Part shown: piece after piece, positions 1 to 64,000 of the stretch
Position numbering within the stretch: the first letter of the stretch is position 1
Layout of the letters: every line of letters starts with the position of its first letter
NCBI RefSeq assembly: GCF_016595525.1
Contig: NZ_JAENII010000002.1
Coordinates: 310,001-374,000 of the forward strand
DNA: 64,000 bases
Origin: Haloferula rosea
Lineage (GTDB): Bacteria > Verrucomicrobiota > Verrucomicrobiia > Verrucomicrobiales > Akkermansiaceae
Reading direction: 5' to 3'
The notes under the pieces: generated by a model
What the model was told of the DNA's origin: nothing
Database searches by the model: none
The model's input: only the letters and a program-made list of their open reading frames with translations
Position numbers and translations under genes: made by a program

Positions 1-1
1 G

Positions 2-49
2 CGGCTCATCGAGGAGGAACTTGCGAAGCTGAACCTACCAGGGACATGA
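2..49 (+). CDS. 3' end of an upstream gene (partial)
   Basis: An open frame enters from the left edge and ends at a TGA (47-49). It reads RLIEEELAKLNLPGT. The stop shares the ATGA overlap with the hemC start at 46, so the two genes are probably translationally coupled and in one operon. Fifteen residues are too few to name the protein. By context (tetrapyrrole genes downstream) glutamyl-tRNA reductase would be a reasonable guess, but nothing in the sequence proves it. Confidence 0.5.
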   Translation, partial: RLIEEELAKLNLPGT

Positions 50-975
50 ACGCTCCAACCATCAAGATCGGAACACGGGGAAGTGCGCTCGCACTCTATC
101 AGGCGGGCGCGACGGAGGATGCGCTGAGGGTGGCACATCCCGGGATCGAGCTTGTGAGGGAGGTCATCAGGACGACGGGTGACCGCCGGACCGACGTGGC
201 CCTGAGTCAGGTGGCAAAAGTTGAGGGAGTGCTCGACAAGGGGGTGTTCACCAAGGAGTTGGAGACGGCCTTGTCCGACGGTGTGATCGATATCGCCGTC
301 CATTCCCTCAAGGATGTGCCCACCGTGCTGGCGCCGGAGTTCGAGATTGCCGGGACGCTGGAGCGGGCGCCTGTCCGTGATGTCCTGATCACACGGGCCG
401 AGGGCGGGTTGGATGCCCTTCCTGAAGGGGCGACCGTGGGAACCAGCAGCGTGAGGAGGGCGAAGCAGCTTCAATGGCTCCGTCCGGACCTGAAGGTGGT
501 TGATCTCCGGGGGAATGTTCCCACCCGGCTCAAGAAGGTCGCTCGGGGTGACTGCGATGCGATCATGCTGGCCGAAGCCGGTCTCGTGAGACTGGGGCAT
601 TCGATGGATGAACCTGCCGAAGTTCGCGGTGGGAAGGTCTATTTTTCGCCTCTGGAGGTGACCGAGTTCTTCCCGGCGGCGGGTCAGGGAGCAATTGGTT
701 TCGAGATCCGCAAGGACGATGAAGAAGCCCGCGCGATGGTTGAATCCATCCTGCATGCCGGGACATTCCTCCAGGCCCGTGCGGAGAGGGAGTTCCTGCG
801 TTTGCTCGATGGTGGTTGCCACACGCCGGTGGGTGTCTTCAGCATTTTGGATGGCGATCGTCTGACGATGGAGGCGCGGGTTTTCCCCGATGAAGGTGGG
901 GAACCGAGGACCGCGAAGGCGGTGGGGGAGGAGCCTCTGGAGGTGGCAAGGAATCTATTTGAATCACTGGTATGA
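46..975 (+). CDS. hemC: Hydroxymethylbilane synthase (porphobilinogen deaminase)
   Basis: Joins four porphobilinogen molecules into the linear tetrapyrrole hydroxymethylbilane in the cytoplasm, the step before uroporphyrinogen III. The family hallmarks are all present: the N-terminal IGTRGSALAL segment, HSLKDVPT with the catalytic Asp near residue 90, the arginine-rich GTSSVRRAKQL and LRGNVPTRL segments, AAGQGAIG, and LLDGGCHTPVG, in which Cys258 carries the dipyrromethane cofactor. The 309-residue length is normal. The start overlaps the preceding stop (ATGA), and the TGA overlaps the next gene's ATG at 972 in the same way, so hemC and cobA-hemD are coupled. Confidence 0.97.
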   Translation: MNAPTIKIGTRGSALALYQAGATEDALRVAHPGIELVREVIRTTGDRRTDVALSQVAKVEGVLDKGVFTKELETALSDGVIDIAVHSLKDVPTVLAPEFEIAGTLERAPVRDVLITRAEGGLDALPEGATVGTSSVRRAKQLQWLRPDLKVVDLRGNVPTRLKKVARGDCDAIMLAEAGLVRLGHSMDEPAEVRGGKVYFSPLEVTEFFPAAGQGAIGFEIRKDDEEARAMVESILHAGTFLQARAEREFLRLLDGGCHTPVGVFSILDGDRLTMEARVFPDEGGEPRTAKAVGEEPLEVARNLFESLV

Positions 976-2486
976 AAGCTGAAGGAATCTGTTATTTGGT
1001 GGGGGCGGGTCCGGGTGACCTAGGGTTGATGACGCTGCGCGCCAAGCAGTGTGTGGAAGAGGCTGACGTCCTGATTTACGATGCTCTTAGTAGTGCTCGG
1101 ATCCTGGAGTGGGCCAAGCCGGAGGCAGAGAAGGTTTTCGTCGGCAAGCGGGCGAAGAATCATGCAATGCCTCAGGACGAAATCAATGCGCTGATTGTCG
1201 AGCGCACCCAGGATGGCAAGAAGGTGGTGAGGTTGAAGGGTGGGGATCCGCTGATCTTTGGTCGAGGAGGAGAAGAAGCGCGTGAGCTCGCTGAGGCCGG
1301 CGTGAGATTCGAGATCGTACCGGGCATCAGCTCGTCGATTGCCGGGCCGGCCTATGCCGGGATCCCGGTGACGCACCGCGACCACTGCTCGCAACTGACC
1401 ATTTTCACCGGGCACGAGGACCCTACGAAGGGGGAGAGCTCGATTGACTACGGGAAGATCGCGGCGGCTCCCGGGACGAAGGTGTTCCTGATGGGTGTGG
1501 CGCGCCTGCGCTCGATCGCCGAATCGCTGATCGCCGAAGGGGCATCCGATGAGACTCCGATCGCCTTGGTTCGGTGGGCGACGACGGGTCGGCAGAAGAC
1601 GATTGAAGGCACTTTGGGAACGATTGCCGACATTGCGGAAAAGGCTGATTTCAAGAGCCCTGCGGTTGCGGTCATCGGGGATGTGGTCCGCGAGCGGGCC
1701 CACATCAACTGGTTTGAGGAGCGTCCCTTGTTCGGCAAGCGGGTGGTGGTGACGCGCACGCGGGCTCAGGCGGGGGCTCTCAGTCGGGCCTTGGGCGATC
1801 AGGGGGCGGATGTGATCGAGTTGCCGACCATCCGCGTCGAGGCTCCTGACGATCGGGATGCCTTTGCCGAGGGGGTGGCACACGCCCACGAGTATGATTG
1901 GCTGGTCTTCTCCAGTCCGAATGGCGTGGAGCGGTTCTTCGATGCCTTCTTCTCGATCTACGAGGATGCTCGTAGCTTGGGAAATCCGAAGATCGCCGTG
2001 ATTGGCCAGGGAACGGCCGCGAAGTTGAAGGAATACCGTTTTGCGGTGGACCTGTTGCCCAAGGAGTTCGTGGCCGAGGGGCTGGTGGAGGCGTTCAAGG
2101 AACACTCGATCGAGAACCTGACGGTGCTCTGGGTGCGTGCTCAGGATGCGCGCGATGTCATTTTCAAGGGGCTCATCGAGCAGGGGGCGATTGTGGACGA
2201 ATGCCCGGCCTACAAGACGGTCGCCGAGACCAGTGATCCGACCGGCGCGGCGGCGCAGTTGGAATCCGACGGTGCGGACCTGATCACGTTCACCTCAGCT
2301 TCGACGGTGGAGAATTTCTTCAAGCTGGGGCTCGAGTGGCCCGACGGCTGTGCTGCTGGGAGCATCGGTCCGGTGACCAGCAAGGCGCTGCGTGCCCATG
2401 GGGTGGAACCGGCATTCGAAGCGGATCCGCACGACATTCCGGGATTGGTGGATGCCACGGTCGGGTGGGCCAAGGCGACCTCCTGA
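972..2486 (+). CDS. cobA-hemD: Fused uroporphyrinogen-III C-methyltransferase / uroporphyrinogen-III synthase
   Basis: A two-domain enzyme of 504 residues. Residues 1 to about 245 form the SAM-dependent uroporphyrinogen-III methyltransferase (SUMT): VGAGPGDLGLMTLRA near the N-terminus and VVRLKGGDPLIFGRGGEE near residue 85. From about residue 250 (GKRVVVTRTRAQAGAL) to the end is HemD, which cyclises hydroxymethylbilane to uroporphyrinogen III. One chain therefore makes uroporphyrinogen III and can divert it to precorrin-2 for sirohaem or cobalamin. The fusion is known in several phyla. It overlaps hemC by four bases, consistent with coupled translation and direct use of the HemC product. Confidence 0.95.
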   Translation: MKAEGICYLVGAGPGDLGLMTLRAKQCVEEADVLIYDALSSARILEWAKPEAEKVFVGKRAKNHAMPQDEINALIVERTQDGKKVVRLKGGDPLIFGRGGEEARELAEAGVRFEIVPGISSSIAGPAYAGIPVTHRDHCSQLTIFTGHEDPTKGESSIDYGKIAAAPGTKVFLMGVARLRSIAESLIAEGASDETPIALVRWATTGRQKTIEGTLGTIADIAEKADFKSPAVAVIGDVVRERAHINWFEERPLFGKRVVVTRTRAQAGALSRALGDQGADVIELPTIRVEAPDDRDAFAEGVAHAHEYDWLVFSSPNGVERFFDAFFSIYEDARSLGNPKIAVIGQGTAAKLKEYRFAVDLLPKEFVAEGLVEAFKEHSIENLTVLWVRAQDARDVIFKGLIEQGAIVDECPAYKTVAETSDPTGAAAQLESDGADLITFTSASTVENFFKLGLEWPDGCAAGSIGPVTSKALRAHGVEPAFEADPHDIPGLVDATVGWAKATS

Positions 2487-2525
2487 TTTCTTGGCACTGG
2501 GCTCCGTCTTGGTCAGGCTTCCGGT

Positions 2526-3209
2526 GTGCAGATAGAACCCATCGGTCGCCTGCGGACCTGCTTCGGCGAAAAGTTCGCAGTGCCACGGCAGCCCGGCTTG
2601 TGCCCGTCGGCCTGGGGCCGGCTAGAATTTCTCGACGGCTATCAGGATCCGGATCTGGTGCGAGGACTGGAGGGGTTCTCGCACGTTTGGTTGATCTTTC
2701 AGTTCCATCTGACGGTCGACCGCGGATGGTCACCGACCGTGAGACCGCCCCGGCTTGGTGGGAATCAGAAGGTCGGGGTGCTGGGGAGTCGCTCGACTTT
2801 CCGGCCGAACGGGCTCGGGTTGTCCCTGGTCAAGTTGGAGCGGGTGGAGTGGGTGGCTGGCGAGACCGTGCTGCACCTCGGCGGTGTGGATCTGGTCGAC
2901 GGCACTCCGGTTTTCGATGTGAAGCCGTATCTGCCCTATGCGGAGGCCCCGGACGGCGCGTTCGGCGGGTATGCGGACAAGGCGCCCAACCGGTTGCAAG
3001 TGGAGGGCTTGGAGCATTTGAAAGGTATGGGAGAGCGGGAGCGGCAGGTGGTTGAGGAGGTGCTCAGTCTCGATCCTCGTCCGGCAGGAGGGCGTGCTGA
3101 GCCTGGGAGGATTCATGGGGCGCTGCTCTGTGGACGGAATGTGCGCTTCCAGATCGACAACGGGGTCTGTCGGATCGTTGCTGTGGAGCCCGTGGACCTT
3201 CAGGATTGA
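2526..3209 (+). CDS. trmO: tRNA (adenine(37)-N6)-methyltransferase, TrmO/YaeB family
   Basis: The TrmO (UPF0066) family methylates N6-threonylcarbamoyladenosine at position 37 of threonine tRNAs. Visible family features are the N-terminal IEPIGRLRT, the PRQPGL segment, LEGFSHVWLIFQFH, and RSTFRPNGLGLSLVKL followed by GVDLVDGTPVFDVKPYLPY. The C-terminal part (about residues 150-227) is the variable region of longer family members. I take the GTG at 2526 as start because it gives the expected N-terminus; 39 bases separate it from cobA-hemD. It may be cotranscribed with the haem genes, though no functional link is obvious. Confidence 0.88.
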   Translation: MQIEPIGRLRTCFGEKFAVPRQPGLCPSAWGRLEFLDGYQDPDLVRGLEGFSHVWLIFQFHLTVDRGWSPTVRPPRLGGNQKVGVLGSRSTFRPNGLGLSLVKLERVEWVAGETVLHLGGVDLVDGTPVFDVKPYLPYAEAPDGAFGGYADKAPNRLQVEGLEHLKGMGERERQVVEEVLSLDPRPAGGRAEPGRIHGALLCGRNVRFQIDNGVCRIVAVEPVDLQD

Positions 3210-3240
3210 ATGTTTAACCTTTGTGTAGTATCGGGACGGC

Positions 3241-4860
3241 GTGAATGCACTGTTTTTGGCCGGACTGGGAGTATGCTTGGTGCTGGTGTCTTGTAAAAAG
3301 GACCCTGGTACAGGAAGCCGCGAAGCCGTCGAGGAGGCAGGGTATGAGATGACGCCTGAGGCATTGTTCCGGGCGGCGGAAAGTGACGACACCAAAGCTC
3401 TTGAGGCGATGCTTGCGGGAGGAATGACCTTGGAGACGAAGAGTGCTACCGGGCAGACGGCGCTGCATGCCGCAGCGGGCGCGGGTGCGATCAAGTCGAT
3501 CGCGTTTCTATTGGACAAGGGGATGCCGGTGGATGTGGCGGATCTCGGAGGACGGACGCCGCTGATGGAAGCGGTGCTTCGATCCGATGGGGCGACGGTG
3601 CGGCATCTGCTGGCCCAGGGGGCGGACCCGCGGGCCAAGGATGTGGAAATGTATAAACCACTGATGCTCGCGGTCCGCGAGGGGCGGGCGAACATGGTGT
3701 CGGAACTTGCTCCCTACGTTCGCGAGGATCTTGATGATGCCTTGTTGGTTGCCTCCATCCTCGGGGAAGCGGAGGTCATCGATGAGCTGACGAATTATGG
3801 TGCGAGTGTTTATGCCCGTCTTGATGATGGCCGAACGCCGCTGATGCTGGCCGCCCAGAATGGCAAGGATGATGCCGCCGATATGCTGCTTGCGATCGGA
3901 GCCAATCGCTTCGGGATGGATTCCCAAGGCCGGACTGCTTCGGATCTGGCGCGGGAAGCGGGGCATGTGGAGCTTGCAGATCGCCTCGCAGATGAACCGA
4001 TCGCGGGGGATTTCGAGTTGAGCGAACCTGCCGAGTTGGGTGCGGAGATGGTTCAGGAAATGGTTGAGCATCAATCGGAAGCGGTCGCTGCTCTGGGCGA
4101 CGACGCAACGACCGGGCCAGCAACGGATTCCGGACTGGCGGCAACGGATGTGGGTGCTGGCGTGACGGGAACGCAAGGCGATGCGCCTGGAGGTGCACCC
4201 TCGTCGGGTGAAGCTGGGGGAGCTTTGGGCACCTTGCCCTCGGATCCTTCCCGGGGACCGCTCGAAGCGCTGGAAGGGGCGGTGGTCGGCGTGAAGGAGC
4301 CATCCGAGACTTCAGGCGGGGCGGTTACCCAGCCCTCACCTCTTGGGAGCCAGAGTGGCGGGAATCCCGACGGAACGACGAAGGCGGAGGTGCCGATCGT
4401 GATGCGTTCCTATCGCGAGAAGGAGCTTCCGCTACGGGTTGACTCGACGGCGGCTGATGCGGCAGAAGTTCGCGTGGCGGGAGGTGATCCTGTGACGGTC
4501 GAGCAGGGGTCGACGATTCCCGGGTCGAGCCTTCAGATCGTCCACATCACGCGGCGCATGCAGAGCGGAAAAAATGATGGTGGTGAACCGGTGGAAGTAT
4601 CGGTGGTTGCCGTAAAGGACTCCAAGACCGGGGTGGAGCGGGACCTGGTCGTTGGATTACCTGCCTTGGCTCACGACCCGGTGGCCTTGGTCGAGGATGC
4701 CTCGAGCGGCAAGTACTACGTTGCTCGGACCGGGCAGCAATTCCGTTCGGCTTCGGGAGAGGACTATCTGGTGGGCGATGTCCGGCCGAATCAGATTGTT
4801 GTTGAGAATCTACAGACCGGCGAAACCACCACGCTTCCCCTTCGTGGTCCACGCGGATGA
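3241..4860 (+). CDS. Ankyrin-repeat lipoprotein with PilP-like C-terminus
   Basis: GTG start. Residues 1-18 form a lipoprotein signal ending in a lipobox (LVLVSC, lipid-modified Cys18), so the protein should be membrane-anchored outside the cytoplasm. Residues about 39-250 are ankyrin repeats (GQTALHAAAGAG, GGRTPLMEAV, DGRTPLMLAAQNG). A low-complexity Ala/Gly/Ser/Pro linker runs from about 265 to 390. The last 150 residues form a separate compact region, with GKYYVARTGQQF and VGDVRPNQIVVEN resembling the C-terminal fold of PilP or GspC-type assembly proteins. That resemblance is my reading of the pattern, not an established assignment. The start of the next gene follows 9 bases after the stop. 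Function unknown; probably a protein-binding scaffold. Confidence 0.75.
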   Translation: MNALFLAGLGVCLVLVSCKKDPGTGSREAVEEAGYEMTPEALFRAAESDDTKALEAMLAGGMTLETKSATGQTALHAAAGAGAIKSIAFLLDKGMPVDVADLGGRTPLMEAVLRSDGATVRHLLAQGADPRAKDVEMYKPLMLAVREGRANMVSELAPYVREDLDDALLVASILGEAEVIDELTNYGASVYARLDDGRTPLMLAAQNGKDDAADMLLAIGANRFGMDSQGRTASDLAREAGHVELADRLADEPIAGDFELSEPAELGAEMVQEMVEHQSEAVAALGDDATTGPATDSGLAATDVGAGVTGTQGDAPGGAPSSGEAGGALGTLPSDPSRGPLEALEGAVVGVKEPSETSGGAVTQPSPLGSQSGGNPDGTTKAEVPIVMRSYREKELPLRVDSTAADAAEVRVAGGDPVTVEQGSTIPGSSLQIVHITRRMQSGKNDGGEPVEVSVVAVKDSKTGVERDLVVGLPALAHDPVALVEDASSGKYYVARTGQQFRSASGEDYLVGDVRPNQIVVENLQTGETTTLPLRGPRG

Positions 4861-4869
4861 ACCGAAATC

Positions 4870-5328
4870 ATGATTGAACCTGAAACCCTCGAACCCGGAG
4901 AGCCGGTCACGCAGTTCTCAGTGCTCCTGCAGAACCGGGCAGGTGCTTTGGCCGCCCTGGCGAAGCTATTGCGCAACAACGCAATCGAAGTGGTCGGGAT
5001 CAGTGTGCAGGATTCACGTGACGCGACAATTGCCCGACTCGTGGTGACAGACCCGGATCTCGCTCAACAGATTTTTGTGGAGAAGGGGATTCCCTTCACG
5101 ACCTCTTCACTGGTTGTGGTGGCGATGAAAGAGGCGGGTCCAGGGCTTCTTCAGGTGTTGGACACCCTCATGGTCGCGGAGACCAACATCGATTTCGCCT
5201 ACTCGCTGATGCCTTCGCCGAAGGGTCAGGCCCAGTTGGCAATGCATGTCGAGGACTACGATTTCGCGATCTCGGTGATGAACCAAGCGGGCTTCAAGCT
5301 GGTGTTCCAAGGCGATCTCAGTCGCTGA
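4870..5328 (+). CDS. Tandem ACT-domain protein
   Basis: A 152-residue protein made almost entirely of two ACT folds: about residues 13-75 (FSVLLQNRAGALAALAKLL) and 82-150. ACT domains bind amino acids or similar small ligands and regulate enzymes, but no enzyme domain is attached here. It could be a free-standing regulator, as known for several small ACT proteins. It follows the ankyrin lipoprotein by 9 bases and converges on the protease-like gene at 5350 with only 21 bases between. Ligand and target cannot be read from the sequence. Confidence 0.8.
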   Translation: MIEPETLEPGEPVTQFSVLLQNRAGALAALAKLLRNNAIEVVGISVQDSRDATIARLVVTDPDLAQQIFVEKGIPFTTSSLVVVAMKEAGPGLLQVLDTLMVAETNIDFAYSLMPSPKGQAQLAMHVEDYDFAISVMNQAGFKLVFQGDLSR

Positions 5329-5349
5329 ACGGAGCGGACAGGATCCCGG

Positions 5350-6891
5350 TCAATGGTCGGCCCGGTGGAGGCGGCTGATGCCGCGCTGCATGAGCTCACC
5401 ATCGACAGCGGTGGACGTCACCTCATCGAGATAGATCAGGATTTCCTCATCCCTGAAGCGGATCGAGTGCAGGCCGTCTGCAGGTGGGTTGTCGAAAGCC
5501 GCAACCAATGAACTCATGCTGCGGATGGGAGTGCCATTGACCTCGGACACGATCATGTTCCGCAGCGATTCGTAACCCACCGTTGCCGGGGTCGCGATCA
5601 CACCGGAAAGGAACACGATGCGGTCGTAGTCTTCCTCGTAGGCCGTTGGGTTCTCCCAGGCATCAAGAAGGTTCAACGGTGCCCGGCTACGCCATTCCTC
5701 TCCGAATGCCTCGAGCAGGGGCTGGGAGAGTTCCTGAAAAAGCAGCCCTCCCTTGATGAGGTAATTCGGTGGGGTCCCAAACGCGTAAGAGGGGACCAAC
5801 TGGTCGCTGATCTCCAAGCGTTCAAGGGGCACTTCGACGGTCAGAGGTTCACCCTCGCGAAGAACTTCCAAGGTGGCGGATTCTCCGATGGCTTTCGAAC
5901 CTCGGACAAGGTGGCTCCAGAAGAGTCGACCGTAAATCTCGTGATCGAAGTATCCCAGTCGATCGATTGGCAAAGCATCGATCGCGGTGATGACATCGCC
6001 GGTCTTGATGCCCGCCTTGTCGGCCGAACCATCCTTGCGGACCTTCGAGATGTAGATACCGCCGACTTCATCAGGGAGCTTGAGGTAGGCGCGGAAGTTG
6101 GAGTCCTCGGTGGAGGCCGTGCTGATCCCCAAGGAAGGGAATCCCTCATACTCTCCATCCGACGCGTCCTTGAGAAACTGCTGCAGAATCTCCGTTGAGC
6201 TCACGTCGCTGAGTTGGTCCTTGGAGTTGTAACTGGTCAGCAAACCGGCAAGGGCGCCATCGAAGAGCACGGGAAGGGTGAAACTGCTCGCGGCACTCTG
6301 CATCGACGCCTTGACCTCATAGGTCAGGAAGAAGTGGGCCGGCAGGAAGTTCGAGACGACATCGACGCTCTGGATCGGGCCGCGGGTCGTGATCGAGTTG
6401 CCATTGTCTTCGACCTGAAGGATTTCGAGGGTATCGCCGGGGCCGGGCACCTCTGCGATCTTCAGGGGCTCCAGCTCCTGGAAAAAGTCATCGGCCTCCT
6501 GTTCATTGACTTTGAGCAAGGCGAGGTTGGCTTCGTAATCGACGGCTATGACCGTCGCGTTCGCCCGTTTCAGTCCGTCGGTGGTCTCGAGTTCGATGAA
6601 TGTGGCATCGGCCACCATCTCAGCGGTGGTGATGACGCGAGGACCGTCGACAATGGCGCCAAGCGAACGCCGTTTGCGCGGCGCCTGCTTCTCCCAAGGT
6701 TGGCCGGGGTTCCAGCGCTGACGGGTTGCTGTGATCCGGACCACCGACTGGGTGGGATCGCTGGACACGACTTCCGAAAGGGTGTCAGAGGTTCCCTCTG
6801 TCTGGGGGGCGATTGGGGCCGCGGGAGCTTCTGTCCGGGGTTTGCACTGGAGCAAAAGGAGGCAGGGCAGGAAAAATAGAAGGCGAAACAT
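5350..6891 (-). CDS. Deg/HtrA-like pseudoprotease lipoprotein with PDZ domains
   Basis: A secreted trypsin-fold plus PDZ protein. The signal sequence ends in LLLLQC, so Cys16 is a likely lipid anchor. By alignment with its upstream neighbour (6910-8373), the catalytic histidine falls at Glu91 (ITTAEMV), the aspartate at Asn122 (YEANLALLKV), and the serine at Phe204 (SSFTLPVLFDG instead of GNSGGPVLxDG). All three triad residues are gone. A PDZ domain follows (about 250-340, with GIKTGDVITAID), and a second PDZ-like region lies near the C-terminus. It cannot be a serine protease by the usual chemistry. It is probably a binding or regulatory partner of the active paralogue encoded 18 bases upstream. 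Confidence 0.85.
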   Translation of the reverse strand: MFRLLFFLPCLLLLQCKPRTEAPAAPIAPQTEGTSDTLSEVVSSDPTQSVVRITATRQRWNPGQPWEKQAPRKRRSLGAIVDGPRVITTAEMVADATFIELETTDGLKRANATVIAVDYEANLALLKVNEQEADDFFQELEPLKIAEVPGPGDTLEILQVEDNGNSITTRGPIQSVDVVSNFLPAHFFLTYEVKASMQSAASSFTLPVLFDGALAGLLTSYNSKDQLSDVSSTEILQQFLKDASDGEYEGFPSLGISTASTEDSNFRAYLKLPDEVGGIYISKVRKDGSADKAGIKTGDVITAIDALPIDRLGYFDHEIYGRLFWSHLVRGSKAIGESATLEVLREGEPLTVEVPLERLEISDQLVPSYAFGTPPNYLIKGGLLFQELSQPLLEAFGEEWRSRAPLNLLDAWENPTAYEEDYDRIVFLSGVIATPATVGYESLRNMIVSEVNGTPIRSMSSLVAAFDNPPADGLHSIRFRDEEILIYLDEVTSTAVDGELMQRGISRLHRADH

Positions 6892-6909
6892 GGACGAGGT
6901 GGCTGGGGG

Positions 6910-8373
6910 TTATTCCTCGAGGTTGGAAAGTTGCTCGATGGCGTAGGTGCGTTGTACCCGCTCGTTCGCTGCAGCCACATCGGCTCCGGGAATGATGATG
7001 GGTCGACGGGCGCCTAGTAGTTCGATGACGTGAAACTCAGGAGGGGTCTCGGGGTTGAGCAACTCCGCTGCTTGTTTGATGTCGTGGATCTTCACCCCGT
7101 TGATCTTGTCGACCGCCTTCCCGGTGAAACCACTCAGCTGGCTGTTGATCGGATCACTCTCGATGCGCGTGAGCACCAGGATGTCCTTCCGCTCCTTGAA
7201 GATTCCTTTCGGAAGGTAATCCTGATAGAGCCGCCGGACGTGCAGGTCCGAGAAGTTGGCGGTCGCGAACAGGTTGGTATCGAGGGGCTGGAAAACAAGG
7301 CCCGCAAACACGATGTAGCGGGGCTTCTTCTCGTACTGAATCGCATACATGCGGTTCTGGGGGAGCGGCTTCAGCTCCACCTCCCGGTCGTGCCAGGTCC
7401 CGCCGGAACGGTAGCGGAGCTCCACGGTGTCTCCGGCAAATTTGCGTTCGACGATCTCGTTCAGATCGACCTTTGATCCATCGATCAGGATCTGCCCCGC
7501 GCTGTCGATCGGGTTTCCGTCGATGCTGACGAGAATATCCCGGGGTTTCAGGATGCCGTCGCAGGAACCATTCGAGATGACGTTGCTGACAAGCACTCCA
7601 TTGCCATCGTCAGGCATCTTCAGGGCCTCACGCATGGCTGCGTTGTAGAGTGGAAAGGTGGCCACAGCGAGGTCGACGTAGTGGTCGTAACGCCCGTCTT
7701 CAACGTCCTTGAGGAAGCGTCGGATGACGGGTGTGGGGATGATGTATCCGGTGTTGTCGGCATCGCGTCGGCCTTGGAATGCCACGCCGATCGCCTTGCC
7801 ATCCTGAAGCACCGGCCCGCCGGAATTGCCGGGGTTGATCGCGGCATCGATCTGGATGACCAGATGCTGATCGGCCCGTGAGTGCGAGTAGCTGGAAAAA
7901 TCGATCCGGGAGACCACGCCACGGGTGACCGACAGGCGTTGGCCTCCGATGGGGTAACCGATGACCCGGACCTGACTCTCGAGTTCAGGGACTCCTCCGA
8001 TCTCGAATACGGGGAAGCCCTTGAAGTCGCTGAAGTCTTCGACCGAGAGTAGGGCAAGGTCGCAGTCGTGGGCGATGAAGTCGACCTTCGCTGGGTACTT
8101 GATCGGGCTGCCGTGCACCGTGATGAGCAGACGCCTTGCGTTCGAGACGACGTGCGCGTTGGTCAGGATCTTGTTTTCGCCGATGAGGAAACCGGTTCCG
8201 ATCCCACCGCTGAAGCGACCGCTGTTCCATGGGGTCGCGTAGTCGGGGATCTGCACGGCAGCCTCGATCCGGACCACGGAGCGATAGACGTCGGACGGAA
8301 GCCGGTCGGCAGCAAGGGAGACCGATGTGCAGATGAGAATCAGACCCAGAAAGGCCAGGTGAAAAAGGCGCAT
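6910..8373 (-). CDS. Secreted Deg/HtrA-type serine protease with two PDZ-like domains
   Basis: Residues 1-22 form a cleavable signal peptide (SVSLAAD). The S1C protease domain has an intact triad: His74 in LTNAHVV, Asp105 in HDCDLALL and Ser184 in NPGNSGGPVL. A PDZ domain follows (about 240-335), then a second degenerate PDZ-like region (about 400-470). It should act in the periplasm on misfolded or specific envelope proteins. It lies 15 bases downstream of ychF and 18 bases upstream of a paralogue lacking the triad, so the three genes can form one operon. The double-PDZ layout recalls plant-type Deg proteases more than DegP itself. Confidence 0.9.
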   Translation of the reverse strand: MRLFHLAFLGLILICTSVSLAADRLPSDVYRSVVRIEAAVQIPDYATPWNSGRFSGGIGTGFLIGENKILTNAHVVSNARRLLITVHGSPIKYPAKVDFIAHDCDLALLSVEDFSDFKGFPVFEIGGVPELESQVRVIGYPIGGQRLSVTRGVVSRIDFSSYSHSRADQHLVIQIDAAINPGNSGGPVLQDGKAIGVAFQGRRDADNTGYIIPTPVIRRFLKDVEDGRYDHYVDLAVATFPLYNAAMREALKMPDDGNGVLVSNVISNGSCDGILKPRDILVSIDGNPIDSAGQILIDGSKVDLNEIVERKFAGDTVELRYRSGGTWHDREVELKPLPQNRMYAIQYEKKPRYIVFAGLVFQPLDTNLFATANFSDLHVRRLYQDYLPKGIFKERKDILVLTRIESDPINSQLSGFTGKAVDKINGVKIHDIKQAAELLNPETPPEFHVIELLGARRPIIIPGADVAAANERVQRTYAIEQLSNLEE

Positions 8374-8388
8374 GGCGATTGGGTGGGG

Positions 8389-9504
8389 TCAGACGTTGAA
8401 CCTGAATTCGATGACATCGCCATCCTTGACGACATACTCCTTGCCTTCGATGCGGAGCTTGCCGACATCGCGAGCAGCGGCCTTGGAGCCTGCGGCGACA
8501 AGGTCGTCGTAGTGAACGACTTCGGCGGCGATGAAGCCCCGTTCGAAGTCGGTGTGAATGACACCAGCGGCTGCGGGAGCCTTGTCGCCCTCGGTGATCG
8601 TCCATGCCCGCGTTTCCTGCACGCCGGTGGTGAGATAAGTGCGGAGGCCGAGCAGGTGATAGACACCGCGGATGAGAGTGGACACACCCGAGTCCGTGAC
8701 TCCCATGTCAGCGAGGAACTCGCTGGCTTCCTCGGGATCGAGGTCGATGAGTTCTTCCTCGATGTTCGCGGAGATGACCACGGTTTCCGCTCCGTGGGCC
8801 TCGGCGGCGTAGGCCTGGACCTTCGCGACGAGTGGGTGACTGCCGGGGTCCTTCTGGGTTTCGCCCAGTTCACTTTCGTTGACGTTGCAGGCGAAAATCG
8901 TGCGCTTGGAGGACAACAGGAAGAATTCGCGCAGAAGGATCCGCTCGTCGTCGGTCAGGTCCATCGTCAGGGCCGGCTTGCCGGCATCGAGGTGAGGCAT
9001 CAACTTGTCGATGAGTTCGACTTCCGCCTTGGACTCCTTGTCCCCGCTCTTGGCCTTCTTGGAACGCGAGCTGCGCCGTTTGTCGAGTGCGGCGATGTCG
9101 GCGAGGATCAGCTCGGAGTTGATGATTTCGATGTCGCGAATCGGATCCACCGATCCCAGTTCGTGGATGATGTCATCGTTTTCGAAGCATCGGACGACCT
9201 GGACGATGGCGTCGGTCTCGCGGATGTTGGCGAGGAACTTGTTTCCAAGGCCGGCACCTTCCGACGCCCCTTCGACGAGTCCGGCGATATCGACGAACTC
9301 GATGGCGGTCGGGATCAGCTTCTTCGAGCCGGACATCTTCGACAGTACGGCGAGCCGATCGTCCGGCACCGTGACCACTCCGACGTTCGGGTCGATGGTG
9401 CAGAATGGGTAGTTTGCCGCTTCCGCATTCCGTGTCCGGGTGACGGCGTTAAAGAGCGTCGATTTCCCGACATTTGGTAGTCCAACAATTCCAGCCTTGA
9501 GCAT
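8389..9504 (-). CDS. ychF: Ribosome-binding ATPase YchF (Obg-type)
   Basis: The universally conserved YchF/OLA1 protein, an ATPase associated with ribosomes. Visible are the P-loop GLPNVGKST at the extreme N-terminus, the YchF-specific NYPFCTIDPN (G2), DIAGLV (G3), and CNVNE where a GTPase would have NKxD. This change is what shifts specificity to ATP. The helical insert (about 125-205) and C-terminal TGS domain (from about residue 285, ending KDGDVIEFRFNV) are complete. Length 371 is slightly above the usual 363. It is the first gene of a possible three-gene operon with the two Deg-like genes. Confidence 0.96.
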   Translation of the reverse strand: MLKAGIVGLPNVGKSTLFNAVTRTRNAEAANYPFCTIDPNVGVVTVPDDRLAVLSKMSGSKKLIPTAIEFVDIAGLVEGASEGAGLGNKFLANIRETDAIVQVVRCFENDDIIHELGSVDPIRDIEIINSELILADIAALDKRRSSRSKKAKSGDKESKAEVELIDKLMPHLDAGKPALTMDLTDDERILLREFFLLSSKRTIFACNVNESELGETQKDPGSHPLVAKVQAYAAEAHGAETVVISANIEEELIDLDPEEASEFLADMGVTDSGVSTLIRGVYHLLGLRTYLTTGVQETRAWTITEGDKAPAAAGVIHTDFERGFIAAEVVHYDDLVAAGSKAAARDVGKLRIEGKEYVVKDGDVIEFRFNV

Positions 9505-9544
9505 GCGCGGCAGGCTTAGGGGAGGGGCGGCTTCCGTGCAAATG

Positions 9545-9569
9545 AAAAGCCCGCCGGGAAGGCGGGCTT
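9545..9569 (-). terminator. Rho-independent terminator for the PEP-CTERM gene
   Basis: A perfect 9-bp stem (AAGCCCGCC at 9547-9555 pairing with GGCGGGCTT at 9561-9569) closes a 5-base loop. On the minus strand it is followed by a short T-run (complement of 9545-9548). It lies about 38 bases past the stop of the PEP-CTERM gene ending at 9607 and upstream of ychF, so it separates the two minus-strand units. Confidence 0.85.
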
Positions 9570-9606
9570 GAAGAGATTCTCGGACCGGGGCTCATCCACC
9601 TGTCGA

Positions 9607-10218
9607 TCAAGGGCGCCGACGCCGGAGTATTCCCAGAATTCCGAATGCCCCCAAGAGAGCAACGGAAGGTTCAGGAACGACAGAGAAGGTGGCGTTGTAG
9701 TTTGAGCCGCCGTTGGTGTTGAAGATGGTGGTGTCAGAATTCACTCCATCGGTGGTGACGGTGCTCCAAACGGAAAGCGTGTAGCTGCCAGCTCCGAGGC
9801 CATCCAGGATGTTGCTGGTGAGGTTACCTGCGTTGGCGGCACCCCAAACCTGATTGCCGTCACCGAGGTCGCTTTGGAAGCCGTATCCCAGCGTGGAAAA
9901 AGTGGAGCCTCCATCCAAACTCCAGAACAGGGTGTGGCCAATGACGTCAGTTGAGTTGTCCTTGTCGGATTTCTGCTCGCCGGTCAGATAGAGCTCGTCT
10001 CCGACTGTGAAACTTCCCAAGTCAGCACCCTGAAATTCACTCGCTCCGAAGAGTCCGCTACTATCGCTGTCGATCTCGTAGAATACAGTGGTCGGATCAG
10101 TGAACGAGAAGGATGAGTTCTCAGTGACCCAGATGAGTTCGTCATACACGAAGGCAGCTCCGTGAAGCATGGGAGCCGAAGAGGCGAACAGGGCTATCGC
10201 AAGGTGGCGCTTTTTCAT
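9607..10218 (-). CDS. PEP-CTERM sorted exported protein
   Basis: A 203-residue exported protein. The N-terminal 20 residues are a signal peptide (KKRHLAIALF...HGAA). The C-terminus is a full PEP-CTERM signal: VVPEPS, a short hydrophobic stretch (ALLGAFGILGIL) and an RRRRP basic tail. This is the sorting signal recognised by exosortase, which removes it and releases or anchors the protein at the surface. The middle is Gly/Ser/Asp/Thr-rich, without cysteine and without a recognisable domain. Exosortase is not in this window. Function unknown; such proteins are often matrix or surface components. Confidence 0.88.
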   Translation of the reverse strand: MKKRHLAIALFASSAPMLHGAAFVYDELIWVTENSSFSFTDPTTVFYEIDSDSSGLFGASEFQGADLGSFTVGDELYLTGEQKSDKDNSTDVIGHTLFWSLDGGSTFSTLGYGFQSDLGDGNQVWGAANAGNLTSNILDGLGAGSYTLSVWSTVTTDGVNSDTTIFNTNGGSNYNATFSVVPEPSVALLGAFGILGILRRRRP

Positions 10219-10275
10219 GGGATTTCGATGGGAAATGGCCTGTTTCCGGGGTGGGTTTAGGGTTTTATCGAAAAA

Positions 10276-10668
10276 TTATTCGAGGGGCGGCAAAAGGCCC
10301 GCTTCGGCATTCATCGGGTCGTCCGGGAGGGCGGGTTCTTCAAAATCGACTGCACCTCCGAAGATCCACCACCCACGGCGTCGGCGTTGTTCCGCTTGGT
10401 AGGCGATGGCTTGGTCGTGGCCGCTGGGCAGTTCCTTGAGGTCCTGTTCCCGTGCCTCCACGACCGGGAGGCCGGGTTTGAAGGGTGAGGTGGTGACTTC
10501 CGCAACCTTGCCAAAGCCTTCACCGACGGAGTTTCCAACCTTGCTGAAACCTTGGCCGACTTTCGAGACACTGGTAAGGGTGCCGGTTTTGATGGTGTCC
10601 ATCGTGCCGCACGAGCAGAGCGCGAGGGCGCTCACCGTCATCAAGATGGTGGAGAAATTCTGAGTCAT
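10276..10668 (-). CDS. Small lipoprotein
   Basis: The open frame extends to 10740, but I place the start at the ATG at 10668 because it yields a proper lipoprotein signal (MTQNFSTILMTVSALALCSC, lipidated Cys20); the longer start would bury it. The mature part has near-repeats built on KVGQGFSK, KVGNSVGEG and FGKVAEV (about residues 34-55), then a charged segment with RRRRGWWIFGG (about 92-102) and an acidic/proline tail. No family is recognised. It is probably an envelope protein. Confidence 0.6.
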   Translation of the reverse strand: MTQNFSTILMTVSALALCSCGTMDTIKTGTLTSVSKVGQGFSKVGNSVGEGFGKVAEVTTSPFKPGLPVVEAREQDLKELPSGHDQAIAYQAEQRRRRGWWIFGGAVDFEEPALPDDPMNAEAGLLPPLE

Positions 10669-10725
10669 GGCTGGGAGGGAACCGGGTTGAGATTTAGGTG
10701 ATTTGGTTGGCTCAGTCAATCCGCC

Positions 10726-10737
10726 ATTCGCGCGAAT
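10726..10737. promoter_or_regulatory. 12-bp perfect palindrome upstream of the small lipoprotein gene
   Basis: ATTCGCGCGAAT reads the same on both strands and lies 58 bases upstream of the preferred lipoprotein start at 10668. It could be an operator. There is no direct evidence beyond symmetry and position. Confidence 0.25.
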
Positions 10738-10777
10738 CATTTGCTGATTCCTGATGGTCCGAGGGGATGAATGACTG

Positions 10778-11668
10778 TCAGAGCCGTTTGATGGCGAGGA
10801 AGTTGCGCACGGGCTTGTTCCAAATGGGGCGGGTATGAGTGCCGCCGCCTGAAACCTGATCAGAGACCCAGAGTTCCGATGATCTCCCGCCGTCGAGATT
10901 CAGGGCGGTTCGGACCCGAATTGCGCCAATGGATGCGCCTTCCAGGGCAGAGGCGAGTTGGCTGAGGGAGCACGGCCCGGTGCGAACCACCATCCAGCCG
11001 CTCCCGCCATCGGTGGCGATGAAGGTGCGGGCTGAAGACGATTGGTCGCTCAAACCACCGACGGCACGGCCCCGCTCAACGAGGAAGGGGCCGCTCTGGA
11101 CCGCTTCCTTGGCCCCCTTGAAGGCGGAGCGCCTGAGAAGTTCGGGGTTTCCGCTGGATGATAAGGCGTAGAATCCGCTACCGAGCGAGCTGGCCCGGTT
11201 GATGCGGCCTCGTCGGTCTCCTTCGGCAATCACGAGACCGAGCGGGTCTCCTTCCGGTGTGAAGAAGCCGGCATTCACGGCGGCGATGGCACCCGTCGAT
11301 GCGGCGGCAGCCCGTGCATTCGGCCAAGTGGTGCCGGGGCCTTGTTTCTGGTCGAGCACCACGGCCTGGCAGCGGCGCGAGTCGTAGATCAACGCTTCGA
11401 TGGCGATCCCTTGAAGCTTGGTGCGCACAAGGCGAGTTGGGTGGACCTTCCCGCTGGGGGGATTCTGGCGGAGGGGTTCGCTTTCCTCCGGGTTCACCGT
11501 ATCGGCTTGCGCTGGAATCGCTCGGACGGACTGACTGTCGACTTCGACGGATGCTGCGGGAGGAGAAGAAGAGGCGCACGCGCCGAGGAAGAGGGCCAGA
11601 AGGGGGCAGGCAATGAGAGTCAGCGAACGCACGGCGGCGACGTTCCGGCGGGTGGGCCCGGTTGGCAA
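10778..11668 (-). CDS. Phosphodiester glycosidase family (NAGPA/DUF2233) lipoprotein
   Basis: A 296-residue exported protein with a lipobox (LFLGAC, Cys31). The mature region matches the phosphodiester glycosidase (NAGPA-like) fold: AAVNAGFFTPEGDPLGLVI near residue 130, a central SGPFLVERG, an RTFIATD segment and NLDGGRSSELW near the C-terminus. Family members such as the uncovering enzyme cleave sugar-phosphodiester linkages, and bacterial members act on envelope glycans. The true substrate here is unknown. The first 14 residues before the hydrophobic core make the signal somewhat long, so a slightly later start is possible. Confidence 0.8.
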   Translation of the reverse strand: MPTGPTRRNVAAVRSLTLIACPLLALFLGACASSSPPAASVEVDSQSVRAIPAQADTVNPEESEPLRQNPPSGKVHPTRLVRTKLQGIAIEALIYDSRRCQAVVLDQKQGPGTTWPNARAAAASTGAIAAVNAGFFTPEGDPLGLVIAEGDRRGRINRASSLGSGFYALSSSGNPELLRRSAFKGAKEAVQSGPFLVERGRAVGGLSDQSSSARTFIATDGGSGWMVVRTGPCSLSQLASALEGASIGAIRVRTALNLDGGRSSELWVSDQVSGGGTHTRPIWNKPVRNFLAIKRL

Positions 11669-11707
11669 GCGGTCAGTCGTGGTGTCTCAAGATTTCGAGC
11701 TGGGACT

Positions 11708-12628
11708 TCACGCCGGCCTCTGCGCCACGGCGAGGAGCGTTTGAAAGTGGGGAGGTTCGTCTTCCCGGTCGACCACGGCGGTCTCGATGCCTTGGAAGCC
11801 CGCGGTCTCCAGCATGGAAGCCAGTTCACCTTCGCCAAACCCGAGCCAGGTGTCGGCGTAGAGTTCGCGAGCTTCTTCGAACTGGTGCTGAAGCAGGTCG
11901 AGAACGATGATCCTGCCTCCGGGCTTGAGTCCGTCGAATGCAGCTCGCAGCGCCTTCTGGGGGCTGGCGGCATGATGCAGGGCCTGGCTCAGCACCGCAA
12001 GGTCCAGCGATTCGGCTTCAAGGGGGGGGGTCTCAAGATCGCCCAAACGATACTCGAGATTGTCCAAGCCATGTTGCTTGGCCAGTTGGGCGCCGAATTC
12101 GACCATCTTCGGGGACAGATCGACTGCGATCACGTGGTCTGCCCTTTGCGCAAGGAGCTGGGATAGCGTTCCTTCGCCGGCACCGAGATCCGCGACCGTG
12201 CCACCCGCCATCACCTTGAGCAGTGCTTCTGCGAGGCCTTTCCACGACCTCCCGGGCACGTAGTCCTTGCCGAATCGGCCTGCGAGATCGTCGAAATACC
12301 CGCGTGTCAGGTCCCGTCGCTTGCGCATCAGATGGCGGAGGGCGGTGGCGTCCTTGTGGATTTCCGGGATTTCCTCGCTGGCCCGTTCGACGAGGGTCGA
12401 GATCTCGCCGCTCATGGAAGAGCGGTAGATGTTGTTCTTTCCGCTCCGCTCGTCGGTCACGAGTCCGCCGGACTTGAGTTGTGAGAGCTGGGTGGAGATC
12501 CGGCTCTGCCCCATTCCCAGCAATTCCTGGAGATCGGCGACGCTGAGGGCTTCCTCCGCCAGCAAACGGAGAATGCGCAGTCGGGTGGGATCCGCGAGGA
12601 GCTTCAGGGATTTAAGCATTGACGCCAT
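11708..12628 (-). CDS. ArsR-family regulator fused to a SAM-methyltransferase domain (SahR-like)
   Basis: The frame is open far upstream, antisense to metK, but the real N-terminus is [20 protein letters not shown] (ATG at 12628; 12619 is an alternative). Residues 1-85 form an ArsR winged helix with recognition helix around 41-52 ([12 protein letters not shown]). Residues about 105-306 form a class I methyltransferase fold: motif [10 protein letters not shown] (145-153), Asp170 in IAVDLS, and [12 protein letters not shown]. It is divergent from metK-ahcY with 57 bases between. This matches SahR, the known ArsR-plus-SAM-binding regulator of the methionine cycle in Proteobacteria, which senses SAH/SAM. 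A nine-C run on the coding strand (12022-12030) lies in the methyltransferase part. Confidence 0.88.
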
Positions 12629-12685
12629 GCAAGGAGGGGATACATCAACGCATCGCGATTTGACGATACGAAAAACGAAACATCT
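12629..12685. promoter_or_regulatory. Divergent control region between the SahR-like gene and metK
   Basis: Only 57 bases separate the two starts, so promoters and any operator must fit here or run into the genes. Visible elements are an 8-bp palindrome ATCGCGAT (12652-12659), flanking TCAA and TTGA, and a direct repeat GATAC at 12639-12643 and 12665-12669. No SAM riboswitch fits in so short a leader, so protein-based control by the divergent regulator is the likelier mode. Confidence 0.5.
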
Positions 12686-13897
<1,212 letters not shown>

Positions 13898-13928
13898 TCA
13901 AACAAACAACACCAAAACAGAATTTACG

Positions 13929-15350
13929 ATGAGTACCGTAGCTACAGAAGACTACAAGGTCCGCGACATCGGCCTGGCCGATTTCGGACGCAAGGAGATT
14001 GAGATTGCCGAGCACGAGATGCCCGGACTGATGGCGACCCGGGCCAAGTATGGACCGGACAAGCCGCTCGACGGTGTCCGAATCATGGGCTCCCTCCACA
14101 TGACCATTCAGACCGCCGTCCTGATCGAGACCCTCGTGGATCTCGGCGCGGAAGTGCGCTGGGTGTCCTGCAACATTTTCTCCACTCAGGATCATGCGGC
14201 CGCGGCCATCGCCAAGGCGGGTGTTCCTGTCTTCGCCTGGAAGGGTGAGACTCTCGAGGAATACTGGTGGTGCACGTGGAAGGCGCTGGTGAATCCCGAT
14301 GGTCTCGGTCCCGAGCTGATCGTGGACGACGGCGGTGACGCCACGCTGCTGATCCACAAGGGCTACGAAATGGAGAACGGTTCCACCTGGGTCGATGAGC
14401 CTGCCGGAAGTCAGGAAGAGCAGGTCATCAAAGATCTTCTCAAGAAGATCGGCGCCGAGCAGCCCGGCATCTTCGCCAAGATCGTGAAGGACTGGAAGGG
14501 TGTGTCCGAGGAGACCACCACTGGTGTGCACCGCCTCTATCAGATGGCCAAGGCCGGCACGCTGCTGGTTCCTGCCATCAATGTGAATGACTCGGTCACC
14601 AAGTCGAAGTTCGACAACCTCTACGGTTGTCGCGAATCATTGGTCGACGGCATCAAGCGCGCCACCGACGTGATGATCTCGGGCAAGGTGGCCGTGGTTT
14701 GTGGCTACGGTGACGTGGGCAAGGGCTGCGCCCAGGCGCTGCGTGGACAAGGTGCCCAAGTCGTGGTCACTGAAGTCGATCCGATCTGTGCGCTTCAGGC
14801 CGCGATGGAAGGTTTCCGCGTGTTGACTGTGGAGGACACACTGGGTTGGGGTGACATCTATGTGACCACCACCGGCAACTTCGACATCATCCGTCTCGAG
14901 CACATGGAGAAGATGAAGGATCAGGCGATCGTCTGTAACATCGGTCACTTCGACAACGAGATCCAGATCGAGAAACTTGATCAGGCTGCCGGTGTCACCA
15001 AGACGAACATCAAGCCGCAGGTCGACAAGTACACGTTCGCGAGCGGCAGCAGCATCTACATGCTTGCAGAAGGTCGTCTGGTGAACCTGGGCTGTGCCAC
15101 CGGCCACCCGAGCTTCGTGATGTCCAACAGCTTCACCAACCAGACGCTTGCGCAGATCGACTTGTGGAAGAACAAGGACAGCTACAAGCCGGGTGAAGTG
15201 AAAGTGCTTGCCAAGCACCTCGACGAGGAAGTTGCCCGTCTCCACCTTGAGAAGATCGGCGCCAAGCTGACGACGTTGACGAAGGAGCAGGCGGACTACA
15301 TCGACGTCAGCGTCGAAGGTCCGTTCAAGCCCGAGCACTACCGCTACTGA
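13929..15350 (+). CDS. ahcY: Adenosylhomocysteinase (SAH hydrolase)
   Basis: Hydrolyses S-adenosylhomocysteine to adenosine and homocysteine, relieving product inhibition of methyltransferases. The frame opens earlier, overlapping metK, but the family N-terminus begins at the ATG at 13929 ([20 protein letters not shown]), giving 473 residues. Key segments are [29 protein letters not shown], the NAD-binding [21 protein letters not shown] and the C-terminal PFKPEHYRY. The long form with an insert is typical of many bacteria. It is second in the metK operon and ends before a strong terminator. Confidence 0.98.
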
Positions 15351-15401
15351 TCCGGACTCCGGGAGACGATACGTTCTCTTCGATGATCTGCTGATTTACG
15401 G

Positions 15402-15432
15402 AAGCCCCGCCGGGATTCCGGCGGGGCTTTTT
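15402..15432 (+). terminator. Rho-independent terminator of the metK-ahcY operon
   Basis: A 12-bp perfect GC-rich stem (15402-15413 with 15418-15429), a GATT loop, and a run of five T (15428-15432). It lies 51 bases past the ahcY stop. This is one of the clearest intrinsic terminators in the window. Confidence 0.93.
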
Positions 15433-15492
15433 CGTCGGGTTCGAGAATTTTGCGGAGCAATGTGGCGAGAGCCTCGGGTCAACGGCCGAGGA

Positions 15493-16164
15493 TCACGTGG
15501 CGGCCAGCAGGGCGGCCACCTTGTTGAAGTCCTTCACACCTGGAGATGACTCGGATCCGGAGGCGGTGTCGAGGGCGGCGGGTCGCACGGTCCTCGAGGC
15601 CTCCGCGGCATTCTCAGGGGTGATGCCGCCGGCGAGGATGACGGGCTTCTCCGGGTGGATGGCGACAAAGCTGGCGGCCGCATTCCAGTCAATTGTCTCG
15701 CCGGTGCCACCATAGACGCCGGGGGCATGGGCATCGAGGAGGATGGCGTCTGCCGGGCACTCAGCGGCTTCCTCGAGGTCGGAGGCGTGGGCGATGCCGA
15801 GCGCGCGAATCACGGGGATCCCATGGGCCTGGAGTTCGAGGATGTCGTCGTCGGGTTCGTCCCCGTGGAGTTGGGCGACATCGATGAGCCCTGCGTCAAA
15901 GAGTTGCTTCGGCTGGTCCGTCCCGGCATTCACGAACACGCCGACGCGAAGGATGCGTCCCTGAAGTGACTTGAGGAAGTCGGCGCGGGCCGGGTCGAGG
16001 TAGCGCTTGGATTTTGGCCAGAAATTTGCGCCCAAGGCAGGAACTCCGAGGCGGGCGAGTTCCTCCGCATCCGCGGCGGTGGTGATGCCGCAGACCTTGA
16101 TTGAGCGTGTGGAGGGGTCGAGGAATGAATCGAGCACGCCGAATGTTCGAACTTTATCCTTCAA
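15493..16164 (-). CDS. trpF: Phosphoribosylanthranilate isomerase
   Basis: Catalyses the third step of tryptophan synthesis, the Amadori rearrangement of phosphoribosylanthranilate. The TIM-barrel hallmarks are IKVCGIT (catalytic Cys at about residue 25), GVFVNAG, AQLHGDE, VILLDAHAPGVYGGTGETIDW, VILAGGITPENA, and LDTASGSESSPGVKD (catalytic Asp). The frame appears to begin with a TTG at 16164, giving about 20 residues before the barrel; no ATG lies in that segment. It is divergent from uvrA with about 31 bases between starts and is isolated from other trp genes. Confidence 0.93.
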   Translation of the reverse strand: MKDKVRTFGVLDSFLDPSTRSIKVCGITTAADAEELARLGVPALGANFWPKSKRYLDPARADFLKSLQGRILRVGVFVNAGTDQPKQLFDAGLIDVAQLHGDEPDDDILELQAHGIPVIRALGIAHASDLEEAAECPADAILLDAHAPGVYGGTGETIDWNAAASFVAIHPEKPVILAGGITPENAAEASRTVRPAALDTASGSESSPGVKDFNKVAALLAAT

Positions 16165-16195
16165 ACATCAACTGCGGGATGGGGATGCTGCATGG

Positions 16196-19027
16196 GTGAT
16201 TCGGATTCGTGGAGCGCGGCAGCATAACTTGAGAAATCTCGACGTGGACATTCCACGGGGGAAACTCGTGGTGGTCACGGGGCCGAGTGGGAGCGGGAAG
16301 TCGTCGTTGGCGTTCCACACCTTGTTCGCCGAGGGCCAGCGGAGGTTCGTCGAGTCACTGTCGGTGTATGCCCGCCAGTTCCTCGATCAGCTCGAGAAGC
16401 CGGAGGTGGACGCGATTGAGAATCTCAGTCCGGCCATCGCCATCGAGCAGCGGAACGGCGGGCTCAACCCGCGATCGACCGTCGCGACCGTCACCGAGCT
16501 CTACGACTACCTGCGGGTGCTCTGGGCGGCGGCGGGCGTGCCGCACGATCCTGAGACGGGTGAGCGGCTGGAGAAGATGAGTGCGGAGGACATGGTCGAT
16601 GCCCTCTCATCTGAAGCGACGGGGACGAAAGTGGTGTTGCTCGCGCCGGTGCCGGATGAGGATTCGGTGGATGGAGAGCGGTTGCTGGCGGATCTCCGGC
16701 GTCAGGGTTTCGTGCGGATTCGGCTGAATGGCGAAGCGCTCGATCTGGAGGAAGCGGCCGAGGCGTGGCCGGAGGGGAAGCGGAAGGTGGAGGTGGTGAT
16801 CGACCGGATGGTCGTGCGCGACGGGGTGGCATCGCGGCTGGCGGATTCAGTGGAAACGGCGTTGCGGATCTGCGGAAGTGAAGCACGGGTGCTGTTGCAG
16901 GCACCGGATGCGGACGGTTGGGAGGAGCGTTCGTTTCAGACGAGCTACCGGAACCCCCGGACGGGGTATGTGGTCGGTGAACTCAGTCCGCGGCATTTCT
17001 CGTTCAACTCGCATCTCGGCGCGTGTCCGGCTTGCGAAGGACTGGGCACCGAGCGTTTTTGTGATCCCCAATTGCTCTTGGGAGATCCTGAGTTGCCCCT
17101 CGTCAAGGGTGCCGTGCGCGGGTGGTGGAAGCCCGGAGCGATGCGTGGCAAGAAGCTGGTGAACGAGGTGGAGGCCATCCTGCGGATGCATGGCTTGGCG
17201 GACGATTGTCGCTTTTCCGAACTGAGCGATGAAGCCCGCGAGTTGCTCCTGTTCGGGGGTGACCTGGATACCGGCTGGCGGATCGGGGCGGAGAAGAAGA
17301 AGCAGGTGAAGAAGTTTCCCGGTCTCTGTGTCGAGGCCGAGAAGCAATGGCGGGAAGCCCGGTCGGAGGCAGTGAAGCGTCGGGCGAGTCGTGTAATGGG
17401 GGAGCGCCCCTGCCATGTTTGTGCGGGGCAGCGACTGAAGAAAGAGATGCTGGCGGTGAGGCTGGCCGCGCGTGGTGGCTGGCTCGGGATTCAAGACTTT
17501 TGTGCCTTGGCGGTGGATGAAGCGCTCGATTGGCTGCAGGGGGTGGAATTACCTCCTGAAAGGCGGGACGTGTGTCAGCCTCTTGTGGATGAATTGGGCA
17601 AGAGGATCCGTTTCCTGCGGGATGTGGGGCTGGGCTACCTCGGATTGGGGAGGGCGAGTGGCACGCTTTCGGGGGGAGAGGCCCAGCGCATACGGCTTGC
17701 GACTCAGTTGGGCAGTGGTTTGACCGGAGTGCTCTATGTGCTGGATGAACCCAGCATCGGTCTCCACCCCGCCGATACCGATCGCTTGGTCGCCGTGCTG
17801 GAGCGGCTTCGCGATGCGGGAAACACAGTAGTGGTGGTGGAGCACGATGAGGCGATCATTCGGGCGGCCGACTGGTTGGTGGAGCTTGGTCCCGGAGCGG
17901 GCAAGCAGGGGGGATTGTTGCTCGCCAACGGCCCGCCGACAGAGGTGGGGGATGATTCGCCGACGGCGCTCTGGTTGAAGGAAAGCCGTGACCTGCCGGC
18001 CGAGCGCGGGGGGGCGTCGGACTGGTTCGCACGAGCACTCACGATCCGCGGGGCGAGGTCCCACAATCTGAGAGGTGTGGATGTCAGCATTCCGCTCGGC
18101 ACCTTCACCTGCCTTACCGGACCGAGCGGCAGCGGCAAGTCGACCCTGGCCAACGGCATTCTGATGCGGGCTCTGCGACGAAGCCTGCTCGGCAGCATCG
18201 ATCAACCCGGTGAGCATGATGCCATCGAAGGGATGGACCAGATCGACAAGGCGATCGTGGTCGATCAGTCGCCGATTGGCCGCAGTCCAAGGTCGAACCC
18301 GGCGACCTTCACGGGGGCCTTCGATTTGATCCGTGCCTTGTTCGCGAAGTTGCCGCTCTCCCGTCAGCGGGGCTACGGGGCGGGGCGCTTCAGTTTCAAT
18401 ACCCGCGGTGGACGCTGCGAGCGCTGCGAAGGGGCGGGCCGAATCCGGGTGGAAATGCACTTCCTGCCCGATGCGTGGGTCGAGTGCCAGGCGTGCCAAG
18501 GCAAGCGGTTCAACCGTGAGACTCTTGAAGTGGCCTTCAAGGGGATGAGCATCGCTGAGGTTCTGGAGATGTCGGTTTCCGAGGCCAGATCGCTCTTTGC
18601 GGCGGTGCCGAAGTTGTCGCGCCTGCTCGAGATCCTGGACGAGCTGGGCTTGGGGTATCTGGCGCTCGGCCAGCAGGCGAACACGCTGTCCGGGGGCGAG
18701 GCGCAGCGCCTCAAGCTTGCGGTGGAGTTGGCCAAGCCGGCGGCGACCCACACCTTTTACTTCTTCGATGAGCCGACGACGGGACTGCATTTTGGTGACG
18801 TCGAGCGACTTCTGCAGGCACTCTTCAAGCTACGTGATGCGGGTCATACCGTGCTGGTGGTGGAGCACCATCTGGATGTGATCGGAGCGGCGGACCACGT
18901 GGTGGACCTCGGTCCCGGCGGCGGGCGTGAGGGAGGGCAGGTCGTGGCCTGCGGCAGTCCTCGTGAAATCAGCCGGATTCCGGGCTCCGCGACGGGGCGG
19001 GCGTTAAAGGCGCATTTTGTTGTATAA
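16196..19027 (+). CDS. uvrA: Excinuclease ABC subunit A (UvrA family), atypical first zinc module
   Basis: DNA-damage recognition ATPase of nucleotide excision repair. The frame is open from 16007, but GTG 16196 gives the family N-terminus ([17 protein letters not shown]) and 943 residues, and avoids overlap with trpF. Two ABC ATPase halves are present: Walker [10 protein letters not shown] (about 29-37) and GPSGSGKST (about 642-650), with signature LSGGEAQR in both. Zinc-module cysteines are present at 277/280, 406/409, 741/744 and 764/767. The first CxxC of the module near residue 250 is missing (YRNPRTGY sits there), and no Cys occurs in the usual early CP segment. GPSGSGKS also replaces the common GLSGSGKS. 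It may be a diverged lineage or a second UvrA. Confidence 0.88.
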
Positions 19028-19064
19028 TGTGAAGACAAAGCGTCGAAATTGGAACGCTAGGCCG

Positions 19065-19664
19065 ATGAAGGAAGAGGAAGATCAAAAAGTGATGGAAACC
19101 ACCGCACCCAGTCTTTCGCCAGCAGGTCATGCCTGGCGGGAGTGGCTCGATGAAAACGGGCCACGCCTTCTGCTATTCGCCCGGCAGCAGACGCGATCCC
19201 AGGAAGACGCTCAGGACATCCTGCAGGATGCCCTCGTCAAGCTTGTGAAGAAGCTGGAGGACGGGAGCTTCTCAGGTGGGCAGGAGGCGTGGATGCCTTA
19301 TCTTTACACCGCGCTGCGACGTCTGGCGATCGACGTGGGCCGACGGGATGACCGCCGCCGCCGCCGCGAGGATCTCGTCAGCGGCGACAGCGTGTTCCAG
19401 CGGGGCGAGGTCGAGCATCCATGGTTCGAGAGTGACTCGTCCGATGATGAAGTCCGATCCCAGATCGAAGCCGGCCTGAAAGAGCTGCCACCAAAATTTG
19501 CCGAAGTGATCGTCATGAAGATCTGGGGCGAGCAGACCTTTGCCCAAATCGGCGAATCCCTTGAAATTTCCCCAAATACCGCTGCTTCGCGTTACCGCTA
19601 CGGACTAGAGGCACTGAAGAAGAAACTGGGTTCCGCCCGACGCAAGGGCGACCTTTCCATCTGA
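19065..19664 (+). CDS. RNA polymerase sigma factor, ECF type
   Basis: A sigma-70 family factor of the short extracytoplasmic-function class. Region 2 shows QEDAQDILQDALVKLVKKL and MPYLYTALRRLAIDVGRR. Region 4 shows LKELPPKFAEVIVMKIWGEQTFAQIGESLEISPNTAASRYRYGLEALKKKL, whose helix-turn-helix binds the -35 element. The longest frame starts inside uvrA (19017). I prefer ATG 19065; ATG 19092, preceded by a purine-rich GGAAGAGGAAG, is equally possible. The next gene follows 7 bases after the stop and looks like its membrane partner. Confidence 0.88.
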   Translation: MKEEEDQKVMETTAPSLSPAGHAWREWLDENGPRLLLFARQQTRSQEDAQDILQDALVKLVKKLEDGSFSGGQEAWMPYLYTALRRLAIDVGRRDDRRRRREDLVSGDSVFQRGEVEHPWFESDSSDDEVRSQIEAGLKELPPKFAEVIVMKIWGEQTFAQIGESLEISPNTAASRYRYGLEALKKKLGSARRKGDLSI

Positions 19665-19671
19665 CAATCGA

Positions 19672-20310
19672 ATGAACGAAGAACTGAAAATGCTTGAGGC
19701 AGAGCTGAAGGGCCTGGCGCCAGCTGTGCTTGATCCCTCCTTGCTCGATCGTTTCGAGATGGCGATCCAAGGGGAACTCGAGCATCTGGAGCCCGACTTG
19801 CGGGTGACCGAGCAGATGCTGGGGAAACAGGCTCCCGCGAAACTCCCCGATGGCCTCGCCGGCGAACTTGTGGAGACAGTTCGGCGGACTCCATTCCCGG
19901 TGGATGGCAAACTCCTGATGTTCCCGGGGGAATCGAGTGCCAAGCCTGCGACCAAATCGAGCCGGTCATGGATGGCTGCCGCCGCCTGCGTGGCACTTGC
20001 CGGTGCCTTGAGTGCGTTCTTCATCAGCCCGAAGGATGACGGGCCCACGATGGTCTCTCAGCCGAACAAGCCTTCGTCGACGGTGGTCAATCAAGCGGCG
20101 GATCGGGGTGCTTTTGTTCCTGCTTCGTTCAATTCCGGGGTGCGTGACACGAGTGATCTCGGCGTGGTCTGGCCGGAACGTTCCCGCCCGATGCGTGTTG
20201 TGAAGGTGGTCTATCGGGATCAGGTGAAGTTGCTCAACCAACAGGGCGAGGAAGTGGTTGTGGAGGTTCCAAGAGTGGAATTCCTCGTGGTGCCCGAGAA
20301 AATCGACTGA
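19672..20310 (+). CDS. Single-pass membrane protein, candidate anti-sigma factor
   Basis: A 212-residue protein: an acidic helical N-terminal half (about 1-98), one transmembrane helix (about 99-118, WMAAAACVALAGALSAFFI), and an outside C-terminal part ending in a beta-rich segment (VVKVVYRDQVKLLNQQGEEVVVEVPRV). Its position, 7 bases after an ECF sigma gene, and its topology fit a transmembrane anti-sigma factor. I see no HxxxCxxC zinc motif, so if it binds sigma it does so by another class of domain. The assignment is inference from context. Confidence 0.6.
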   Translation: MNEELKMLEAELKGLAPAVLDPSLLDRFEMAIQGELEHLEPDLRVTEQMLGKQAPAKLPDGLAGELVETVRRTPFPVDGKLLMFPGESSAKPATKSSRSWMAAAACVALAGALSAFFISPKDDGPTMVSQPNKPSSTVVNQAADRGAFVPASFNSGVRDTSDLGVVWPERSRPMRVVKVVYRDQVKLLNQQGEEVVVEVPRVEFLVVPEKID

Positions 20311-20398
20311 TTCTTTTTTTAGACGGACGCATGTTGCTACTACGCTCATCGTAGTGAAAACCGGAGGTGGGTTTCCGCCTCCCCCAACCAATCAAAAT

Positions 20399-21400
20399 AT
20401 GAAAATGATTCCGATTAGAATGGCAGTGATGGCGGCGACGGTCCTGCCCGTGCTGGCGATCGAGCCGCCGGTGGACTCGGCGCCGATTCCTCCGCAGGAG
20501 CCGGCGAAGCCGGTTCCCGCTCCGGCGGACCGGGTCGCTCCGGCGCCTGCACCGGTCGAGATGCCGGAGGCTGTAGCCGATCGTCCCTACATTGGGGTGA
20601 TCCTCGATCCGATTCCTGATCTGCTGACCGGGCATCTTCGCCTCGAACCGGGTGAGGGTGTGATGATTTCCGAACTGGTCGCGGGTGGGCCGGCCGAAGC
20701 CGCAGGTCTTGAGGTCAACGATCTCCTGATCGACGTGAACGGTGAGAAGGTCGGTTCGCGGGACGAGGTGCGTGGCATGGTGGAGAAGCACGAGATCGGC
20801 GAAGAGGTCGAGCTCGGCATCATCCATGATGGTGAGCGGAAAAAGGTCACGGTGAAGCTGGGGGCCGCCCCACAGGCCATGCCCGGCTTCCAGGCTCCGG
20901 CACCCGGTGTCGCCGGGGGGGAGCAGCTCGATGGGTTCCTCGAAGGAATTCCCGAAAAGCATGCGGATGCGATCCGCAAGGCGCTCGAGCAGAACATGAA
21001 GCAGTTTGATGGTCTCGAGATGGATCCAGCTCAGCCGGATGGCGGCATGCGCCAGATGATGCAGCGGATGCAGCGCCAGATGGGTGGCATGCAGTTGAAA
21101 CTCGATGGCTTCGATGCGGAAAGCACCATTCGTCTGCTCGACGATGAGGGCAGCATCGAGATGAAGCAGTCGAATGGAAACAAGGAAGCCCGGGTCTTCG
21201 GCAAGGATGGCAAACTCCTGTGGGAGGGGCCCTACGACACTGAAGCCGACAAGGCGGCGGTGCCTGATGACATCCGGGAGCGGATCGAGCGCTTGAATTT
21301 CGACATCGGGGGAGAAGGAATGAAACTGCGGATCGATCCGGGCCGTTTCCGTCCGCTCGACGAGATCGAGCCCGAGGATGAGCCCGCGGAGAAGGACTGA
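20399..21400 (+). CDS. Secreted PDZ-domain protein
   Basis: The frame opens earlier, but the ATG at 20399 yields a signal peptide (MKMIPIRMAVMAATVLPVLA) and a 333-residue product. After a Pro/Ala-rich stretch comes a PDZ domain (about 65-160: YIGVILDPIPD, PAEAAGLEVNDLLIDVNGEKV), then a Met/Gln-rich region (MRQMMQRMQRQMGGMQ, about 220-240) and a C-terminal acidic part. No protease domain is present. Same strand as the sigma/anti-sigma pair 88 bases upstream, so it may belong to that stress-response unit as a periplasmic sensor or adaptor. This is inference. Confidence 0.75.
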   Translation: MKMIPIRMAVMAATVLPVLAIEPPVDSAPIPPQEPAKPVPAPADRVAPAPAPVEMPEAVADRPYIGVILDPIPDLLTGHLRLEPGEGVMISELVAGGPAEAAGLEVNDLLIDVNGEKVGSRDEVRGMVEKHEIGEEVELGIIHDGERKKVTVKLGAAPQAMPGFQAPAPGVAGGEQLDGFLEGIPEKHADAIRKALEQNMKQFDGLEMDPAQPDGGMRQMMQRMQRQMGGMQLKLDGFDAESTIRLLDDEGSIEMKQSNGNKEARVFGKDGKLLWEGPYDTEADKAAVPDDIRERIERLNFDIGGEGMKLRIDPGRFRPLDEIEPEDEPAEKD

Positions 21401-21422
21401 TTTCCCTGCGGACCGAATTTCC

Positions 21423-21459
21423 AGCCTGCTGTCGCCGACCCGGTGGCAGCGGGCTTTTT
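21423..21459 (+). terminator. Rho-independent terminator after the PDZ gene
   Basis: A 14-bp stem allowing three G-T pairs (21423-21436 with 21442-21455), a GACCC loop and five T (21455-21459). It ends the sigma/anti-sigma/PDZ unit and precedes cimA by about 76 bases. Confidence 0.88.
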
Positions 21460-21535
21460 CGTGTCTCGAATGGATGTCCAGATCGCGGGTTGCCCGCCAC
21501 CGGAAATCCTCCTAGCCTGCGCGCCCCGGCACGAA

Positions 21536-23113
21536 ATGAAATCAGTTTCACTCTACGACACGACGCTCCGAGACGGCACTCAAGGCGAGGGCTTCCAGCT
21601 CTCGATGCTCGACAAGTTGCGAATCGCCCAGCGGCTGGATGCCTTTGGCGTGGACTACATCGAAGGCGGTTGGCCGGGATCCAACCCGAAGGACATCGAG
21701 TTCTTCCAAGAGGCTGCCAAGCTGGATTTGAAACATGCCCGGCTGGCGGCATTCGGGTCGACCCGGCGAGCGAATGTGGCGGTGGAGGACGATGGTCAGG
21801 TGAAGCTTCTGCTGGAGGCGAACACGCCGGTGGTTACGATTTTCGGCAAGAGTTGGGAGTTGCAGGTGACGGAGGTCCTTCGCACCACTGTGGAGGAAAA
21901 TCAGGCGATGATTCGTGATACCTGTCGGCATCTGAAGGAGCATGGTCGTGAGGTCGTTTACGATGCGGAGCACTTTTTCGATGGTTTCAAAGATTCTCCG
22001 GAGCATGCGCTGGCGACCCTGCAGGCGGCGGCCGATGGCGGTGCGGACTGCGTGGTCCTGTGCGATACCAACGGTGGAACTCTGCCGAGCGAGGTCATGC
22101 AGATCTGCATGCAGGTGAAGGAGCGCATTCCGGACACCCCCTTCGGGATCCACACGCACAACGACTGTGAGCTGGGCGTCGCGAATGCGATCGCGGCGGT
22201 CAAGGCCGGTGGTGCCCAGATCCAGGGAACGATCAATGGCTACGGGGAGCGGACAGGCAATTGCAACCTGACCTCCGTCATCCCGATCCTCCAGCTCAAG
22301 ATGGGGATCGAGGTCGTGCCCAATCTCGAGGGCCTCCAATCGCTGTCCCACTTTGTCGACGATATTTCCAACAACCCGCACTTCGCCCGTGCACCCTTTG
22401 TGGGAAGGACGGCTTTCGCCCACAAGGGGGGCATGCATGTGAATGCGGTGCAGAAGCTGGCCAGGAGCTACGAGCACATCGAGCCCGGCAAGGTGGGCAA
22501 CAGCCAGCAGATTCTGGTTTCCGAACTGAGTGGTCAGTCGAACATTCTGATCAAGGCGGAACAGCTCGGAGTGCCGCTCGAGAAGGGTTCGGACGAGGCG
22601 AAGGCCATCCTGGCGCGGGTGAAGGAACTCGAGAACGAAGGGTATTCCTTTGAGGCGGCAGGGGGTTCCCTGGAGCTTCTGATTCTCCGCCAGCTGGAGC
22701 GCTACGAGAAACCCTTCGAGTTGAAGGAATTCCACACGTCTTATCGATTGTATCGCGACGGCCATCAGCCGGTGTGCGAGGCGACCGTGAAGATCTTCGT
22801 CGGCGACGAAGCGGAATACATCGTCGATGAAGGGCATGGGGTGGTGAACGCGCTCGACCGTGCCCTGCGCAAGGCACTGATTCGCTTTTACCCGGAGATC
22901 GAGGAGGTTTCGCTTCTCGACTACAAGGTGAGGATTGTGGACGGCCACGATGCGACCGCGGCCAAAACGCGGGTGCTGGTGGTGTCCGGCGATGGGGAAA
23001 GCTCGTGGGGGACGGTCGGAGTGTCCGAGAACGTGATCGAGGCCTCCTGGATCGCGATTGTGGATGGGATCGACCTTTTCCTGCAGCGGAAACGCCGTGC
23101 TGGACAAGCGTGA
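21536..23113 (+). CDS. cimA: (R)-citramalate synthase
   Basis: Condenses pyruvate and acetyl-CoA to citramalate, giving a threonine-independent route to 2-oxobutyrate and isoleucine. The true start is the ATG at 21536 (MKSVSLYDTTLRDGTQGEGF), giving 525 residues; the longer frame only adds sequence overlapping the terminator. Catalytic and metal sites of the HMG-CoA-lyase-like barrel are visible: DTTLRDGTQ at the N-terminus and FGIHTHNDCELGVANA. The C-terminal LeuA-type regulatory domain (about 385-520) is present. The family (CimA/LeuA-related, about 520-540 aa) distinguishes it from isopropylmalate synthase by length and the GEGFQLS segment. Confidence 0.92.
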   Translation: MKSVSLYDTTLRDGTQGEGFQLSMLDKLRIAQRLDAFGVDYIEGGWPGSNPKDIEFFQEAAKLDLKHARLAAFGSTRRANVAVEDDGQVKLLLEANTPVVTIFGKSWELQVTEVLRTTVEENQAMIRDTCRHLKEHGREVVYDAEHFFDGFKDSPEHALATLQAAADGGADCVVLCDTNGGTLPSEVMQICMQVKERIPDTPFGIHTHNDCELGVANAIAAVKAGGAQIQGTINGYGERTGNCNLTSVIPILQLKMGIEVVPNLEGLQSLSHFVDDISNNPHFARAPFVGRTAFAHKGGMHVNAVQKLARSYEHIEPGKVGNSQQILVSELSGQSNILIKAEQLGVPLEKGSDEAKAILARVKELENEGYSFEAAGGSLELLILRQLERYEKPFELKEFHTSYRLYRDGHQPVCEATVKIFVGDEAEYIVDEGHGVVNALDRALRKALIRFYPEIEEVSLLDYKVRIVDGHDATAAKTRVLVVSGDGESSWGTVGVSENVIEASWIAIVDGIDLFLQRKRRAGQA

Positions 23114-23116
23114 TAC

Positions 23117-23128
23117 ATCCGCGCGGAT
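23117..23128. promoter_or_regulatory. 12-bp perfect palindrome upstream of the DUF1080 gene
   Basis: ATCCGCGCGGAT lies just after the cimA stop and 20 bases before the DUF1080 start. It may be an operator. Evidence is symmetry and position only. Confidence 0.25.
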
Positions 23129-23147
23129 ACGCCCGTAACGGGGAAGT

Positions 23148-23726
23148 ATGAGAGCGTTGGTTTGCGGTCTGGCCTTGGTTGCCGGTTCCTGTTTTGCCTC
23201 CCCCGAGCCTCTGTTCGACGGGGAGTCGCTGGACGGCTGGCGGGTGCGTGGTGCCCCCTACTGGAGAGTGGTCGGCGATACGCTTATCGGGCAGAGTGAT
23301 GCCGGCAAGAAGAACTCCGTGCTCTGGACGAAAGAGAGCTTCGGAGACTTCGAGCTCAGCTTTGAATTCCGCTATGCGGGCGACATCGATTCCGGTGTCT
23401 TTCTGCGCCAGGAGAATGATCAGATCCAGATCGGGATCAGCCGCTCGCTGAAGCGGGACATGACGGCGTCACCCTACATCGGCTCCAAGCGGGGCTACCC
23501 CAAGGAGGCCAAGCAGGCCAAGGACGTGCTGAAGCCGGGTGACTGGAATCGGATGACGATCCGGGCCGTCGGAAATGTGTATGTGGTCCACTTGAATGGA
23601 ATCAAGGTCATGGACTACAGCTCCGAAACGGCAAAGGAAGAGGGGCCCATCGGTCTGCAGGTCCACCCGGGGGTGGTGATGAAGATCGAGTTCCGTGACG
23701 TTCAGATCGACCGTTTGGACGACTGA
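23148..23726 (+). CDS. Secreted DUF1080 (3-keto-disaccharide hydrolase family) protein
   Basis: A 192-residue protein with a signal peptide (about 1-18, ending SCFAS) and one concanavalin-like beta-sandwich of the DUF1080 family. Typical words are EPLFDGESLDGWRV, FGDFELSFEFRY, DSGVFLRQ, LKPGDWNRMTIRAVGN, VVHLNGIKVMDY and GPIGLQVHPGVVMKIEFRDVQI. Some members hydrolyse 3-keto-glycosides. The family is strongly expanded in Verrucomicrobiota and Planctomycetota. Which sugar it acts on is not visible. It converges on the cyclophilin gene. Confidence 0.87.
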   Translation: MRALVCGLALVAGSCFASPEPLFDGESLDGWRVRGAPYWRVVGDTLIGQSDAGKKNSVLWTKESFGDFELSFEFRYAGDIDSGVFLRQENDQIQIGISRSLKRDMTASPYIGSKRGYPKEAKQAKDVLKPGDWNRMTIRAVGNVYVVHLNGIKVMDYSSETAKEEGPIGLQVHPGVVMKIEFRDVQIDRLDD

Positions 23727-23743
23727 CGCCCCCCCAAGGAAGA

Positions 23744-23785
23744 CGCCCGCTCCCCACAGTGCGCAAGGCACTCCGAGGGCGGGCG
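23744..23785. terminator. Possible hairpin terminator between convergent genes
   Basis: CGCCCGCTC (23744-23752) can pair with the GC-rich segment at 23777-23785, with one G-T pair, around a loop holding a small GTGC/GCAC hairpin. It lies between the DUF1080 and cyclophilin stops. There is no T-run on either strand, so its action as an intrinsic terminator is doubtful. Confidence 0.35.
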
Positions 23786-23805
23786 GATGGTGAACGGGTG
23801 AAGGA

Positions 23806-24447
23806 TTACTTCTTCGAGTCGAGGATCTTGTTCCACTTGTCGAGGTTGTCCTTCTGAGCCGCGAAGAGCGCATCCGTGGAGTCGAGGATCTCGATCTTGG
23901 TGATCTTGTCGCCCTTGCCATCGTGCTTGCAGCCGGGCTCACCGGTGTTGTTCTTGCCGATGATCTTGTTGACGACGTCCTGGCCCTTGGTGACTTCACC
24001 GAACACGGCATGACGACCGTCGAGGAATGGCGTGGGCACCATGGTGATGAAGAACTGGGAGCCGTTGGTTCCAGGTCCTGCATTCGCCATGGAGAACAGG
24101 CCGGGTTTGGTGTGCTTCAACTCGGGGTGGATCTCATCGGCGAACTTGTAGCCCGGGCCTCCGCGTCCGCTTTCGGTCGGATCGCCCCCTTGGATCATGA
24201 ATTTGTCGATCACCCGGTGGAAGGCAATCCCATCGTAGTATCCGCGCTTGGCGAGGTTGAGGAAGCTGGCGGTTGTCATGGGGGCCTTTGAGGCGAACAT
24301 GGTTGCCTCGATGGTGCCTTTGGTGGTCACCATCTTGATTTTGATGTCCTTGACTTCAGCGGGCTTCTTCTCGTCTTCCTTCTTGGCCTCTTCGGCAAAA
24401 AGGAGAGGAGCGAACAGGGCGAGTGCAATGGCAATGCGTCTTTTCAT
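23806..24447 (-). CDS. Secreted peptidyl-prolyl cis-trans isomerase (cyclophilin)
   Basis: A cyclophilin with an N-terminal signal peptide (about 1-18, LFAPLLFAEE) and a charged spacer, so it should act as a foldase outside the cytoplasm. Active-site segments are present: FHRVIDKFMIQGGDPTESG (catalytic Arg, Phe, Gln), NAGPGTNGSQFFIT and LDGRHAVFGEV. The C-terminal extension (KHDGKGDKITKIEILDS to the end, about 30 residues past the fold) is lysine-rich. It begins 34 bases downstream of the batD-like gene on the same strand, so it may be the last gene of the Bat operon. Confidence 0.92.
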   Translation of the reverse strand: MKRRIAIALALFAPLLFAEEAKKEDEKKPAEVKDIKIKMVTTKGTIEATMFASKAPMTTASFLNLAKRGYYDGIAFHRVIDKFMIQGGDPTESGRGGPGYKFADEIHPELKHTKPGLFSMANAGPGTNGSQFFITMVPTPFLDGRHAVFGEVTKGQDVVNKIIGKNNTGEPGCKHDGKGDKITKIEILDSTDALFAAQKDNLDKWNKILDSKK

Positions 24448-24481
24448 GGATTGTTTCTGTTGGTGTTCGGGTTAGAGAAAT

Positions 24482-26965
24482 TCAAGCGCTTTTCGATTCG
24501 TCACTGCTCGTGGAAGAGGGGGGAGTCGGTGGCTCAGGCTGTGCTTCGGGGATGAGCATCTTTACCTGATCCGCCGCAATCCAGCCACGGGTCTCATTGG
24601 TGAAGGCAATGTAGACCCAGTCACCGGTTTCCTTCAATACGCGACAAAGTGAGCCTGCCGGTGCCTCAAGAACGAGTGGGGCATTGCGGGCCGCGTCGGT
24701 GCGGATGCTCGCTCGATCCGCCGTCACGACGGCCTGCTCTTCAAGAGCGGCGAAGCGTGCATCGTCCGGATAGAAGTGATGGCCGACGACACCTGCCCCG
24801 ATGAGAATGGGAGCGGCAACCAAACCGCTGATGGCGGCGATGCGCATCCGCGCCATCGGACGGGTGGCGGGGAAGACGAGGAGCGAGAGGACGATGATCC
24901 ATCCGCCCGCCCAGATCGCGCTCTTCCAGCCGGCAAGGGGGATCTTGGCGAGGGTGTACTGGTAATCCGGACGTTTGATGGTGATGGAGCCGAATTTCCG
25001 CTCGAGGAAGCGCAGGTTCTGACGGGCCTCCGGGTGGGATGAATCCCGCGTGAGCGCCCTGCGCCAATACAGTGCGGCTTCGCCGGGCGAGCCCAACCGG
25101 TAGGCGGCGTTGCCGATGTTGTAGAGGGTATCGGGAGAAAGGCGTTCATAGGGGCCACTTTCCAGCCACAGGCGGGCAGCCAGCTTGAAGCTGTTCGAGT
25201 CGTAAGCCTCTTGGGCGGTCATTTCCGGAGCGGTAACCTCCGGAGCGGGTTCCGCTGCTACCTCGTCATCGGCACGGAGGTCGGCGGTCGTGCCTGCAAT
25301 GACCACGATGAGAGGGAGCATGAGGCGGCGCAGACCGCGCACGATGCGCTGCCGCTCGGAGCGGGGGACGGGGGCGGAGTCCGCATCACCGGTAAAGCAG
25401 GTCTGATCTCGCTTCGTCAGGACATCCTTGACCAACTCGTCGTTGCTGTTGCCCAGCCATTCCTCGACGAAGTGGCCGGCCGTCCGGTAGAAGCCGAGTT
25501 CCTCGGCGGGAGCCTTTTCCAGTTCCTTGATGGCTTTGCGGCGTGCGACTCGTTCGGGATCCGGCTTCAGCTTGGGGAACAGGTGGAGCTGGGCGATGCG
25601 GAACAGGAGGATCAGTGCGAGAATGGCGGGAATGATCTGCCAGTAGCGACTGACATTCTCCATTCGTGTTTCAGGAAGAAGTGGCATTCCGGCCCGGGTG
25701 AGACCGAGGATGTCCGTCATTTCCTCGATCGGCATGGGCAGGGCCATCGGGACGCTGGGCGCCATGGAGGGGGCCGCGGTGGAAGGTAGCACCTTCAGCG
25801 GGATTGCAGGGCTCAGTATGGTCCGGTAGGTCTCGGTTTCAGGATTGAAGAAGACGAGCCGGAATGGGGGGATCTGGTTCTGGGGAATCAGGGGCCGCAT
25901 GAACTGCCTGAAGGCAGCGAAACCGGTGATGTCCCGGCGGTCATCGCGTTGGACGCTGCTGGCAGGATAGAGTTTCCAACCTTCCGTATCGATGGGTTTG
26001 GGGGCGTTGAGCGTATCGAGGTTCCCTGCGCCGCTGACCACCAGATTGACGTTCACCGGATCGCCTTCGCGGACTTCGCTGTCGCTTGTGGTGACCGACA
26101 ACTCGAAGTCGCCGACGGCATCCTCGAAGCCTTCCGGGGCTCCAGCAGGCAGCGGCTGCGAAGCGAGATTGAGTTCGGGGATGACGACGTTGAGTGGTTC
26201 GTAGAAGGCTGCGTTGAAATTCTGCACGGATGTCTGAACGGTGATCAGACGGAGTTTTGCCGGGCCCAGGGTGACCATCCCCGAGCGTGTGGGGGACAAG
26301 GTGCTCGGGTAGCTCACCGCGTAGTAGCTGCGCCCTAGTAGATTTGCCCGTCCGAGGGAGGGGCGGGGCTCGAAGCGCCACGCGGCGACTCCGTCACGCT
26401 GGAATTCCGGGATTCCCCAATCCTCGACCCGTTGGTCGGTGGGGATGTAGAGTTTGAGTTCGGTGGGGATGACTTCCTTGACGAAGGGGGTGTCGTCGAT
26501 GGTGTGGAACCCGGCGGCATAGCGCACGGAACGTCCCCCGGCCTGGGCGGTGGACCATTGGAGTTCGGTTTCCTTGAAGACCCGGACCTTGACTTCGGGG
26601 CCGAGGATCTCGCCCGCATCGTCGATCAATCGAGCCGCGGGAATGGTGTAATTCCCCGGGGTGTAACTCGTGACCATGAAGCGGAAGACATACTCGCGCC
26701 GTCGACCGAACGCGATGCGTGGCTCGGCACCAAGACCAACCGACCGGATCTCGAGTCCATCGACCGGAGTGAGCTTCAACTGGGCGCGCGGATTCAGGCC
26801 ATCGCTGATCACGTACTCAAGCGTCGCCTGTTCGCCCTCGACGAGGAACTGGGATGACATCCGGGCGGACAATGGTGAGGCCTCAAGCGCGGCGCTGAGG
26901 CAGGCCAGTAGCGGGATCAGAAGGCGCATCCAGCGGCGCCATGAAAGTGGGTGATGGGTATTCAT
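24482..26965 (-). CDS. BatD-BatE fusion protein (aerotolerance operon)
   Basis: 827 residues. Residues 1-30 are a signal peptide and about 35-395 the BatD beta-sandwich region, with a transmembrane helix at about 441-458 and a cytoplasmic charged part to about 540. A second hydrophobic, signal-like segment follows (541-560, LRRLMLPLIVVIAGTTADLRAD), then a BatE-like part: TPR (about 585-660, TLYNIGNAAYRLG), two helices (about 683-700 and 706-728) and an SH3-like domain (about 742-806, VLKETGDWVYIAF, TRGWIAADQV). The segment at 541-560 looks like the old BatE signal peptide kept at the joint. Bat proteins form an envelope complex linked to stress and oxygen tolerance. It follows the BatB-like gene after 2 bases. 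Confidence 0.85.
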   Translation of the reverse strand: MNTHHPLSWRRWMRLLIPLLACLSAALEASPLSARMSSQFLVEGEQATLEYVISDGLNPRAQLKLTPVDGLEIRSVGLGAEPRIAFGRRREYVFRFMVTSYTPGNYTIPAARLIDDAGEILGPEVKVRVFKETELQWSTAQAGGRSVRYAAGFHTIDDTPFVKEVIPTELKLYIPTDQRVEDWGIPEFQRDGVAAWRFEPRPSLGRANLLGRSYYAVSYPSTLSPTRSGMVTLGPAKLRLITVQTSVQNFNAAFYEPLNVVIPELNLASQPLPAGAPEGFEDAVGDFELSVTTSDSEVREGDPVNVNLVVSGAGNLDTLNAPKPIDTEGWKLYPASSVQRDDRRDITGFAAFRQFMRPLIPQNQIPPFRLVFFNPETETYRTILSPAIPLKVLPSTAAPSMAPSVPMALPMPIEEMTDILGLTRAGMPLLPETRMENVSRYWQIIPAILALILLFRIAQLHLFPKLKPDPERVARRKAIKELEKAPAEELGFYRTAGHFVEEWLGNSNDELVKDVLTKRDQTCFTGDADSAPVPRSERQRIVRGLRRLMLPLIVVIAGTTADLRADDEVAAEPAPEVTAPEMTAQEAYDSNSFKLAARLWLESGPYERLSPDTLYNIGNAAYRLGSPGEAALYWRRALTRDSSHPEARQNLRFLERKFGSITIKRPDYQYTLAKIPLAGWKSAIWAGGWIIVLSLLVFPATRPMARMRIAAISGLVAAPILIGAGVVGHHFYPDDARFAALEEQAVVTADRASIRTDAARNAPLVLEAPAGSLCRVLKETGDWVYIAFTNETRGWIAADQVKMLIPEAQPEPPTPPSSTSSDESKSA

Positions 26966-26967
26966 GT

Positions 26968-29043
26968 CTACCAGTCTTTATCAGGTCGGCGGAAGCGGAT
27001 GCGTCCGGGTGACAGTGCACCCTTCTGCAGGTCGGCGTTCTCATTCAAAATGCGGCGTGCGGCTTCTTCCGGGGTTTCGCCGGGGCGGGGGCCTTTGTCT
27101 TCAGCCTCATCTTCGGATTCCTGCGGTTCTCCATCCCTGGGCTCTTCGCCGCTTTCACGCTGGTCGCCCCCATCGCCGCCTTCTTCCGATTGATCTCCAT
27201 CCGGGCCCTCGTCCCCTTCCTCCTCACCCTCGCCGTTGTCCTGAGGTTCACCTTCCTGTTCGCCCTCTCCGGGCTGGGGTTCGCCTTCACCCTCTTGGGG
27301 AACCGCTTGGATCTGTTGGGCGTTGTCGTTCGTCTGGTCGAGGATCTCGCGGATCTTGTCGAGGTAGGTGAAGGTAAGATCGCTGTTGTGCTTTGCCGCT
27401 TCCACCCCGGTCGCGGCGCGATGGTGTTTGATCGAGTCCGCCCAATCGGTGAGCAGGTTGTTGAAGCGTTCGCCGCCTCGCGTTTTCTCACCCTCTTCGG
27501 TTTCTTCGGCCATCCACTCGGCGAGGCGTTCCTTCACCAGAAGCTCGAAGGCGGCCATGGTGTCGTCATCGTCCGCCCCGTCCTCCGGGTCGGGCATCTC
27601 AAGGAGGGCATCCGACAGGCGGTCGATGGCTTCGGGTTCCTGATCCGGCTCGTCATCCTCCGGCTCCGGGAATTCCGGATAGGCTGGGCCGTCGGTGAGG
27701 CGCTGCCACCCGATCTGGAAGAGGGTGTTGCCGAGGCCGTGGTGAGCGGCGGACCGCACCGAGGAATCTTCAGAGCGCAGCGCTTCGCTGAAAGCCCGGC
27801 GCGCCTCCGGCCATTGACCGTTTTCGTAGGCGGCGCTGGCTTGGGCGAGTGAGAAGCGAAAGCCCTCCTCAGTGTCCTGATATTTCTCGGCGAGGAGTCC
27901 GTAGGCGCTCACCGCGTCGTTGTAGCGGGCATCCGACATCGCCTGACGGGCGTCGTCGAGGATTGAGGCCCTGGCTTCCGATGGGAATCCCATGAGCAGG
28001 ATGGCGAGCATGGCAAGGGTCGTGGCAGTCGGTCCGGGGACCGGCGGGCTGACGCCCCGCCATCGGGTCGCGCAGACAATCGATGCGAGAATGAGGAGGA
28101 TGGCCGGGAGGAGGAACCATTGGTAGTATTCGACAACCACGGTGGTCTCGCGTCCCATCAATTGGACGCGATCGAGATCTGCGACAGCCGCTTCGACCAT
28201 GGCTGGAATATCGGCTCCGGATGTCGCGATGGCAAATCTTCCTCCCGTCACGGTGGCGACCCGATCCAGCGCGGCGGGCTCCAGCCGGCTGATGACTTCC
28301 CGTCCGTTGCGGTCCCTGAAGCGACCATCGGCGAAGCTGGGGTCCGGAATGAAGTCGCCCTCGGTGGTGCCGAAGCCGATCGTAATCACCTCAATGCCAG
28401 CGGCGCGCGCGCTTTCAGCGACCTCGGTGATTCGGCCGATGTGTTCTTCGCCATCGCTCATCAGGATCAGGGCGTTCTGCCGTGTTCCGGTGGCTTTGAG
28501 CGTCTCGATTCCCAGCTCAAGTCCATCGGCGATGTTCGACCCACCCGTCGGGATCCAGTCGATGTCGATCTCGGTCAGGGTTTCCCGAATGGCGGAGTGG
28601 TCCACCGTGAGGGGCGCGAAAAGATAGGGGGTGCCGGCGAACCCGACGAGCCCGATGCGGTCGTTCGGCAAGGCGTCGAGCAATTCGAAGCAGGCCGCTT
28701 TCGCCTGGGTCAGCCGGTCGGGCAGCACATCGTTGGTCTTCATGCTACGCGACAGGTCGAGTGCGAAGAGGATGTTCCTGCCCAAGATGGCTTCCTTGCG
28801 CGTGCCTTCGACGCTTTGGGGACGTGCAAGGGCGATGATCAGTAGGGCGGAAGCAAGCATCAGGCAGGCGAAGGCGATCCATCGAGGGATGGGGCTGGAG
28901 CGCTTCAGCAGGCGTTGGCGGAGTCGGGGAGCGACGAAGGCGGACCATTGCTTCGACCGGGTGCGCGCCATCAGTGCCGCGCCCGTGACGACGAGCGGGA
29001 TCAGGAGCAGCAGTGCGAGCCAACCGGGTTGATCGAAGTTCAT
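26968..29043 (-). CDS. BatB-BatC fusion: von Willebrand A membrane protein with TPR
   Basis: 691 residues. Transmembrane helices lie at about 8-25 and 56-72, followed by a vWA domain with a complete metal site (Asp96, Ser98, Ser100 in DLSRS; Thr166; Asp197). A third helix spans about 307-325. Residues about 341-360 (TTLAMLAILLMGFPSEARAS) look like an internal signal peptide, then TPR units run from about 361 to 450 (BatC-like). The long C-terminus (about 450-680) is very rich in Glu, Asp, Gln, Pro and Gly and probably disordered. The start overlaps the BatA-like stop by ATGA. Confidence 0.87.
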   Translation of the reverse strand: MNFDQPGWLALLLLIPLVVTGAALMARTRSKQWSAFVAPRLRQRLLKRSSPIPRWIAFACLMLASALLIIALARPQSVEGTRKEAILGRNILFALDLSRSMKTNDVLPDRLTQAKAACFELLDALPNDRIGLVGFAGTPYLFAPLTVDHSAIRETLTEIDIDWIPTGGSNIADGLELGIETLKATGTRQNALILMSDGEEHIGRITEVAESARAAGIEVITIGFGTTEGDFIPDPSFADGRFRDRNGREVISRLEPAALDRVATVTGGRFAIATSGADIPAMVEAAVADLDRVQLMGRETTVVVEYYQWFLLPAILLILASIVCATRWRGVSPPVPGPTATTLAMLAILLMGFPSEARASILDDARQAMSDARYNDAVSAYGLLAEKYQDTEEGFRFSLAQASAAYENGQWPEARRAFSEALRSEDSSVRSAAHHGLGNTLFQIGWQRLTDGPAYPEFPEPEDDEPDQEPEAIDRLSDALLEMPDPEDGADDDDTMAAFELLVKERLAEWMAEETEEGEKTRGGERFNNLLTDWADSIKHHRAATGVEAAKHNSDLTFTYLDKIREILDQTNDNAQQIQAVPQEGEGEPQPGEGEQEGEPQDNGEGEEEGDEGPDGDQSEEGGDGGDQRESGEEPRDGEPQESEDEAEDKGPRPGETPEEAARRILNENADLQKGALSPGRIRFRRPDKDW

Positions 29044-30038
29044 GGGGAAGGTGGCGGGTTGAGGGCAATCAGGACCGAGCCGACGAGGACGAAGAGGCCG
29101 GCGGCGCCGAGGAACCAGACGAACAACTCGGTGTCCTCAATCACGCTGTGGGATTCGCTCTCGCTCTTCTCGAGCCGGTCGATGGTCTGGAAGGTGTCCT
29201 TGAGCGCGGCGACGTTCTGGGCCCAGTAGTGCTCACCGCCGGTCAGCTCGGCGATCTTGCGCAAGGTTGGAAGGTCGAATTCCTGGCGTGGAAAGCGCTG
29301 GATGTTGCCGGCGACGCGGCCGTCCTTGGTGCCGATGGCCACGGTGTAGATCTTGATCCCGAGGGTTTTGGAAAGCTCTGCGGCTTCGATGGGCGAGAGC
29401 TTTCCGGAATTCGAGGCGCCATCGGTGATGAGGACGATGATCCGGCTTTTGGCATCGCGGGCATTCAGCTTGTCGGCGGAGGCTGCGATGGCTGAACCGA
29501 TCGCGGTGCCCTGTTCCTCGAGGATCTCCAGTCGGACATCGCTGAGGCGCTTGAGCAGCCAGTCGTGGTCCAGGGTGATCGGGCCGGACACGTAGGGCTG
29601 TCCCGAATAGATGACCAACCCGATCCGGTCGTCCGGGCGGCCCTTGATGAAATCATGGACGACATCCTTGGCGGCCTCCATCCGCCGGAGCGGCATGCCG
29701 TTCTCGACGAAATCGTCGATACTCATGGAAAGCGACACGTCGAGAGCCACCACGATGTCGATGCCGCTGGCGGTCTTCGCCTGGTATTCGTTTCTCCAGA
29801 CCGGGCGTGCCATGCCGAGGATGGCCGGGATGAGCGCGGTGAGGAGAAGAGGGAATCCGATCGAGTACGCCGTGTGACGGACTTTCGCGCCAAGGCTGAC
29901 CAGCACGGAGAGCGAGGAAAACCGAATGGCGGCTTCTGCACCCCGACCGCGACGCAGGAGGACCAGAAGGAGGCAGGGGAGCAGCAGCAGGAGCCACTGT
30001 GGCTGGGCAAACCGGAAATGTTCGATGAATTCGCTCAT
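29040..30038 (-). CDS. BatA-like von Willebrand A membrane protein
   Basis: 332 residues with helices at about 14-28 and 59-76, a vWA domain with an intact metal-binding site (Asp100, Ser102, Ser104 in DVSLS; the TAIGSAIA threonine; the ITDGASNSG aspartate), and a C-terminal helix at about 307-326. This is the classic BatA layout: two N-terminal helices, a periplasmic vWA domain and a C-terminal anchor. It starts four bases before the end of the DUF4381 gene and overlaps the BatB-like gene by four, so the three are translated in a coupled way. Confidence 0.9.
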   Translation of the reverse strand: MSEFIEHFRFAQPQWLLLLLPCLLLVLLRRGRGAEAAIRFSSLSVLVSLGAKVRHTAYSIGFPLLLTALIPAILGMARPVWRNEYQAKTASGIDIVVALDVSLSMSIDDFVENGMPLRRMEAAKDVVHDFIKGRPDDRIGLVIYSGQPYVSGPITLDHDWLLKRLSDVRLEILEEQGTAIGSAIAASADKLNARDAKSRIIVLITDGASNSGKLSPIEAAELSKTLGIKIYTVAIGTKDGRVAGNIQRFPRQEFDLPTLRKIAELTGGEHYWAQNVAALKDTFQTIDRLEKSESESHSVIEDTELFVWFLGAAGLFVLVGSVLIALNPPPSP

Positions 30039-30544
30039 GCCGGAATGCGCTGGTGGAGTTGTTCGATGACCTCCCGTGACTGCTGTCCGATGTTTGGCAG
30101 TGTTTCGCTACGGGGTTGGTCGTACTTCATGGCAGCCAGTTGACAGAGGACCGTGGATACCTGCTCGCGGATATTTTCCGGAAAATGCTGAAGCGCCTCG
30201 TGGCGACCGAGGAATTCCTGATGGGTCTCGAACAGGGACGGGTCGCCGCACACGGTGGCGAGGTAAAGGCGGATGGCTCCGGAGATGCGGGTGGCGGCTT
30301 CGTGGGCCGGTAATGATGAAGAGGCCTCGATTTCCTCAAGAGCGCGTTGATAGGCCGCCGAGTGGTCGACGGGTCTTCGCGCTGCAGCCAGCCCCGACTT
30401 GTCCCGGATGATCGCGACGATGGTTGTCACGATGAGTGCGCTGGTCACCGCGATGATCGCCCACACCCACCACTGCCAGCCGGGCTCGACGACCAGGGAG
30501 TCGACCGGGACGAGTTCCCGCAGTTGTAGGGCATCGGTGTCCAT
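30035..30544 (-). CDS. DUF4381-type membrane protein of the MoxR/Bat operon
   Basis: 169 residues: one transmembrane helix (about 25-44, WWVWAIIAVTSALIVTTIVAII) and a helical cytoplasmic domain (about 60-165, RISGAIRLYLATVCGDPSLF, TVLCQLAAMKYDQ). Size, topology and place between DUF58 and BatA match DUF4381, a partner found in almost all MoxR-Bat operons, whose role is not established. It begins 2 bases after the DUF58 gene. Confidence 0.82.
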   Translation of the reverse strand: MDTDALQLRELVPVDSLVVEPGWQWWVWAIIAVTSALIVTTIVAIIRDKSGLAAARRPVDHSAAYQRALEEIEASSSLPAHEAATRISGAIRLYLATVCGDPSLFETHQEFLGRHEALQHFPENIREQVSTVLCQLAAMKYDQPRSETLPNIGQQSREVIEQLHQRIPA

Positions 30545-30546
30545 GT

Positions 30547-31446
30547 CTAACGGGTTCTTTTACGGGCGCGTCGCTTGAGCATCCGGTGGAGATCGTGAAG
30601 CCGGTCGCGGGCGGTCGAGAGGTGGGCCAGATCGATGCCATGCCTGCGGCAGACTTTGGCGAGGCCTTCATGCTTCCGGCGCATGAGCTTCTCGTAGCCC
30701 ATCCGCAGGTTGGCGTTGTGGGTATTGACCATGACCTCCCAGCCGGTCTCGGGATCCGTCAGCACCACCTTGCCAGCCTTCGGAAGTTCCTCCTCAAGCG
30801 GATCGGTAACCTGCAGGGCAAGGGTTTCGTGCTTGCGGGCCAGTTTGCCGAGCGGCTTGTCCAGCGGGTCATCGAGGAAGTCCGAGATCATGAAGACCAC
30901 GGCGCGCCGACGAAGCGTGCGAATGAGGAAGTCACAGGCATTGCTGATCGAGGTGCCCGGTTGGTCGGGGCGTGCGAGCAGGATTTCCCGGACCATGCGC
31001 AGGAGGTGCCGGCTTCCCTTGGCGGGGGGGACGAAGAGGATGGGCTCGTTGGCAAAGACGAGCAGTCCGACCTTGTCGCCATTGCCCAAGGCGCTGAACC
31101 CGAGGATGGCGGCGGCCTCCGCAGCGGCTTCGCGCTTGCTGAAATGAACACTGCCGAAGTCCGCGGAGCCCGAGACGTCGATGGCGAGGATCACGGAGAG
31201 TTCGCGTTCTTCGCGGAACTTGCGGATGAACGGGCTGTTCATCCGCGCGGTCACGTTCCAGTCGATGAAGCGGATTTCGTCACCGTGCTGGTATTCCCGG
31301 AAGTCGTCGAAATCGAGGCCCTGCCCGCGGAAGGAAGACTGGTACTCGCCGGAGAACGACTCGCGGACGAGTCGCTTGGCCTTGAGCTCGAGCTTGCGGA
31401 CTCGAGCGAGGACTTCTTCGATTTCCTGATCGGTGGGTTCGGACAT
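30547..31446 (-). CDS. DUF58 (vWA-like) protein of the MoxR operon
   Basis: 299 residues carrying the DUF58 signature: FSGEYQSSFRGQGLDFDDFREYQHGDEIRFIDWNVTARMN in the N-terminal third (shown in part: RGQGLDFDDFREY and DEIRFIDWNVTA). It then has a vWA-like fold with AIDVSGSADFGS as a metal site, and VVFMISDFLDDPL. No membrane helix. DUF58 proteins are encoded next to MoxR ATPases and are thought to be their adaptors or substrates. It begins 16 bases after moxR. Confidence 0.9.
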   Translation of the reverse strand: MSEPTDQEIEEVLARVRKLELKAKRLVRESFSGEYQSSFRGQGLDFDDFREYQHGDEIRFIDWNVTARMNSPFIRKFREERELSVILAIDVSGSADFGSVHFSKREAAAEAAAILGFSALGNGDKVGLLVFANEPILFVPPAKGSRHLLRMVREILLARPDQPGTSISNACDFLIRTLRRRAVVFMISDFLDDPLDKPLGKLARKHETLALQVTDPLEEELPKAGKVVLTDPETGWEVMVNTHNANLRMGYEKLMRRKHEGLAKVCRRHGIDLAHLSTARDRLHDLHRMLKRRARKRTR

Positions 31447-31462
31447 GCTCGAGCGCCGAGGG

Positions 31463-32446
31463 TTACGGGACCGGGACCTTGGAAAGGATGCGGTCGAGAA
31501 TCAGATCCGTGGTGATTTCCTCTGCCTCCGCCTCATAGCTGAGCAGAATACGGTGGCGCAGGACGTCGTGGGCCATGTCCTTCACATCCTGAGGCGTGAC
31601 GAAGGCTCGACCTGCGATGAAGGCAGCCGCGCGGGCGGTGAGCGCGAGGTTGATCGTGCCACGAGGGGACGCGCCGGCACGAATGAGATGCTTCAGGCCG
31701 CCGTCGACCTTTGCGGGTTGGCGGGTGGCCCGGATCAGGTCGACGATGTATTCGCGGACCGCAGGGTCAATGTAGATCTGGTTCACCAACTTCCGGGACT
31801 CGGCGACCTGTTCCGGGGTGGCGACCGTCTTCGTCTGATAGGTGGGTGCCGAGGTGGCCATCAGGTCGAGCACGGCGAGTTCCTCATCCTTGGTCGGATA
31901 GCCGACGCTGACCTTGAGCAGGAAGCGGTCGAGCTGTGCCTCGGGCAACTGGTAGGTGCCCTCCTGATCGATGGGGTTCTGGGTGGCGAGCACGAGGAAG
32001 GGCTCGGGAAGTTTGTGGGTGTGGTCACTCAGGGTGACCTGACGTTCCTGCATCGCCTCGAGCAGCGCCGATTGCACTTTGGCGGGGGCGCGGTTGATTT
32101 CGTCGGCCAGAATCAGGTTGTTGAAGATGGGGCCGAGTTTGGGGGCGAAGGAGGCCTCCTGCGGGTTGTAAACCATGGTGCCGATGAGGTCGGCGGGAAG
32201 GAGATCGGGAGTGAACTGGAAGCGGGCAAAGGATGCATCCAGTGAGCCGGACAGGGCCTTGACGGCGAGGGTTTTTGCCAAGCCGGGCACGCCCTCGAGA
32301 AGGATGTGGCCGTTGCAGAGCATGCCGACGATGAGCCTGTCGACGAGGGTCTCCTGGCCGATGAGGACCTGGGCCATTTCGGATTTGACCGCTTGAATCC
32401 ATCCGCTGGATGCGGCGATGCGGTCCTGAAGTTCTTCGGTGGTCAT
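31463..32446 (-). CDS. MoxR-family AAA+ ATPase
   Basis: Head of the Bat operon. 327 residues with Walker A-type [17 protein letters not shown] (about 52-68), Walker [23 protein letters not shown], sensor 1 [28 protein letters not shown], and a lid domain with [20 protein letters not shown]. MoxR ATPases remodel or assemble partner proteins, usually vWA proteins as encoded downstream here. It is separated from the upstream DUF5069 gene by 114 bases, where the operon promoter is expected, although I could not pick one out. Confidence 0.95.
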
Positions 32447-32560
32447 GATAAGGTTGAAAGGAGCTTGGCAGGGTGATGCTCGAGGGCCAGCGGGAAAGCG
32501 GGCGGTATTGGGGGATAAAGCGATCCGGGAGCCCGGGAATGTCTCACTTTCTAGGTCAGT

Positions 32561-33070
32561 TCAGAGCGACTTGATCCAGTCGACCAACTTGCTCTCGTCA
32601 TCCCCGGAGGCCCATACGCGACGGAGGAAATCGGCCATCGGGATGTTGCCATGATCGCGAAGGAATTTCCGGTCACCGCCGCAGCCGAACATGAGGTCGG
32701 GATCAAGTTCTCCGCGAAGTTTGGCCCGCGCCTTGGCGAGGATTCTGGGCAGGTAGTGGATGCCGTCGAGATCCTCGCCGAAGTTCGGGATGTTGTCCCG
32801 GGTCATGGTGGGCTCCCTGAGCTCGCCGTCCATCACCACTTGGAAGTAGTCACGGCGGACCGCGGCCACCAGCAGGGCGGTCGAGAGCGAGGGTTCGCCT
32901 TCGTCGCACAGGTCCTCGACGAAGTCGAAAAGTTCACGGGGACGGTATCCGATGCTGTCGAGCAGGCCCAGGTCTTCGTCCGTGTAGTACTGGGTGAAGT
33001 CCTTGTCGCCCGATTGGTAGCGGGCGGTGCAGCGTTTGAAGAGTTCGATGAAGCGGTCGTTCCAAGTCAT
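32561..33070 (-). CDS. DUF5069 family protein
   Basis: The frame is open to 33256, but ATG 33070 gives MTWNDRFIELFKRC and avoids the prepilin peptidase leader. 169 residues, no signal or membrane helix. The C-terminal half has the DUF5069 pattern: GIHYLPRILAKARAKLRGEL, a central CGGDRKFL, then MADFLRRVWASGDDESKLVDWIKSL. The first half (about 1-75), with YYTDEDLGLLDSIGYRPRELFDFVED, is an extra acidic domain. Function of the family is unknown. Confidence 0.75.
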   Translation of the reverse strand: MTWNDRFIELFKRCTARYQSGDKDFTQYYTDEDLGLLDSIGYRPRELFDFVEDLCDEGEPSLSTALLVAAVRRDYFQVVMDGELREPTMTRDNIPNFGEDLDGIHYLPRILAKARAKLRGELDPDLMFGCGGDRKFLRDHGNIPMADFLRRVWASGDDESKLVDWIKSL

Positions 33071-33232
33071 GGTTGTGGCTGGGTGCGGGCATTCGCCGCC
33101 CGGTGGGCGGAACGTATAGCACCCGATTGCCCTGCGGCAATCGGTGTGTCCGGAAGAATCCCGGCGGATCGGGGGCAGGGCGAGGGAAATTTCGGATTTC
33201 CTAAATGATCTCGATACGATTGACTCGCCGGA

Positions 33233-34381
33233 GTGATTTATCCTCCCTTGGATCATCCCGTCTGGCTGCTGGTGGCATTTGCCATCGGTTCGTGCATTGG
33301 CTCGTTCCTGAATGTGGTCATCTACCGCTTGCCGCTGGGGCTCTCGGTGAATGATCCCAAACGTTCGTTTTGCCCGAAATGCAGAGGAGAGATTCCCATG
33401 CGTCGGAACATTCCCTTGGTCAGTTGGTTGGCGCTGAGGGGGAAGTGCTTCGATTGCAAGGCGCCGATTTCATCCCGCTATTTCTTTGTCGAACTCCTGA
33501 CCGGCATCCTGTTTGCGGTGACCTTCTGGGTGGTTGTCGGGCGTGTGGGAGCAGGGGATTTCTCGGTCGAGTTGCTGGCGCTCATCCCGCTGTGGTTCAT
33601 GGTGGCCACTTTTGTCGCCATTTCCTTCATCGACGCGGAGCATCTGATCATCCCGCTGGAGCTGACCATCAGTGGTTCGATCGCCGGGGTGCTGGCGGCC
33701 GCCGCCATGCCGAGCCTGCCCGACATGATCGCATGGTCCTCGGTGAACCCTGGTTGGCTCGAGGGCATCTGGCAGTCGATCATCGGCTGGGCGATCGGTT
33801 TTTTCGGCCTGTGGATTGTCGTGCTACTGGGGAAACTGGCCTTCGGCCGGATGGAATGGATCCATGAGGAGCCGGTGGAATGGCGGCTGGAGGAGCCCGA
33901 CGATGACGAGCAGCCGATCATGTTCCACATGGCGGATCAGAGTCTGGCCTGGTGGGATATTTTCTATCGCCCCTCGGACCGCTTGATCATCGAGACCGAG
34001 TCGTTGGAAGTGGATGGCAACTCGTGTGATCCCGGGACACTGGTCGTGGCGGATGAGGGGCTGACCCTGCCGGATGGGCGGAAGGTTCCGCTGGAAGATC
34101 TGAAGTCGCTCAGTGGCACTGCGACCAAGGCGGTGGTGCCACGGGAGGCGATGGGAATGGGGGACGTGCACCTGATGGGCGTGGTTGGCGCGTTTTTCGG
34201 GTGGTTCGGCGTGTTCTTCGCGCTGCTGGCCGGTTCGCTCTATGCGATCCTGGCCGCCGTGCTTGGACGAATCGGCTTCGGCATGCGCCTGCCGTTCGGC
34301 CCCTTCATCGTTCTTGGCGCCCTGACCTGGTTGTTCGGCGGCTGGAAGCTGGCGGTTTGGTATCTGGATAGTCTGTTCTGA
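33233..34381 (+). CDS. Prepilin peptidase (A24 family) with a long insert
   Basis: Integral membrane aspartic protease that cleaves, and usually N-methylates, type IV prepilins and pseudopilins. GTG start. The N-terminal methylase part has its zinc cysteines (47, 50, 72, 75 in CPKC and CFDC). Catalytic aspartates are Asp134 (FIDAEHLIIP) and Asp311 (GMGDVHLMG). Between the corresponding helices sits about 100 residues (205-303) of hydrophilic insert with an acidic stretch and a small beta-rich part (SLEVDGNSCDPGTLVVADEGLTLPDGRKV). This makes the protein 382 aa against about 250-290 usually. No pilin gene is adjacent. Confidence 0.9.
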   Translation: MIYPPLDHPVWLLVAFAIGSCIGSFLNVVIYRLPLGLSVNDPKRSFCPKCRGEIPMRRNIPLVSWLALRGKCFDCKAPISSRYFFVELLTGILFAVTFWVVVGRVGAGDFSVELLALIPLWFMVATFVAISFIDAEHLIIPLELTISGSIAGVLAAAAMPSLPDMIAWSSVNPGWLEGIWQSIIGWAIGFFGLWIVVLLGKLAFGRMEWIHEEPVEWRLEEPDDDEQPIMFHMADQSLAWWDIFYRPSDRLIIETESLEVDGNSCDPGTLVVADEGLTLPDGRKVPLEDLKSLSGTATKAVVPREAMGMGDVHLMGVVGAFFGWFGVFFALLAGSLYAILAAVLGRIGFGMRLPFGPFIVLGALTWLFGGWKLAVWYLDSLF

Positions 34382-34455
34382 CGGGAATTTGCCCCGGCGG
34401 AGGTGTCTCGAATGGCTTGATCCGCGGGCCTTGGCATGCCTAGACCGGGGCCGCC

Positions 34456-35382
34456 ATGAAAGACGTCGTATTGCTGTTCTCCGGTCAGGGTGCTCAGAAG
34501 GTGGGCATGGGTCAGGATTTTTTCGAGTCGTCCGAGACGGCTCGCTCCATGTTTGCCGCGGCCGATGAGAGCCTCGGGATGAAGCTCAGCGAAGTGATGT
34601 TCGAAGGGCCCGCTGACGAACTCACGAGGACTTCCCGCTGCCAGCCAGCGCTCTATTTGCATGGACTCGTGGCCCTTGAGCTGTTGCGGGAGAAGGTGCC
34701 GGGGCTGAATCCTGTGGCTGCTGCCGGCCTTTCGCTCGGAGAATTCACCGCTCACGCCGCTGCCGGGAGTTTCTCGCTTGCCGACGGACTCGATCTTGTC
34801 GCCAAGCGAGGTGGATTCATGGAAGAGGCCTGCGAGGCGACGACCGGCGCGATGGCGGCCATGATCGGGGGTGACGAGGATGCGGTCAAAGCGCTTGCTG
34901 AAGCGTGCGGCGTGGATGTGGCGAACTTCAATGCACCGGGGCAGATCGTATTGTCGGGTGCGGTGGAAGGCATCGACCAGGCCGTCGCTGCGGCGAAAGA
35001 AAAGGGGATCCGCAAGGCGGTGAAACTGAAGGTCGCTGGGGCTTACCACAGTCGTTTGATGCAGTCCGCGCAAGACCAACTGTCCTCCGAGTTGGCCAAG
35101 GTCGATATTTCCAAACCCGGCATTCCCGTGGTGTGCAACTTCGGAGCTTCGGTCGCGGATGACCCTGCCGTCATTCGTGAGATGCTTGAGAAGCAGGTGA
35201 CCGGATCGGTTCGCTGGACGGAGTCGATCGAGTTGCTGGTCGAGCAGGGGCACACGACATTCATCGAACTCGGGCCGGGCAAGGTGCTTGCCGGGTTGGT
35301 CGGCAAGATCGCCAAGGGTGTGACCCTTCTCAGTGTCGAGGATCTCCCTTCATTGGAGGCTGCCGCCGAGTCCTTGAGCTGA
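34456..35382 (+). CDS. fabD: Malonyl-CoA:ACP transacylase
   Basis: Loads malonate onto acyl carrier protein for fatty acid synthesis. The acyltransferase fold is complete: LFSGQGAQKVGMGQD at the N-terminus, catalytic Ser93 in GLSLGEFTAH, an Arg in the VAKRGGFME segment, NFNAPGQIVLSG, and catalytic His198 in GAYHSRLM. Length 308 is typical. It stands alone between prepilin peptidase and the tricorn gene; plsX, often its neighbour, lies 7.6 kb away. Confidence 0.96.
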   Translation: MKDVVLLFSGQGAQKVGMGQDFFESSETARSMFAAADESLGMKLSEVMFEGPADELTRTSRCQPALYLHGLVALELLREKVPGLNPVAAAGLSLGEFTAHAAAGSFSLADGLDLVAKRGGFMEEACEATTGAMAAMIGGDEDAVKALAEACGVDVANFNAPGQIVLSGAVEGIDQAVAAAKEKGIRKAVKLKVAGAYHSRLMQSAQDQLSSELAKVDISKPGIPVVCNFGASVADDPAVIREMLEKQVTGSVRWTESIELLVEQGHTTFIELGPGKVLAGLVGKIAKGVTLLSVEDLPSLEAAAESLS

Positions 35383-35389
35383 GGCGTTT

Positions 35390-35405
35390 GGCACCGTGCG
35401 GTGCC
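35390..35405. terminator. Hairpin between convergent fabD and tricorn-type genes
   Basis: GGCACC and GGTGCC form a perfect 6-bp stem with a GTGC loop in the 25 bases between the two convergent stops. There is no T-run on either side, so termination would be weak or Rho-assisted. Confidence 0.4.
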
Positions 35406-35407
35406 GA

Positions 35408-38400
35408 CTAGCGGTTTCGATACTTGGGCACGAAGCGGGTCTCCACCTGGGTGGCGACGTCTTCCAACAGGACATCCACGGCTTTCTCAAGCTGGGTGTC
35501 CTTGCCTTGGATCAAATCGTTCGGGTCGGGCCAGACGACGATATCGGGCACGGCACCGTTCATTTCCATGTCTTCGCCGGTGTCGGGGAGGAACCAGCCA
35601 CGGAAGGGAACACGCAGGGTGCCGGCATCGAGGATGCGGTCCTTGGCTGCGGAGATGACGCCGCCTGCAGTGGGGACGCCAACCAGTTTGCCACGCTTCA
35701 AGGTTTTGATGGCGTGCGCGAAAATTTCGGCGTTTGAGTAGGAGTTCTCGTTGCAGAGGACGACGAGTGGCTTGTGCCAGGATGCATAGACCTTCCGGTC
35801 CTGCGGATAGCCCGGGTTGCCATTGCGGGGGATCGTCACCGCATGGCGCGGCTGACAAAGAACGGTCAGCAGGTGGTCGGTGATGAATCCGCCACCATTG
35901 TCCCGAATGTCGATGATGAGTCCGCTCTTACCGTGACCGGCAGCATAGATCTGACGCTCGAATTGCTCGAACTCGTCCCAGAACATTCGGGCGATGTGGA
36001 CGTAGCCCAATTGTCCGTTGGAGAGTTCCTCGACCTTGCGCCGGTTTTCCGCGACGACTTCGGCTTCGGCGAGGAGGGTGGCCTTTTCGTATGAGATCGG
36101 CTCGATTTCGTGGACGTGCTCCACCCCATCGGCGTCGCGGACGGCGAGCTCGATGCGTCGATCCATCCTCCCATTCATGAAGCGGTGGACGGGGACGCTG
36201 CTGTCGACGCGGTGGCCGTTGACGCGAAGGATGGTGTCCCCGACCTCGATACGGGGACTGCAGTTGGCCGCCGGGCTGTCGGCGATCACGTGACCGACGG
36301 TCATGGGTGATCCGGCACTGTGACGCTGGAAGCGGATGCCGATGTGTCGGGTGGTCTGGAACTCGGCACCTTCGTTTTCCCATGGCTCAGGCCAATCTTC
36401 GGAGATGAAGGTCAGGTGTGAGGCATTCAGCTCGCCGAGCAGCTGGGCAACGACGCGGTCGAAGGTCCGGGAGTCCGGGGCGTCTGCGGCAGCCTGCTCG
36501 TATTTCAGGCGGGTGGCATCCCAGTCGAGCCCGTTCATTTCCGGGTCGTAGAAGCGGTCGCGCAGAGTACGCCAGATGGTACGGAAGCACAGTCGTTGAT
36601 GGGCAGTCCGGTCGCGGACCATCCTCGATGAAATGGGGTAGCGCTTGAGCTTGCCCTTCTTCAGCACCGCGGGGGCGCGATCGACGATCCAATACAACGC
36701 TTCGTCGGTGTCACGAATCGGCAAGCCACGGTGGTCATCGTAGCTCTCCATTTTCGCGGACGGGGTGGCTTCCATCCGGTAGAGGGTGTCATTGGTGCTG
36801 TTCTTCGACTGGAAAAGGAGGTGCTCCGAGTCGTGGGACCAGAGGACGCGCTCGGGTTCAATGCCGCGGGTGTTCAAGCGGACGACACGGTCGCTCAGCC
36901 CCTCGAAGTCAATTCGAAGTCGGTTCTTGGTCACCTGATCCTCTTCGGGGCGCCTTTTCGTCCGAGGATCGTCCATGACTTCGGCTGCTGGCTCATCGTC
37001 TTCCGATTCGCTGTCCTGCTGTTGGTAGGACGGGTCCTCGCGCATGATTTCCTCCGCTTCGAGTTCCTTCCGAACCCGGGTGCTGCGGACGGCCTCATCA
37101 AGTCGGAGGTCGACGTAGAACAAGCCCATCTCGTTGTTGAGGCGACGACCGGTAAAGGCGATCTTCCGACCGTCCGGTGACCAGCGCGGGGAACCTTCGA
37201 AGTCGGGGTGGCGGGAGACATTGAAGGGCTCCTCGGAACCGTCCGTGGGAACGATGTAGATGTCCCTGTTGAAGTTCTGGTCCTGGGCTGCGAAGGCGAT
37301 CCACTGGCCATCAGGCGACCATGAGAAGGTCGGGGGATCCCAGCATGAGAAGAGGACACGGGGGTCGGAACCGTCCGCCTTGGCAATGACGAGATCCCCA
37401 CTACCGGCGATCCATGCGAGTTGCTTGCCGTCGGGGCTGAGAGAGAATCGGCGCTTTTGTCGCGGACCGTGGGTGATCTGCTCGGTCTTGAAGGACTCGG
37501 CACGCCACCAGAATTCGTCCGGATCGCTGCGGGAAAGGCGCCACAGATTGGCGTCGATTCCGTCGTCGTACTGGTAGTAGATGAATTCTCCGTCGGGCGA
37601 GAAGAGGGGGTCGTCCTCAACGCCGGGTGTGCGGGTAATTCGGTTCGGCTCACGGAGCACGGTATCCATCGCCCAGAGCTCGCCCTCGGCCTTGTAAACA
37701 ATCTCCAGCCCACTGGGTGAGAAGTCGGCGTCAACGGTCCCGGTGATCTTGCGGACCTCGCTGGTCGTGTCGGGAAGGTCTTCCGACTGCCAGACGTCGA
37801 GACGGGTGGGCTCCTTGTCCTTGCCGGGTCTGAAGGTCCAGAGGTCGAATCCGCGCCTGAAGACGATGGTCGAACCGTCCCCGGACAGGGATGGAAGCAT
37901 GATGCCGTCGTCCTTGAAGTGGGTGAGTTGCTCGTCGTTGCCACCATCCATCGTCCGACTGAACAGGTTGAAGCAGCCATCGCGCTCGGACAGATAGTAA
38001 AAGCCTTTGGAGTCCGGCCAAGGCATCGGCGAACGGGCTTCGAACTCTTCCTTGATCAGTTGGGTGAATCTTCCGCTTTCGATGTGGTAGTGCCAGATCG
38101 ATGAAGCGCGTGGGCCGCGGTAGCCCTTGCGGTAGAGTTGCTCGCCTTCGCGGCAGAACAGGACACCGGACCCGTCCGGGAGCCAGCGTGCGGAGGTTCC
38201 CTTCTCGTTGAAAAGGTAGCGTTCGGGGGCGTCCTTACGGAGGTTGACCTGAATGAGTCGGGTCGGGCGGAAACCGGGTTCGTCGCGCAGACCTCGGAGA
38301 AGGGCGGTGCGTCCATCCGGGGCGACGCTCTCGAGCGTTCCGCCTTCGGAGTGATAGGTGTGCTGCGTCGCGGGCCCACCCTCGGCGGGCATCGAGAAAA

Positions 38401-38695
38401 GCTGGAGGGCTCCTGAGCGAGATGAGCAGAAAAAGAGCGTTTCGCCGTCCGGGGAATACTGCGGGTAACTGTCTCTTGCGGGGTGCGCTGTAAGTCGCAC
38501 GGCACGTCCGCCTCCGACCGCGACTTCCCAGATGTCATCGCGCCACTCGAACACAATTTTGTCGGCCCCAGGCGACAGGCACGGCCAGCTTGGCATTTGA
38601 ACGGAACCCGCTCCATCCGGGCGCTCTGATCCGGCTGCGATGCAGCTACCGAACAAAAGGAGGGTGAGGGGTAACCGGACGAGGCCGTGGATCAT
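35408..38695 (-). CDS. Tricorn-type protease (beta-propeller, PDZ, S41)
   Basis: A 1095-residue exported protein (signal peptide about 1-22). Residues about 35-310 and 315-690 contain WD40/TolB-like propeller blades (YPQYSPDGETLFFCS, FSWSPDGQWIAFAAQ, PRWSPDGRKIAFTGR). A helical C1-like region (about 710-800) precedes a PDZ domain (about 810-900) and a C-terminal S41 peptidase core with the nucleophile serine in NENSYSNAEIF (about residue 983), GVPTAGGVI and NGAVPDIVVWP. This is the tricorn architecture, here secreted, probably degrading peptides in the periplasm. An acidic insert (about 560-600) carries QQQDSESEDDEPA. Confidence 0.9.
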   Translation of the reverse strand: MIHGLVRLPLTLLLFGSCIAAGSERPDGAGSVQMPSWPCLSPGADKIVFEWRDDIWEVAVGGGRAVRLTAHPARDSYPQYSPDGETLFFCSSRSGALQLFSMPAEGGPATQHTYHSEGGTLESVAPDGRTALLRGLRDEPGFRPTRLIQVNLRKDAPERYLFNEKGTSARWLPDGSGVLFCREGEQLYRKGYRGPRASSIWHYHIESGRFTQLIKEEFEARSPMPWPDSKGFYYLSERDGCFNLFSRTMDGGNDEQLTHFKDDGIMLPSLSGDGSTIVFRRGFDLWTFRPGKDKEPTRLDVWQSEDLPDTTSEVRKITGTVDADFSPSGLEIVYKAEGELWAMDTVLREPNRITRTPGVEDDPLFSPDGEFIYYQYDDGIDANLWRLSRSDPDEFWWRAESFKTEQITHGPRQKRRFSLSPDGKQLAWIAGSGDLVIAKADGSDPRVLFSCWDPPTFSWSPDGQWIAFAAQDQNFNRDIYIVPTDGSEEPFNVSRHPDFEGSPRWSPDGRKIAFTGRRLNNEMGLFYVDLRLDEAVRSTRVRKELEAEEIMREDPSYQQQDSESEDDEPAAEVMDDPRTKRRPEEDQVTKNRLRIDFEGLSDRVVRLNTRGIEPERVLWSHDSEHLLFQSKNSTNDTLYRMEATPSAKMESYDDHRGLPIRDTDEALYWIVDRAPAVLKKGKLKRYPISSRMVRDRTAHQRLCFRTIWRTLRDRFYDPEMNGLDWDATRLKYEQAAADAPDSRTFDRVVAQLLGELNASHLTFISEDWPEPWENEGAEFQTTRHIGIRFQRHSAGSPMTVGHVIADSPAANCSPRIEVGDTILRVNGHRVDSSVPVHRFMNGRMDRRIELAVRDADGVEHVHEIEPISYEKATLLAEAEVVAENRRKVEELSNGQLGYVHIARMFWDEFEQFERQIYAAGHGKSGLIIDIRDNGGGFITDHLLTVLCQPRHAVTIPRNGNPGYPQDRKVYASWHKPLVVLCNENSYSNAEIFAHAIKTLKRGKLVGVPTAGGVISAAKDRILDAGTLRVPFRGWFLPDTGEDMEMNGAVPDIVVWPDPNDLIQGKDTQLEKAVDVLLEDVATQVETRFVPKYRNR

Positions 38696-38893
38696 AGGAT
38701 GGCGGGGATACGCACGGGACCCGGAAGTCTTACGCTAGAAACTTAAGATTTCCAAACCAAAAATGTGCGGAGAGCTGGCGTGGGTCACGCAGCGCTTCCA
38801 CTCGGGGAAACCGAGTCGGTGGTCAAACGTGAAATGCGCTTGGCCATCCGCAATTTCCGACCACGGAGTGGCCGGAGATCCGAGGCGGTCGAT

Positions 38894-39661
38894 TCAGGCG
38901 CTGACGAATTGCTCCTTCAGCATCGCCACTCCGTAGTCGCGATTCAGGCGGGCAATGTGATCGACGCTGATTTCCTTCGGGCATGCGGCTTCGCACTCGT
39001 ATTGATTGGTGCATCCGCCAAACCCTTCTTCATCCATTTGCCTGACCATGGCCAGAGCTCTCTTTTCGCGCTCCGGCTGACCTTGTGGCAGGTGACCGAG
39101 GTGGGAGGCCTTGGCGGCGACGAACAGCATGGCGGAAGCATTCTTGCAGGCGGCGACACAGGCGCCGCAGCCGATGCACGCCGCTGCGGAGAACGCGGCA
39201 TCCGCGGCTGCTTTGGCGATGGGTGCGGCATGGGCATCCGGAGCACCACCGGTCCGAACGGAGATGAATCCTCCGGCTTGCTGGATGCGGTCGAATGCCT
39301 CGCGGTCGGTCACCAAGTCCTTGATGACCGGGAACGCCCGGGAGCGGAATGGCTCGATCCAGATGGTATCGCCATCCTTGAATTTCCGCATGTGCACCTG
39401 GCAGGTGGTGATTCCCCGGTCCTTGCCGTGGGGAATGCCATTGATGGTGAGCGAACAGGTGCCGCAAATGCCTTCGCGGCAGTCGTGATCGAAGTGAATC
39501 GGCTCAGTGCCTTCGTCGATCAATCGTTCGTTGACGATGTCGAGCATCTCGAGAAACGAAGCTTCCTCGGGGATGTCTTTGGCTTCGTAGGTTTCCAGTC
39601 GACCTTGGTCGTTCGGACCTGACTGGCGCCAGACTTTGAGAGTGAGTTGCAGCTTGGACAT
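38894..39661 (-). CDS. sdhB: Succinate dehydrogenase/fumarate reductase iron-sulfur subunit
   Basis: Electron-transfer subunit of complex II. The [2Fe-2S] cysteines are at 61, 66, 69 (CREGICGTC) and 87. The 4Fe-4S and 3Fe-4S ligands come from [11 protein letters not shown] (162, 165, 168, 172) and Cys217, 223 and 227 ([14 protein letters not shown]). Length 255 is usual for the non-classical group. Neither the flavoprotein (sdhA) nor the cytochrome b (sdhC) gene is adjacent, which is unusual because these three normally form an operon. About 200 bases between its stop and the tricorn start contain only a 6-bp hairpin (ACTCGG/CCGAGT near 38801-38817). Confidence 0.95.
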
Positions 39662-39769
39662 TGGAACTTGGGGCCAATGTATCCTTCGGGCCCGTTGCCG
39701 CTAGTAAAAATCGCTCAGGAACAACGCATGAATTGTGATCGGCGGAAATCGTCGGGGCTGCATGCGGCG

Positions 39770-40765
39770 TCATGGCTCGAGTGCGTCCAGCATGAACGCG
39801 CAGATGGCGGGGTAGAGATTCACCGAGTCCTTTGCGAGAACCCGTCCGTGGTTGCCGCCGGCCACGGTGTAGAATTGCTTCTTTTCGGACGGGATCCGTT
39901 CAAAGATGGCGAGCCCCTGTTCGAGCGGGATGTAGTGGTCTGAGTCACCATGGACGATCATCGAGGGGAGTGTGAGACGTGAGGCGGCGTTCACCGGGCG
40001 GATCGCTGCTGGGTTCAGTCCGACGCGAAGGCGGGAGACGGTGGCGACCGAGTGGTAGAGCAGGGGGCTCAGTTGATCCGCGACCGGGTGCAGGGAGCGC
40101 GCGGAATCCAGCACGACACGATCGAGTGAGGAGAATGCGGCCACGCTGACAACGCCTGCCCAGCGGTCCGGGTCGCGGGCTGCGGTGAGAATGGCGATTG
40201 CACCGCCTTGGGAGATGCCGAACAGGAACATGGGGGAATGGGGTTCATTTCTTTGAACTTCTTCAGTGAGTTCCTCGATGAGTCCGACTTCCCGAGCACC
40301 GAAGGTGGCGGACGCGAGCGGGCTTTCTCCATGGCCGGGGAGGTCCGGAAGGATGCAGCGAAAGCCAGCGGCGCAGAAGCGTTCAGAGATGGGAAGGTGA
40401 TCCTCCTTTCTGCTTCCGTGACCATGCAGGAGGATCACCGTGCCGAAGGTTTGACCCCATGGGGGAAGTGAGATGGACGAGTGTGACAAGGCGGTGCGCA
40501 GCGCTCGGGATTTCCGCGCGCGGCCGGGATGGCTTGCGGGCATGACCTCGAGGTAGGGGGTGCCTGACCGGGCTGCGTGCCGGGTGACCTCGACACCGAA
40601 ATCCGCCGGGGCACCCAGGATTTCCTCGTGGTAGTCCTGAAGCTGGCGACGCTCCGGCGTGAGGAGACGACTGGAGCCGATCCATCCGACCAGTCCGATG
40701 GCGAGCAGGGAGACGATGGCCAGAGTGACGAGGCCGCGTTTGATGAAGAGGAGAGCAAGCTTCAT
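39770..40765 (-). CDS. Membrane-anchored alpha/beta hydrolase
   Basis: 331 residues with an N-terminal membrane segment (about 8-29) followed by the hydrolase fold: oxyanion HGHGSRKEDH (about 114-123), DLPGHGESPLA, nucleophile Ser185 in FGISQGGAIA, then HGDSDHYIPLEQG and a C-terminal GGNHGR that supply acid and histidine. It could be an esterase, lipase or peptidase anchored at the inner membrane; substrate unknown. It is divergent from the YlbF-family gene. Confidence 0.85.
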   Translation of the reverse strand: MKLALLFIKRGLVTLAIVSLLAIGLVGWIGSSRLLTPERRQLQDYHEEILGAPADFGVEVTRHAARSGTPYLEVMPASHPGRARKSRALRTALSHSSISLPPWGQTFGTVILLHGHGSRKEDHLPISERFCAAGFRCILPDLPGHGESPLASATFGAREVGLIEELTEEVQRNEPHSPMFLFGISQGGAIAILTAARDPDRWAGVVSVAAFSSLDRVVLDSARSLHPVADQLSPLLYHSVATVSRLRVGLNPAAIRPVNAASRLTLPSMIVHGDSDHYIPLEQGLAIFERIPSEKKQFYTVAGGNHGRVLAKDSVNLYPAICAFMLDALEP

Positions 40766-40925
40766 GGGTGAGTGCCCACATGGATGGTCGGTTCGGAGGA
40801 TCCTCGTGCGAAGCGTTGATGAATTCCGCGTGCAGCGTCGGGTCGGATGCCTGGCGGGCGTGGGAATGAGGGGAATGAGTGGAATCGGGTTTGCATTGGT
40901 GAGTCCGGGGTCTTAGGGGAAGGGC

Positions 40926-41357
40926 ATGTCGATGCTCGCAGATGACTCCGCCGTAATGACCAAAGCCCGCGAATTGTGCGCGGAAATCGCCAATGACAGC
41001 CGCTTTGCCGAACTTCAGAAGGACGTCGAAGCCTTCATGAATAACGATGAAGCGAAGCTGATGTATCAGAGCGTTCACGAACGGGGCAGTGAGCTGCACC
41101 AGAAGCAACACGCCGGTGTGGAGCTTGGTGCTGCGGAAATCCGTGAGTTCGAGGAGGCTCGCGACGAGCTGATGAACAATGGAGTGGCCAAGTCTTTCAT
41201 GGATGCCCAGGGCGAACTTGAAACCCTGCAGAAGGCGATCGGCCAGTATGTCGGACTGACGCTCGAGCTGGGTCGCGTTCCTACTGCCGACGATCTCGCC
41301 GAGGCTCAAGGCGGTGGTTGTTGCGGTGGCGGAGGTGGCGGTGGCTGCGGCTGCTGA
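40926..41357 (+). CDS. YlbF/YmcA-family protein with Gly/Cys-rich tail
   Basis: 143 residues. About 10-120 is the all-helical YlbF/YmcA (Com_YlbF) fold: KARELCAEIANDSRFAELQKDVEAF, SELHQKQHAG, LGAAEIREFEEARDELMNN. In Bacillus subtilis this family forms a complex with YaaT that affects RNA maturation and binds iron-sulfur clusters through C-terminal cysteines. Here the C-terminus ends in a run of glycines with four cysteines (two adjacent, then GCGC), a plausible metal ligand. A strong Shine-Dalgarno-like AGGGGAAGGG precedes the ATG, and a terminator follows. Confidence 0.85.
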   Translation: MSMLADDSAVMTKARELCAEIANDSRFAELQKDVEAFMNNDEAKLMYQSVHERGSELHQKQHAGVELGAAEIREFEEARDELMNNGVAKSFMDAQGELETLQKAIGQYVGLTLELGRVPTADDLAEAQGGGCCGGGGGGGCGC

Positions 41358-41380
41358 TCGCTATTCACAAACTCTCTCTC

Positions 41381-41418
41381 AGACGCTCCGTCCGGCATGG
41401 GTGGAGCGTCTTTCTTTT
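41381..41418 (+). terminator. Rho-independent terminator after the YlbF-family gene
   Basis: AGACGCTCC (41381-41389) pairs perfectly with GGAGCGTCT (41403-41411) around a 13-base loop, then TTCTTTT. It lies 24 bases past the stop of the YlbF-family gene. Confidence 0.85.
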
Positions 41419-41420
41419 CC

Positions 41421-41498
41421 ATGGAAGCCGTCATTCAGATCGTGATCGCCGCAGTGATCGTCTTCGGCTCGATCCTGCTCTACGCGAACCGCAACTAG
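41421..41498 (+). CDS. Possible 25-residue single-pass membrane peptide
   Basis: ATG 41421 to TAG 41498 encodes MEAVIQIVIAAV followed by IVFGSILLYANRN: one hydrophobic helix with an acidic N-terminus and a basic C-terminus, the usual look of a small membrane protein. It begins just after the YlbF terminator's T-run. Expression would need its own promoter or read-through. It is too short for comparison by eye, so chance is possible. Confidence 0.4.
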   Translation: MEAVIQIVIAAVIVFGSILLYANRN

Positions 41499-41516
41499 GG
41501 GTCGCGTGGATCGGCT

Positions 41517-41996
41517 TCACTGCGGGACGAGTTCGGCGCTCAGTCCCTCGGGTGTGTGCTCGAGGAGGAAGGTCGAGCGCACGATTTGCTCGTCCGCATC
41601 CTCGTATTCCACTTCGGCCCGCAGCATCCCACGACGGTTCTCCAGCTTCGTCAGGCGGAAGACCGGTTTCTGGCGGAGCCGGAAGAAGCAGTGCAATGGC
41701 ACGTCGGCATGGAGCGCCTGCCAGAGGAAGCGTGCCGGCTCGAAGCCGGGAACGCGGGCCAGCGCGGCGAGCACGTGCCGGATGCGCCAGATCCCGTGGC
41801 GGCTGGCCCAACGGTCTGCCGTGCGTTTCGCGAGCATGGTATCCCACCAGGCGGCGATGGGGTTCTCGTGGACTTCGATGATTTCCTCGACCAACTCACG
41901 GGCGTGCCACTGGAGTCCCGCATGGAGCTGTGCCCGGGTGATATTTCCGGATTCGAATTCGTCGAAGAGCTGGGGCGGTGTCGGTTGCACGGGCAT
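41517..41996 (-). CDS. Conserved-looking protein of unknown function
   Basis: 159 residues, no signal or membrane helix. It begins with a helical part that looks like a regulatory helical hairpin (PPQLFDEFESGNITRAQLHAGLQWHARELVEEIIE, seen as LFDEFESGNITRAQ and LQWHARELVEEII), then an Arg/Trp-rich middle (WDTMLAKRTADRWASRHG, IWRIRHVLAAL), and ends in a beta-rich segment (VFRLTKLENRRGMLRAEVEYED). I do not recognise the family. It lies 58 bases downstream of plsX on the same strand and may be the last gene of that operon. Confidence 0.7.
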   Translation of the reverse strand: MPVQPTPPQLFDEFESGNITRAQLHAGLQWHARELVEEIIEVHENPIAAWWDTMLAKRTADRWASRHGIWRIRHVLAALARVPGFEPARFLWQALHADVPLHCFFRLRQKPVFRLTKLENRRGMLRAEVEYEDADEQIVRSTFLLEHTPEGLSAELVPQ

Positions 41997-42054
41997 GGAA
42001 CTTCCTCAACCCACTCAAGCCCAAATGGAGGTCGACGCACGCGAAATCCTCGCG

Positions 42055-43086
42055 TCAGGCGTCGGCCTTGATCGCTTCGAGGGTCGTCCGGATGTGCTCG
42101 TTGACCTTGTGATCCACGCTTTCGACGCCGGCGCGGATCGCATTCTGGATCGCAAGTGCGGAGGACCCGCCATGGGCAATGATGACGACGCCGTTGACGC
42201 CCAGCAGTGGGCTTCCTCCGTAGGCTTCAGCGCTGCTGCGTGCCTTGAGCTCGGCGAAGGCACCCTTCGATAGGGCGGCGCCAAGTTTGCGGACCGGAGA
42301 GGCCATGAGGCTTTCCTTGAGCCATTTTCCCATGGCCTTGGCCGTGGCCTCGCAGGACTTGAGCACAATGTTCCCGGTGAAGCCGTCGCAGAGACACACA
42401 TCGAGCGGGCTGTCGAACAGGTCGTGACCTTCGACATTGCCGACGAATTCGAATGGGGCCTTGCCGGTGTCGACAAGCGCGGAGACGAGCGTGAAGACTT
42501 CCTTGGTGAAAGCGGTGCCCTTCTCGTCCTCTTCGCCATTGGACATGATACCGATCTTGGGCCGTTGGACGCCGTAAACGCCGGTCGCGTAGGCTGCGCC
42601 CATGATGGCGTAGCCAAGGAGATGGGAAGGTTTGGCTTCAGGGTTGGCGCCCGCGTCGAGCAGGTGGCAGGGGCCATGCTCGTTGGGCAGGCCGGATGCG
42701 ATGCCCGGGCGTTCGACTCCGGGAATGAGACGAAGCTTCAGCTGGCCAGCGGCCACGCAGGCCCCCGTGTTGCCAGCGGAGACGAAAGCGTCGGCATCCC
42801 CGGATTTCACCAGATCCATGGCCACTGCCACGGATGACTGCTTTTTCCGTCGGACCGCCTTGGCGCCGGGTTCGCACATGCCGATGACCTCGGGTGCATG
42901 GACGATCTCGATGCGCGGGTCACCGAGGTCGAGATGGCACTCCGGAGCAAGGGCTTCGATGGCGCCTCGATCCCCGACGAGGATCAACTTCTTGAGGGTG
43001 GGGTAGTTGGCAAGGGCTCCAGCGGCTCCCTCGAGATTGACGCGAGGGGCCTTGTCGCCCCCCATGGCATCCAGTGCTACTTTCAT
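42055..43086 (-). CDS. plsX: Phosphate acyltransferase PlsX
   Basis: Converts acyl-ACP to acyl-phosphate for phospholipid synthesis, a peripheral membrane enzyme. The family N-terminus (KVALDAMGGDKAP), FVSAGNTGACVAAGQLKL, LLDAGANPEAKP, the CLCDGFTGNIVLKS segment and the C-terminal GVNGVVIIAHGGSSALAIQNAIR are all there. 343 residues is usual. It is the last of yceD-rpmF-plsX, the conserved order in many bacteria, with an 88-base gap after rpmF that contains a hairpin. Confidence 0.97.
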   Translation of the reverse strand: MKVALDAMGGDKAPRVNLEGAAGALANYPTLKKLILVGDRGAIEALAPECHLDLGDPRIEIVHAPEVIGMCEPGAKAVRRKKQSSVAVAMDLVKSGDADAFVSAGNTGACVAAGQLKLRLIPGVERPGIASGLPNEHGPCHLLDAGANPEAKPSHLLGYAIMGAAYATGVYGVQRPKIGIMSNGEEDEKGTAFTKEVFTLVSALVDTGKAPFEFVGNVEGHDLFDSPLDVCLCDGFTGNIVLKSCEATAKAMGKWLKESLMASPVRKLGAALSKGAFAELKARSSAEAYGGSPLLGVNGVVIIAHGGSSALAIQNAIRAGVESVDHKVNEHIRTTLEAIKADA

Positions 43087-43122
43087 CGTTCTGCGTGCGC
43101 GATACCCGGATATAAGAAATCA

Positions 43123-43145
43123 CCGTTCCGGAACATCCAGAACGG
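43123..43145. other. Hairpin between rpmF and plsX
   Basis: CCGTTC (43123-43128) pairs with GAACGG (43140-43145) across an 11-base loop that itself could begin a shorter GTTCCGGAAC pairing. On the minus (transcribed) strand it is followed by a weak T-containing stretch (TGATTTCTT). It could attenuate plsX relative to rpmF, but the T-run is poor. Confidence 0.3.
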
Positions 43146-43174
43146 CGACAGAATCAAGTGGGAGATGGGACGGC

Positions 43175-43357
43175 TCAGAGAGCGTCCACCTCAAGAACCT
43201 TGCGGTCGCGATAGTATCCGCAGGATGGGCAAGCGATGTGCGAGGGCACACGGCTGTCACATTCGGGACAAGTCTTGAAGATCGGTGCGCGCCAGCGATT
43301 TGCGCCACGGCGCATTTTCTGACGGCTCTTGGATTGACGACGCTTTGGTACTGCCAT
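43175..43357 (-). CDS. rpmF: 50S ribosomal protein L32
   Basis: 60 residues. AVPKRRQSKSRQKMRRG is the classical L32 start, and a zinc ribbon is formed by Cys30, Cys33, Cys43 and Cys46 (CPEC, CPSC). It is the zinc-containing (C+) form. It lies between yceD and plsX as in many genomes. Confidence 0.98.
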   Translation of the reverse strand: MAVPKRRQSKSRQKMRRGANRWRAPIFKTCPECDSRVPSHIACPSCGYYRDRKVLEVDAL

Positions 43358-43369
43358 GACGAAAAAGGG

Positions 43370-43870
43370 TTATCGGTCTGAATCGGTGTTCTTGAGGGCG
43401 TCGAGGGCAGACCAGCGGTCGTCCCCTTCGGCGTGGGGCGGGGTCTCTACCGCATCCTCACCCGGTTTGTCCACCGCCAAATAGCGAGGATCGATTTCAC
43501 ATTGCTGTGGTTCGTCCGCATCGTCGCATCTGGGATCGGTCGGAAAGTGAATCAGAACCTCTTCGCGGACGGCGTCCGTGGCGTCAATTGATCCGGATTC
43601 CTTGATTTCTAGGGAGATTGCGGCGCTCGGGACCTCGATGGTCTGAACGAAGGGATGGAGGGTCCGGACGCAGGTGAACTCAAAGGGGGCGGAGAGTGAT
43701 CCGGTAAAAAGTAATTCGGATCCAAATCGCTGAACGTGCAATTCGAAGCTCAAGGGACCGGCGGGTTGGGCGTCGTCCTTGGGCAAATCGAAGATTTCCG
43801 GTGGTAGTTCTCCTTCGATCTGCTTGCCCTCATCCGGCAGGTTGGCCAGATCAATCGTGAGTCGTTTCAT
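43370..43870 (-). CDS. yceD: DUF177/YceD-family protein
   Basis: 166 residues. The YceD family is encoded immediately upstream of rpmF across bacteria and affects 23S rRNA metabolism in some species. Features here: an N-terminal RLTIDLANLPDEGKQIEGEL, a beta-sandwich core with LLFTGSLSAPFEFTCVRTLHPFV (note the usual CxRCL is CVRTL), and a C-terminal acidic tail ending RWSALDALKN. The acidic Asp/Glu stretch at about 115-155 is longer than in Escherichia coli. It is 12 bases upstream of rpmF and divergent from the Amt-like gene. Confidence 0.88.
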   Translation of the reverse strand: MKRLTIDLANLPDEGKQIEGELPPEIFDLPKDDAQPAGPLSFELHVQRFGSELLFTGSLSAPFEFTCVRTLHPFVQTIEVPSAAISLEIKESGSIDATDAVREEVLIHFPTDPRCDDADEPQQCEIDPRYLAVDKPGEDAVETPPHAEGDDRWSALDALKNTDSDR

Positions 43871-44005
43871 GAGGGGATTCTAGTGTTCGTTCCATGGGTT
43901 GGCCACCGAGAATGGGGGTGTCGCGTGAATCTTGTCGGGAGGAAGGTTCTCGCTGATCTCAGGCGGTGCTTGTGGTTTCGAAAGCGTTCACCATGGTGGC
44001 ACCTG

Positions 44006-45460
44006 ATGTCTGCTGTCCGTCTCATTCATCGGATCGTCTCCGCGCTGTTCGCGGTCATGGCTGTGGTGCTGGTTCTGTTCTTCGCTTCCAAGGCTTTCCG
44101 CTCCGTTCCCGAGGTCGAAGGTGTGAACTATGGCTGGGGCGATGTGGTAGAATCCGTCCCTGAGGCAACCGAGCCTGCGGAGTATGCCGATGTGGACTAC
44201 ACCGAAGCTGGGGAGGAGATGCTCGGCGAATTCGTCGCCGACAATGGATTCGTGGCCAGCACCGGCGTGCAGATGCTCGTCGGCCTGTTGGGGCTCGGCT
44301 TGATGTATACCGCGCTTGCCCGGAGAGAAAGTGGGCGATGGGCCCTGCTGCATCTTTTGGCGATGTCAGGAGTGGTGATCTTCGCGTTCTGGCTGTTTGG
44401 CTTCAATGTCGCCTACCCGGGGGACTTCATGTTTGGTGGATTGCTTCCAGCGGGCCCTGTGGGTCCCCTGATGGATGACCTGGCTGAGGATCCGTTCAGC
44501 TATGGCATGAGCTTCACCATCTGGACCGACTTTTTTTATCAGAGCCTCTATGCCGTGTTGGCCGGAGCACTGGTGCTGAGCCTGTGTGCAGGTCGCTACC
44601 GGACGCCCACCATCATGCTGGCCTCCATCGTGGTGGCGGCATTCGGCTTTCCCCTGACGACTTCGTGGTTGTGGGGTGGCGGATGGCTTTCCTCGATCGA
44701 CGCGCGGGACTTCGCGGGCAGCGCGATGGTGCATCTCCTCGCCGGCGGGGCGGCCTTTGCCCTCGTTGTGCTCGCGAGGGTGTGCCCTCCTGCAGGCCCC
44801 GGATTCCACCCTCTACCTGGATCACGAAGGGCGATCACCGGAGTCTGGAAGTTTTCAAACATGGAGTTGGCGCTCTACCTCGTCGGTGCCTTGCTCTTCC
44901 TCGTCCTGATCGTCGGCGTGAATGCCGGGTCGGTCTTGTCGAACGATGCGCCGGTGGTGGCGGCGGTGCTGAATTCCACGGTCTGTGCGGTCGGGGGTGG
45001 TGCGCTTACTGCTGGACTGGTGTCGCTGGTGCTGGCGGCGCGCCCACGGGTCGTGATTCTGGTGATCGGCGCTCTGTCGGGCTGGGCGGCGGTTTGTGCG
45101 CCTGCGGATTCGATCGACGCCGGACAAGCCCTCCTTCTTGGGGCGGTGGCCGGCGGGTTGGGTGCCTCTCTTTTGTATGCGATGGATCGCCTTGGAATGG
45201 ATGATCCGTTTGGCGTGGTCGCAATCTCCTTCGTGGGTGGAGGCGTCGGCATGATCTCCCTCGGAGTCTTCGCTGACGATGCGACGGTCATCGCCCAACT
45301 GCTCGCGGCTGGTAGTATCAGCTCGATGGGGGTTGCACTGGGGGGCAGCATCGGGTTGATCGCTTGGCTTGCCCGTGTGCTGTGTGAGCCGCCCGAGATG
45401 GAACTGCCCGACGTGACCGTGCCATCGGGTCAGCCGAGCGGTGAGGCGGGCAGCATTTGA
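44006..45460 (+). CDS. Divergent Amt/Rh-family membrane protein lacking one pore histidine
   Basis: The frame opens at 43883, but ATG 44006 gives an N-terminal membrane helix (MSAVRLIHRIVSALFAVMAV) and 484 residues; the longer start only adds a basic stretch. Amt signatures are GFNVAYPGD, WLWGGGWLSSIDARDFAGSAMVHLLAGG (parts shown: WLWGGGWL, DFAGSAMVHL) and DDPFGVVAIS. In Amt proteins the last reads DDxxDVFGVHG. The first pore histidine is retained (about His243), while the second is Ser408 here. It may carry another substrate or act as a sensor. It has an extra N-terminal part with an acidic stretch and no adjacent glnK. It overlaps gluQ by 31 bases tail-to-tail. Confidence 0.78.
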   Translation: MSAVRLIHRIVSALFAVMAVVLVLFFASKAFRSVPEVEGVNYGWGDVVESVPEATEPAEYADVDYTEAGEEMLGEFVADNGFVASTGVQMLVGLLGLGLMYTALARRESGRWALLHLLAMSGVVIFAFWLFGFNVAYPGDFMFGGLLPAGPVGPLMDDLAEDPFSYGMSFTIWTDFFYQSLYAVLAGALVLSLCAGRYRTPTIMLASIVVAAFGFPLTTSWLWGGGWLSSIDARDFAGSAMVHLLAGGAAFALVVLARVCPPAGPGFHPLPGSRRAITGVWKFSNMELALYLVGALLFLVLIVGVNAGSVLSNDAPVVAAVLNSTVCAVGGGALTAGLVSLVLAARPRVVILVIGALSGWAAVCAPADSIDAGQALLLGAVAGGLGASLLYAMDRLGMDDPFGVVAISFVGGGVGMISLGVFADDATVIAQLLAAGSISSMGVALGGSIGLIAWLARVLCEPPEMELPDVTVPSGQPSGEAGSI

Positions 45461-46275
45461 AGGACTTCCGGCGCCGTCATGCCTTGGGCTCGCAACTCTT
45501 GAATCGAGCGCGGTTGGTCGCGTTTGGCCAAGCGCTTGCCGTCCGGGCCAAGGACCAAGGGGTGGTGGAGGTAGGCCGGGGCGGGCAGGTCGAGCAGGAC
45601 TTGGAGAGTCCGGTGGATGTGTGTGGCCTGGAGGAGGTCCTCGCCGCGGGTGACGTGAGTGATTTCGTCACGGGCGTCGTCGAGCGTCACCGCGAGGTGA
45701 TAGGAAGTGCCGATGTCCTTCCGTGCGAGGATGACATCGCCGTGGAGCAGCGGGTCGACGTGAAATGAACCATGGATGAAGTCATCGAAGTGGGCCGCGC
45801 CTACAAGCTCTGCCGCCTTTTCGCAATCGAGTCGCCACGCGGGGGTGGCTCCGGAGGCAAGTCTTTCGTTCCGCTGAGCTTCGCTCAAGCCTTTGCAAGT
45901 GCCGGGGTAAAGCGCTCCATCCGGCCCGTGGGGCGCCGAAGTGAGTTGGGCAAGTTCGGCTTCGATTTCCCGCCTGGTGCAGAAGCACGGATAGATCAGG
46001 TGGCGTGACTCGAGCTCCTCGAGTGCCCGGCGGTAGGCTGGGGTACGTTCCAGCTGCGCGGGCAATTCTCCGGCTGGAAGCAGCCCGAGGAAGCGGAGGT
46101 CATCCCGGCAGGCATCGTAATAGTGAGGTCGGACGCGGGTATGATCGATGTCCTCGAATCGGAGGAGAAAGTCGCCGGAATGGCGCTTCGCCAGATCGAA
46201 AGCGACTTTTGCGGCGTAGGCGTGGCCGAGGTGGAGGTAACCGGTCGGGCTGGGTGCGAAGCGGGTGCGAATCAC
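45430..46275 (-). CDS. gluQ: Glutamyl-Q tRNA(Asp) synthetase
   Basis: Attaches glutamate to the queuosine base of tRNA-Asp. It is a truncated class I synthetase of 281 residues lacking the anticodon-binding domain. Seen are TRFAPSPTGYLHLGHA (HIGH motif), LRFEDIDHTRVRP, zinc ligands in YPCFCTRREIE plus YPGTC, DDFIHG, VTRGEDLL and GKRLAKRD (KMSKS equivalent). Its stop lies within the last 31 bases of the convergent Amt-like gene, so the two tails overlap. Confidence 0.93.
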   Translation of the reverse strand: MIRTRFAPSPTGYLHLGHAYAAKVAFDLAKRHSGDFLLRFEDIDHTRVRPHYYDACRDDLRFLGLLPAGELPAQLERTPAYRRALEELESRHLIYPCFCTRREIEAELAQLTSAPHGPDGALYPGTCKGLSEAQRNERLASGATPAWRLDCEKAAELVGAAHFDDFIHGSFHVDPLLHGDVILARKDIGTSYHLAVTLDDARDEITHVTRGEDLLQATHIHRTLQVLLDLPAPAYLHHPLVLGPDGKRLAKRDQPRSIQELRAQGMTAPEVLQMLPASPLG

Positions 46276-46350
46276 TGTGATTGTTCGGGAATCGCAAATT
46301 TTGTTTAGCGCTACAAGCGACTTGGTCTAAGAATGAGGCAAAGGAACAGC

Positions 46351-47865
46351 ATGAAATCGAAACGAGTGGTGATTGTAGGGGCTGGGCCCGGTGGTTTAAC
46401 GGCGGGAATGATTCTCGCCAGTCGGGGTCTGGACGTGACGATCGTCGAGAAGCAGGACCGCGTCGGAGGACGGAACGCAGAACTCAAGGTTGGCGACTTC
46501 TCGTTTGATACGGGACCGACCTTTCTGCACCAGAAATTCACCCTCGACGAGGTGTTTGCGGAGGCCGGCCGCAAGCCCGAGGACTACATGGAACTCGTCC
46601 AGCTTGATCCGATGACTCGGCTCACCTGGGGGGATGTGTCGATGGAGACCACGTGCGACCTCGAAAAGATGGCGTCCAACATGGAGGCCGCGTTCCCGGG
46701 CAGCAGCGAGGGTTACAGGCGCTTCATGGACGACCACGCGTCGAAGCTGAAGGCGATCTTCCCGTGCCTGCAGCGGCCCTATCACAAGCTCGGTTCCTTC
46801 CTCAGCAGCAGCCTCGTGAAGGCCGTGCCGTATGTGGCGACCGCCAAGTCCGTCGTGGACGTGCTGGAGGACTATTTTCCGGATGATCGGCTCAAGCTGG
46901 CATTCACCTTCCAAGCGAAATATCTCGGCATGTCCCCGTGGAAGTGCCCGGCTCTCTTCAGCATTCTGTCTTACTTGGAGTATCGCTACGGCATCTACCA
47001 CGTGCAGGGTGGTCTGTGCAAAATCTCCGACGGCATGGCCGAGGTCTTCAAGGAGCATGGCGGAACGCTGAGGTTGAATTGCCCGGTGAAGGAACTGCGC
47101 TTCGACGGCTCGCGGGTCTCCGGCGTCCTGTTGGAAGATGGCGAGTTGCTTGAGTGCGACGATGCGATCGTGAATGCCGACTATGCCCATGCCATGAGCA
47201 ACATGATGAATGGCAGGTCCCAACCCGCCGCCCAGTTGGGCAAGAAGAAGTATTCCTGCTCCACCTTCATGCTCTACCTCGGTCTGGACAAGATCTACGA
47301 GGACGAGGCGCACCACCACATCATCTTCGCGGATGACTACCACCAGAATGTGGCCGACATCCAGGGTGAGCGGGTGGTTTCCGACGACATGTCGGTTTAC
47401 ATCCGGAACTCAAGCATCACGGATCCGCTGGTGGCCCCGGAGGGCCAATCCGGCCTCTACATTCTGGTTCCCACCATCAATTGTCGCCATGGACACGACT
47501 GGGAGGAAACCAAGCAGATTTACCGCGACAAGGTCCTGGACCGGATCGAGGCGCGGACCGGGATGAAGGATCTGCGCGAGCACATCATCGAAGAGCGGAT
47601 CATCACGCCGGATGGGTGGAGGGATCAACTCGATGTCTTCATGGGAGCGACCTTCAACCTCGCCCACACGCTCGATCAGATGCTCTACCTGCGCCCTCAC
47701 AACCGGATGAAGGGCTACGAGAACCTTTACCTTGTGGGTGGTGGCACGCATCCGGGAAGTGGCCTCCCAACGATCTACGAGAGTGGTCGTATTTCTTCCA
47801 ATCTCCTGTGTGACAGCCGTAGAGTTGCCTACGACCGGGTGGATCTGGCGTCCGAATACCTTTAA
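46351..47865 (+). CDS. CrtI-family carotenoid desaturase/oxidase (CrtN/CrtP-like), first copy
   Basis: The frame opens at 46333, but ATG 46351 follows an AAGGA ribosome site at good spacing and begins directly with the FAD-binding fold (KRVVIVGAGPGGLTAGMILASRG, VEKQDRVGGRN). 504 residues. The C-terminal YLVGGGTHPGSGLPTIYESG is the signature of phytoene-desaturase-like oxidoreductases. Next to aldH, crtP-, crtQ- and crtO-like genes, it probably desaturates or oxidises a C30 backbone (squalene or diapophytoene). Whether it is the desaturase (CrtN) or the terminal methyl oxidase (CrtP) cannot be told from sequence alone. It converges on aldH. Confidence 0.88.
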   Translation: MKSKRVVIVGAGPGGLTAGMILASRGLDVTIVEKQDRVGGRNAELKVGDFSFDTGPTFLHQKFTLDEVFAEAGRKPEDYMELVQLDPMTRLTWGDVSMETTCDLEKMASNMEAAFPGSSEGYRRFMDDHASKLKAIFPCLQRPYHKLGSFLSSSLVKAVPYVATAKSVVDVLEDYFPDDRLKLAFTFQAKYLGMSPWKCPALFSILSYLEYRYGIYHVQGGLCKISDGMAEVFKEHGGTLRLNCPVKELRFDGSRVSGVLLEDGELLECDDAIVNADYAHAMSNMMNGRSQPAAQLGKKKYSCSTFMLYLGLDKIYEDEAHHHIIFADDYHQNVADIQGERVVSDDMSVYIRNSSITDPLVAPEGQSGLYILVPTINCRHGHDWEETKQIYRDKVLDRIEARTGMKDLREHIIEERIITPDGWRDQLDVFMGATFNLAHTLDQMLYLRPHNRMKGYENLYLVGGGTHPGSGLPTIYESGRISSNLLCDSRRVAYDRVDLASEYL

Positions 47866-47881
47866 TGGGTTCGGCGCCGTC

Positions 47882-49285
47882 CTACTTCAGGAATTTTCTC
47901 AGAGTATTGAGGATATCTCCGTAGGGAGGTCGGGCCTCAAACGGGTCAGGAAATGAGAATCGGCGGGTTACCGGGCGTTCCGCGGTGAATGTCTCGAAGC
48001 TGGCTCGTCCGCGGTATCGACCGTGCCCGCTGGCGCCCACGCCACCGAATGGGAGGTCCAGATTGATGGCCTGTTTCATGACGTCATTGACGCACACCGA
48101 TCCGGATGGGATCCGATCAATCGCCTCCTGAATGAACTTTTCACTGTCGGAGAACAAATAGAGAGCGAGTGGGGAGGGCAATTGGCGGAGCTGCTCGAGG
48201 CATGCCGACCGGTCCGGGTAGGGAACGATGGGGAGGAGCGGGCCGAAGACTTCCTCCTTCATGCAGGGTGCTTCCCAATCGACGACTGCCCAACGGGGAG
48301 CCATCCGAAGTTGGTCGGGGTCATCCTCGCCAATCTGTCTGGCGTCATGGGGAATGAGCCCCTGGAGGCGGTCCCAATGCGAGGCATTCGGCAGGTTGGC
48401 CAACTCGGGTGGACCGCTGCCATAGGATTGGTCGATCGCACTCTCGAGCTTCGATGAGAATTCGTGGAGAAGGAAGTCCGGGACCATGACGAAGTCGGGG
48501 GCCACACAGGTCTGGCCGGCATTGAAAAACTTGGCCGCCACGATGCGCTTCACCGCCAGATCGAGGTCGCAACTCCAGTCGATGAAAGCCGGGCATTTCC
48601 CGCCGAGCTCGAGGACGCAGGGAGCGAGTTCGCGGGCTGCCGCTTGTGCCACCAAGCGCCCGACCTTCTCGCCGCCGGTGTAGAAGTAGTGGTCGAATTT
48701 CTGTTCGAGCAGGGCCTGCCCGGTATCCGCGCCCCCGGTCACCACCGTGGCCAAGCTGGGGCTGACCGCCTCGGCGATCAGTTCGGCGAGGAGCTTGGAG
48801 GTGGCAGGTGAGGCCTCGGCAGGTTTAATGACGACACAGTTGCCTGCCGCGATAGCACCAATGGCCGGACTGAGGGCGAGTTGGAGCGGGTAGTTCCATG
48901 GCGCGACGACCAGGACCACGCCCAAGGGATCCCGCCGGACTTCGCTTCGGGCGGGGAGCAGGAAGATGGGGTGTTTGGCCCGCCGGGGTTTCATCCAGCC
49001 GGAGAGCTTGCGAAGCAACAGTCGGAGTTCCTGCTTCACGAAATAGATTTCAGACAACCACCCTTCGACGTGCGGTTTCCCGAGGTCCTCGGCCAAGGCC
49101 GCGATAAATTCGTCCTCCCGTCGCTCCAGACCGCTCAAAATCGCCTTCAGGGCATCCTTTCTTGCGGCGAGTGGATTGGTTTCTCCTTTCTCAAAGTGCC
49201 GACGCTGTGCATGAATGATTTCCTGAATTTGCGACGTCGAGAAAGGGTCGGTGATCTCATCTCCTCGTTTGCAAAGTTCGGACAT
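47882..49285 (-). CDS. Aldehyde dehydrogenase, candidate C30-carotenoid aldehyde oxidase
   Basis: NAD(P)-dependent aldehyde dehydrogenase of the class 3 (fatty aldehyde) type, 467 residues. Seen are VLVVAPWNYPLQL, IKPAEASPATS, YTGGEKVGRLV, catalytic Glu in LELGGK, and catalytic Cys in FFNAGQTCVAPDF. The C-terminal HGRYRGRASFETFT is also typical of this group. Set between two CrtI-family genes on the opposite strand, it is the expected enzyme for turning a diapocarotene aldehyde into a carotenoic acid, as AldH does in the staphyloxanthin pathway. It could also be a general fatty aldehyde dehydrogenase. Confidence 0.9.
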   Translation of the reverse strand: MSELCKRGDEITDPFSTSQIQEIIHAQRRHFEKGETNPLAARKDALKAILSGLERREDEFIAALAEDLGKPHVEGWLSEIYFVKQELRLLLRKLSGWMKPRRAKHPIFLLPARSEVRRDPLGVVLVVAPWNYPLQLALSPAIGAIAAGNCVVIKPAEASPATSKLLAELIAEAVSPSLATVVTGGADTGQALLEQKFDHYFYTGGEKVGRLVAQAAARELAPCVLELGGKCPAFIDWSCDLDLAVKRIVAAKFFNAGQTCVAPDFVMVPDFLLHEFSSKLESAIDQSYGSGPPELANLPNASHWDRLQGLIPHDARQIGEDDPDQLRMAPRWAVVDWEAPCMKEEVFGPLLPIVPYPDRSACLEQLRQLPSPLALYLFSDSEKFIQEAIDRIPSGSVCVNDVMKQAINLDLPFGGVGASGHGRYRGRASFETFTAERPVTRRFSFPDPFEARPPYGDILNTLRKFLK

Positions 49286-49338
49286 GGGTCGACTCTAGCA
49301 CATCAATGATTTTTGGCACCACCAGGTGCCCCCATATT
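49286..49338. promoter_or_regulatory. Divergent control region with hairpin between aldH and the second crtI-like gene
   Basis: The 53-base region between the two divergent starts contains a perfect GGCACC-ACCA-GGTGCC inverted repeat (49315-49330) preceded by five T. It lies 8 bases before the ATG at 49339, so it may be an operator or shape the 5' leader. No T-run follows it in either transcription direction, so a terminator is unlikely. Confidence 0.45.
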
Positions 49339-50847
49339 ATGGACACTTCGAAAGGCAAGGTAGTGGTGGTTGGCAGCGGACTGGGAGGATTGTCGGCAGC
49401 GATTTCGCTCCGGGCCGAAGGCTACGAAGTCGAAATCCTCGAGAAAAACGAGCGGATCGGGGGAAAGCTCAACGTTCGGGAGATGGAAGGATTCTCGTTC
49501 GATCTTGGACCCTCGATCTTCACGCTTCCCCAGATTTTCCGGGATTTGTTCGAGAGGGCTGGCAAGAGGATGGAGGACTACCTTGAGCTCCAACCCGTCA
49601 CGCCCCATTGGCGGAACGTGTTCGAGGACGGCAAGGTGATCGATCTCTATCAGGAGCCGGACCGGATGCGGGCAGAGCTCGACAAGTTGGATGGAGATGC
49701 CGAGGACCATTGGAAGGACTTCCAAGGGTTTCTGGACTACGCCCGTGGCCAGTATGAAATGGTCGACCGGGGCTACTTTGCCGAGGGTCTCGACAACACC
49801 TGGGAGATGATCCGGTTCTATGGGTTCTTCGGTCTCGGCCGCGGGATGGACTGGAAGAATACGATGTCCGGGTCGATCGAGCAGCATTTCCGGAGTGAGC
49901 ACATGCGGCGGATCTTCGAGTATTTCATCAAGTATGTGGGGTCATCGGCGCTCGATGCGCCGGGCTACATGAACATGATGCCGATCATCCAGTTCGACTA
50001 CGGACTGTGGTATGTGAGAGACGGCATGTACAACCTGGCGAAAGGCCTCGGAAAGCTTCTCGATGACCTTGGAATCCCGGTGCGTCTCGACACCCACGTC
50101 CGTGAGATCTCCAAAGAAGGAAGCAAGGTGACCGGCGTGGTTCTGGATGGAGGTGTCCGGGTTCCTGCGGATTTCGTGGTTTGCAACATGGAGGTGATTC
50201 CCGCTTATAAGCATCTGCTGAACGAGTCACCGCGTTTTCTGAAGAAGCTCGAGCGCTTCAAGCCTGCCTGCTCGGGTCTGGTCATTCACCTTGGAACTGA
50301 CCGGGTGTATCCGGAATTGGCCCACCACAATTTCTTCTTCTCGAAGGATCAGAAGAAGCACTTCAACACCGTGTTCCAGAAAGGACAGCTGCCTGATGAT
50401 CCGACGATCTACCTCGTGGCCCCGACCCGGACGGATCCCTCCAAGGCTCCCGAGGGATGCGACAACATCAAGATCCTGCCCCACATCCCGCCGATCGATC
50501 CCGAGAACCCCCTGACTCACGAGGACTATCTGGGTCTCCGGGAGCGGGTTCTCGACAAGTTGGAGCGGATGGGGCTCACCGATTTGCGCAAGCATACCGT
50601 GGTGGAGGACATGCTCACCCCGCTCGACATCGAGAGCATGTATCTCTCCAACCAAGGGTCGATCTACGGGGTGGTCAGCGACTGGAAGCGGAACCGCGCC
50701 TTCAAGGCACCCAAGCAGAGCAAGAAGTACCGCAACCTGTTCTTCACTGGAGGGAGCGTGAATCCCGGCGGTGGAATGCCGATGGCGGTGCTTTGCGGTC
50801 AGAAGGTGAGTGACCGGCTGGTCAAATACGCGGGTAGTGTGCGGTGA
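49339..50847 (+). CDS. CrtI-family carotenoid desaturase/oxidase (CrtN/CrtP-like), second copy
   Basis: The frame opens at 49306, but ATG 49339 (MDTSKGKVVVVGSGLGGLSAA) starts at the FAD fold. 502 residues with GGKLNVREMEGFSFDLGPSIF near the N-terminus, SSALDAPGYMNMMPII, and the C-terminal NLFFTGGSVNPGGGMPMAVLCG. About as long as the first copy but clearly diverged from it, as CrtN and CrtP are. It overlaps the downstream glycosyltransferase by four bases (GTGA), so oxidation and glycosylation steps are co-translated. I take it as the partner oxidase or desaturase of the C30 pathway. Confidence 0.88.
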   Translation: MDTSKGKVVVVGSGLGGLSAAISLRAEGYEVEILEKNERIGGKLNVREMEGFSFDLGPSIFTLPQIFRDLFERAGKRMEDYLELQPVTPHWRNVFEDGKVIDLYQEPDRMRAELDKLDGDAEDHWKDFQGFLDYARGQYEMVDRGYFAEGLDNTWEMIRFYGFFGLGRGMDWKNTMSGSIEQHFRSEHMRRIFEYFIKYVGSSALDAPGYMNMMPIIQFDYGLWYVRDGMYNLAKGLGKLLDDLGIPVRLDTHVREISKEGSKVTGVVLDGGVRVPADFVVCNMEVIPAYKHLLNESPRFLKKLERFKPACSGLVIHLGTDRVYPELAHHNFFFSKDQKKHFNTVFQKGQLPDDPTIYLVAPTRTDPSKAPEGCDNIKILPHIPPIDPENPLTHEDYLGLRERVLDKLERMGLTDLRKHTVVEDMLTPLDIESMYLSNQGSIYGVVSDWKRNRAFKAPKQSKKYRNLFFTGGSVNPGGGMPMAVLCGQKVSDRLVKYAGSVR

Positions 50848-51950
50848 CGGACGCAACGGGCATTGTGGCATGGATCGGGGCGGCGCTCGCAGTCGTTTCG
50901 ATGGCCTTGCTTTTCGCCAGATTGCGTCGTTTGCCGCGGCAAGACACAGCGTCGGGTGAACTGCCGCGTGTCTCGATTGTCATTCCCGCACGGGACGAGG
51001 AGCAGAACCTGTCCCGGCTTCTGCCATCCCTCGGGCGGCAGACGGTGCCGCCCCATGAGGTGATCGTGGTGGATGACCAGTCCTCGGACGGGACGGCCGA
51101 AATGGTCCAGACTCATGGCGCGCGATTGATCCGGGGGCGAGAGCTGCGATCAGGGTGGTATGGGAAGCCCTGGGCTTGTCATCAGGGGGTCGAAGCTTCG
51201 ACCGGGGACTGGCTGTTGTTCCTCGACGCGGATGTGGAACTGGAGGCCGACGCCCTCGAGCGGCTTCTTTCGGCCGCAGCAGCAGAGCCCGGTGCGGTAT
51301 TTTCGGTCTGCCCGTGGCATCGTATCGAGCGTGCTTATGAAGAGCTGTCGGTATTCTTCAATCTTCTCATGGTTGGTGGGATCGGTGCCTTCACGTGGCG
51401 TGGTGATCAGGCGACGGGGATCGGTCTGTTTGGTCAGACATTTCTGGTTTCAAGGAAACGCTATGGTGAACTGGGTGGCCATGAGGCGGTGAAGCAGACG
51501 GTTCTGGAGAACCTGAAGTTGGCCAAGAAGTGTGAGGAACTGGGTATTCCCCGGAGATGTTTCGTCGGACGCGGGAGCATCTCGATGCGGATGTTTCCCG
51601 GCGGATACCGTGAAATGGTGGAGAGCTGGGCGAAGGGCTTCAGTTCCGGCGCGGCTCTGGCATCGCCTGCAGCCCTGCTGCTGGCCTCCCTGTGGTTGAC
51701 GGGATTGATGATGGTGACCGTGTGCGTGTTCCTTCTGGTGGTCTGGGACGCTCGCGTGATGGTGGGGGCGGCCTATCTCGCGGTGGCCATCCCAACGGCC
51801 ATTCTCTTCCGGCAGGTCGGACGTTTCTCGGTCGTGAACGCGTTGTTGTTCCCGGTCAGTCTGCTGTTCTATCAGGGCCTGTTTGCCGTTGCTGTGATGA
51901 GGAAACGCAAGAAGGTGTCAACTTCGTGGAAGGGCCGCCATGTGGATTGA
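50844..51950 (+). CDS. crtQ: GT2 glycosyltransferase, CrtQ-like (carotenoid acid glycosylation)
   Basis: 368 residues: an N-terminal membrane helix (about 5-25), a GT-A domain (about 40-260) with VSIVIPARDEEQNLSRLLPSL, VIVVDDQSSDGTAEM, and the metal-binding LFLDADVELE, and two or three C-terminal helices (about 270-355). This layout matches CrtQ, which esterifies a C30 carotenoic acid to a sugar (glucose in Staphylococcus). It is coupled to the upstream CrtI-like gene by a GTGA overlap and overlaps the CrtO-like gene by 11 bases. The sugar donor is not readable. Confidence 0.82.
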   Translation: MTDATGIVAWIGAALAVVSMALLFARLRRLPRQDTASGELPRVSIVIPARDEEQNLSRLLPSLGRQTVPPHEVIVVDDQSSDGTAEMVQTHGARLIRGRELRSGWYGKPWACHQGVEASTGDWLLFLDADVELEADALERLLSAAAAEPGAVFSVCPWHRIERAYEELSVFFNLLMVGGIGAFTWRGDQATGIGLFGQTFLVSRKRYGELGGHEAVKQTVLENLKLAKKCEELGIPRRCFVGRGSISMRMFPGGYREMVESWAKGFSSGAALASPAALLLASLWLTGLMMVTVCVFLLVVWDARVMVGAAYLAVAIPTAILFRQVGRFSVVNALLFPVSLLFYQGLFAVAVMRKRKKVSTSWKGRHVD

Positions 51951-52431
51951 TCTCCCCATGCTCTGGATCGGGCTGCTGAACGGCTTGGGAATCCCTGCTG
52001 CCCATCTCGGAGTGTCATGGATCTTCACGCGCATGCCCTTGGCGTGGTTCCATCCCTCATGGTTTCCCTTCGCGGCTTTTCCCGGAGAGACTCGGGGACT
52101 CTATGATCGTCTTTTCCGGGTCAAATCGTGGAAAGGCGCCATCCCGGATGCTGGTCCATGGTTCGGGGGATTTGCGAAGAAGCGGCTGCGCAGCTCGGAC
52201 CGGGAATTTACCGAGCGATTTGTTGCGGAGACTTGCCGCAGTGAAGCTGCCCACTGGGTCCAGTGCCTGGTGATCATTGGGTTTGTCGTGTGGACACCGA
52301 TGCCATGGGCATGGGTGATCCTTGCCTATGCGCCACTGTCCAACCTCCCGTGCATTGTCCTTCAGCGGCAGAATCGGCTCCGGCTCGCCGGGATTCTGAG
52401 GCGGCTGGAAGGGGACAAAGCATCCTCTTGA
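51940..52431 (+). CDS. crtO: Glycosyl-diaponeurosporenoate acyltransferase-like protein, CrtO
   Basis: 163 residues, integral membrane: helices at about 7-28 and two in the C-terminal half (about 105-135). It carries the CrtO pattern RVKSWKGAIPDAGPWFGGFAKKRL, RFVAETCRSEAAHWVQC and LPCIVLQRQNRLRL (key parts: WKGAIPDAG, ETCRSEAAHW, LPCIVLQRQNR). CrtO acylates the sugar of the glycosyl carotenoate, the last step of staphyloxanthin synthesis. It overlaps the crtQ-like gene by 11 bases. This small, distinctive family makes the reading of the whole cluster much stronger. Confidence 0.85.
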   Translation: MWIDLPMLWIGLLNGLGIPAAHLGVSWIFTRMPLAWFHPSWFPFAAFPGETRGLYDRLFRVKSWKGAIPDAGPWFGGFAKKRLRSSDREFTERFVAETCRSEAAHWVQCLVIIGFVVWTPMPWAWVILAYAPLSNLPCIVLQRQNRLRLAGILRRLEGDKASS

Positions 52432-52445
52432 TCAATTCGAGATTC

Positions 52446-53036
52446 ATGGGAAGCTTGGCTGTGATTTTCAAGTGGATGGTCATTTTCCTGCTCGCTGCAG
52501 GTGGATTGCGGGCCGACGACGTGTCGGACTACCGCGAGTGGCATGAGAAGTGTCTGGCCACCGATGATGCGAAGGTCATCGACGGCTACATCGGGAGATT
52601 TCAGGCCAGATTCGATGCTGACCCGTCAGACCAGCTGGCCAAAGTCTATCTGGGGTCGGCCTATACCCTGCGATCAGCGGCCAGCGGTTGGGGACCGAAG
52701 AAGCTGGAGTATCTGAAGAAGGGCGGACGCCTGATGGATGAGGCCGCCGGTGCCGCCTGGCACAACCCGAGGGTGAGGTTCCTTCGCGGTGCGAATGGCT
52801 ACAAGGTGCCGAAGCGCTTCAACCGTCGGCCGGTCGCGGTCGAGGACTTCACCTACCTGATGCCCATCGCCATCAAGGGGGGGCATGGCTTGAAGCTCCG
52901 TGAGCGACAGGCGATGCTCTATTACGCATGGAGGACTTTTGATGAAGAAGGGCACAAGGAAATGGCGACTCAAGCCCGGACTCATTGCCACCAGCTCGAT
53001 CCTTCATCGTGGTATGGGAAAGAGGCAGGCAAGTAG
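52446..53036 (+). CDS. Secreted helical protein of unknown function
   Basis: The frame opens at 52263 inside the crtO-like gene, but ATG 52446 gives a signal peptide (about 1-23, MVIFLLAAGGLRADD) and a 196-residue product. The mature part is TPR-like: FDADPSDQLAKVYLGSAYTLRS, GPKKLEYLKKGGRLMDEAAG, NPRVRFLRGANGYKVPKRFN, then REQ-type helices near MLYYAWRTF. Similar helical exported proteins of unknown role occur in Bacteroidota. Located 14 bases after the crtO-like gene, probably in the same transcript. Confidence 0.7.
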   Translation: MGSLAVIFKWMVIFLLAAGGLRADDVSDYREWHEKCLATDDAKVIDGYIGRFQARFDADPSDQLAKVYLGSAYTLRSAASGWGPKKLEYLKKGGRLMDEAAGAAWHNPRVRFLRGANGYKVPKRFNRRPVAVEDFTYLMPIAIKGGHGLKLRERQAMLYYAWRTFDEEGHKEMATQARTHCHQLDPSSWYGKEAGK

Positions 53037-53079
53037 TTGATGCTGAATTCCCACACGAGCCCAGTCGTCCTGAATCACC

Positions 53080-54117
53080 ATGAGTGAGACCACCAAGCGG
53101 CGTGGCCTTTCCCAGTGGCTCGGCATCGTGGTGGTGCTGGGCCTGCTTGCCCTGCTATTGCGGCATGTGGAGTGGGATGCTGTCCGGGCCAGCTTCTCCA
53201 AGGTCGATCTGAGGTTCATCCCGGTTCTGGTTTTCCTGGTGGCCCTCAATTTTCTGATCAGGAGCTGGCGTTGGAGGTATCTGCTCGTCGGAGGTGAATC
53301 GATGTCGTTCCGGTCTCTGGTGGATGCCACCACGGCGGGTTTCATGGCGTCCTTTCTTCTACCGTTTCGTGCCGGGGAAGTCGCCCGTCCGTGGGTGCTC
53401 ACCCGCTGGGAGTCGATCAGTTTTGGCTCGGCGGCCGCAAGCATCGTGGTTGAGCGGGTCATCGATGCCCTCGTCATCATCGGGGTCCTGTCGATTGCGG
53501 CTGAGTGGATCGTCGATGCCCCCGACTGGCTTGGTGCCGGGACCAGGGTTCTGGGTCTGATTGCCTTGGTCGGTTTGGCGATGATGCTGATGGCCTACTT
53601 CTTCAGTCGGACCTTTTCGAAGCTGGGGCGGAGGATGATTCGGGTGTTCTTGTTTCCCCGGTTCCTGTCGGGACTGCGGAATGCGCTCTATCAACTGATG
53701 GATGGGTTCCTCGACGGGCTGAAGGCCATCTCAAGCGGTCGGCAGTTGTGGATCGTGATGATCACCTCGCTGGCCTTGTGGCTGGAAATGGCCGTTTTCT
53801 ATCAGGTGTGTCTGTGGACCCTCGGCCTCCAGCTCAGCCCGCTGGCGGGTATCATGGTGATGGTGTTGGTTGCCCTTGCGATTGCGGCCCCAGGACCGCC
53901 GGGTTTCCTCGGGACGTTTCAGATCGGGTGTCTGGCTGCCCTCGGACTGTTTGGGGTAAACCGTGAGATGGGCCTTTCGTATGCCGTGGTTGCCCACGTG
54001 GTCCAAGCCGCCTGCATCATTCCTGCAGGTCTATGGATTCTGCATGCCCGTGGCCTGAAGCTTCGCGACTCGGTTCGATCGGCCCGTATGGCTCAGTCGG
54101 ATCCTGGAGATGCTTGA
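53080..54117 (+). CDS. Flippase-like membrane protein (UPF0104/LPG synthase TM domain)
   Basis: 345 residues with about eight membrane helices. Diagnostic segments are NFLIRSWRWRYLL, TTAGFMASFLLPFRAGEVARP, ERVIDALVIIGVL, PGPPGFLGTFQIGCL and the C-terminal AYAVVAHVVQ-like helix. This is the lysylphosphatidylglycerol synthetase transmembrane family without the synthetase domain, often seen with polyprenyl-lipid or glycolipid genes and thought to move lipids across the membrane. Position after the carotenoid cluster suggests a lipid or glycolipid role; the substrate is unknown. Confidence 0.85.
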   Translation: MSETTKRRGLSQWLGIVVVLGLLALLLRHVEWDAVRASFSKVDLRFIPVLVFLVALNFLIRSWRWRYLLVGGESMSFRSLVDATTAGFMASFLLPFRAGEVARPWVLTRWESISFGSAAASIVVERVIDALVIIGVLSIAAEWIVDAPDWLGAGTRVLGLIALVGLAMMLMAYFFSRTFSKLGRRMIRVFLFPRFLSGLRNALYQLMDGFLDGLKAISSGRQLWIVMITSLALWLEMAVFYQVCLWTLGLQLSPLAGIMVMVLVALAIAAPGPPGFLGTFQIGCLAALGLFGVNREMGLSYAVVAHVVQAACIIPAGLWILHARGLKLRDSVRSARMAQSDPGDA

Positions 54118-54152
54118 AGAGCCAGGGCCTCAATCAGAATGCGGCGATTCAC

Positions 54153-55019
54153 TCATTGCCCGACCTCGGACCAGGCCCTGATTCCTGCGGCATCCTCGAC
54201 GTAAAGGGAATCGGGCTGATCGTTGCCCAGTTCCCGAATCTGTTCGGGAGTCATCAGCATGATCGCGGTTGACCAGGCGTCGGCAGCCGTCGCCGATGGG
54301 TCGATCAGCCAAACACGGGTGAACGGCCACGCTTCATCGGTGCGGAGGTCTCCGTCGGGGTGGACGATGTGGCTTCCCTGAATCCCGATGCCTGACGCAC
54401 TCAGGGCGGCTTGTTTCAATCCGATCCGGATCGATGCGTGGTCACCGGTGAGATCGACAGGCCAAGCGACCGGTCCGTGTGCGAGTTGGGTGCTGGCACC
54501 TGCCGAGATCAATGCCGATTCGATTTCCCAGTCGATCAGGATCCGATGAAGGCGATCGAGTGCGAATCCCTTTCCGATCCCTCCAAAGTCGATCTGTCGC
54601 CCCGGTGACTGGCATTCGATGAAGGGTCGATCGGGCGCGATGATCAGGCTTCCTTCGATCGGCGGTGCGGCTCCTTCTTCACCCGACTTCACGTGCTCGA
54701 TCTGAGCTCCGAGTGTGATGTCGAAAAGGCCGCCCGTCTGCTGGTGGAGTTCGAGAGATCGGCGCAGACATTCGTAGCAGGCTTCCGAAACAAAGAGCGA
54801 GTCACCGGACCTCATCGAGTTGATGCGCGAGACATCGCTATCTTCGACGAATCGGCTCAGCTGCGATTCCAGCCGATCGAGTTCCTCGAAACAGAAGCGA
54901 GAGACGTCGTGAAGATGTTTCGCGTCCTGCCCGGGGAAACGAAGGTGGTAGGTCGTGTTCATCGCCTCATGGGAGAAGTGAACACACTTGGGAAGAGGAG
55001 GGAGTTCGCTCATGCTCAA
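54153..55019 (-). CDS. apbE: ApbE-family FAD:protein FMN transferase
   Basis: 288 residues. ApbE covalently attaches FMN to threonines of exported redox subunits. Features: TTYHLRFPG at the start, FDITLGA (the G-F-D-I/P segment), DFGGIGKGFALDR, SALISAGAST, and the Mg-binding SATAADAWSTAIMLM. No signal peptide or lipobox is present, although most ApbE proteins are periplasmic. Its start overlaps the glycosyltransferase stop by ATGA, so both are co-translated. The target flavoprotein (for example Rnf or Nqr) is not in the window. Confidence 0.87.
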   Translation of the reverse strand: MSMSELPPLPKCVHFSHEAMNTTYHLRFPGQDAKHLHDVSRFCFEELDRLESQLSRFVEDSDVSRINSMRSGDSLFVSEACYECLRRSLELHQQTGGLFDITLGAQIEHVKSGEEGAAPPIEGSLIIAPDRPFIECQSPGRQIDFGGIGKGFALDRLHRILIDWEIESALISAGASTQLAHGPVAWPVDLTGDHASIRIGLKQAALSASGIGIQGSHIVHPDGDLRTDEAWPFTRVWLIDPSATAADAWSTAIMLMTPEQIRELGNDQPDSLYVEDAAGIRAWSEVGQ

Positions 55020-56512
55020 TCGGTCGATAGGGCCGCTTCCCAGAAGTCCTCACGGACCCAGACCGTCATCGGGGTGTCCGTGCGCAGTCCCCTGGGGATC
55101 GGGACATGGCTTTCGCTCAAGTCGGCGGTCAGATCACCGGTTGAAAAGACAAGCGGAAGCCGTTCCAGACTCGGGGGAGCTTCCGCCCAGTATCCGACTT
55201 TTTCATACCGACGCAGATACCACGGCAGAGGCCAGTATTCCGAGCCGATCACCCCGACAGGCTCCAGAGTCAATTCGGGGACGGCGGCGTCGAGTGAATC
55301 CAACCATGGCTTGAGGGTTTCGATGTCGTCGCTGGTGGGAACGTAGGCGTATGGATTCCGCTCGTCGGATGCGAGACGGCCGGTGGCTTGTCGGGATTGG
55401 ATGAACTGGATGCTCATGACCGTCGCGAGCACGACGAGGATGATGGCTTTCTGTCGCTTCGACCGGGTGGCGAGCGTCGTGCCGAGAAAGCCTGCCAGAA
55501 GACAAACATGCACCCATGGAACGACCATGAGCCACGGTGTCTTGTAAGCGATGAGGCTGTAGATCAGGAAGTGGAAGAGCGCCGAGAGGGCAAGGAACTG
55601 GATCGCAAGCCGGCTTGGTCGGTTCAGGGTCGTAGAGATGCAGCTCACAACGAGGGCGGCCCCGGCGAGAAGCAGCAGTGAGGTTTCAAACCACCATGTT
55701 CCCGCCAGCTCGCGGGGTTGAAGCATGAGCTGGAAGTAGTAGGCGAATGGCTTGTCGTGCCCTTCCACCACTTCGTAGATGAAGTAGGTGCGTACCGAAT
55801 CCACAGCACCCTTCCAGTAGGTGAACCCGTTGGTGTAGAAAATGAGTGCGACGAGGATGCCCAGACCCATCGCGATCAGGGCCGGGCGCGCTTGCTGCTT
55901 GATCATCTCGAGAGGGAGGATGCGGTCAGCCCGGCGCAAGCTGAGAAGGTAGAGAAGTCCTCCGACTGCGCCCCAGGCAAGGAGGCTGATCACGAAGGTC
56001 TCCTTGGTCGCGAACATCAGGCCGATCCAGATTCCCGCCGGCCACCACCGTTTCGCGGAGGCGACCTGGAACAAGGCAAGTGCTCCGAAGAGGGCGAGGA
56101 TCATCTCATGGATGAACATCCGGCTGTAGTAGACGAGAAGCGGCGAGCTTGCCAAAGCCAGTCCTGCCAACAGCATGGCGGGATCTCCGAAGCGTTTTCG
56201 GCCAAGAATGGGAATGAGGACGAGAAGACAGCCGGCCAAGGCGGGGACGAGTCGCAGCGCGGCTTTTTCCAATTCCGCCCAGCGTGACATGCCATGGAGT
56301 CTGGCGCTCACCATCGCGGCCCCGCTGAGTGTCGGACCATGATAGTGAACGGGGTCGAATACGTAGTTGTTGGACTCTAGACGCTGTGCGGTGATGCGTG
56401 CGCCCGTGGCTTCGTCCGCGTGGAATGGGCGGGACCCGAGGTCGTCGAAACGCAGGAAGACGCCGGTGAGAAGAACCCCCAGCCAGCAGATGATCAGGAT
56501 TGATCTTTTCAT
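55016..56512 (-). CDS. GT-C type membrane glycosyltransferase (TIGR03663/Agl23-like)
   Basis: Open from 56593, but ATG 56512 (MKRSILIICWLGVLLTGVFL) begins with the first membrane helix, giving 498 residues. About 9-11 helices follow. The first outer loop holds RPFHADEATGARI and the HGPTLSG motif typical of the TIGR03663 family, whose Asp/Glu pair is the likely active site of a polyprenyl-phosphate-sugar-dependent glycosyltransferase. It is divergent from the GT2 gene at 56548 by 35 bases and coupled to apbE. Confidence 0.82.
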   Translation of the reverse strand: MKRSILIICWLGVLLTGVFLRFDDLGSRPFHADEATGARITAQRLESNNYVFDPVHYHGPTLSGAAMVSARLHGMSRWAELEKAALRLVPALAGCLLVLIPILGRKRFGDPAMLLAGLALASSPLLVYYSRMFIHEMILALFGALALFQVASAKRWWPAGIWIGLMFATKETFVISLLAWGAVGGLLYLLSLRRADRILPLEMIKQQARPALIAMGLGILVALIFYTNGFTYWKGAVDSVRTYFIYEVVEGHDKPFAYYFQLMLQPRELAGTWWFETSLLLLAGAALVVSCISTTLNRPSRLAIQFLALSALFHFLIYSLIAYKTPWLMVVPWVHVCLLAGFLGTTLATRSKRQKAIILVVLATVMSIQFIQSRQATGRLASDERNPYAYVPTSDDIETLKPWLDSLDAAVPELTLEPVGVIGSEYWPLPWYLRRYEKVGYWAEAPPSLERLPLVFSTGDLTADLSESHVPIPRGLRTDTPMTVWVREDFWEAALSTD

Positions 56513-56547
56513 CGGTGGAATCCCTGTTTGGTTGAAAGCCTCAATTG

Positions 56548-57315
56548 ATGGCGCACGTTCGAGCAACCATGGGCAATGAGCTGGAGGAGGCAACCACGAT
56601 TCTGGTCACTCCAGTTTGGAAGGACTCGGCGCGGTTGGCGCGCTTCGGTCGTGAACTTGCCGAAGCGCTTGCGGAGCGTCGGTCGGATGTGGCGTGGATC
56701 ATCGCCGACGATGGTTCGGGAGATGCGGAAGTCGCGAGGCTGGGGGAATTGCGGGATGAGTTCGCCAGGGTTTACCCGGCGGTGACGGTCCACGCTGCTG
56801 CGGCGCATTACGGAAAAGGTTCGGTGGTCAAGGAGGCGTGGGGGCTGAAGAATGAAGCGGATTGGCTCGCCTTCGTCGATGCCGACGGGAGTGTCGGGGC
56901 GGATGACATGCTGGACTTGATTGAAAAGGCGCGTCGATCCGGTCGCTCGACGATTGCGATTCGAAAGAATACCGAAGAGACGCGCGTGGAGGAGGATGTC
57001 TTGCGGTGGATCCGGCACCATGGCTTCCTGCTGGCTTGTCGATTGATTCTGGGCGTTCGTTCGGAGGATACCCAGTGTGGAGCGAAGGTTCTGCGGGGGG
57101 AAGACTTTCGGGAGATCCGTGATCGACTGGTCGAGCCGGGCTTGGCGTTTGATGCCGAACTCCTGGCTGAGATGACGGCAGCGGGGCTGTCGTGGGATGA
57201 ATGCCCGGTGAACTGGGTGCGGAAAGGAGGCAGTCGGGTCACCGCATTTGCTGATGCGTGGCAGATGCTTCGGGCCCTATTCAGGATCCGGTCGCGATTG
57301 GGCCTGCCGGGATAG
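56548..57315 (+). CDS. GT2 glycosyltransferase, dolichyl-phosphate-mannose-synthase-like
   Basis: Starts at ATG 56548 or 56569 (the TTG at 56545 is possible but unlikely). About 249-255 residues; GT-A fold with TTILVTPVWKD, VAWIIADDGSGDAEV, KGSVVKEAWGLKNEADWLAFVDADGSVGADD, and EDTQCGAKVLRGEDF. The last element is characteristic of DPM1/ALG5-type enzymes that load a sugar on polyprenyl phosphate. No membrane helix is seen. It would supply the lipid-linked donor for the GT-C enzyme encoded divergently, an inference from family roles. Confidence 0.8.
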   Translation: MAHVRATMGNELEEATTILVTPVWKDSARLARFGRELAEALAERRSDVAWIIADDGSGDAEVARLGELRDEFARVYPAVTVHAAAAHYGKGSVVKEAWGLKNEADWLAFVDADGSVGADDMLDLIEKARRSGRSTIAIRKNTEETRVEEDVLRWIRHHGFLLACRLILGVRSEDTQCGAKVLRGEDFREIRDRLVEPGLAFDAELLAEMTAAGLSWDECPVNWVRKGGSRVTAFADAWQMLRALFRIRSRLGLPG

Positions 57316-57360
57316 TGGTGTGCATGGCAGTCGGGGGGGCCTTTCGGCGGTGTTGGAACG

Positions 57361-57391
57361 AAAAAGGCCGAATCCCGTTGGGGATCCGGCC
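57361..57391 (-). terminator. Rho-independent terminator after the discoidin lipoprotein gene
   Basis: An 11-bp stem (57366-57376 with 57381-57391, one G-T pair), a 4-base loop and, on the minus strand, five T (complement of 57361-57365). It lies 30 bases past the stop of the gene ending at 57421. Confidence 0.88.
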
Positions 57392-57420
57392 AGATGGATG
57401 GATTCGGTGACCGGGAAGGA

Positions 57421-58118
<698 letters not shown>

Positions 58119-58122
<4 letters not shown>

Positions 58123-59477
58123 ACGGAGAGTTGTTCTTTGGTGAATTCGATTCTTTCTTTCTGCAAGGCAGAGGGGTTGACGTAGAAAATCGGGGCTTCG
58201 CTTTCGAAGGCGTGACGTGCGTCGCAGTTCAAGCTCGCTTCGCCACGGACCGCGGCGAAGAAGTTCTCGAGGTGCGGCTGGTGGGCCGGCTTGTTGAATC
58301 CGCCTGGAAGGTCGTATTCCTCCGGTGCAGCCGATTCATAGGCTGCCACGGCATCGGCGGAGGGAGCGGGCTTCGGTGGGGCCGGCTTGCGCTTGAGGTA
58401 GCCCTTGTCGACGAGTCCGTCCCATGATGGGGCTCCATCTTCCCGATAGATGGCGGAAGTCGATGCGATTTCCGAGGTTTTGATGGTGGCCTCGGTTCCC
58501 ATGAAGCTTTCCCAGAATCCGCCGCCGCTGCTGGTGGTGGTGAGCACCTGATAGAAGGCCCGGACTCCACCTTGCGGGGTGTCGTAGTCGAAGATGGCCA
58601 TCACGTTGTCGAAGTGCTCGCGCTCGGTGAAGTAGTCATTGCCCCCCGACGCGAAGACCGAGGTGGGCTGGACGCCGAGGAACCAGTTGAAGATGTCGAT
58701 CTGGTGGGCACCGAGGTCGGAGATGGGCCCGCCGGAGAGATCACGGTAGAGGCGCCAGTTGAGATACTCGTGCATGTCCTTGAAGCCATAGCGGTTCAAG
58801 GTTTCGTCCGGGACGATGATGCTCTTTGCGAGTTTCTTGCCACCGATGTCCTGGGAAGCACCCAGTGAGCGGTTCCACTGGGCGTTGGCGTTGACGATCT
58901 GACCGCAGATCTTCTTGCCATTGATGAGTTGCTCATAGGTGTAGCGGTAGCGCGGGTTGCTACGACGCTGGTGGCCGATCTGGCAAAGCTTGCCGGATTT
59001 CTCTGCCGCCACGACCATGGCGCGGGCGCCTTCGATCGTGTTCGACATCATTTTCTCGCAGTAGACGTGGAGGCCGGCTTCGAGACACTTCACGGTGTGG
59101 GGTGAGTGCCAGAAATCCGGGGTGGCGATGACGGCGGCATCGAGGCCCTTTTCCGTGGCAAGCATTTCGTCGATGTCCTCGTAGCCTTTCGGCAACTCGC
59201 CCTGCACGGCACGGACCTGGCCCATGCCCTTCTTGCGGCTGTAGTTCGAGATGTCGCAGACGGCCTGGAAATGGAGGCCGGGAATGTTCTTGAGGCAGTT
59301 GAAGAGGACTTCGCCTTGCTTGCCGAAACCGACGAGGGCGATGTGGATGGCGTCCCTCTTGTCGGCATTGTTCGCCGAGAGAATGCTGGGCGCGCCGAGA
59401 ACCAGTCCTGCGCCGGCGGCACCGGTCGTCCGCGTGAGGAAGCTCCGACGATTGAGGGGTGTGGGTAAATCGCTCAT
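58119..59477 (-). CDS. Tat-exported Gfo/Idh/MocA-family oxidoreductase
   Basis: 452 residues. A twin-arginine signal (NRRSFLTRT then a hydrophobic stretch to about residue 35) exports it already folded with cofactor. The NAD(P) fold (IALVGFGKQGEVLF, about 47-60) is followed by ATPDFWHSP, CEKMMSNT (the EKP equivalent, here EKMM), GHQRRSNPRYR and RDLSGGPISDLGAHQIDIFNWFLG. Such exported members in Verrucomicrobiota/Planctomycetota act on sugars or glycosides. The EKP lysine is present while the proline is changed. It is 22 bases downstream of the DoxX-like gene. Confidence 0.88.
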
Positions 59478-59499
59478 GACAGAATCAATTTGGTATGGA

Positions 59500-60027
59500 T
59501 TACCATTTTTTCAACAGGCAGAGCTTGTTGTGGCGGGAAAGCTGCAGGGCGAACACGATGAGGATCATGTGGGCTGCGAGCCAAGCGACGCCGGCGTTTC
59601 CGGGCTCACCCAGCAGGATGAGACCCCAGGTGAGGCTGACGTAAAGGGCACCAAGGAGGAAGAGTGCGGTGCGGCTGGCGATACCCAGAAGGATGGCGAA
59701 GCCGAGGATCAGCAGGGCGGGGCCGAGGATCATGTCGTAGAACTTGAGGAAGAACCCTGGAATCAGTGGTTCGCCTGCGAACTTCTCGTAGAGGGCGGCG
59801 GGGACTCCGTGGTAGTTGCTCAGCGAGTAGGCCTTCTCGGCGGAGCTGGCAGTGAGATCGTAGTCGTTGGGAGCTCCGTCGATATTGACGACCTGTTCTG
59901 AGCTGACTTTCCCGGCGAACTTCTCGACACCGGTCTGGATGGCCCGGACGGCAAGCCAGAGACGGGTCAACCAGGCAGCGTAGGTGAGGGCGAGGGTGTC
60001 AGGTTTTGAGTCGGTGTCTGAGTTCAT
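59500..60027 (-). CDS. DoxX-like membrane protein
   Basis: 175 residues with an N-terminal amphipathic part (about 1-40, YAAWLTRLWLAVRAIQTGVEKFAG) and three or four helices in the C-terminal half (about 85-168: FYDMILGPALLILGFAILL, ALFLLGALYVSLTWGLILLG, WLAAHMILIVFALQL). Fits the DoxX/TQO-small-subunit fold. The function of most members is unclear. First gene of a possible DoxX/oxidoreductase/discoidin operon. Confidence 0.75.
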   Translation of the reverse strand: MNSDTDSKPDTLALTYAAWLTRLWLAVRAIQTGVEKFAGKVSSEQVVNIDGAPNDYDLTASSAEKAYSLSNYHGVPAALYEKFAGEPLIPGFFLKFYDMILGPALLILGFAILLGIASRTALFLLGALYVSLTWGLILLGEPGNAGVAWLAAHMILIVFALQLSRHNKLCLLKKW

Positions 60028-60319
60028 GGAAGTGGCGTTCTAGTGAAGCAAGATGGCCCGAATGACAAGGGATTCCGCGTTCGTCCCGGTCATGGAACCT
60101 TCGCTGAATCTCGTCAGATCGTGGCAATTTGAAGTGCGGGGGAGCTACGCCTGACAAGGCAGACGACTTTCACTGGTGTCGAAGCGTATTTGCGTGACAC
60201 ATGAACGTGCCGATGAAACCCAAGGCATTCATGGCGAATGACTTGGGTGGATTTCGGAAATCAGGCGGGCTTGAGCAATGATGATTTTCGCCAAGCCTGT
60301 GAGAGCAAAAGCGAAGAAA
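60028..60319. other. Intergenic region, no gene recognised
   Basis: About 292 bases between the DoxX-like gene (start 60027) and the stop of the DapA-family gene (60320), both on the minus strand. It should contain the promoter of the DoxX/oxidoreductase operon. I see a short GTGTC/GACAC inverted repeat near 60175-60200 and no coding capacity beyond chance frames. Confidence 0.5.
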
Positions 60320-61273
60320 TCACCGGGCTCCGGGCCACTGGGACCACCAGTCTCGGAACAAGCGCCACTGGCTGTGGAGGTGCGATTTCTGGCTCGGAGA
60401 GAGTGTGTCAGTCGAGTTGATCTGGTGCTCGTACCCCGGCTTCCCTTCGAGGGTCATGAGTTCCTTGTAGTAGAGCACGAGGTCCGGGCCTTCGTCGAAC
60501 GTCGAGAGGGTGGAAAGGGCTTCTTCCAACTGTGCCGCATAGATGCGCGCCTGTGGGTCGCCTGCCGCAGCGGCCTGGCAAAGCTCGACGTAGCGGAGGA
60601 TCTCGGTGGGCAGGGCGTTGCCGACGCCGGTGATGGCACCGCCTGCGCCACAGAAGAGGAAGCCGTGATACACCTGGGTATCCACGCCGACCATGAGGGT
60701 CAGGTCCGGGTCGCCACTGGTGATGTGCTCGGCGGCGTAGCTGAGTGAGTCCGCGCCACCGAATTCCTTGAATCCGATCAGGGATGGGAACTCCGAGCGC
60801 AGGTCGAAGAACAGGTCGGCCTTGGTTTCGAAACCGTAGTAAGGGCTGTTGTAAATCACGGCAGGGAGATCGCCTCCGGCTTCGAGAATGGCGGCGAAGT
60901 GGTTGCGCTGGGCCGCCGGGGATGATCCGCGGGAGAGGACGCGGGGGATGACCATGAGGCCATCGGCTCCGACTTCCTTGGCGTGGGCGGCGTGGGCCGC
61001 GGCGATCTTGGTATTCTGGGCACCGGTGCCGACTACGACGGGCACTCCGGCCTCGACCAAGCGACGGACGCCTTCCATGCGCTGTTCGTCGGTCAGGAGC
61101 GGCCAGTCTCCCATGGATCCGCAATAGACGACGGCACGCATGCCGGCCTCGATGAGTTCCTTGCCGGTGGCGACGAGGGTGTCGTAGTCGATTTCGCCGT
61201 CGGCGCTGCAGGGCGTCATGAGGGCGGGGATGCACCCTTGGAAGATGTTGTCGGCTTTGGATGGAGCGGTCAT
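60320..61273 (-). CDS. Dihydrodipicolinate synthase (DapA) family lyase
   Basis: 317 residues, one TIM barrel of the DapA/NAL family. The Schiff-base lysine is Lys169 (LIGFKEFGG) and the general-acid tyrosine Tyr141 (VIYNSPYYG). The usual GTTGE substrate loop is replaced by CGSMGDW (about 51-57). The first half is otherwise canonical (QGCIPALMTPC, LIEAGMRAVVY). The C-terminus carries about 30 extra residues rich in Trp and Ser. With sugar genes around, it is more likely a sugar-acid or keto-acid aldolase than the lysine-pathway DapA. A long inverted repeat lies upstream. Confidence 0.86.
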   Translation of the reverse strand: MTAPSKADNIFQGCIPALMTPCSADGEIDYDTLVATGKELIEAGMRAVVYCGSMGDWPLLTDEQRMEGVRRLVEAGVPVVVGTGAQNTKIAAAHAAHAKEVGADGLMVIPRVLSRGSSPAAQRNHFAAILEAGGDLPAVIYNSPYYGFETKADLFFDLRSEFPSLIGFKEFGGADSLSYAAEHITSGDPDLTLMVGVDTQVYHGFLFCGAGGAITGVGNALPTEILRYVELCQAAAAGDPQARIYAAQLEEALSTLSTFDEGPDLVLYYKELMTLEGKPGYEHQINSTDTLSPSQKSHLHSQWRLFRDWWSQWPGAR

Positions 61274-61372
61274 ATGGAGAAGTCGATGAAGATGGGTCAG
61301 GGGGTTCGGGCCGAGGATGCGACCCGAACGTGAGTCTCGGGGAGTCTACACAGCTTGGGGTCGGCGTATTGC

Positions 61373-61402
61373 CGAATCCGAAAGCGCAGGGTTTCGGATT
61401 CG
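61373..61402. promoter_or_regulatory. Perfect 11-bp inverted repeat between divergent genes
   Basis: CGAATCCGAAA (61373-61383) and its exact complement TTTCGGATTCG (61392-61402), separated by 8 bases, lie in the 252-bp region between the DapA-family gene (-) and the MFS gene (+). The symmetry and divergent position suit an operator for a dimeric repressor controlling both. It is 99 bases from the DapA start and 123 bases from the MFS start. Confidence 0.55.
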
Positions 61403-61525
61403 CACACCCAGGAAAGCTCTAAACCGTGGCGGCCGGAGTGCCATTGTCTAACCAGAATGACCCGAATTATGGCTGCCGGAATGCGTGACGGTGTGCCATG
61501 CTGCGTGGTCCATCACTGAGAACCC

Positions 61526-62875
61526 ATGAATCAAAAACCGCAGCTTTCGTTTTGGCAGATATGGAACATGTCGTTCGGATTCCTCGGGATCCAGTTCGGG
61601 ATGGGCCTGCAGATGGCGAACATGTCCGCCATTTTTTCGTTTCTCGACGCCAAGGAGGAGGACTTGTCCCTGCTGTGGATCGCCGCTCCACTGACGGGGC
61701 TGATCGTCCAGCCGATCGTCGGCTACATGAGTGACCGGACGTGGACGGGGCTCGGGCGGCGGCGACCGTATTTCCTCGTCGGGGCGATTCTCGCCAGTCT
61801 GGCCCTGGTGGCGATGCCGCATTCATCCGCGTTGTGGATGGCGGTCGGATTGCTTTGGGTGCTGGATGCGTCGCTGAATATCACGATGGAGCCGTTTCGC
61901 GCTTTCGTGGCTGACAAGCTTCCTGAATCCCAAAGGTCCACCGGATTCTCGGTGCAGAGTCTGCTGATCGGGCTTGGTGCGGTGGTTGCCTCGGCGCTGC
62001 CATGGATGCTCACGAACTGGTTCGGCGTGGCAGGAGGAAGCACGGATGGCGGAGCCATCCCCCAGGCGGTGATGATTTCCTTCCACGTCGGAGCGGTGGC
62101 TCTGTTCGTGGCGGTGGTCTACACGATCCTGACGACCAAGGAGTATCCGCCGGAGGACATGGAGGAGTTCCGCAGGATGAAGCAGGAGAGCCGGGGAATC
62201 GGTGGCTTTTTTGTCGAATTGGTCAGCGGTTTGAAATCCATGCCTCCGACGATGAAGCAGCTGGCTCTGGTGCAGTTCTTCAGCTGGATCGCGCTCTTCT
62301 GCATGTGGGTGTTCTGGGCGCCGGCGATTGGACGTCACGTCTTTGGGGGTGATCCTTCCGATGAAGGGGCATGGAAAGTCGTCATGGAGGAGGCCGGCGC
62401 GTGGACCGGTGTGTGTTTCGCGGTCTACAATCTCGTCTGCGTGGTGTTTTCATTCGTGCTGCTCGGGCTCTCGCGAAAGGTTTCGCCGCGGATGATCCAC
62501 CTTGGCTGTCTGTTGGTGGGGGCGGTCGGCTTGTTTGCCGCGAAGATCATCGACGACCAGAACATGCTGCTTCTGAGCATGGTGGGTGTCGGGATCGCCT
62601 GGGCTTCGATCCTATCCATGCCCTACGCGATCCTTTCCTCGGCCCTGCCAGCCGGCAAAATGGGCTTCTACATGGGGGTGTTCAATTTCTTCATCGTCAT
62701 CCCTCAGGTGCTGGTTTCGCTGACGATGGGAAAGCTGGTCGGCACCTTGTTCGGTGGAGATTCGATGATGGCGATCATGGTGGCCGGAGCGTGCTGGGTG
62801 CTGGCGGCTCTCGCGATGCTGCGCGTCGACAAACCCGGGGCCATCGCAGCTCCCATCGCTCCCGGCGGCCACTGA
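61526..62875 (+). CDS. MFS sugar transporter (GPH/SLC45-like)
   Basis: 449 residues with about 12 membrane helices. The charged loop GYMSDRTWTGLGRRRPY (between helices 2 and 3) is the mark of sucrose/maltose-type transporters of the SLC45/GPH group. Further signs are FSFLDAKEEDLSLLW and ALFVAVVYTILTTKEYPPE at the central loop. It is followed after 11 bases by an alpha-amylase gene. The pair could take up malto-oligosaccharides released outside or hydrolyse them after export. Confidence 0.87.
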   Translation: MNQKPQLSFWQIWNMSFGFLGIQFGMGLQMANMSAIFSFLDAKEEDLSLLWIAAPLTGLIVQPIVGYMSDRTWTGLGRRRPYFLVGAILASLALVAMPHSSALWMAVGLLWVLDASLNITMEPFRAFVADKLPESQRSTGFSVQSLLIGLGAVVASALPWMLTNWFGVAGGSTDGGAIPQAVMISFHVGAVALFVAVVYTILTTKEYPPEDMEEFRRMKQESRGIGGFFVELVSGLKSMPPTMKQLALVQFFSWIALFCMWVFWAPAIGRHVFGGDPSDEGAWKVVMEEAGAWTGVCFAVYNLVCVVFSFVLLGLSRKVSPRMIHLGCLLVGAVGLFAAKIIDDQNMLLLSMVGVGIAWASILSMPYAILSSALPAGKMGFYMGVFNFFIVIPQVLVSLTMGKLVGTLFGGDSMMAIMVAGACWVLAALAMLRVDKPGAIAAPIAPGGH

Positions 62876-62886
62876 GCCATCTGCTG

Positions 62887-64000
62887 ATGAAAAAGATGAA
62901 TTGGCAATTCCCGCTCGTGGCCGCATGGATGGCCGCAATGAGTCTAGCTGAGACAGTTGCTGCGGCACCAAGACCCGTCGTCTATCAGGTCCTTCCTCGC
63001 TTGTTCGGGAATGCCAATGAGACGCGGAAGCTCAATGGCTCGATCGAGGAGAATGGCTGCGGCAAGTTCTCCGATTTCAACGAACGGTCTCTGAAGGAGA
63101 TCGGAGCGATGGGCTTCACGCACCTCTGGTTGACCGGAGTGCTGGAGCAGGCCAGTGCGACGGCGTATCCGGGACGCCCGGCCGACCCCGCGGACATCCT
63201 GAAGGGCAAGGCGGGAAGCCCTTACGCAATCCGGGATTACTTCGATGTGTGTCCCGATTACGCGGATGATCCAGCGAAACGTCTCGAGGAGTTCCAGACG
63301 CTGCTCAAGCGGTGTAAGGAGCACGGCATCAAGGTGGTGATCGATTTCGTGCCCAATCACGTGGCGCGCAGCTACGCGTCGGATGTGCGGCCGGAGATGA
63401 GCTTCGGGAATGACGACCGGACCGACGTGTTCTTCGCGCCGGACAACAACTTCTTCTACGTCCAGTCGGGGCAGGCGGCGGGATCTCGTCCTCTCACGCT
63501 GCCCACCGCGGGGATGCCGGGGTGCACCGGCCGCTTCGCCCCCGAGACGGATTTCGTCCGTGTGACAGGGAACAACGCGATCACATTCTCGCCGGGCTTG
63601 GGGGACTGGTATGAGACAGTGAAGCTGAACTACGGCCACGATTTCACCCAAGGAAGGGACACGAGCCACTTGCCGGGCATCGAGGCCCGGGCGGAGGAGG
63701 TTCCGGATACCTGGCGGAAGATGGATGCGGTTTTCGCCCATTGGCAAGGGATGGGCGTGGCGGGGTTCCGGGTGGACATGGCGCACATGGTGCCGATGGA
63801 ATTCTGGAAGTGGATGATCTCCCGGGCTCGTGAGCGTGATGAGGGTGTCTTCATCTTCGGTGAGGCCTACGACAATGACCCGGCGAAGCTGACCGACGGC
63901 AATGTGCTCGATGCCCTGCTTGATGCCGGGTTCGACGCGGTTTACGACGATCCGGTCTACGACATCTGCATGGGCCTCTACGACGATTTCGCCGGTGGCT
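62887..64000 (+). CDS. Secreted GH13 alpha-amylase (partial, runs off the window)
   Basis: Starts at ATG 62887 and stays open to the right edge (371 codons visible). A signal peptide (about 1-25, MAAMSLAETVAAA) leads to the catalytic barrel: VYQVLPRLFG, region I VVIDFVPNHV (about residues 151-160), region II GFRVDMAHM (catalytic Asp nucleophile, about 296), and region III FIFGEAYD (acid/base Glu, about 323). The C-terminal portion, including region IV and the aspartate at its end, is beyond the window. It should hydrolyse alpha-1,4-glucans outside the cytoplasm. Downstream of a sugar transporter by 11 bases. Confidence 0.93.
   Translation, partial: MKKMNWQFPLVAAWMAAMSLAETVAAAPRPVVYQVLPRLFGNANETRKLNGSIEENGCGKFSDFNERSLKEIGAMGFTHLWLTGVLEQASATAYPGRPADPADILKGKAGSPYAIRDYFDVCPDYADDPAKRLEEFQTLLKRCKEHGIKVVIDFVPNHVARSYASDVRPEMSFGNDDRTDVFFAPDNNFFYVQSGQAAGSRPLTLPTAGMPGCTGRFAPETDFVRVTGNNAITFSPGLGDWYETVKLNYGHDFTQGRDTSHLPGIEARAEEVPDTWRKMDAVFAHWQGMGVAGFRVDMAHMVPMEFWKWMISRARERDEGVFIFGEAYDNDPAKLTDGNVLDALLDAGFDAVYDDPVYDICMGLYDDFAGG

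Follow-up and report, generated by a model that had tools for sequence, protein, structure and literature searches.

A candidate gene cluster for acylated glycosyl esters of C30 carotenoid acids in Haloferula rosea

Methylobacterium extorquens AM1 makes acyl-glucosyl diapolycopenedioate with CrtN, CrtP, a glycosyltransferase and an acyltransferase (PMC10448405, in excerpt), and the Verrucomicrobium Rubritalea produces squalene together with acyl-xylosyl diapolycopenedioates (PMC3967232, in excerpt). Which genes might a Verrucomicrobium use for such a pigment? In the literature as available in part, we found no paper that assigns the genes described below in a Verrucomicrobium, and this ground may be covered by a PNAS paper of 2022 that deals with the squalene route. 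Here we establish the identity, order, conservation and clade membership of the genes of a cluster from Haloferula rosea, located in a stretch of DNA of 64,000 nucleotides (the window). The evidence supports reading the locus as one for a C30 carotenoid-acid ester, and we put at about 80% the probability that it yields this ester in acylated glycosyl form by the steps proposed below.

Gene content and conservation

The preliminary description had placed two CrtI-type oxidases, aldH, and crtQ- and crtO-like genes at 46351-52431, and open reading frames and family models agree with it. The first gene, on the plus strand at 46351..47865 (alternative start 46333), encodes a predicted crtN-like C30 desaturase of the CrtI family and is followed on the minus strand by aldH, an aldehyde dehydrogenase gene (47882..49285; PF00171, 256.6 bits). 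The plus strand then carries a gene for a crtP-like (CrtNb) terminal-methyl oxidase, also of the CrtI family, at 49339..50847, its start being ambiguous between 49306 and this internal ATG at 49339; a crtQ-like GT2 glycosyltransferase gene (50844..51950; PF00535, 91.4 bits); and a crtO-like glycosyl carotenoate acyltransferase gene (51940..52431; PF18927 CrtO, 89.8 bits, cut-off 27.3). Both CrtI-like proteins exceed the TIGR02734 cut-off of 238.1 bits, the CrtN-like protein with 443.7 and the CrtP-like protein with 347.3. The coupled overlaps claimed for the last three genes are confirmed, at 4 bases for crtP/crtQ and 11 bases for crtQ/crtO.

A gene order that recurs in dozens of genomes is more than a chance arrangement. 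Among relatives, a divergent aldH is found in 42 of 45 crtP loci, crtQ and then crtO follow 3' of crtP in 39 of the 42 loci with room (32 of 35 without the seven loci fetched through CrtO), and crtN lies within 6 kb of crtP at 30 of 46; three crtP loci are without crtQ and crtO. Two named Roseibacillus species have crtN, aldH, crtP, crtQ and crtO together, and the 18 kb locus around CrtO in one genome (G190, L038) holds no match to crtP or crtN. Forty-seven crtP loci entered the count, two of them from G266, and L137 (crtP 33%) was dropped; the count omits L024-L027, which lie on the same contigs as L141, L103, L109 and L110, as well as L038 and L040 (fetched for CrtO, without crtP) and L138-L140 (fetched for crtN). 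L031, matched at 33% over query residues 2-94, was excluded from one set of eight loci.

Downstream, at 52446..53036 on the plus strand, lies a gene overlooked in the preliminary description, which encodes an exported TPR-fold protein of 196 amino acids. It occurs in 21 of 145 sampled family genomes: 18 times directly 3' of a crtN-like gene, twice 3' of crtO (in the window and in G337) and once as a fragment elsewhere. The AF2 model is all helical with a mean pLDDT of 84.4, and among the top ten Foldseek matches, all with E above 0.001, eight are TPR proteins. From its recurrence in the family and its predicted structure, the protein probably belongs to the cluster. A flippase-like gene at 53080-54117 was rejected as a cluster member, since a scan of 59 loci at E 1e-4 gave no homologue of it.

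Oxidases and tailoring enzymes

A first CrtI tree of 71 rows had very long rows and was rebuilt with 38. In the rebuilt tree the CrtP-like protein is the sister of staphylococcal CrtP (100/99), and tblastn finds up to 46.2% identity to Staphylococcus plasmids. The CrtN-like protein falls outside the staphylococcal CrtN clade and joins, at 100/100, the desaturases from C30-type clusters of Alphaproteobacteria; these reference clusters (Palleronia, Microvirga and others) are themselves uncharacterised and serve as stand-ins for M. extorquens. The C40 CrtI clade (100/100) is separate from both window proteins, neither of which falls with C40 desaturases, and the C30 assignment made beforehand holds in this respect.

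AldH is 36-38% identical to the aldehyde dehydrogenases of the Palleronia and Microvirga clusters and carries the motifs LELGGKCP (Glu) and NAGQTCVAP (Cys), whose role in the enzyme we presume. The CrtQ-like protein scores 172-194 bits in pairwise comparison with Staphylococcus and Cytobacillus transferases, against 85-117 with four alphaproteobacterial ones, which favours a CrtQ of staphylococcal type; its best NCBIfam matches, HpnB and CruG, are both below cut-off. The CrtO-like protein is 26-29% identical to three staphylococcal CrtO. Both motifs singled out earlier as a CrtO pattern include residues at columns invariant across an alignment of 17 CrtO proteins, among which three are staphylococcal: E, R, E and H in ETCRSEAAHW, and P, C and the final R in LPCIVLQRQNR. 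With CrtP, CrtQ and CrtO of staphylococcal type and a desaturase of squalene-route type, the cluster is thus a hybrid, and this joining of two pathway types is part of its interest.

Supply of the C30 backbone

The genome holds two prenyl synthases in all; its FPP synthase model score is 359.0 bits (cut-off 275) and none is a CrtE over cut-off (best 341.7, cut-off 460), a combination that fits a C30 product. Neither of the genome's two PF00494 genes is in the window, since they map to contigs C69 and C33 and the window to C22; the C30 backbone synthase is absent here, as had been stated, and the genome search gave two candidates outside. One is HpnD-like and the other a divergent SQS/PSY synthase that fits no model well. 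The HpnD-like protein scores 247.0 bits to HpnD, below the curated cut-off of 278.6, as does the Palleronia HpnD reference (267.0), and in a tree from which one short row (L165) was dropped it clades with alphaproteobacterial HpnD at moderate support (81/87). Neither candidate groups in this tree with staphylococcal CrtM or in the CrtB clades. HpnC was not found in the genome: the best scores to its model are 151.2 bits (the HpnD-like protein) and 65.0, with a cut-off of 250.45 and a Palleronia reference at 245.0, and the HpnC clade does not include the second synthase. In two relatives a signal-peptidase gene and an HpnD-like gene lie downstream of crtPQO, directly in G237 and at about 3.7 kb in G358. 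Family genomes that lack a clear crtN or crtP, for example in genus g2, also contain both synthase types, which are therefore not pigment-specific.

These data bear on a C40 route, in which chains derived from phytoene would be the substrates of the CrtI-like proteins. Some CrtI enzymes take both chain lengths, which we count for it, and four family genomes have CrtB-like beside CrtI-like genes by coordinates. We nevertheless hold the C40 route to be very improbable, given the separation of both window proteins from C40 CrtI (100/100), a CrtP, CrtQ and CrtO set that is the C30 tailoring set, and a genome in which no CrtE passes its cut-off and the only two PF00494 genes both fall outside the CrtB clades.

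The best HpnE match in the genome, a protein on contig C11, reaches 65.5 bits, versus 277.7 and 236.9 for two annotated relatives, themselves below the cut-off of 283.05; we rejected it as HpnE because it is far below the reference scores and adjoins a photolyase-related gene (PF04244). Since Palleronia HpnC, HpnD and HpnE and Microvirga HpnE all fall below their cut-offs, we regard these as strict and relied on scores and trees rather than on cut-offs by themselves. Weak HpnE matches of 63-111 bits, mostly across the whole model, occur in 44 of 145 family genomes, H. rosea not being among the 44. Four of them (L220-L223) are 59-77% alike; their resemblance to the two reference HpnE is confined to short stretches of 31-82 residues, except for one pair with 242, and a neighbour gene of the C11 locus recurs at two of the four loci. 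In G251, G286 and G336 the weak match lies 3-3.5 kb from a crtN-like gene by coordinates, possibly marking a divergent HpnE there. No hopene cyclase over cut-off was found in the H. rosea genome, which fits the C30 reading, or in the 145 family genomes; none of 14 control genomes passed the cut-off for HpnE or the cyclase, so neither search had a positive control of this kind.

Could the HpnD-like enzyme instead work in the manner of CrtM and form the backbone as dehydrosqualene (4,4'-diapophytoene) in a single step, with squalene no precursor at all? The best solved match of this protein is named CrtM (8is6, E 1.2e-33), with entries for phytoene synthase, HpnC and dehydrosqualene synthase next in rank, and HpnE, of which the genome has no good copy, is not required by a route of the CrtM kind. 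However, the protein sits with alphaproteobacterial HpnD, apart from staphylococcal CrtM, and scores close to the Palleronia HpnD; the window's desaturase type occurs in Palleronia and Microvirga clusters holding HpnC, HpnD and HpnE relatives; and a Verrucomicrobial relative makes squalene (PMC3967232, in excerpt). We consider the dehydrosqualene route possible, on the doubtful side, and retain squalene as the preferred intermediate.

Proposed product and comparison with known systems

We infer the product, its sugar and all of the reactions, the squalene step included. An IspA-type synthase would supply FPP, to be condensed head-to-head, most likely to squalene, by the HpnD-like and/or the divergent SQS/PSY enzyme encoded outside the window. 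CrtN would desaturate the C30 chain, CrtP would oxidise terminal methyls to aldehydes and AldH a terminal aldehyde to the acid, after which CrtQ would add a sugar as an ester and CrtO a fatty acyl group onto that sugar. The aglycone is probably 4,4'-diapolycopenedioic acid, judging by Methylobacterium and Rubritalea. The staphylococcal type of CrtP, CrtQ and CrtO would also suit a monoacid ester like staphyloxanthin, a product that we think unlikely, because the desaturase belongs with those of alphaproteobacterial type, the product in M. extorquens is the dioic acid (PMC10448405, in excerpt) and Rubritalea makes dioic acid esters (PMC3967232, in excerpt).

How is the C30 chain assembled without a recognisable HpnE, and what job do exported TPR proteins have at these clusters? 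We speculate that bacteria of the Akkermansiaceae family might make squalene from FPP without HpnE by HpnD-like and divergent SQS/PSY enzymes, convert this to an acyl-glycosyl C30 carotenoid, and use exported TPR proteins of two unlike families as escorts or anchors for the pigment beyond the inner membrane, a scheme that is distinctly unlikely to hold as a whole.

The staphylococcal crtOPQMN (staphyloxanthin) operon, found in the order O-P-Q-M-N on plasmids of S. xylosus, S. equorum and S. pasteuri, has CrtP, CrtQ and CrtO of the same type as the window, whereas the H. rosea genome has no CrtM-clade gene, its CrtN lies outside the staphylococcal clade, and its cluster includes aldH and the exported TPR gene. 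M. extorquens AM1 shares the logic of CrtN, CrtP, glycosyltransferase and acyltransferase and, via Microvirga and others, the desaturase clade; by contrast, HpnCDE makes squalene there, its acyltransferase is named a lysophospholipid acyltransferase where the window has a CrtO-type enzyme, and deleting two AldH candidates had no effect, while the window's aldH is in the cluster (PMC10448405, in excerpt). The Methylomonas crtN-crtNb-crtNc system likewise combines CrtN, CrtNb/CrtP and an aldehyde-oxidising gene with no crtM and no hpnCDE, but has one SQS_PSY gene beside a squalene-hopene cyclase, as opposed to two such genes and no cyclase over cut-off in H. rosea (PMC10745290, in excerpt). Planctopirus limnophila makes C30 carotenoids via squalene with HpnCDE, whereas H. 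rosea has no good HpnE (Santana-Molina 2022, by way of PMC12078418 and PMC10448405, in excerpt). Rubritalea squalenifaciens belongs to the same phylum, makes squalene and likely has the same class of product; the account of its diapolycopenedioic acid xylosyl esters gives their chemistry and assigns no genes (PMC3967232, in excerpt). With the cluster described here, genes that can be tested are proposed for a class of pigment already described in a Verrucomicrobium.

Gene order and its conservation

The preliminary description had named five genes at 46351-52431, and their coordinates are borne out as genuine open reading frames: crtN, a divergent aldH, and a crtP-crtQ-crtO run with overlaps of 4 and 11 bases. 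Domain models assign two of the proteins to the CrtI family and the others to aldehyde dehydrogenase, GT2 glycosyltransferase and CrtO. A gap of 14 bases separates crtO from a sixth gene at 52446-53036 (+). The second CrtI protein, CrtP, has its closest named loci in an Akkermansiaceae MAG (81%), Verrucomicrobiaceae bacterium E54 (75%) and four Roseibacillus records (65-73%). Also 3' of the cluster, on the same strand, is a flippase-like LPG_synthase_TM gene (53080-54117), for which no homologue was found in any of 59 loci scanned.

How widely is this order kept? Among 46 loci with crtP identity of at least 50%, crtQ and crtO lie on the crtP strand in 39 of the 42 having more than 2.5 kb downstream, aldH is near crtP in 43 of the 45 having more than 2.5 kb upstream (divergent in 42), and crtN lies at most 6 kb from crtP in 30. 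CrtO is uncommon: of 240 genomes sampled across the phylum, 9 have it, and for one of these, G190 (locus L038), no crtP or crtN was found in the surrounding 18 kb. In the window and in a family genome, G272, crtN adjoins gluQRS; no close crtP was found in the G272 genome.

Mixed affinities of the enzymes

In a maximum-likelihood CrtI tree of 38 rows, none of them long, the CrtP of the window, joined by its relatives in Verrucomicrobia and an Auribacterota MAG, is sister to staphylococcal CrtP (branch supports 100/99) and separate from alphaproteobacterial CrtP. The first CrtI proteins of C30-type clusters in Alphaproteobacteria share a clade with the window CrtN (100/100), apart from staphylococcal CrtN. 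A further clade (100/100) unites C40 CrtI proteins (Pantoea, Sphingobium, Roseobacter) and CrtI-like proteins from two of the family genomes. A 71-row tree, which contains very long rows, is concordant. By pairwise score CrtQ is nearer to staphylococcal and Cytobacillus transferases than to alphaproteobacterial ones, CrtO can be aligned with its staphylococcal counterparts, and for AldH the best scores among the five enzymes compared are those with Microvirga and Palleronia.

Another C30 cluster in the family is of alphaproteobacterial type. In genome G249 (locus L137) it comprises crtN, aldH, crtP, a PF01553 acyltransferase and a glycosyltransferase, with no CrtO match found within the locus; its crtN and crtP group with alphaproteobacterial counterparts in the 38-row tree, where the crtN of G234 joins the same subclade; G272 is of the same genus. 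The presence of this cluster in a family member points to transfer. Separately, in four genomes of genus g3 (loci L211-L214; G298, G330, G335, G356), CrtB-like genes adjoin CrtI-like genes by coordinates, apart from the C30 set. Two further crtN-like copies (G286:C38, G293:C91) match as two segments, with one segment containing an in-frame TGA, and reflect either decay or assembly error.

Probable exported TPR proteins

The sixth gene probably encodes an exported protein of TPR fold. Relatives of it occur in 21 of 145 sampled family genomes, its own included: 18 immediately 3' of, and co-oriented with, a crtN-like gene, two after crtO (the window and G337) and one as a fragment elsewhere (G344); a relative outside the family lies in the G228 cluster. 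The aligned rows start with a hydrophobic stretch, by eye lipoprotein-signal-like in some. The window protein gave no Pfam match at E 1, and two relatives gave weak TPR matches below cut-off. Its predicted structure is all helical (mean pLDDT 84.4; three sequences), and eight of the ten top Foldseek matches are TPR proteins, counting MamA and PEX5, which we take to be such, at TM-scores of 0.27-0.59 over the query and a best E of 6.2e-3, with none at E 0.001 or below.

A second, unlike TPR family sits between aldH and crtP in three loci (L126:10390-11229, L127:7117-7950, L037:12161-12910), with mutual identity of 38-48% and TPR models over cut-off; L033 holds a weak relative (24-31%). The Palleronia, Azospirillum and Gluconobacter clusters encode a DUF2141 protein. 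Our guess is that the putatively exported TPR proteins help place the pigment.

Backbone supply and known systems

Where might the C30 backbone come from? The Haloferula rosea genome (4.68 Mb, 97.5% complete), in which the window spans 310001-374000 of contig C22, carries two PF00494 genes, one on contig C69 and the other on C33. Against the HpnD model the C69 protein reaches 247.0 bits, where the cut-off is 278.6 and the Palleronia reference has 267.0, and in the tree it falls with HpnD (81/87). The C33 protein scores 73.4 bits to HpnD, 65.0 to HpnC and 63.1 to squal_synth and forms a deep clade of its own; its best solved-structure matches are squalene synthases (farnesyl-diphosphate farnesyltransferase; E ~1e-7). 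PF00494 occurs in 143 of 145 family genomes, mostly in two copies, including genomes without clear crtN or crtP, such as those of genus g2. Because a C69-type gene lies downstream of crtPQO in G237 (directly 3', with a signal-peptidase neighbour) and in G358 (by ~3.7 kb), a link of this gene to the pathway is suggested. In G068 a gene distantly related to that on C33 (28%) is found close to crtP. Of two prenyl synthases in the H. rosea genome, one exceeds the FPP synthase cut-off (359.0 against 275) and falls under that of CrtE (341.7 against 460); the other passes no cut-off and best fits long-chain synthases.

No sampled family genome (0 of 145) has HpnE over the curated cut-off, which is strict, since two reference HpnE proteins (277.7 and 236.9) also fall below it. 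The top HpnE match in the H. rosea genome reaches 65.5 bits, and 44 other family genomes have FAD proteins at 63-111 bits (a family including L220-L223) that could be divergent HpnE or something else; three weak matches lie 3-3.5 kb from a crtN-like gene (G251:C11:126720, G286:C145:14175, G336:C2:8240). No hopene cyclase exceeded cut-off in the 145 genomes. Together, the synthase, HpnE, cyclase and prenyl synthase results fit a C30 product, for whose backbone the enzymes are candidates. In H. rosea the C69 gene (L001) is HpnD-like and the C33 gene (L002) a divergent SQS/PSY gene; a good HpnE was not found there.

At sequence level, the C30 carotenoid-ester reading proposed earlier is upheld. 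The literature describes acyl-glucosyl diapolycopenedioate in M. extorquens AM1, with squalene as proposed precursor (PMC10448405), squalene and acyl-xylosyl diapolycopenedioates in Rubritalea (PMC3967232), and Methylomonas genomes with crtN, crtNb, crtNc and one SQS_PSY gene (PMC10745290), CrtNb being an alternative name of CrtP (PMC2889829). Judged by its genes, the window set is a hybrid of two known types. Each type has a defining feature that the set lacks, CrtM in the staphyloxanthin type and HpnC and HpnE in the squalene-route type, so we treat it as a variant that would work like both and is a member of neither.
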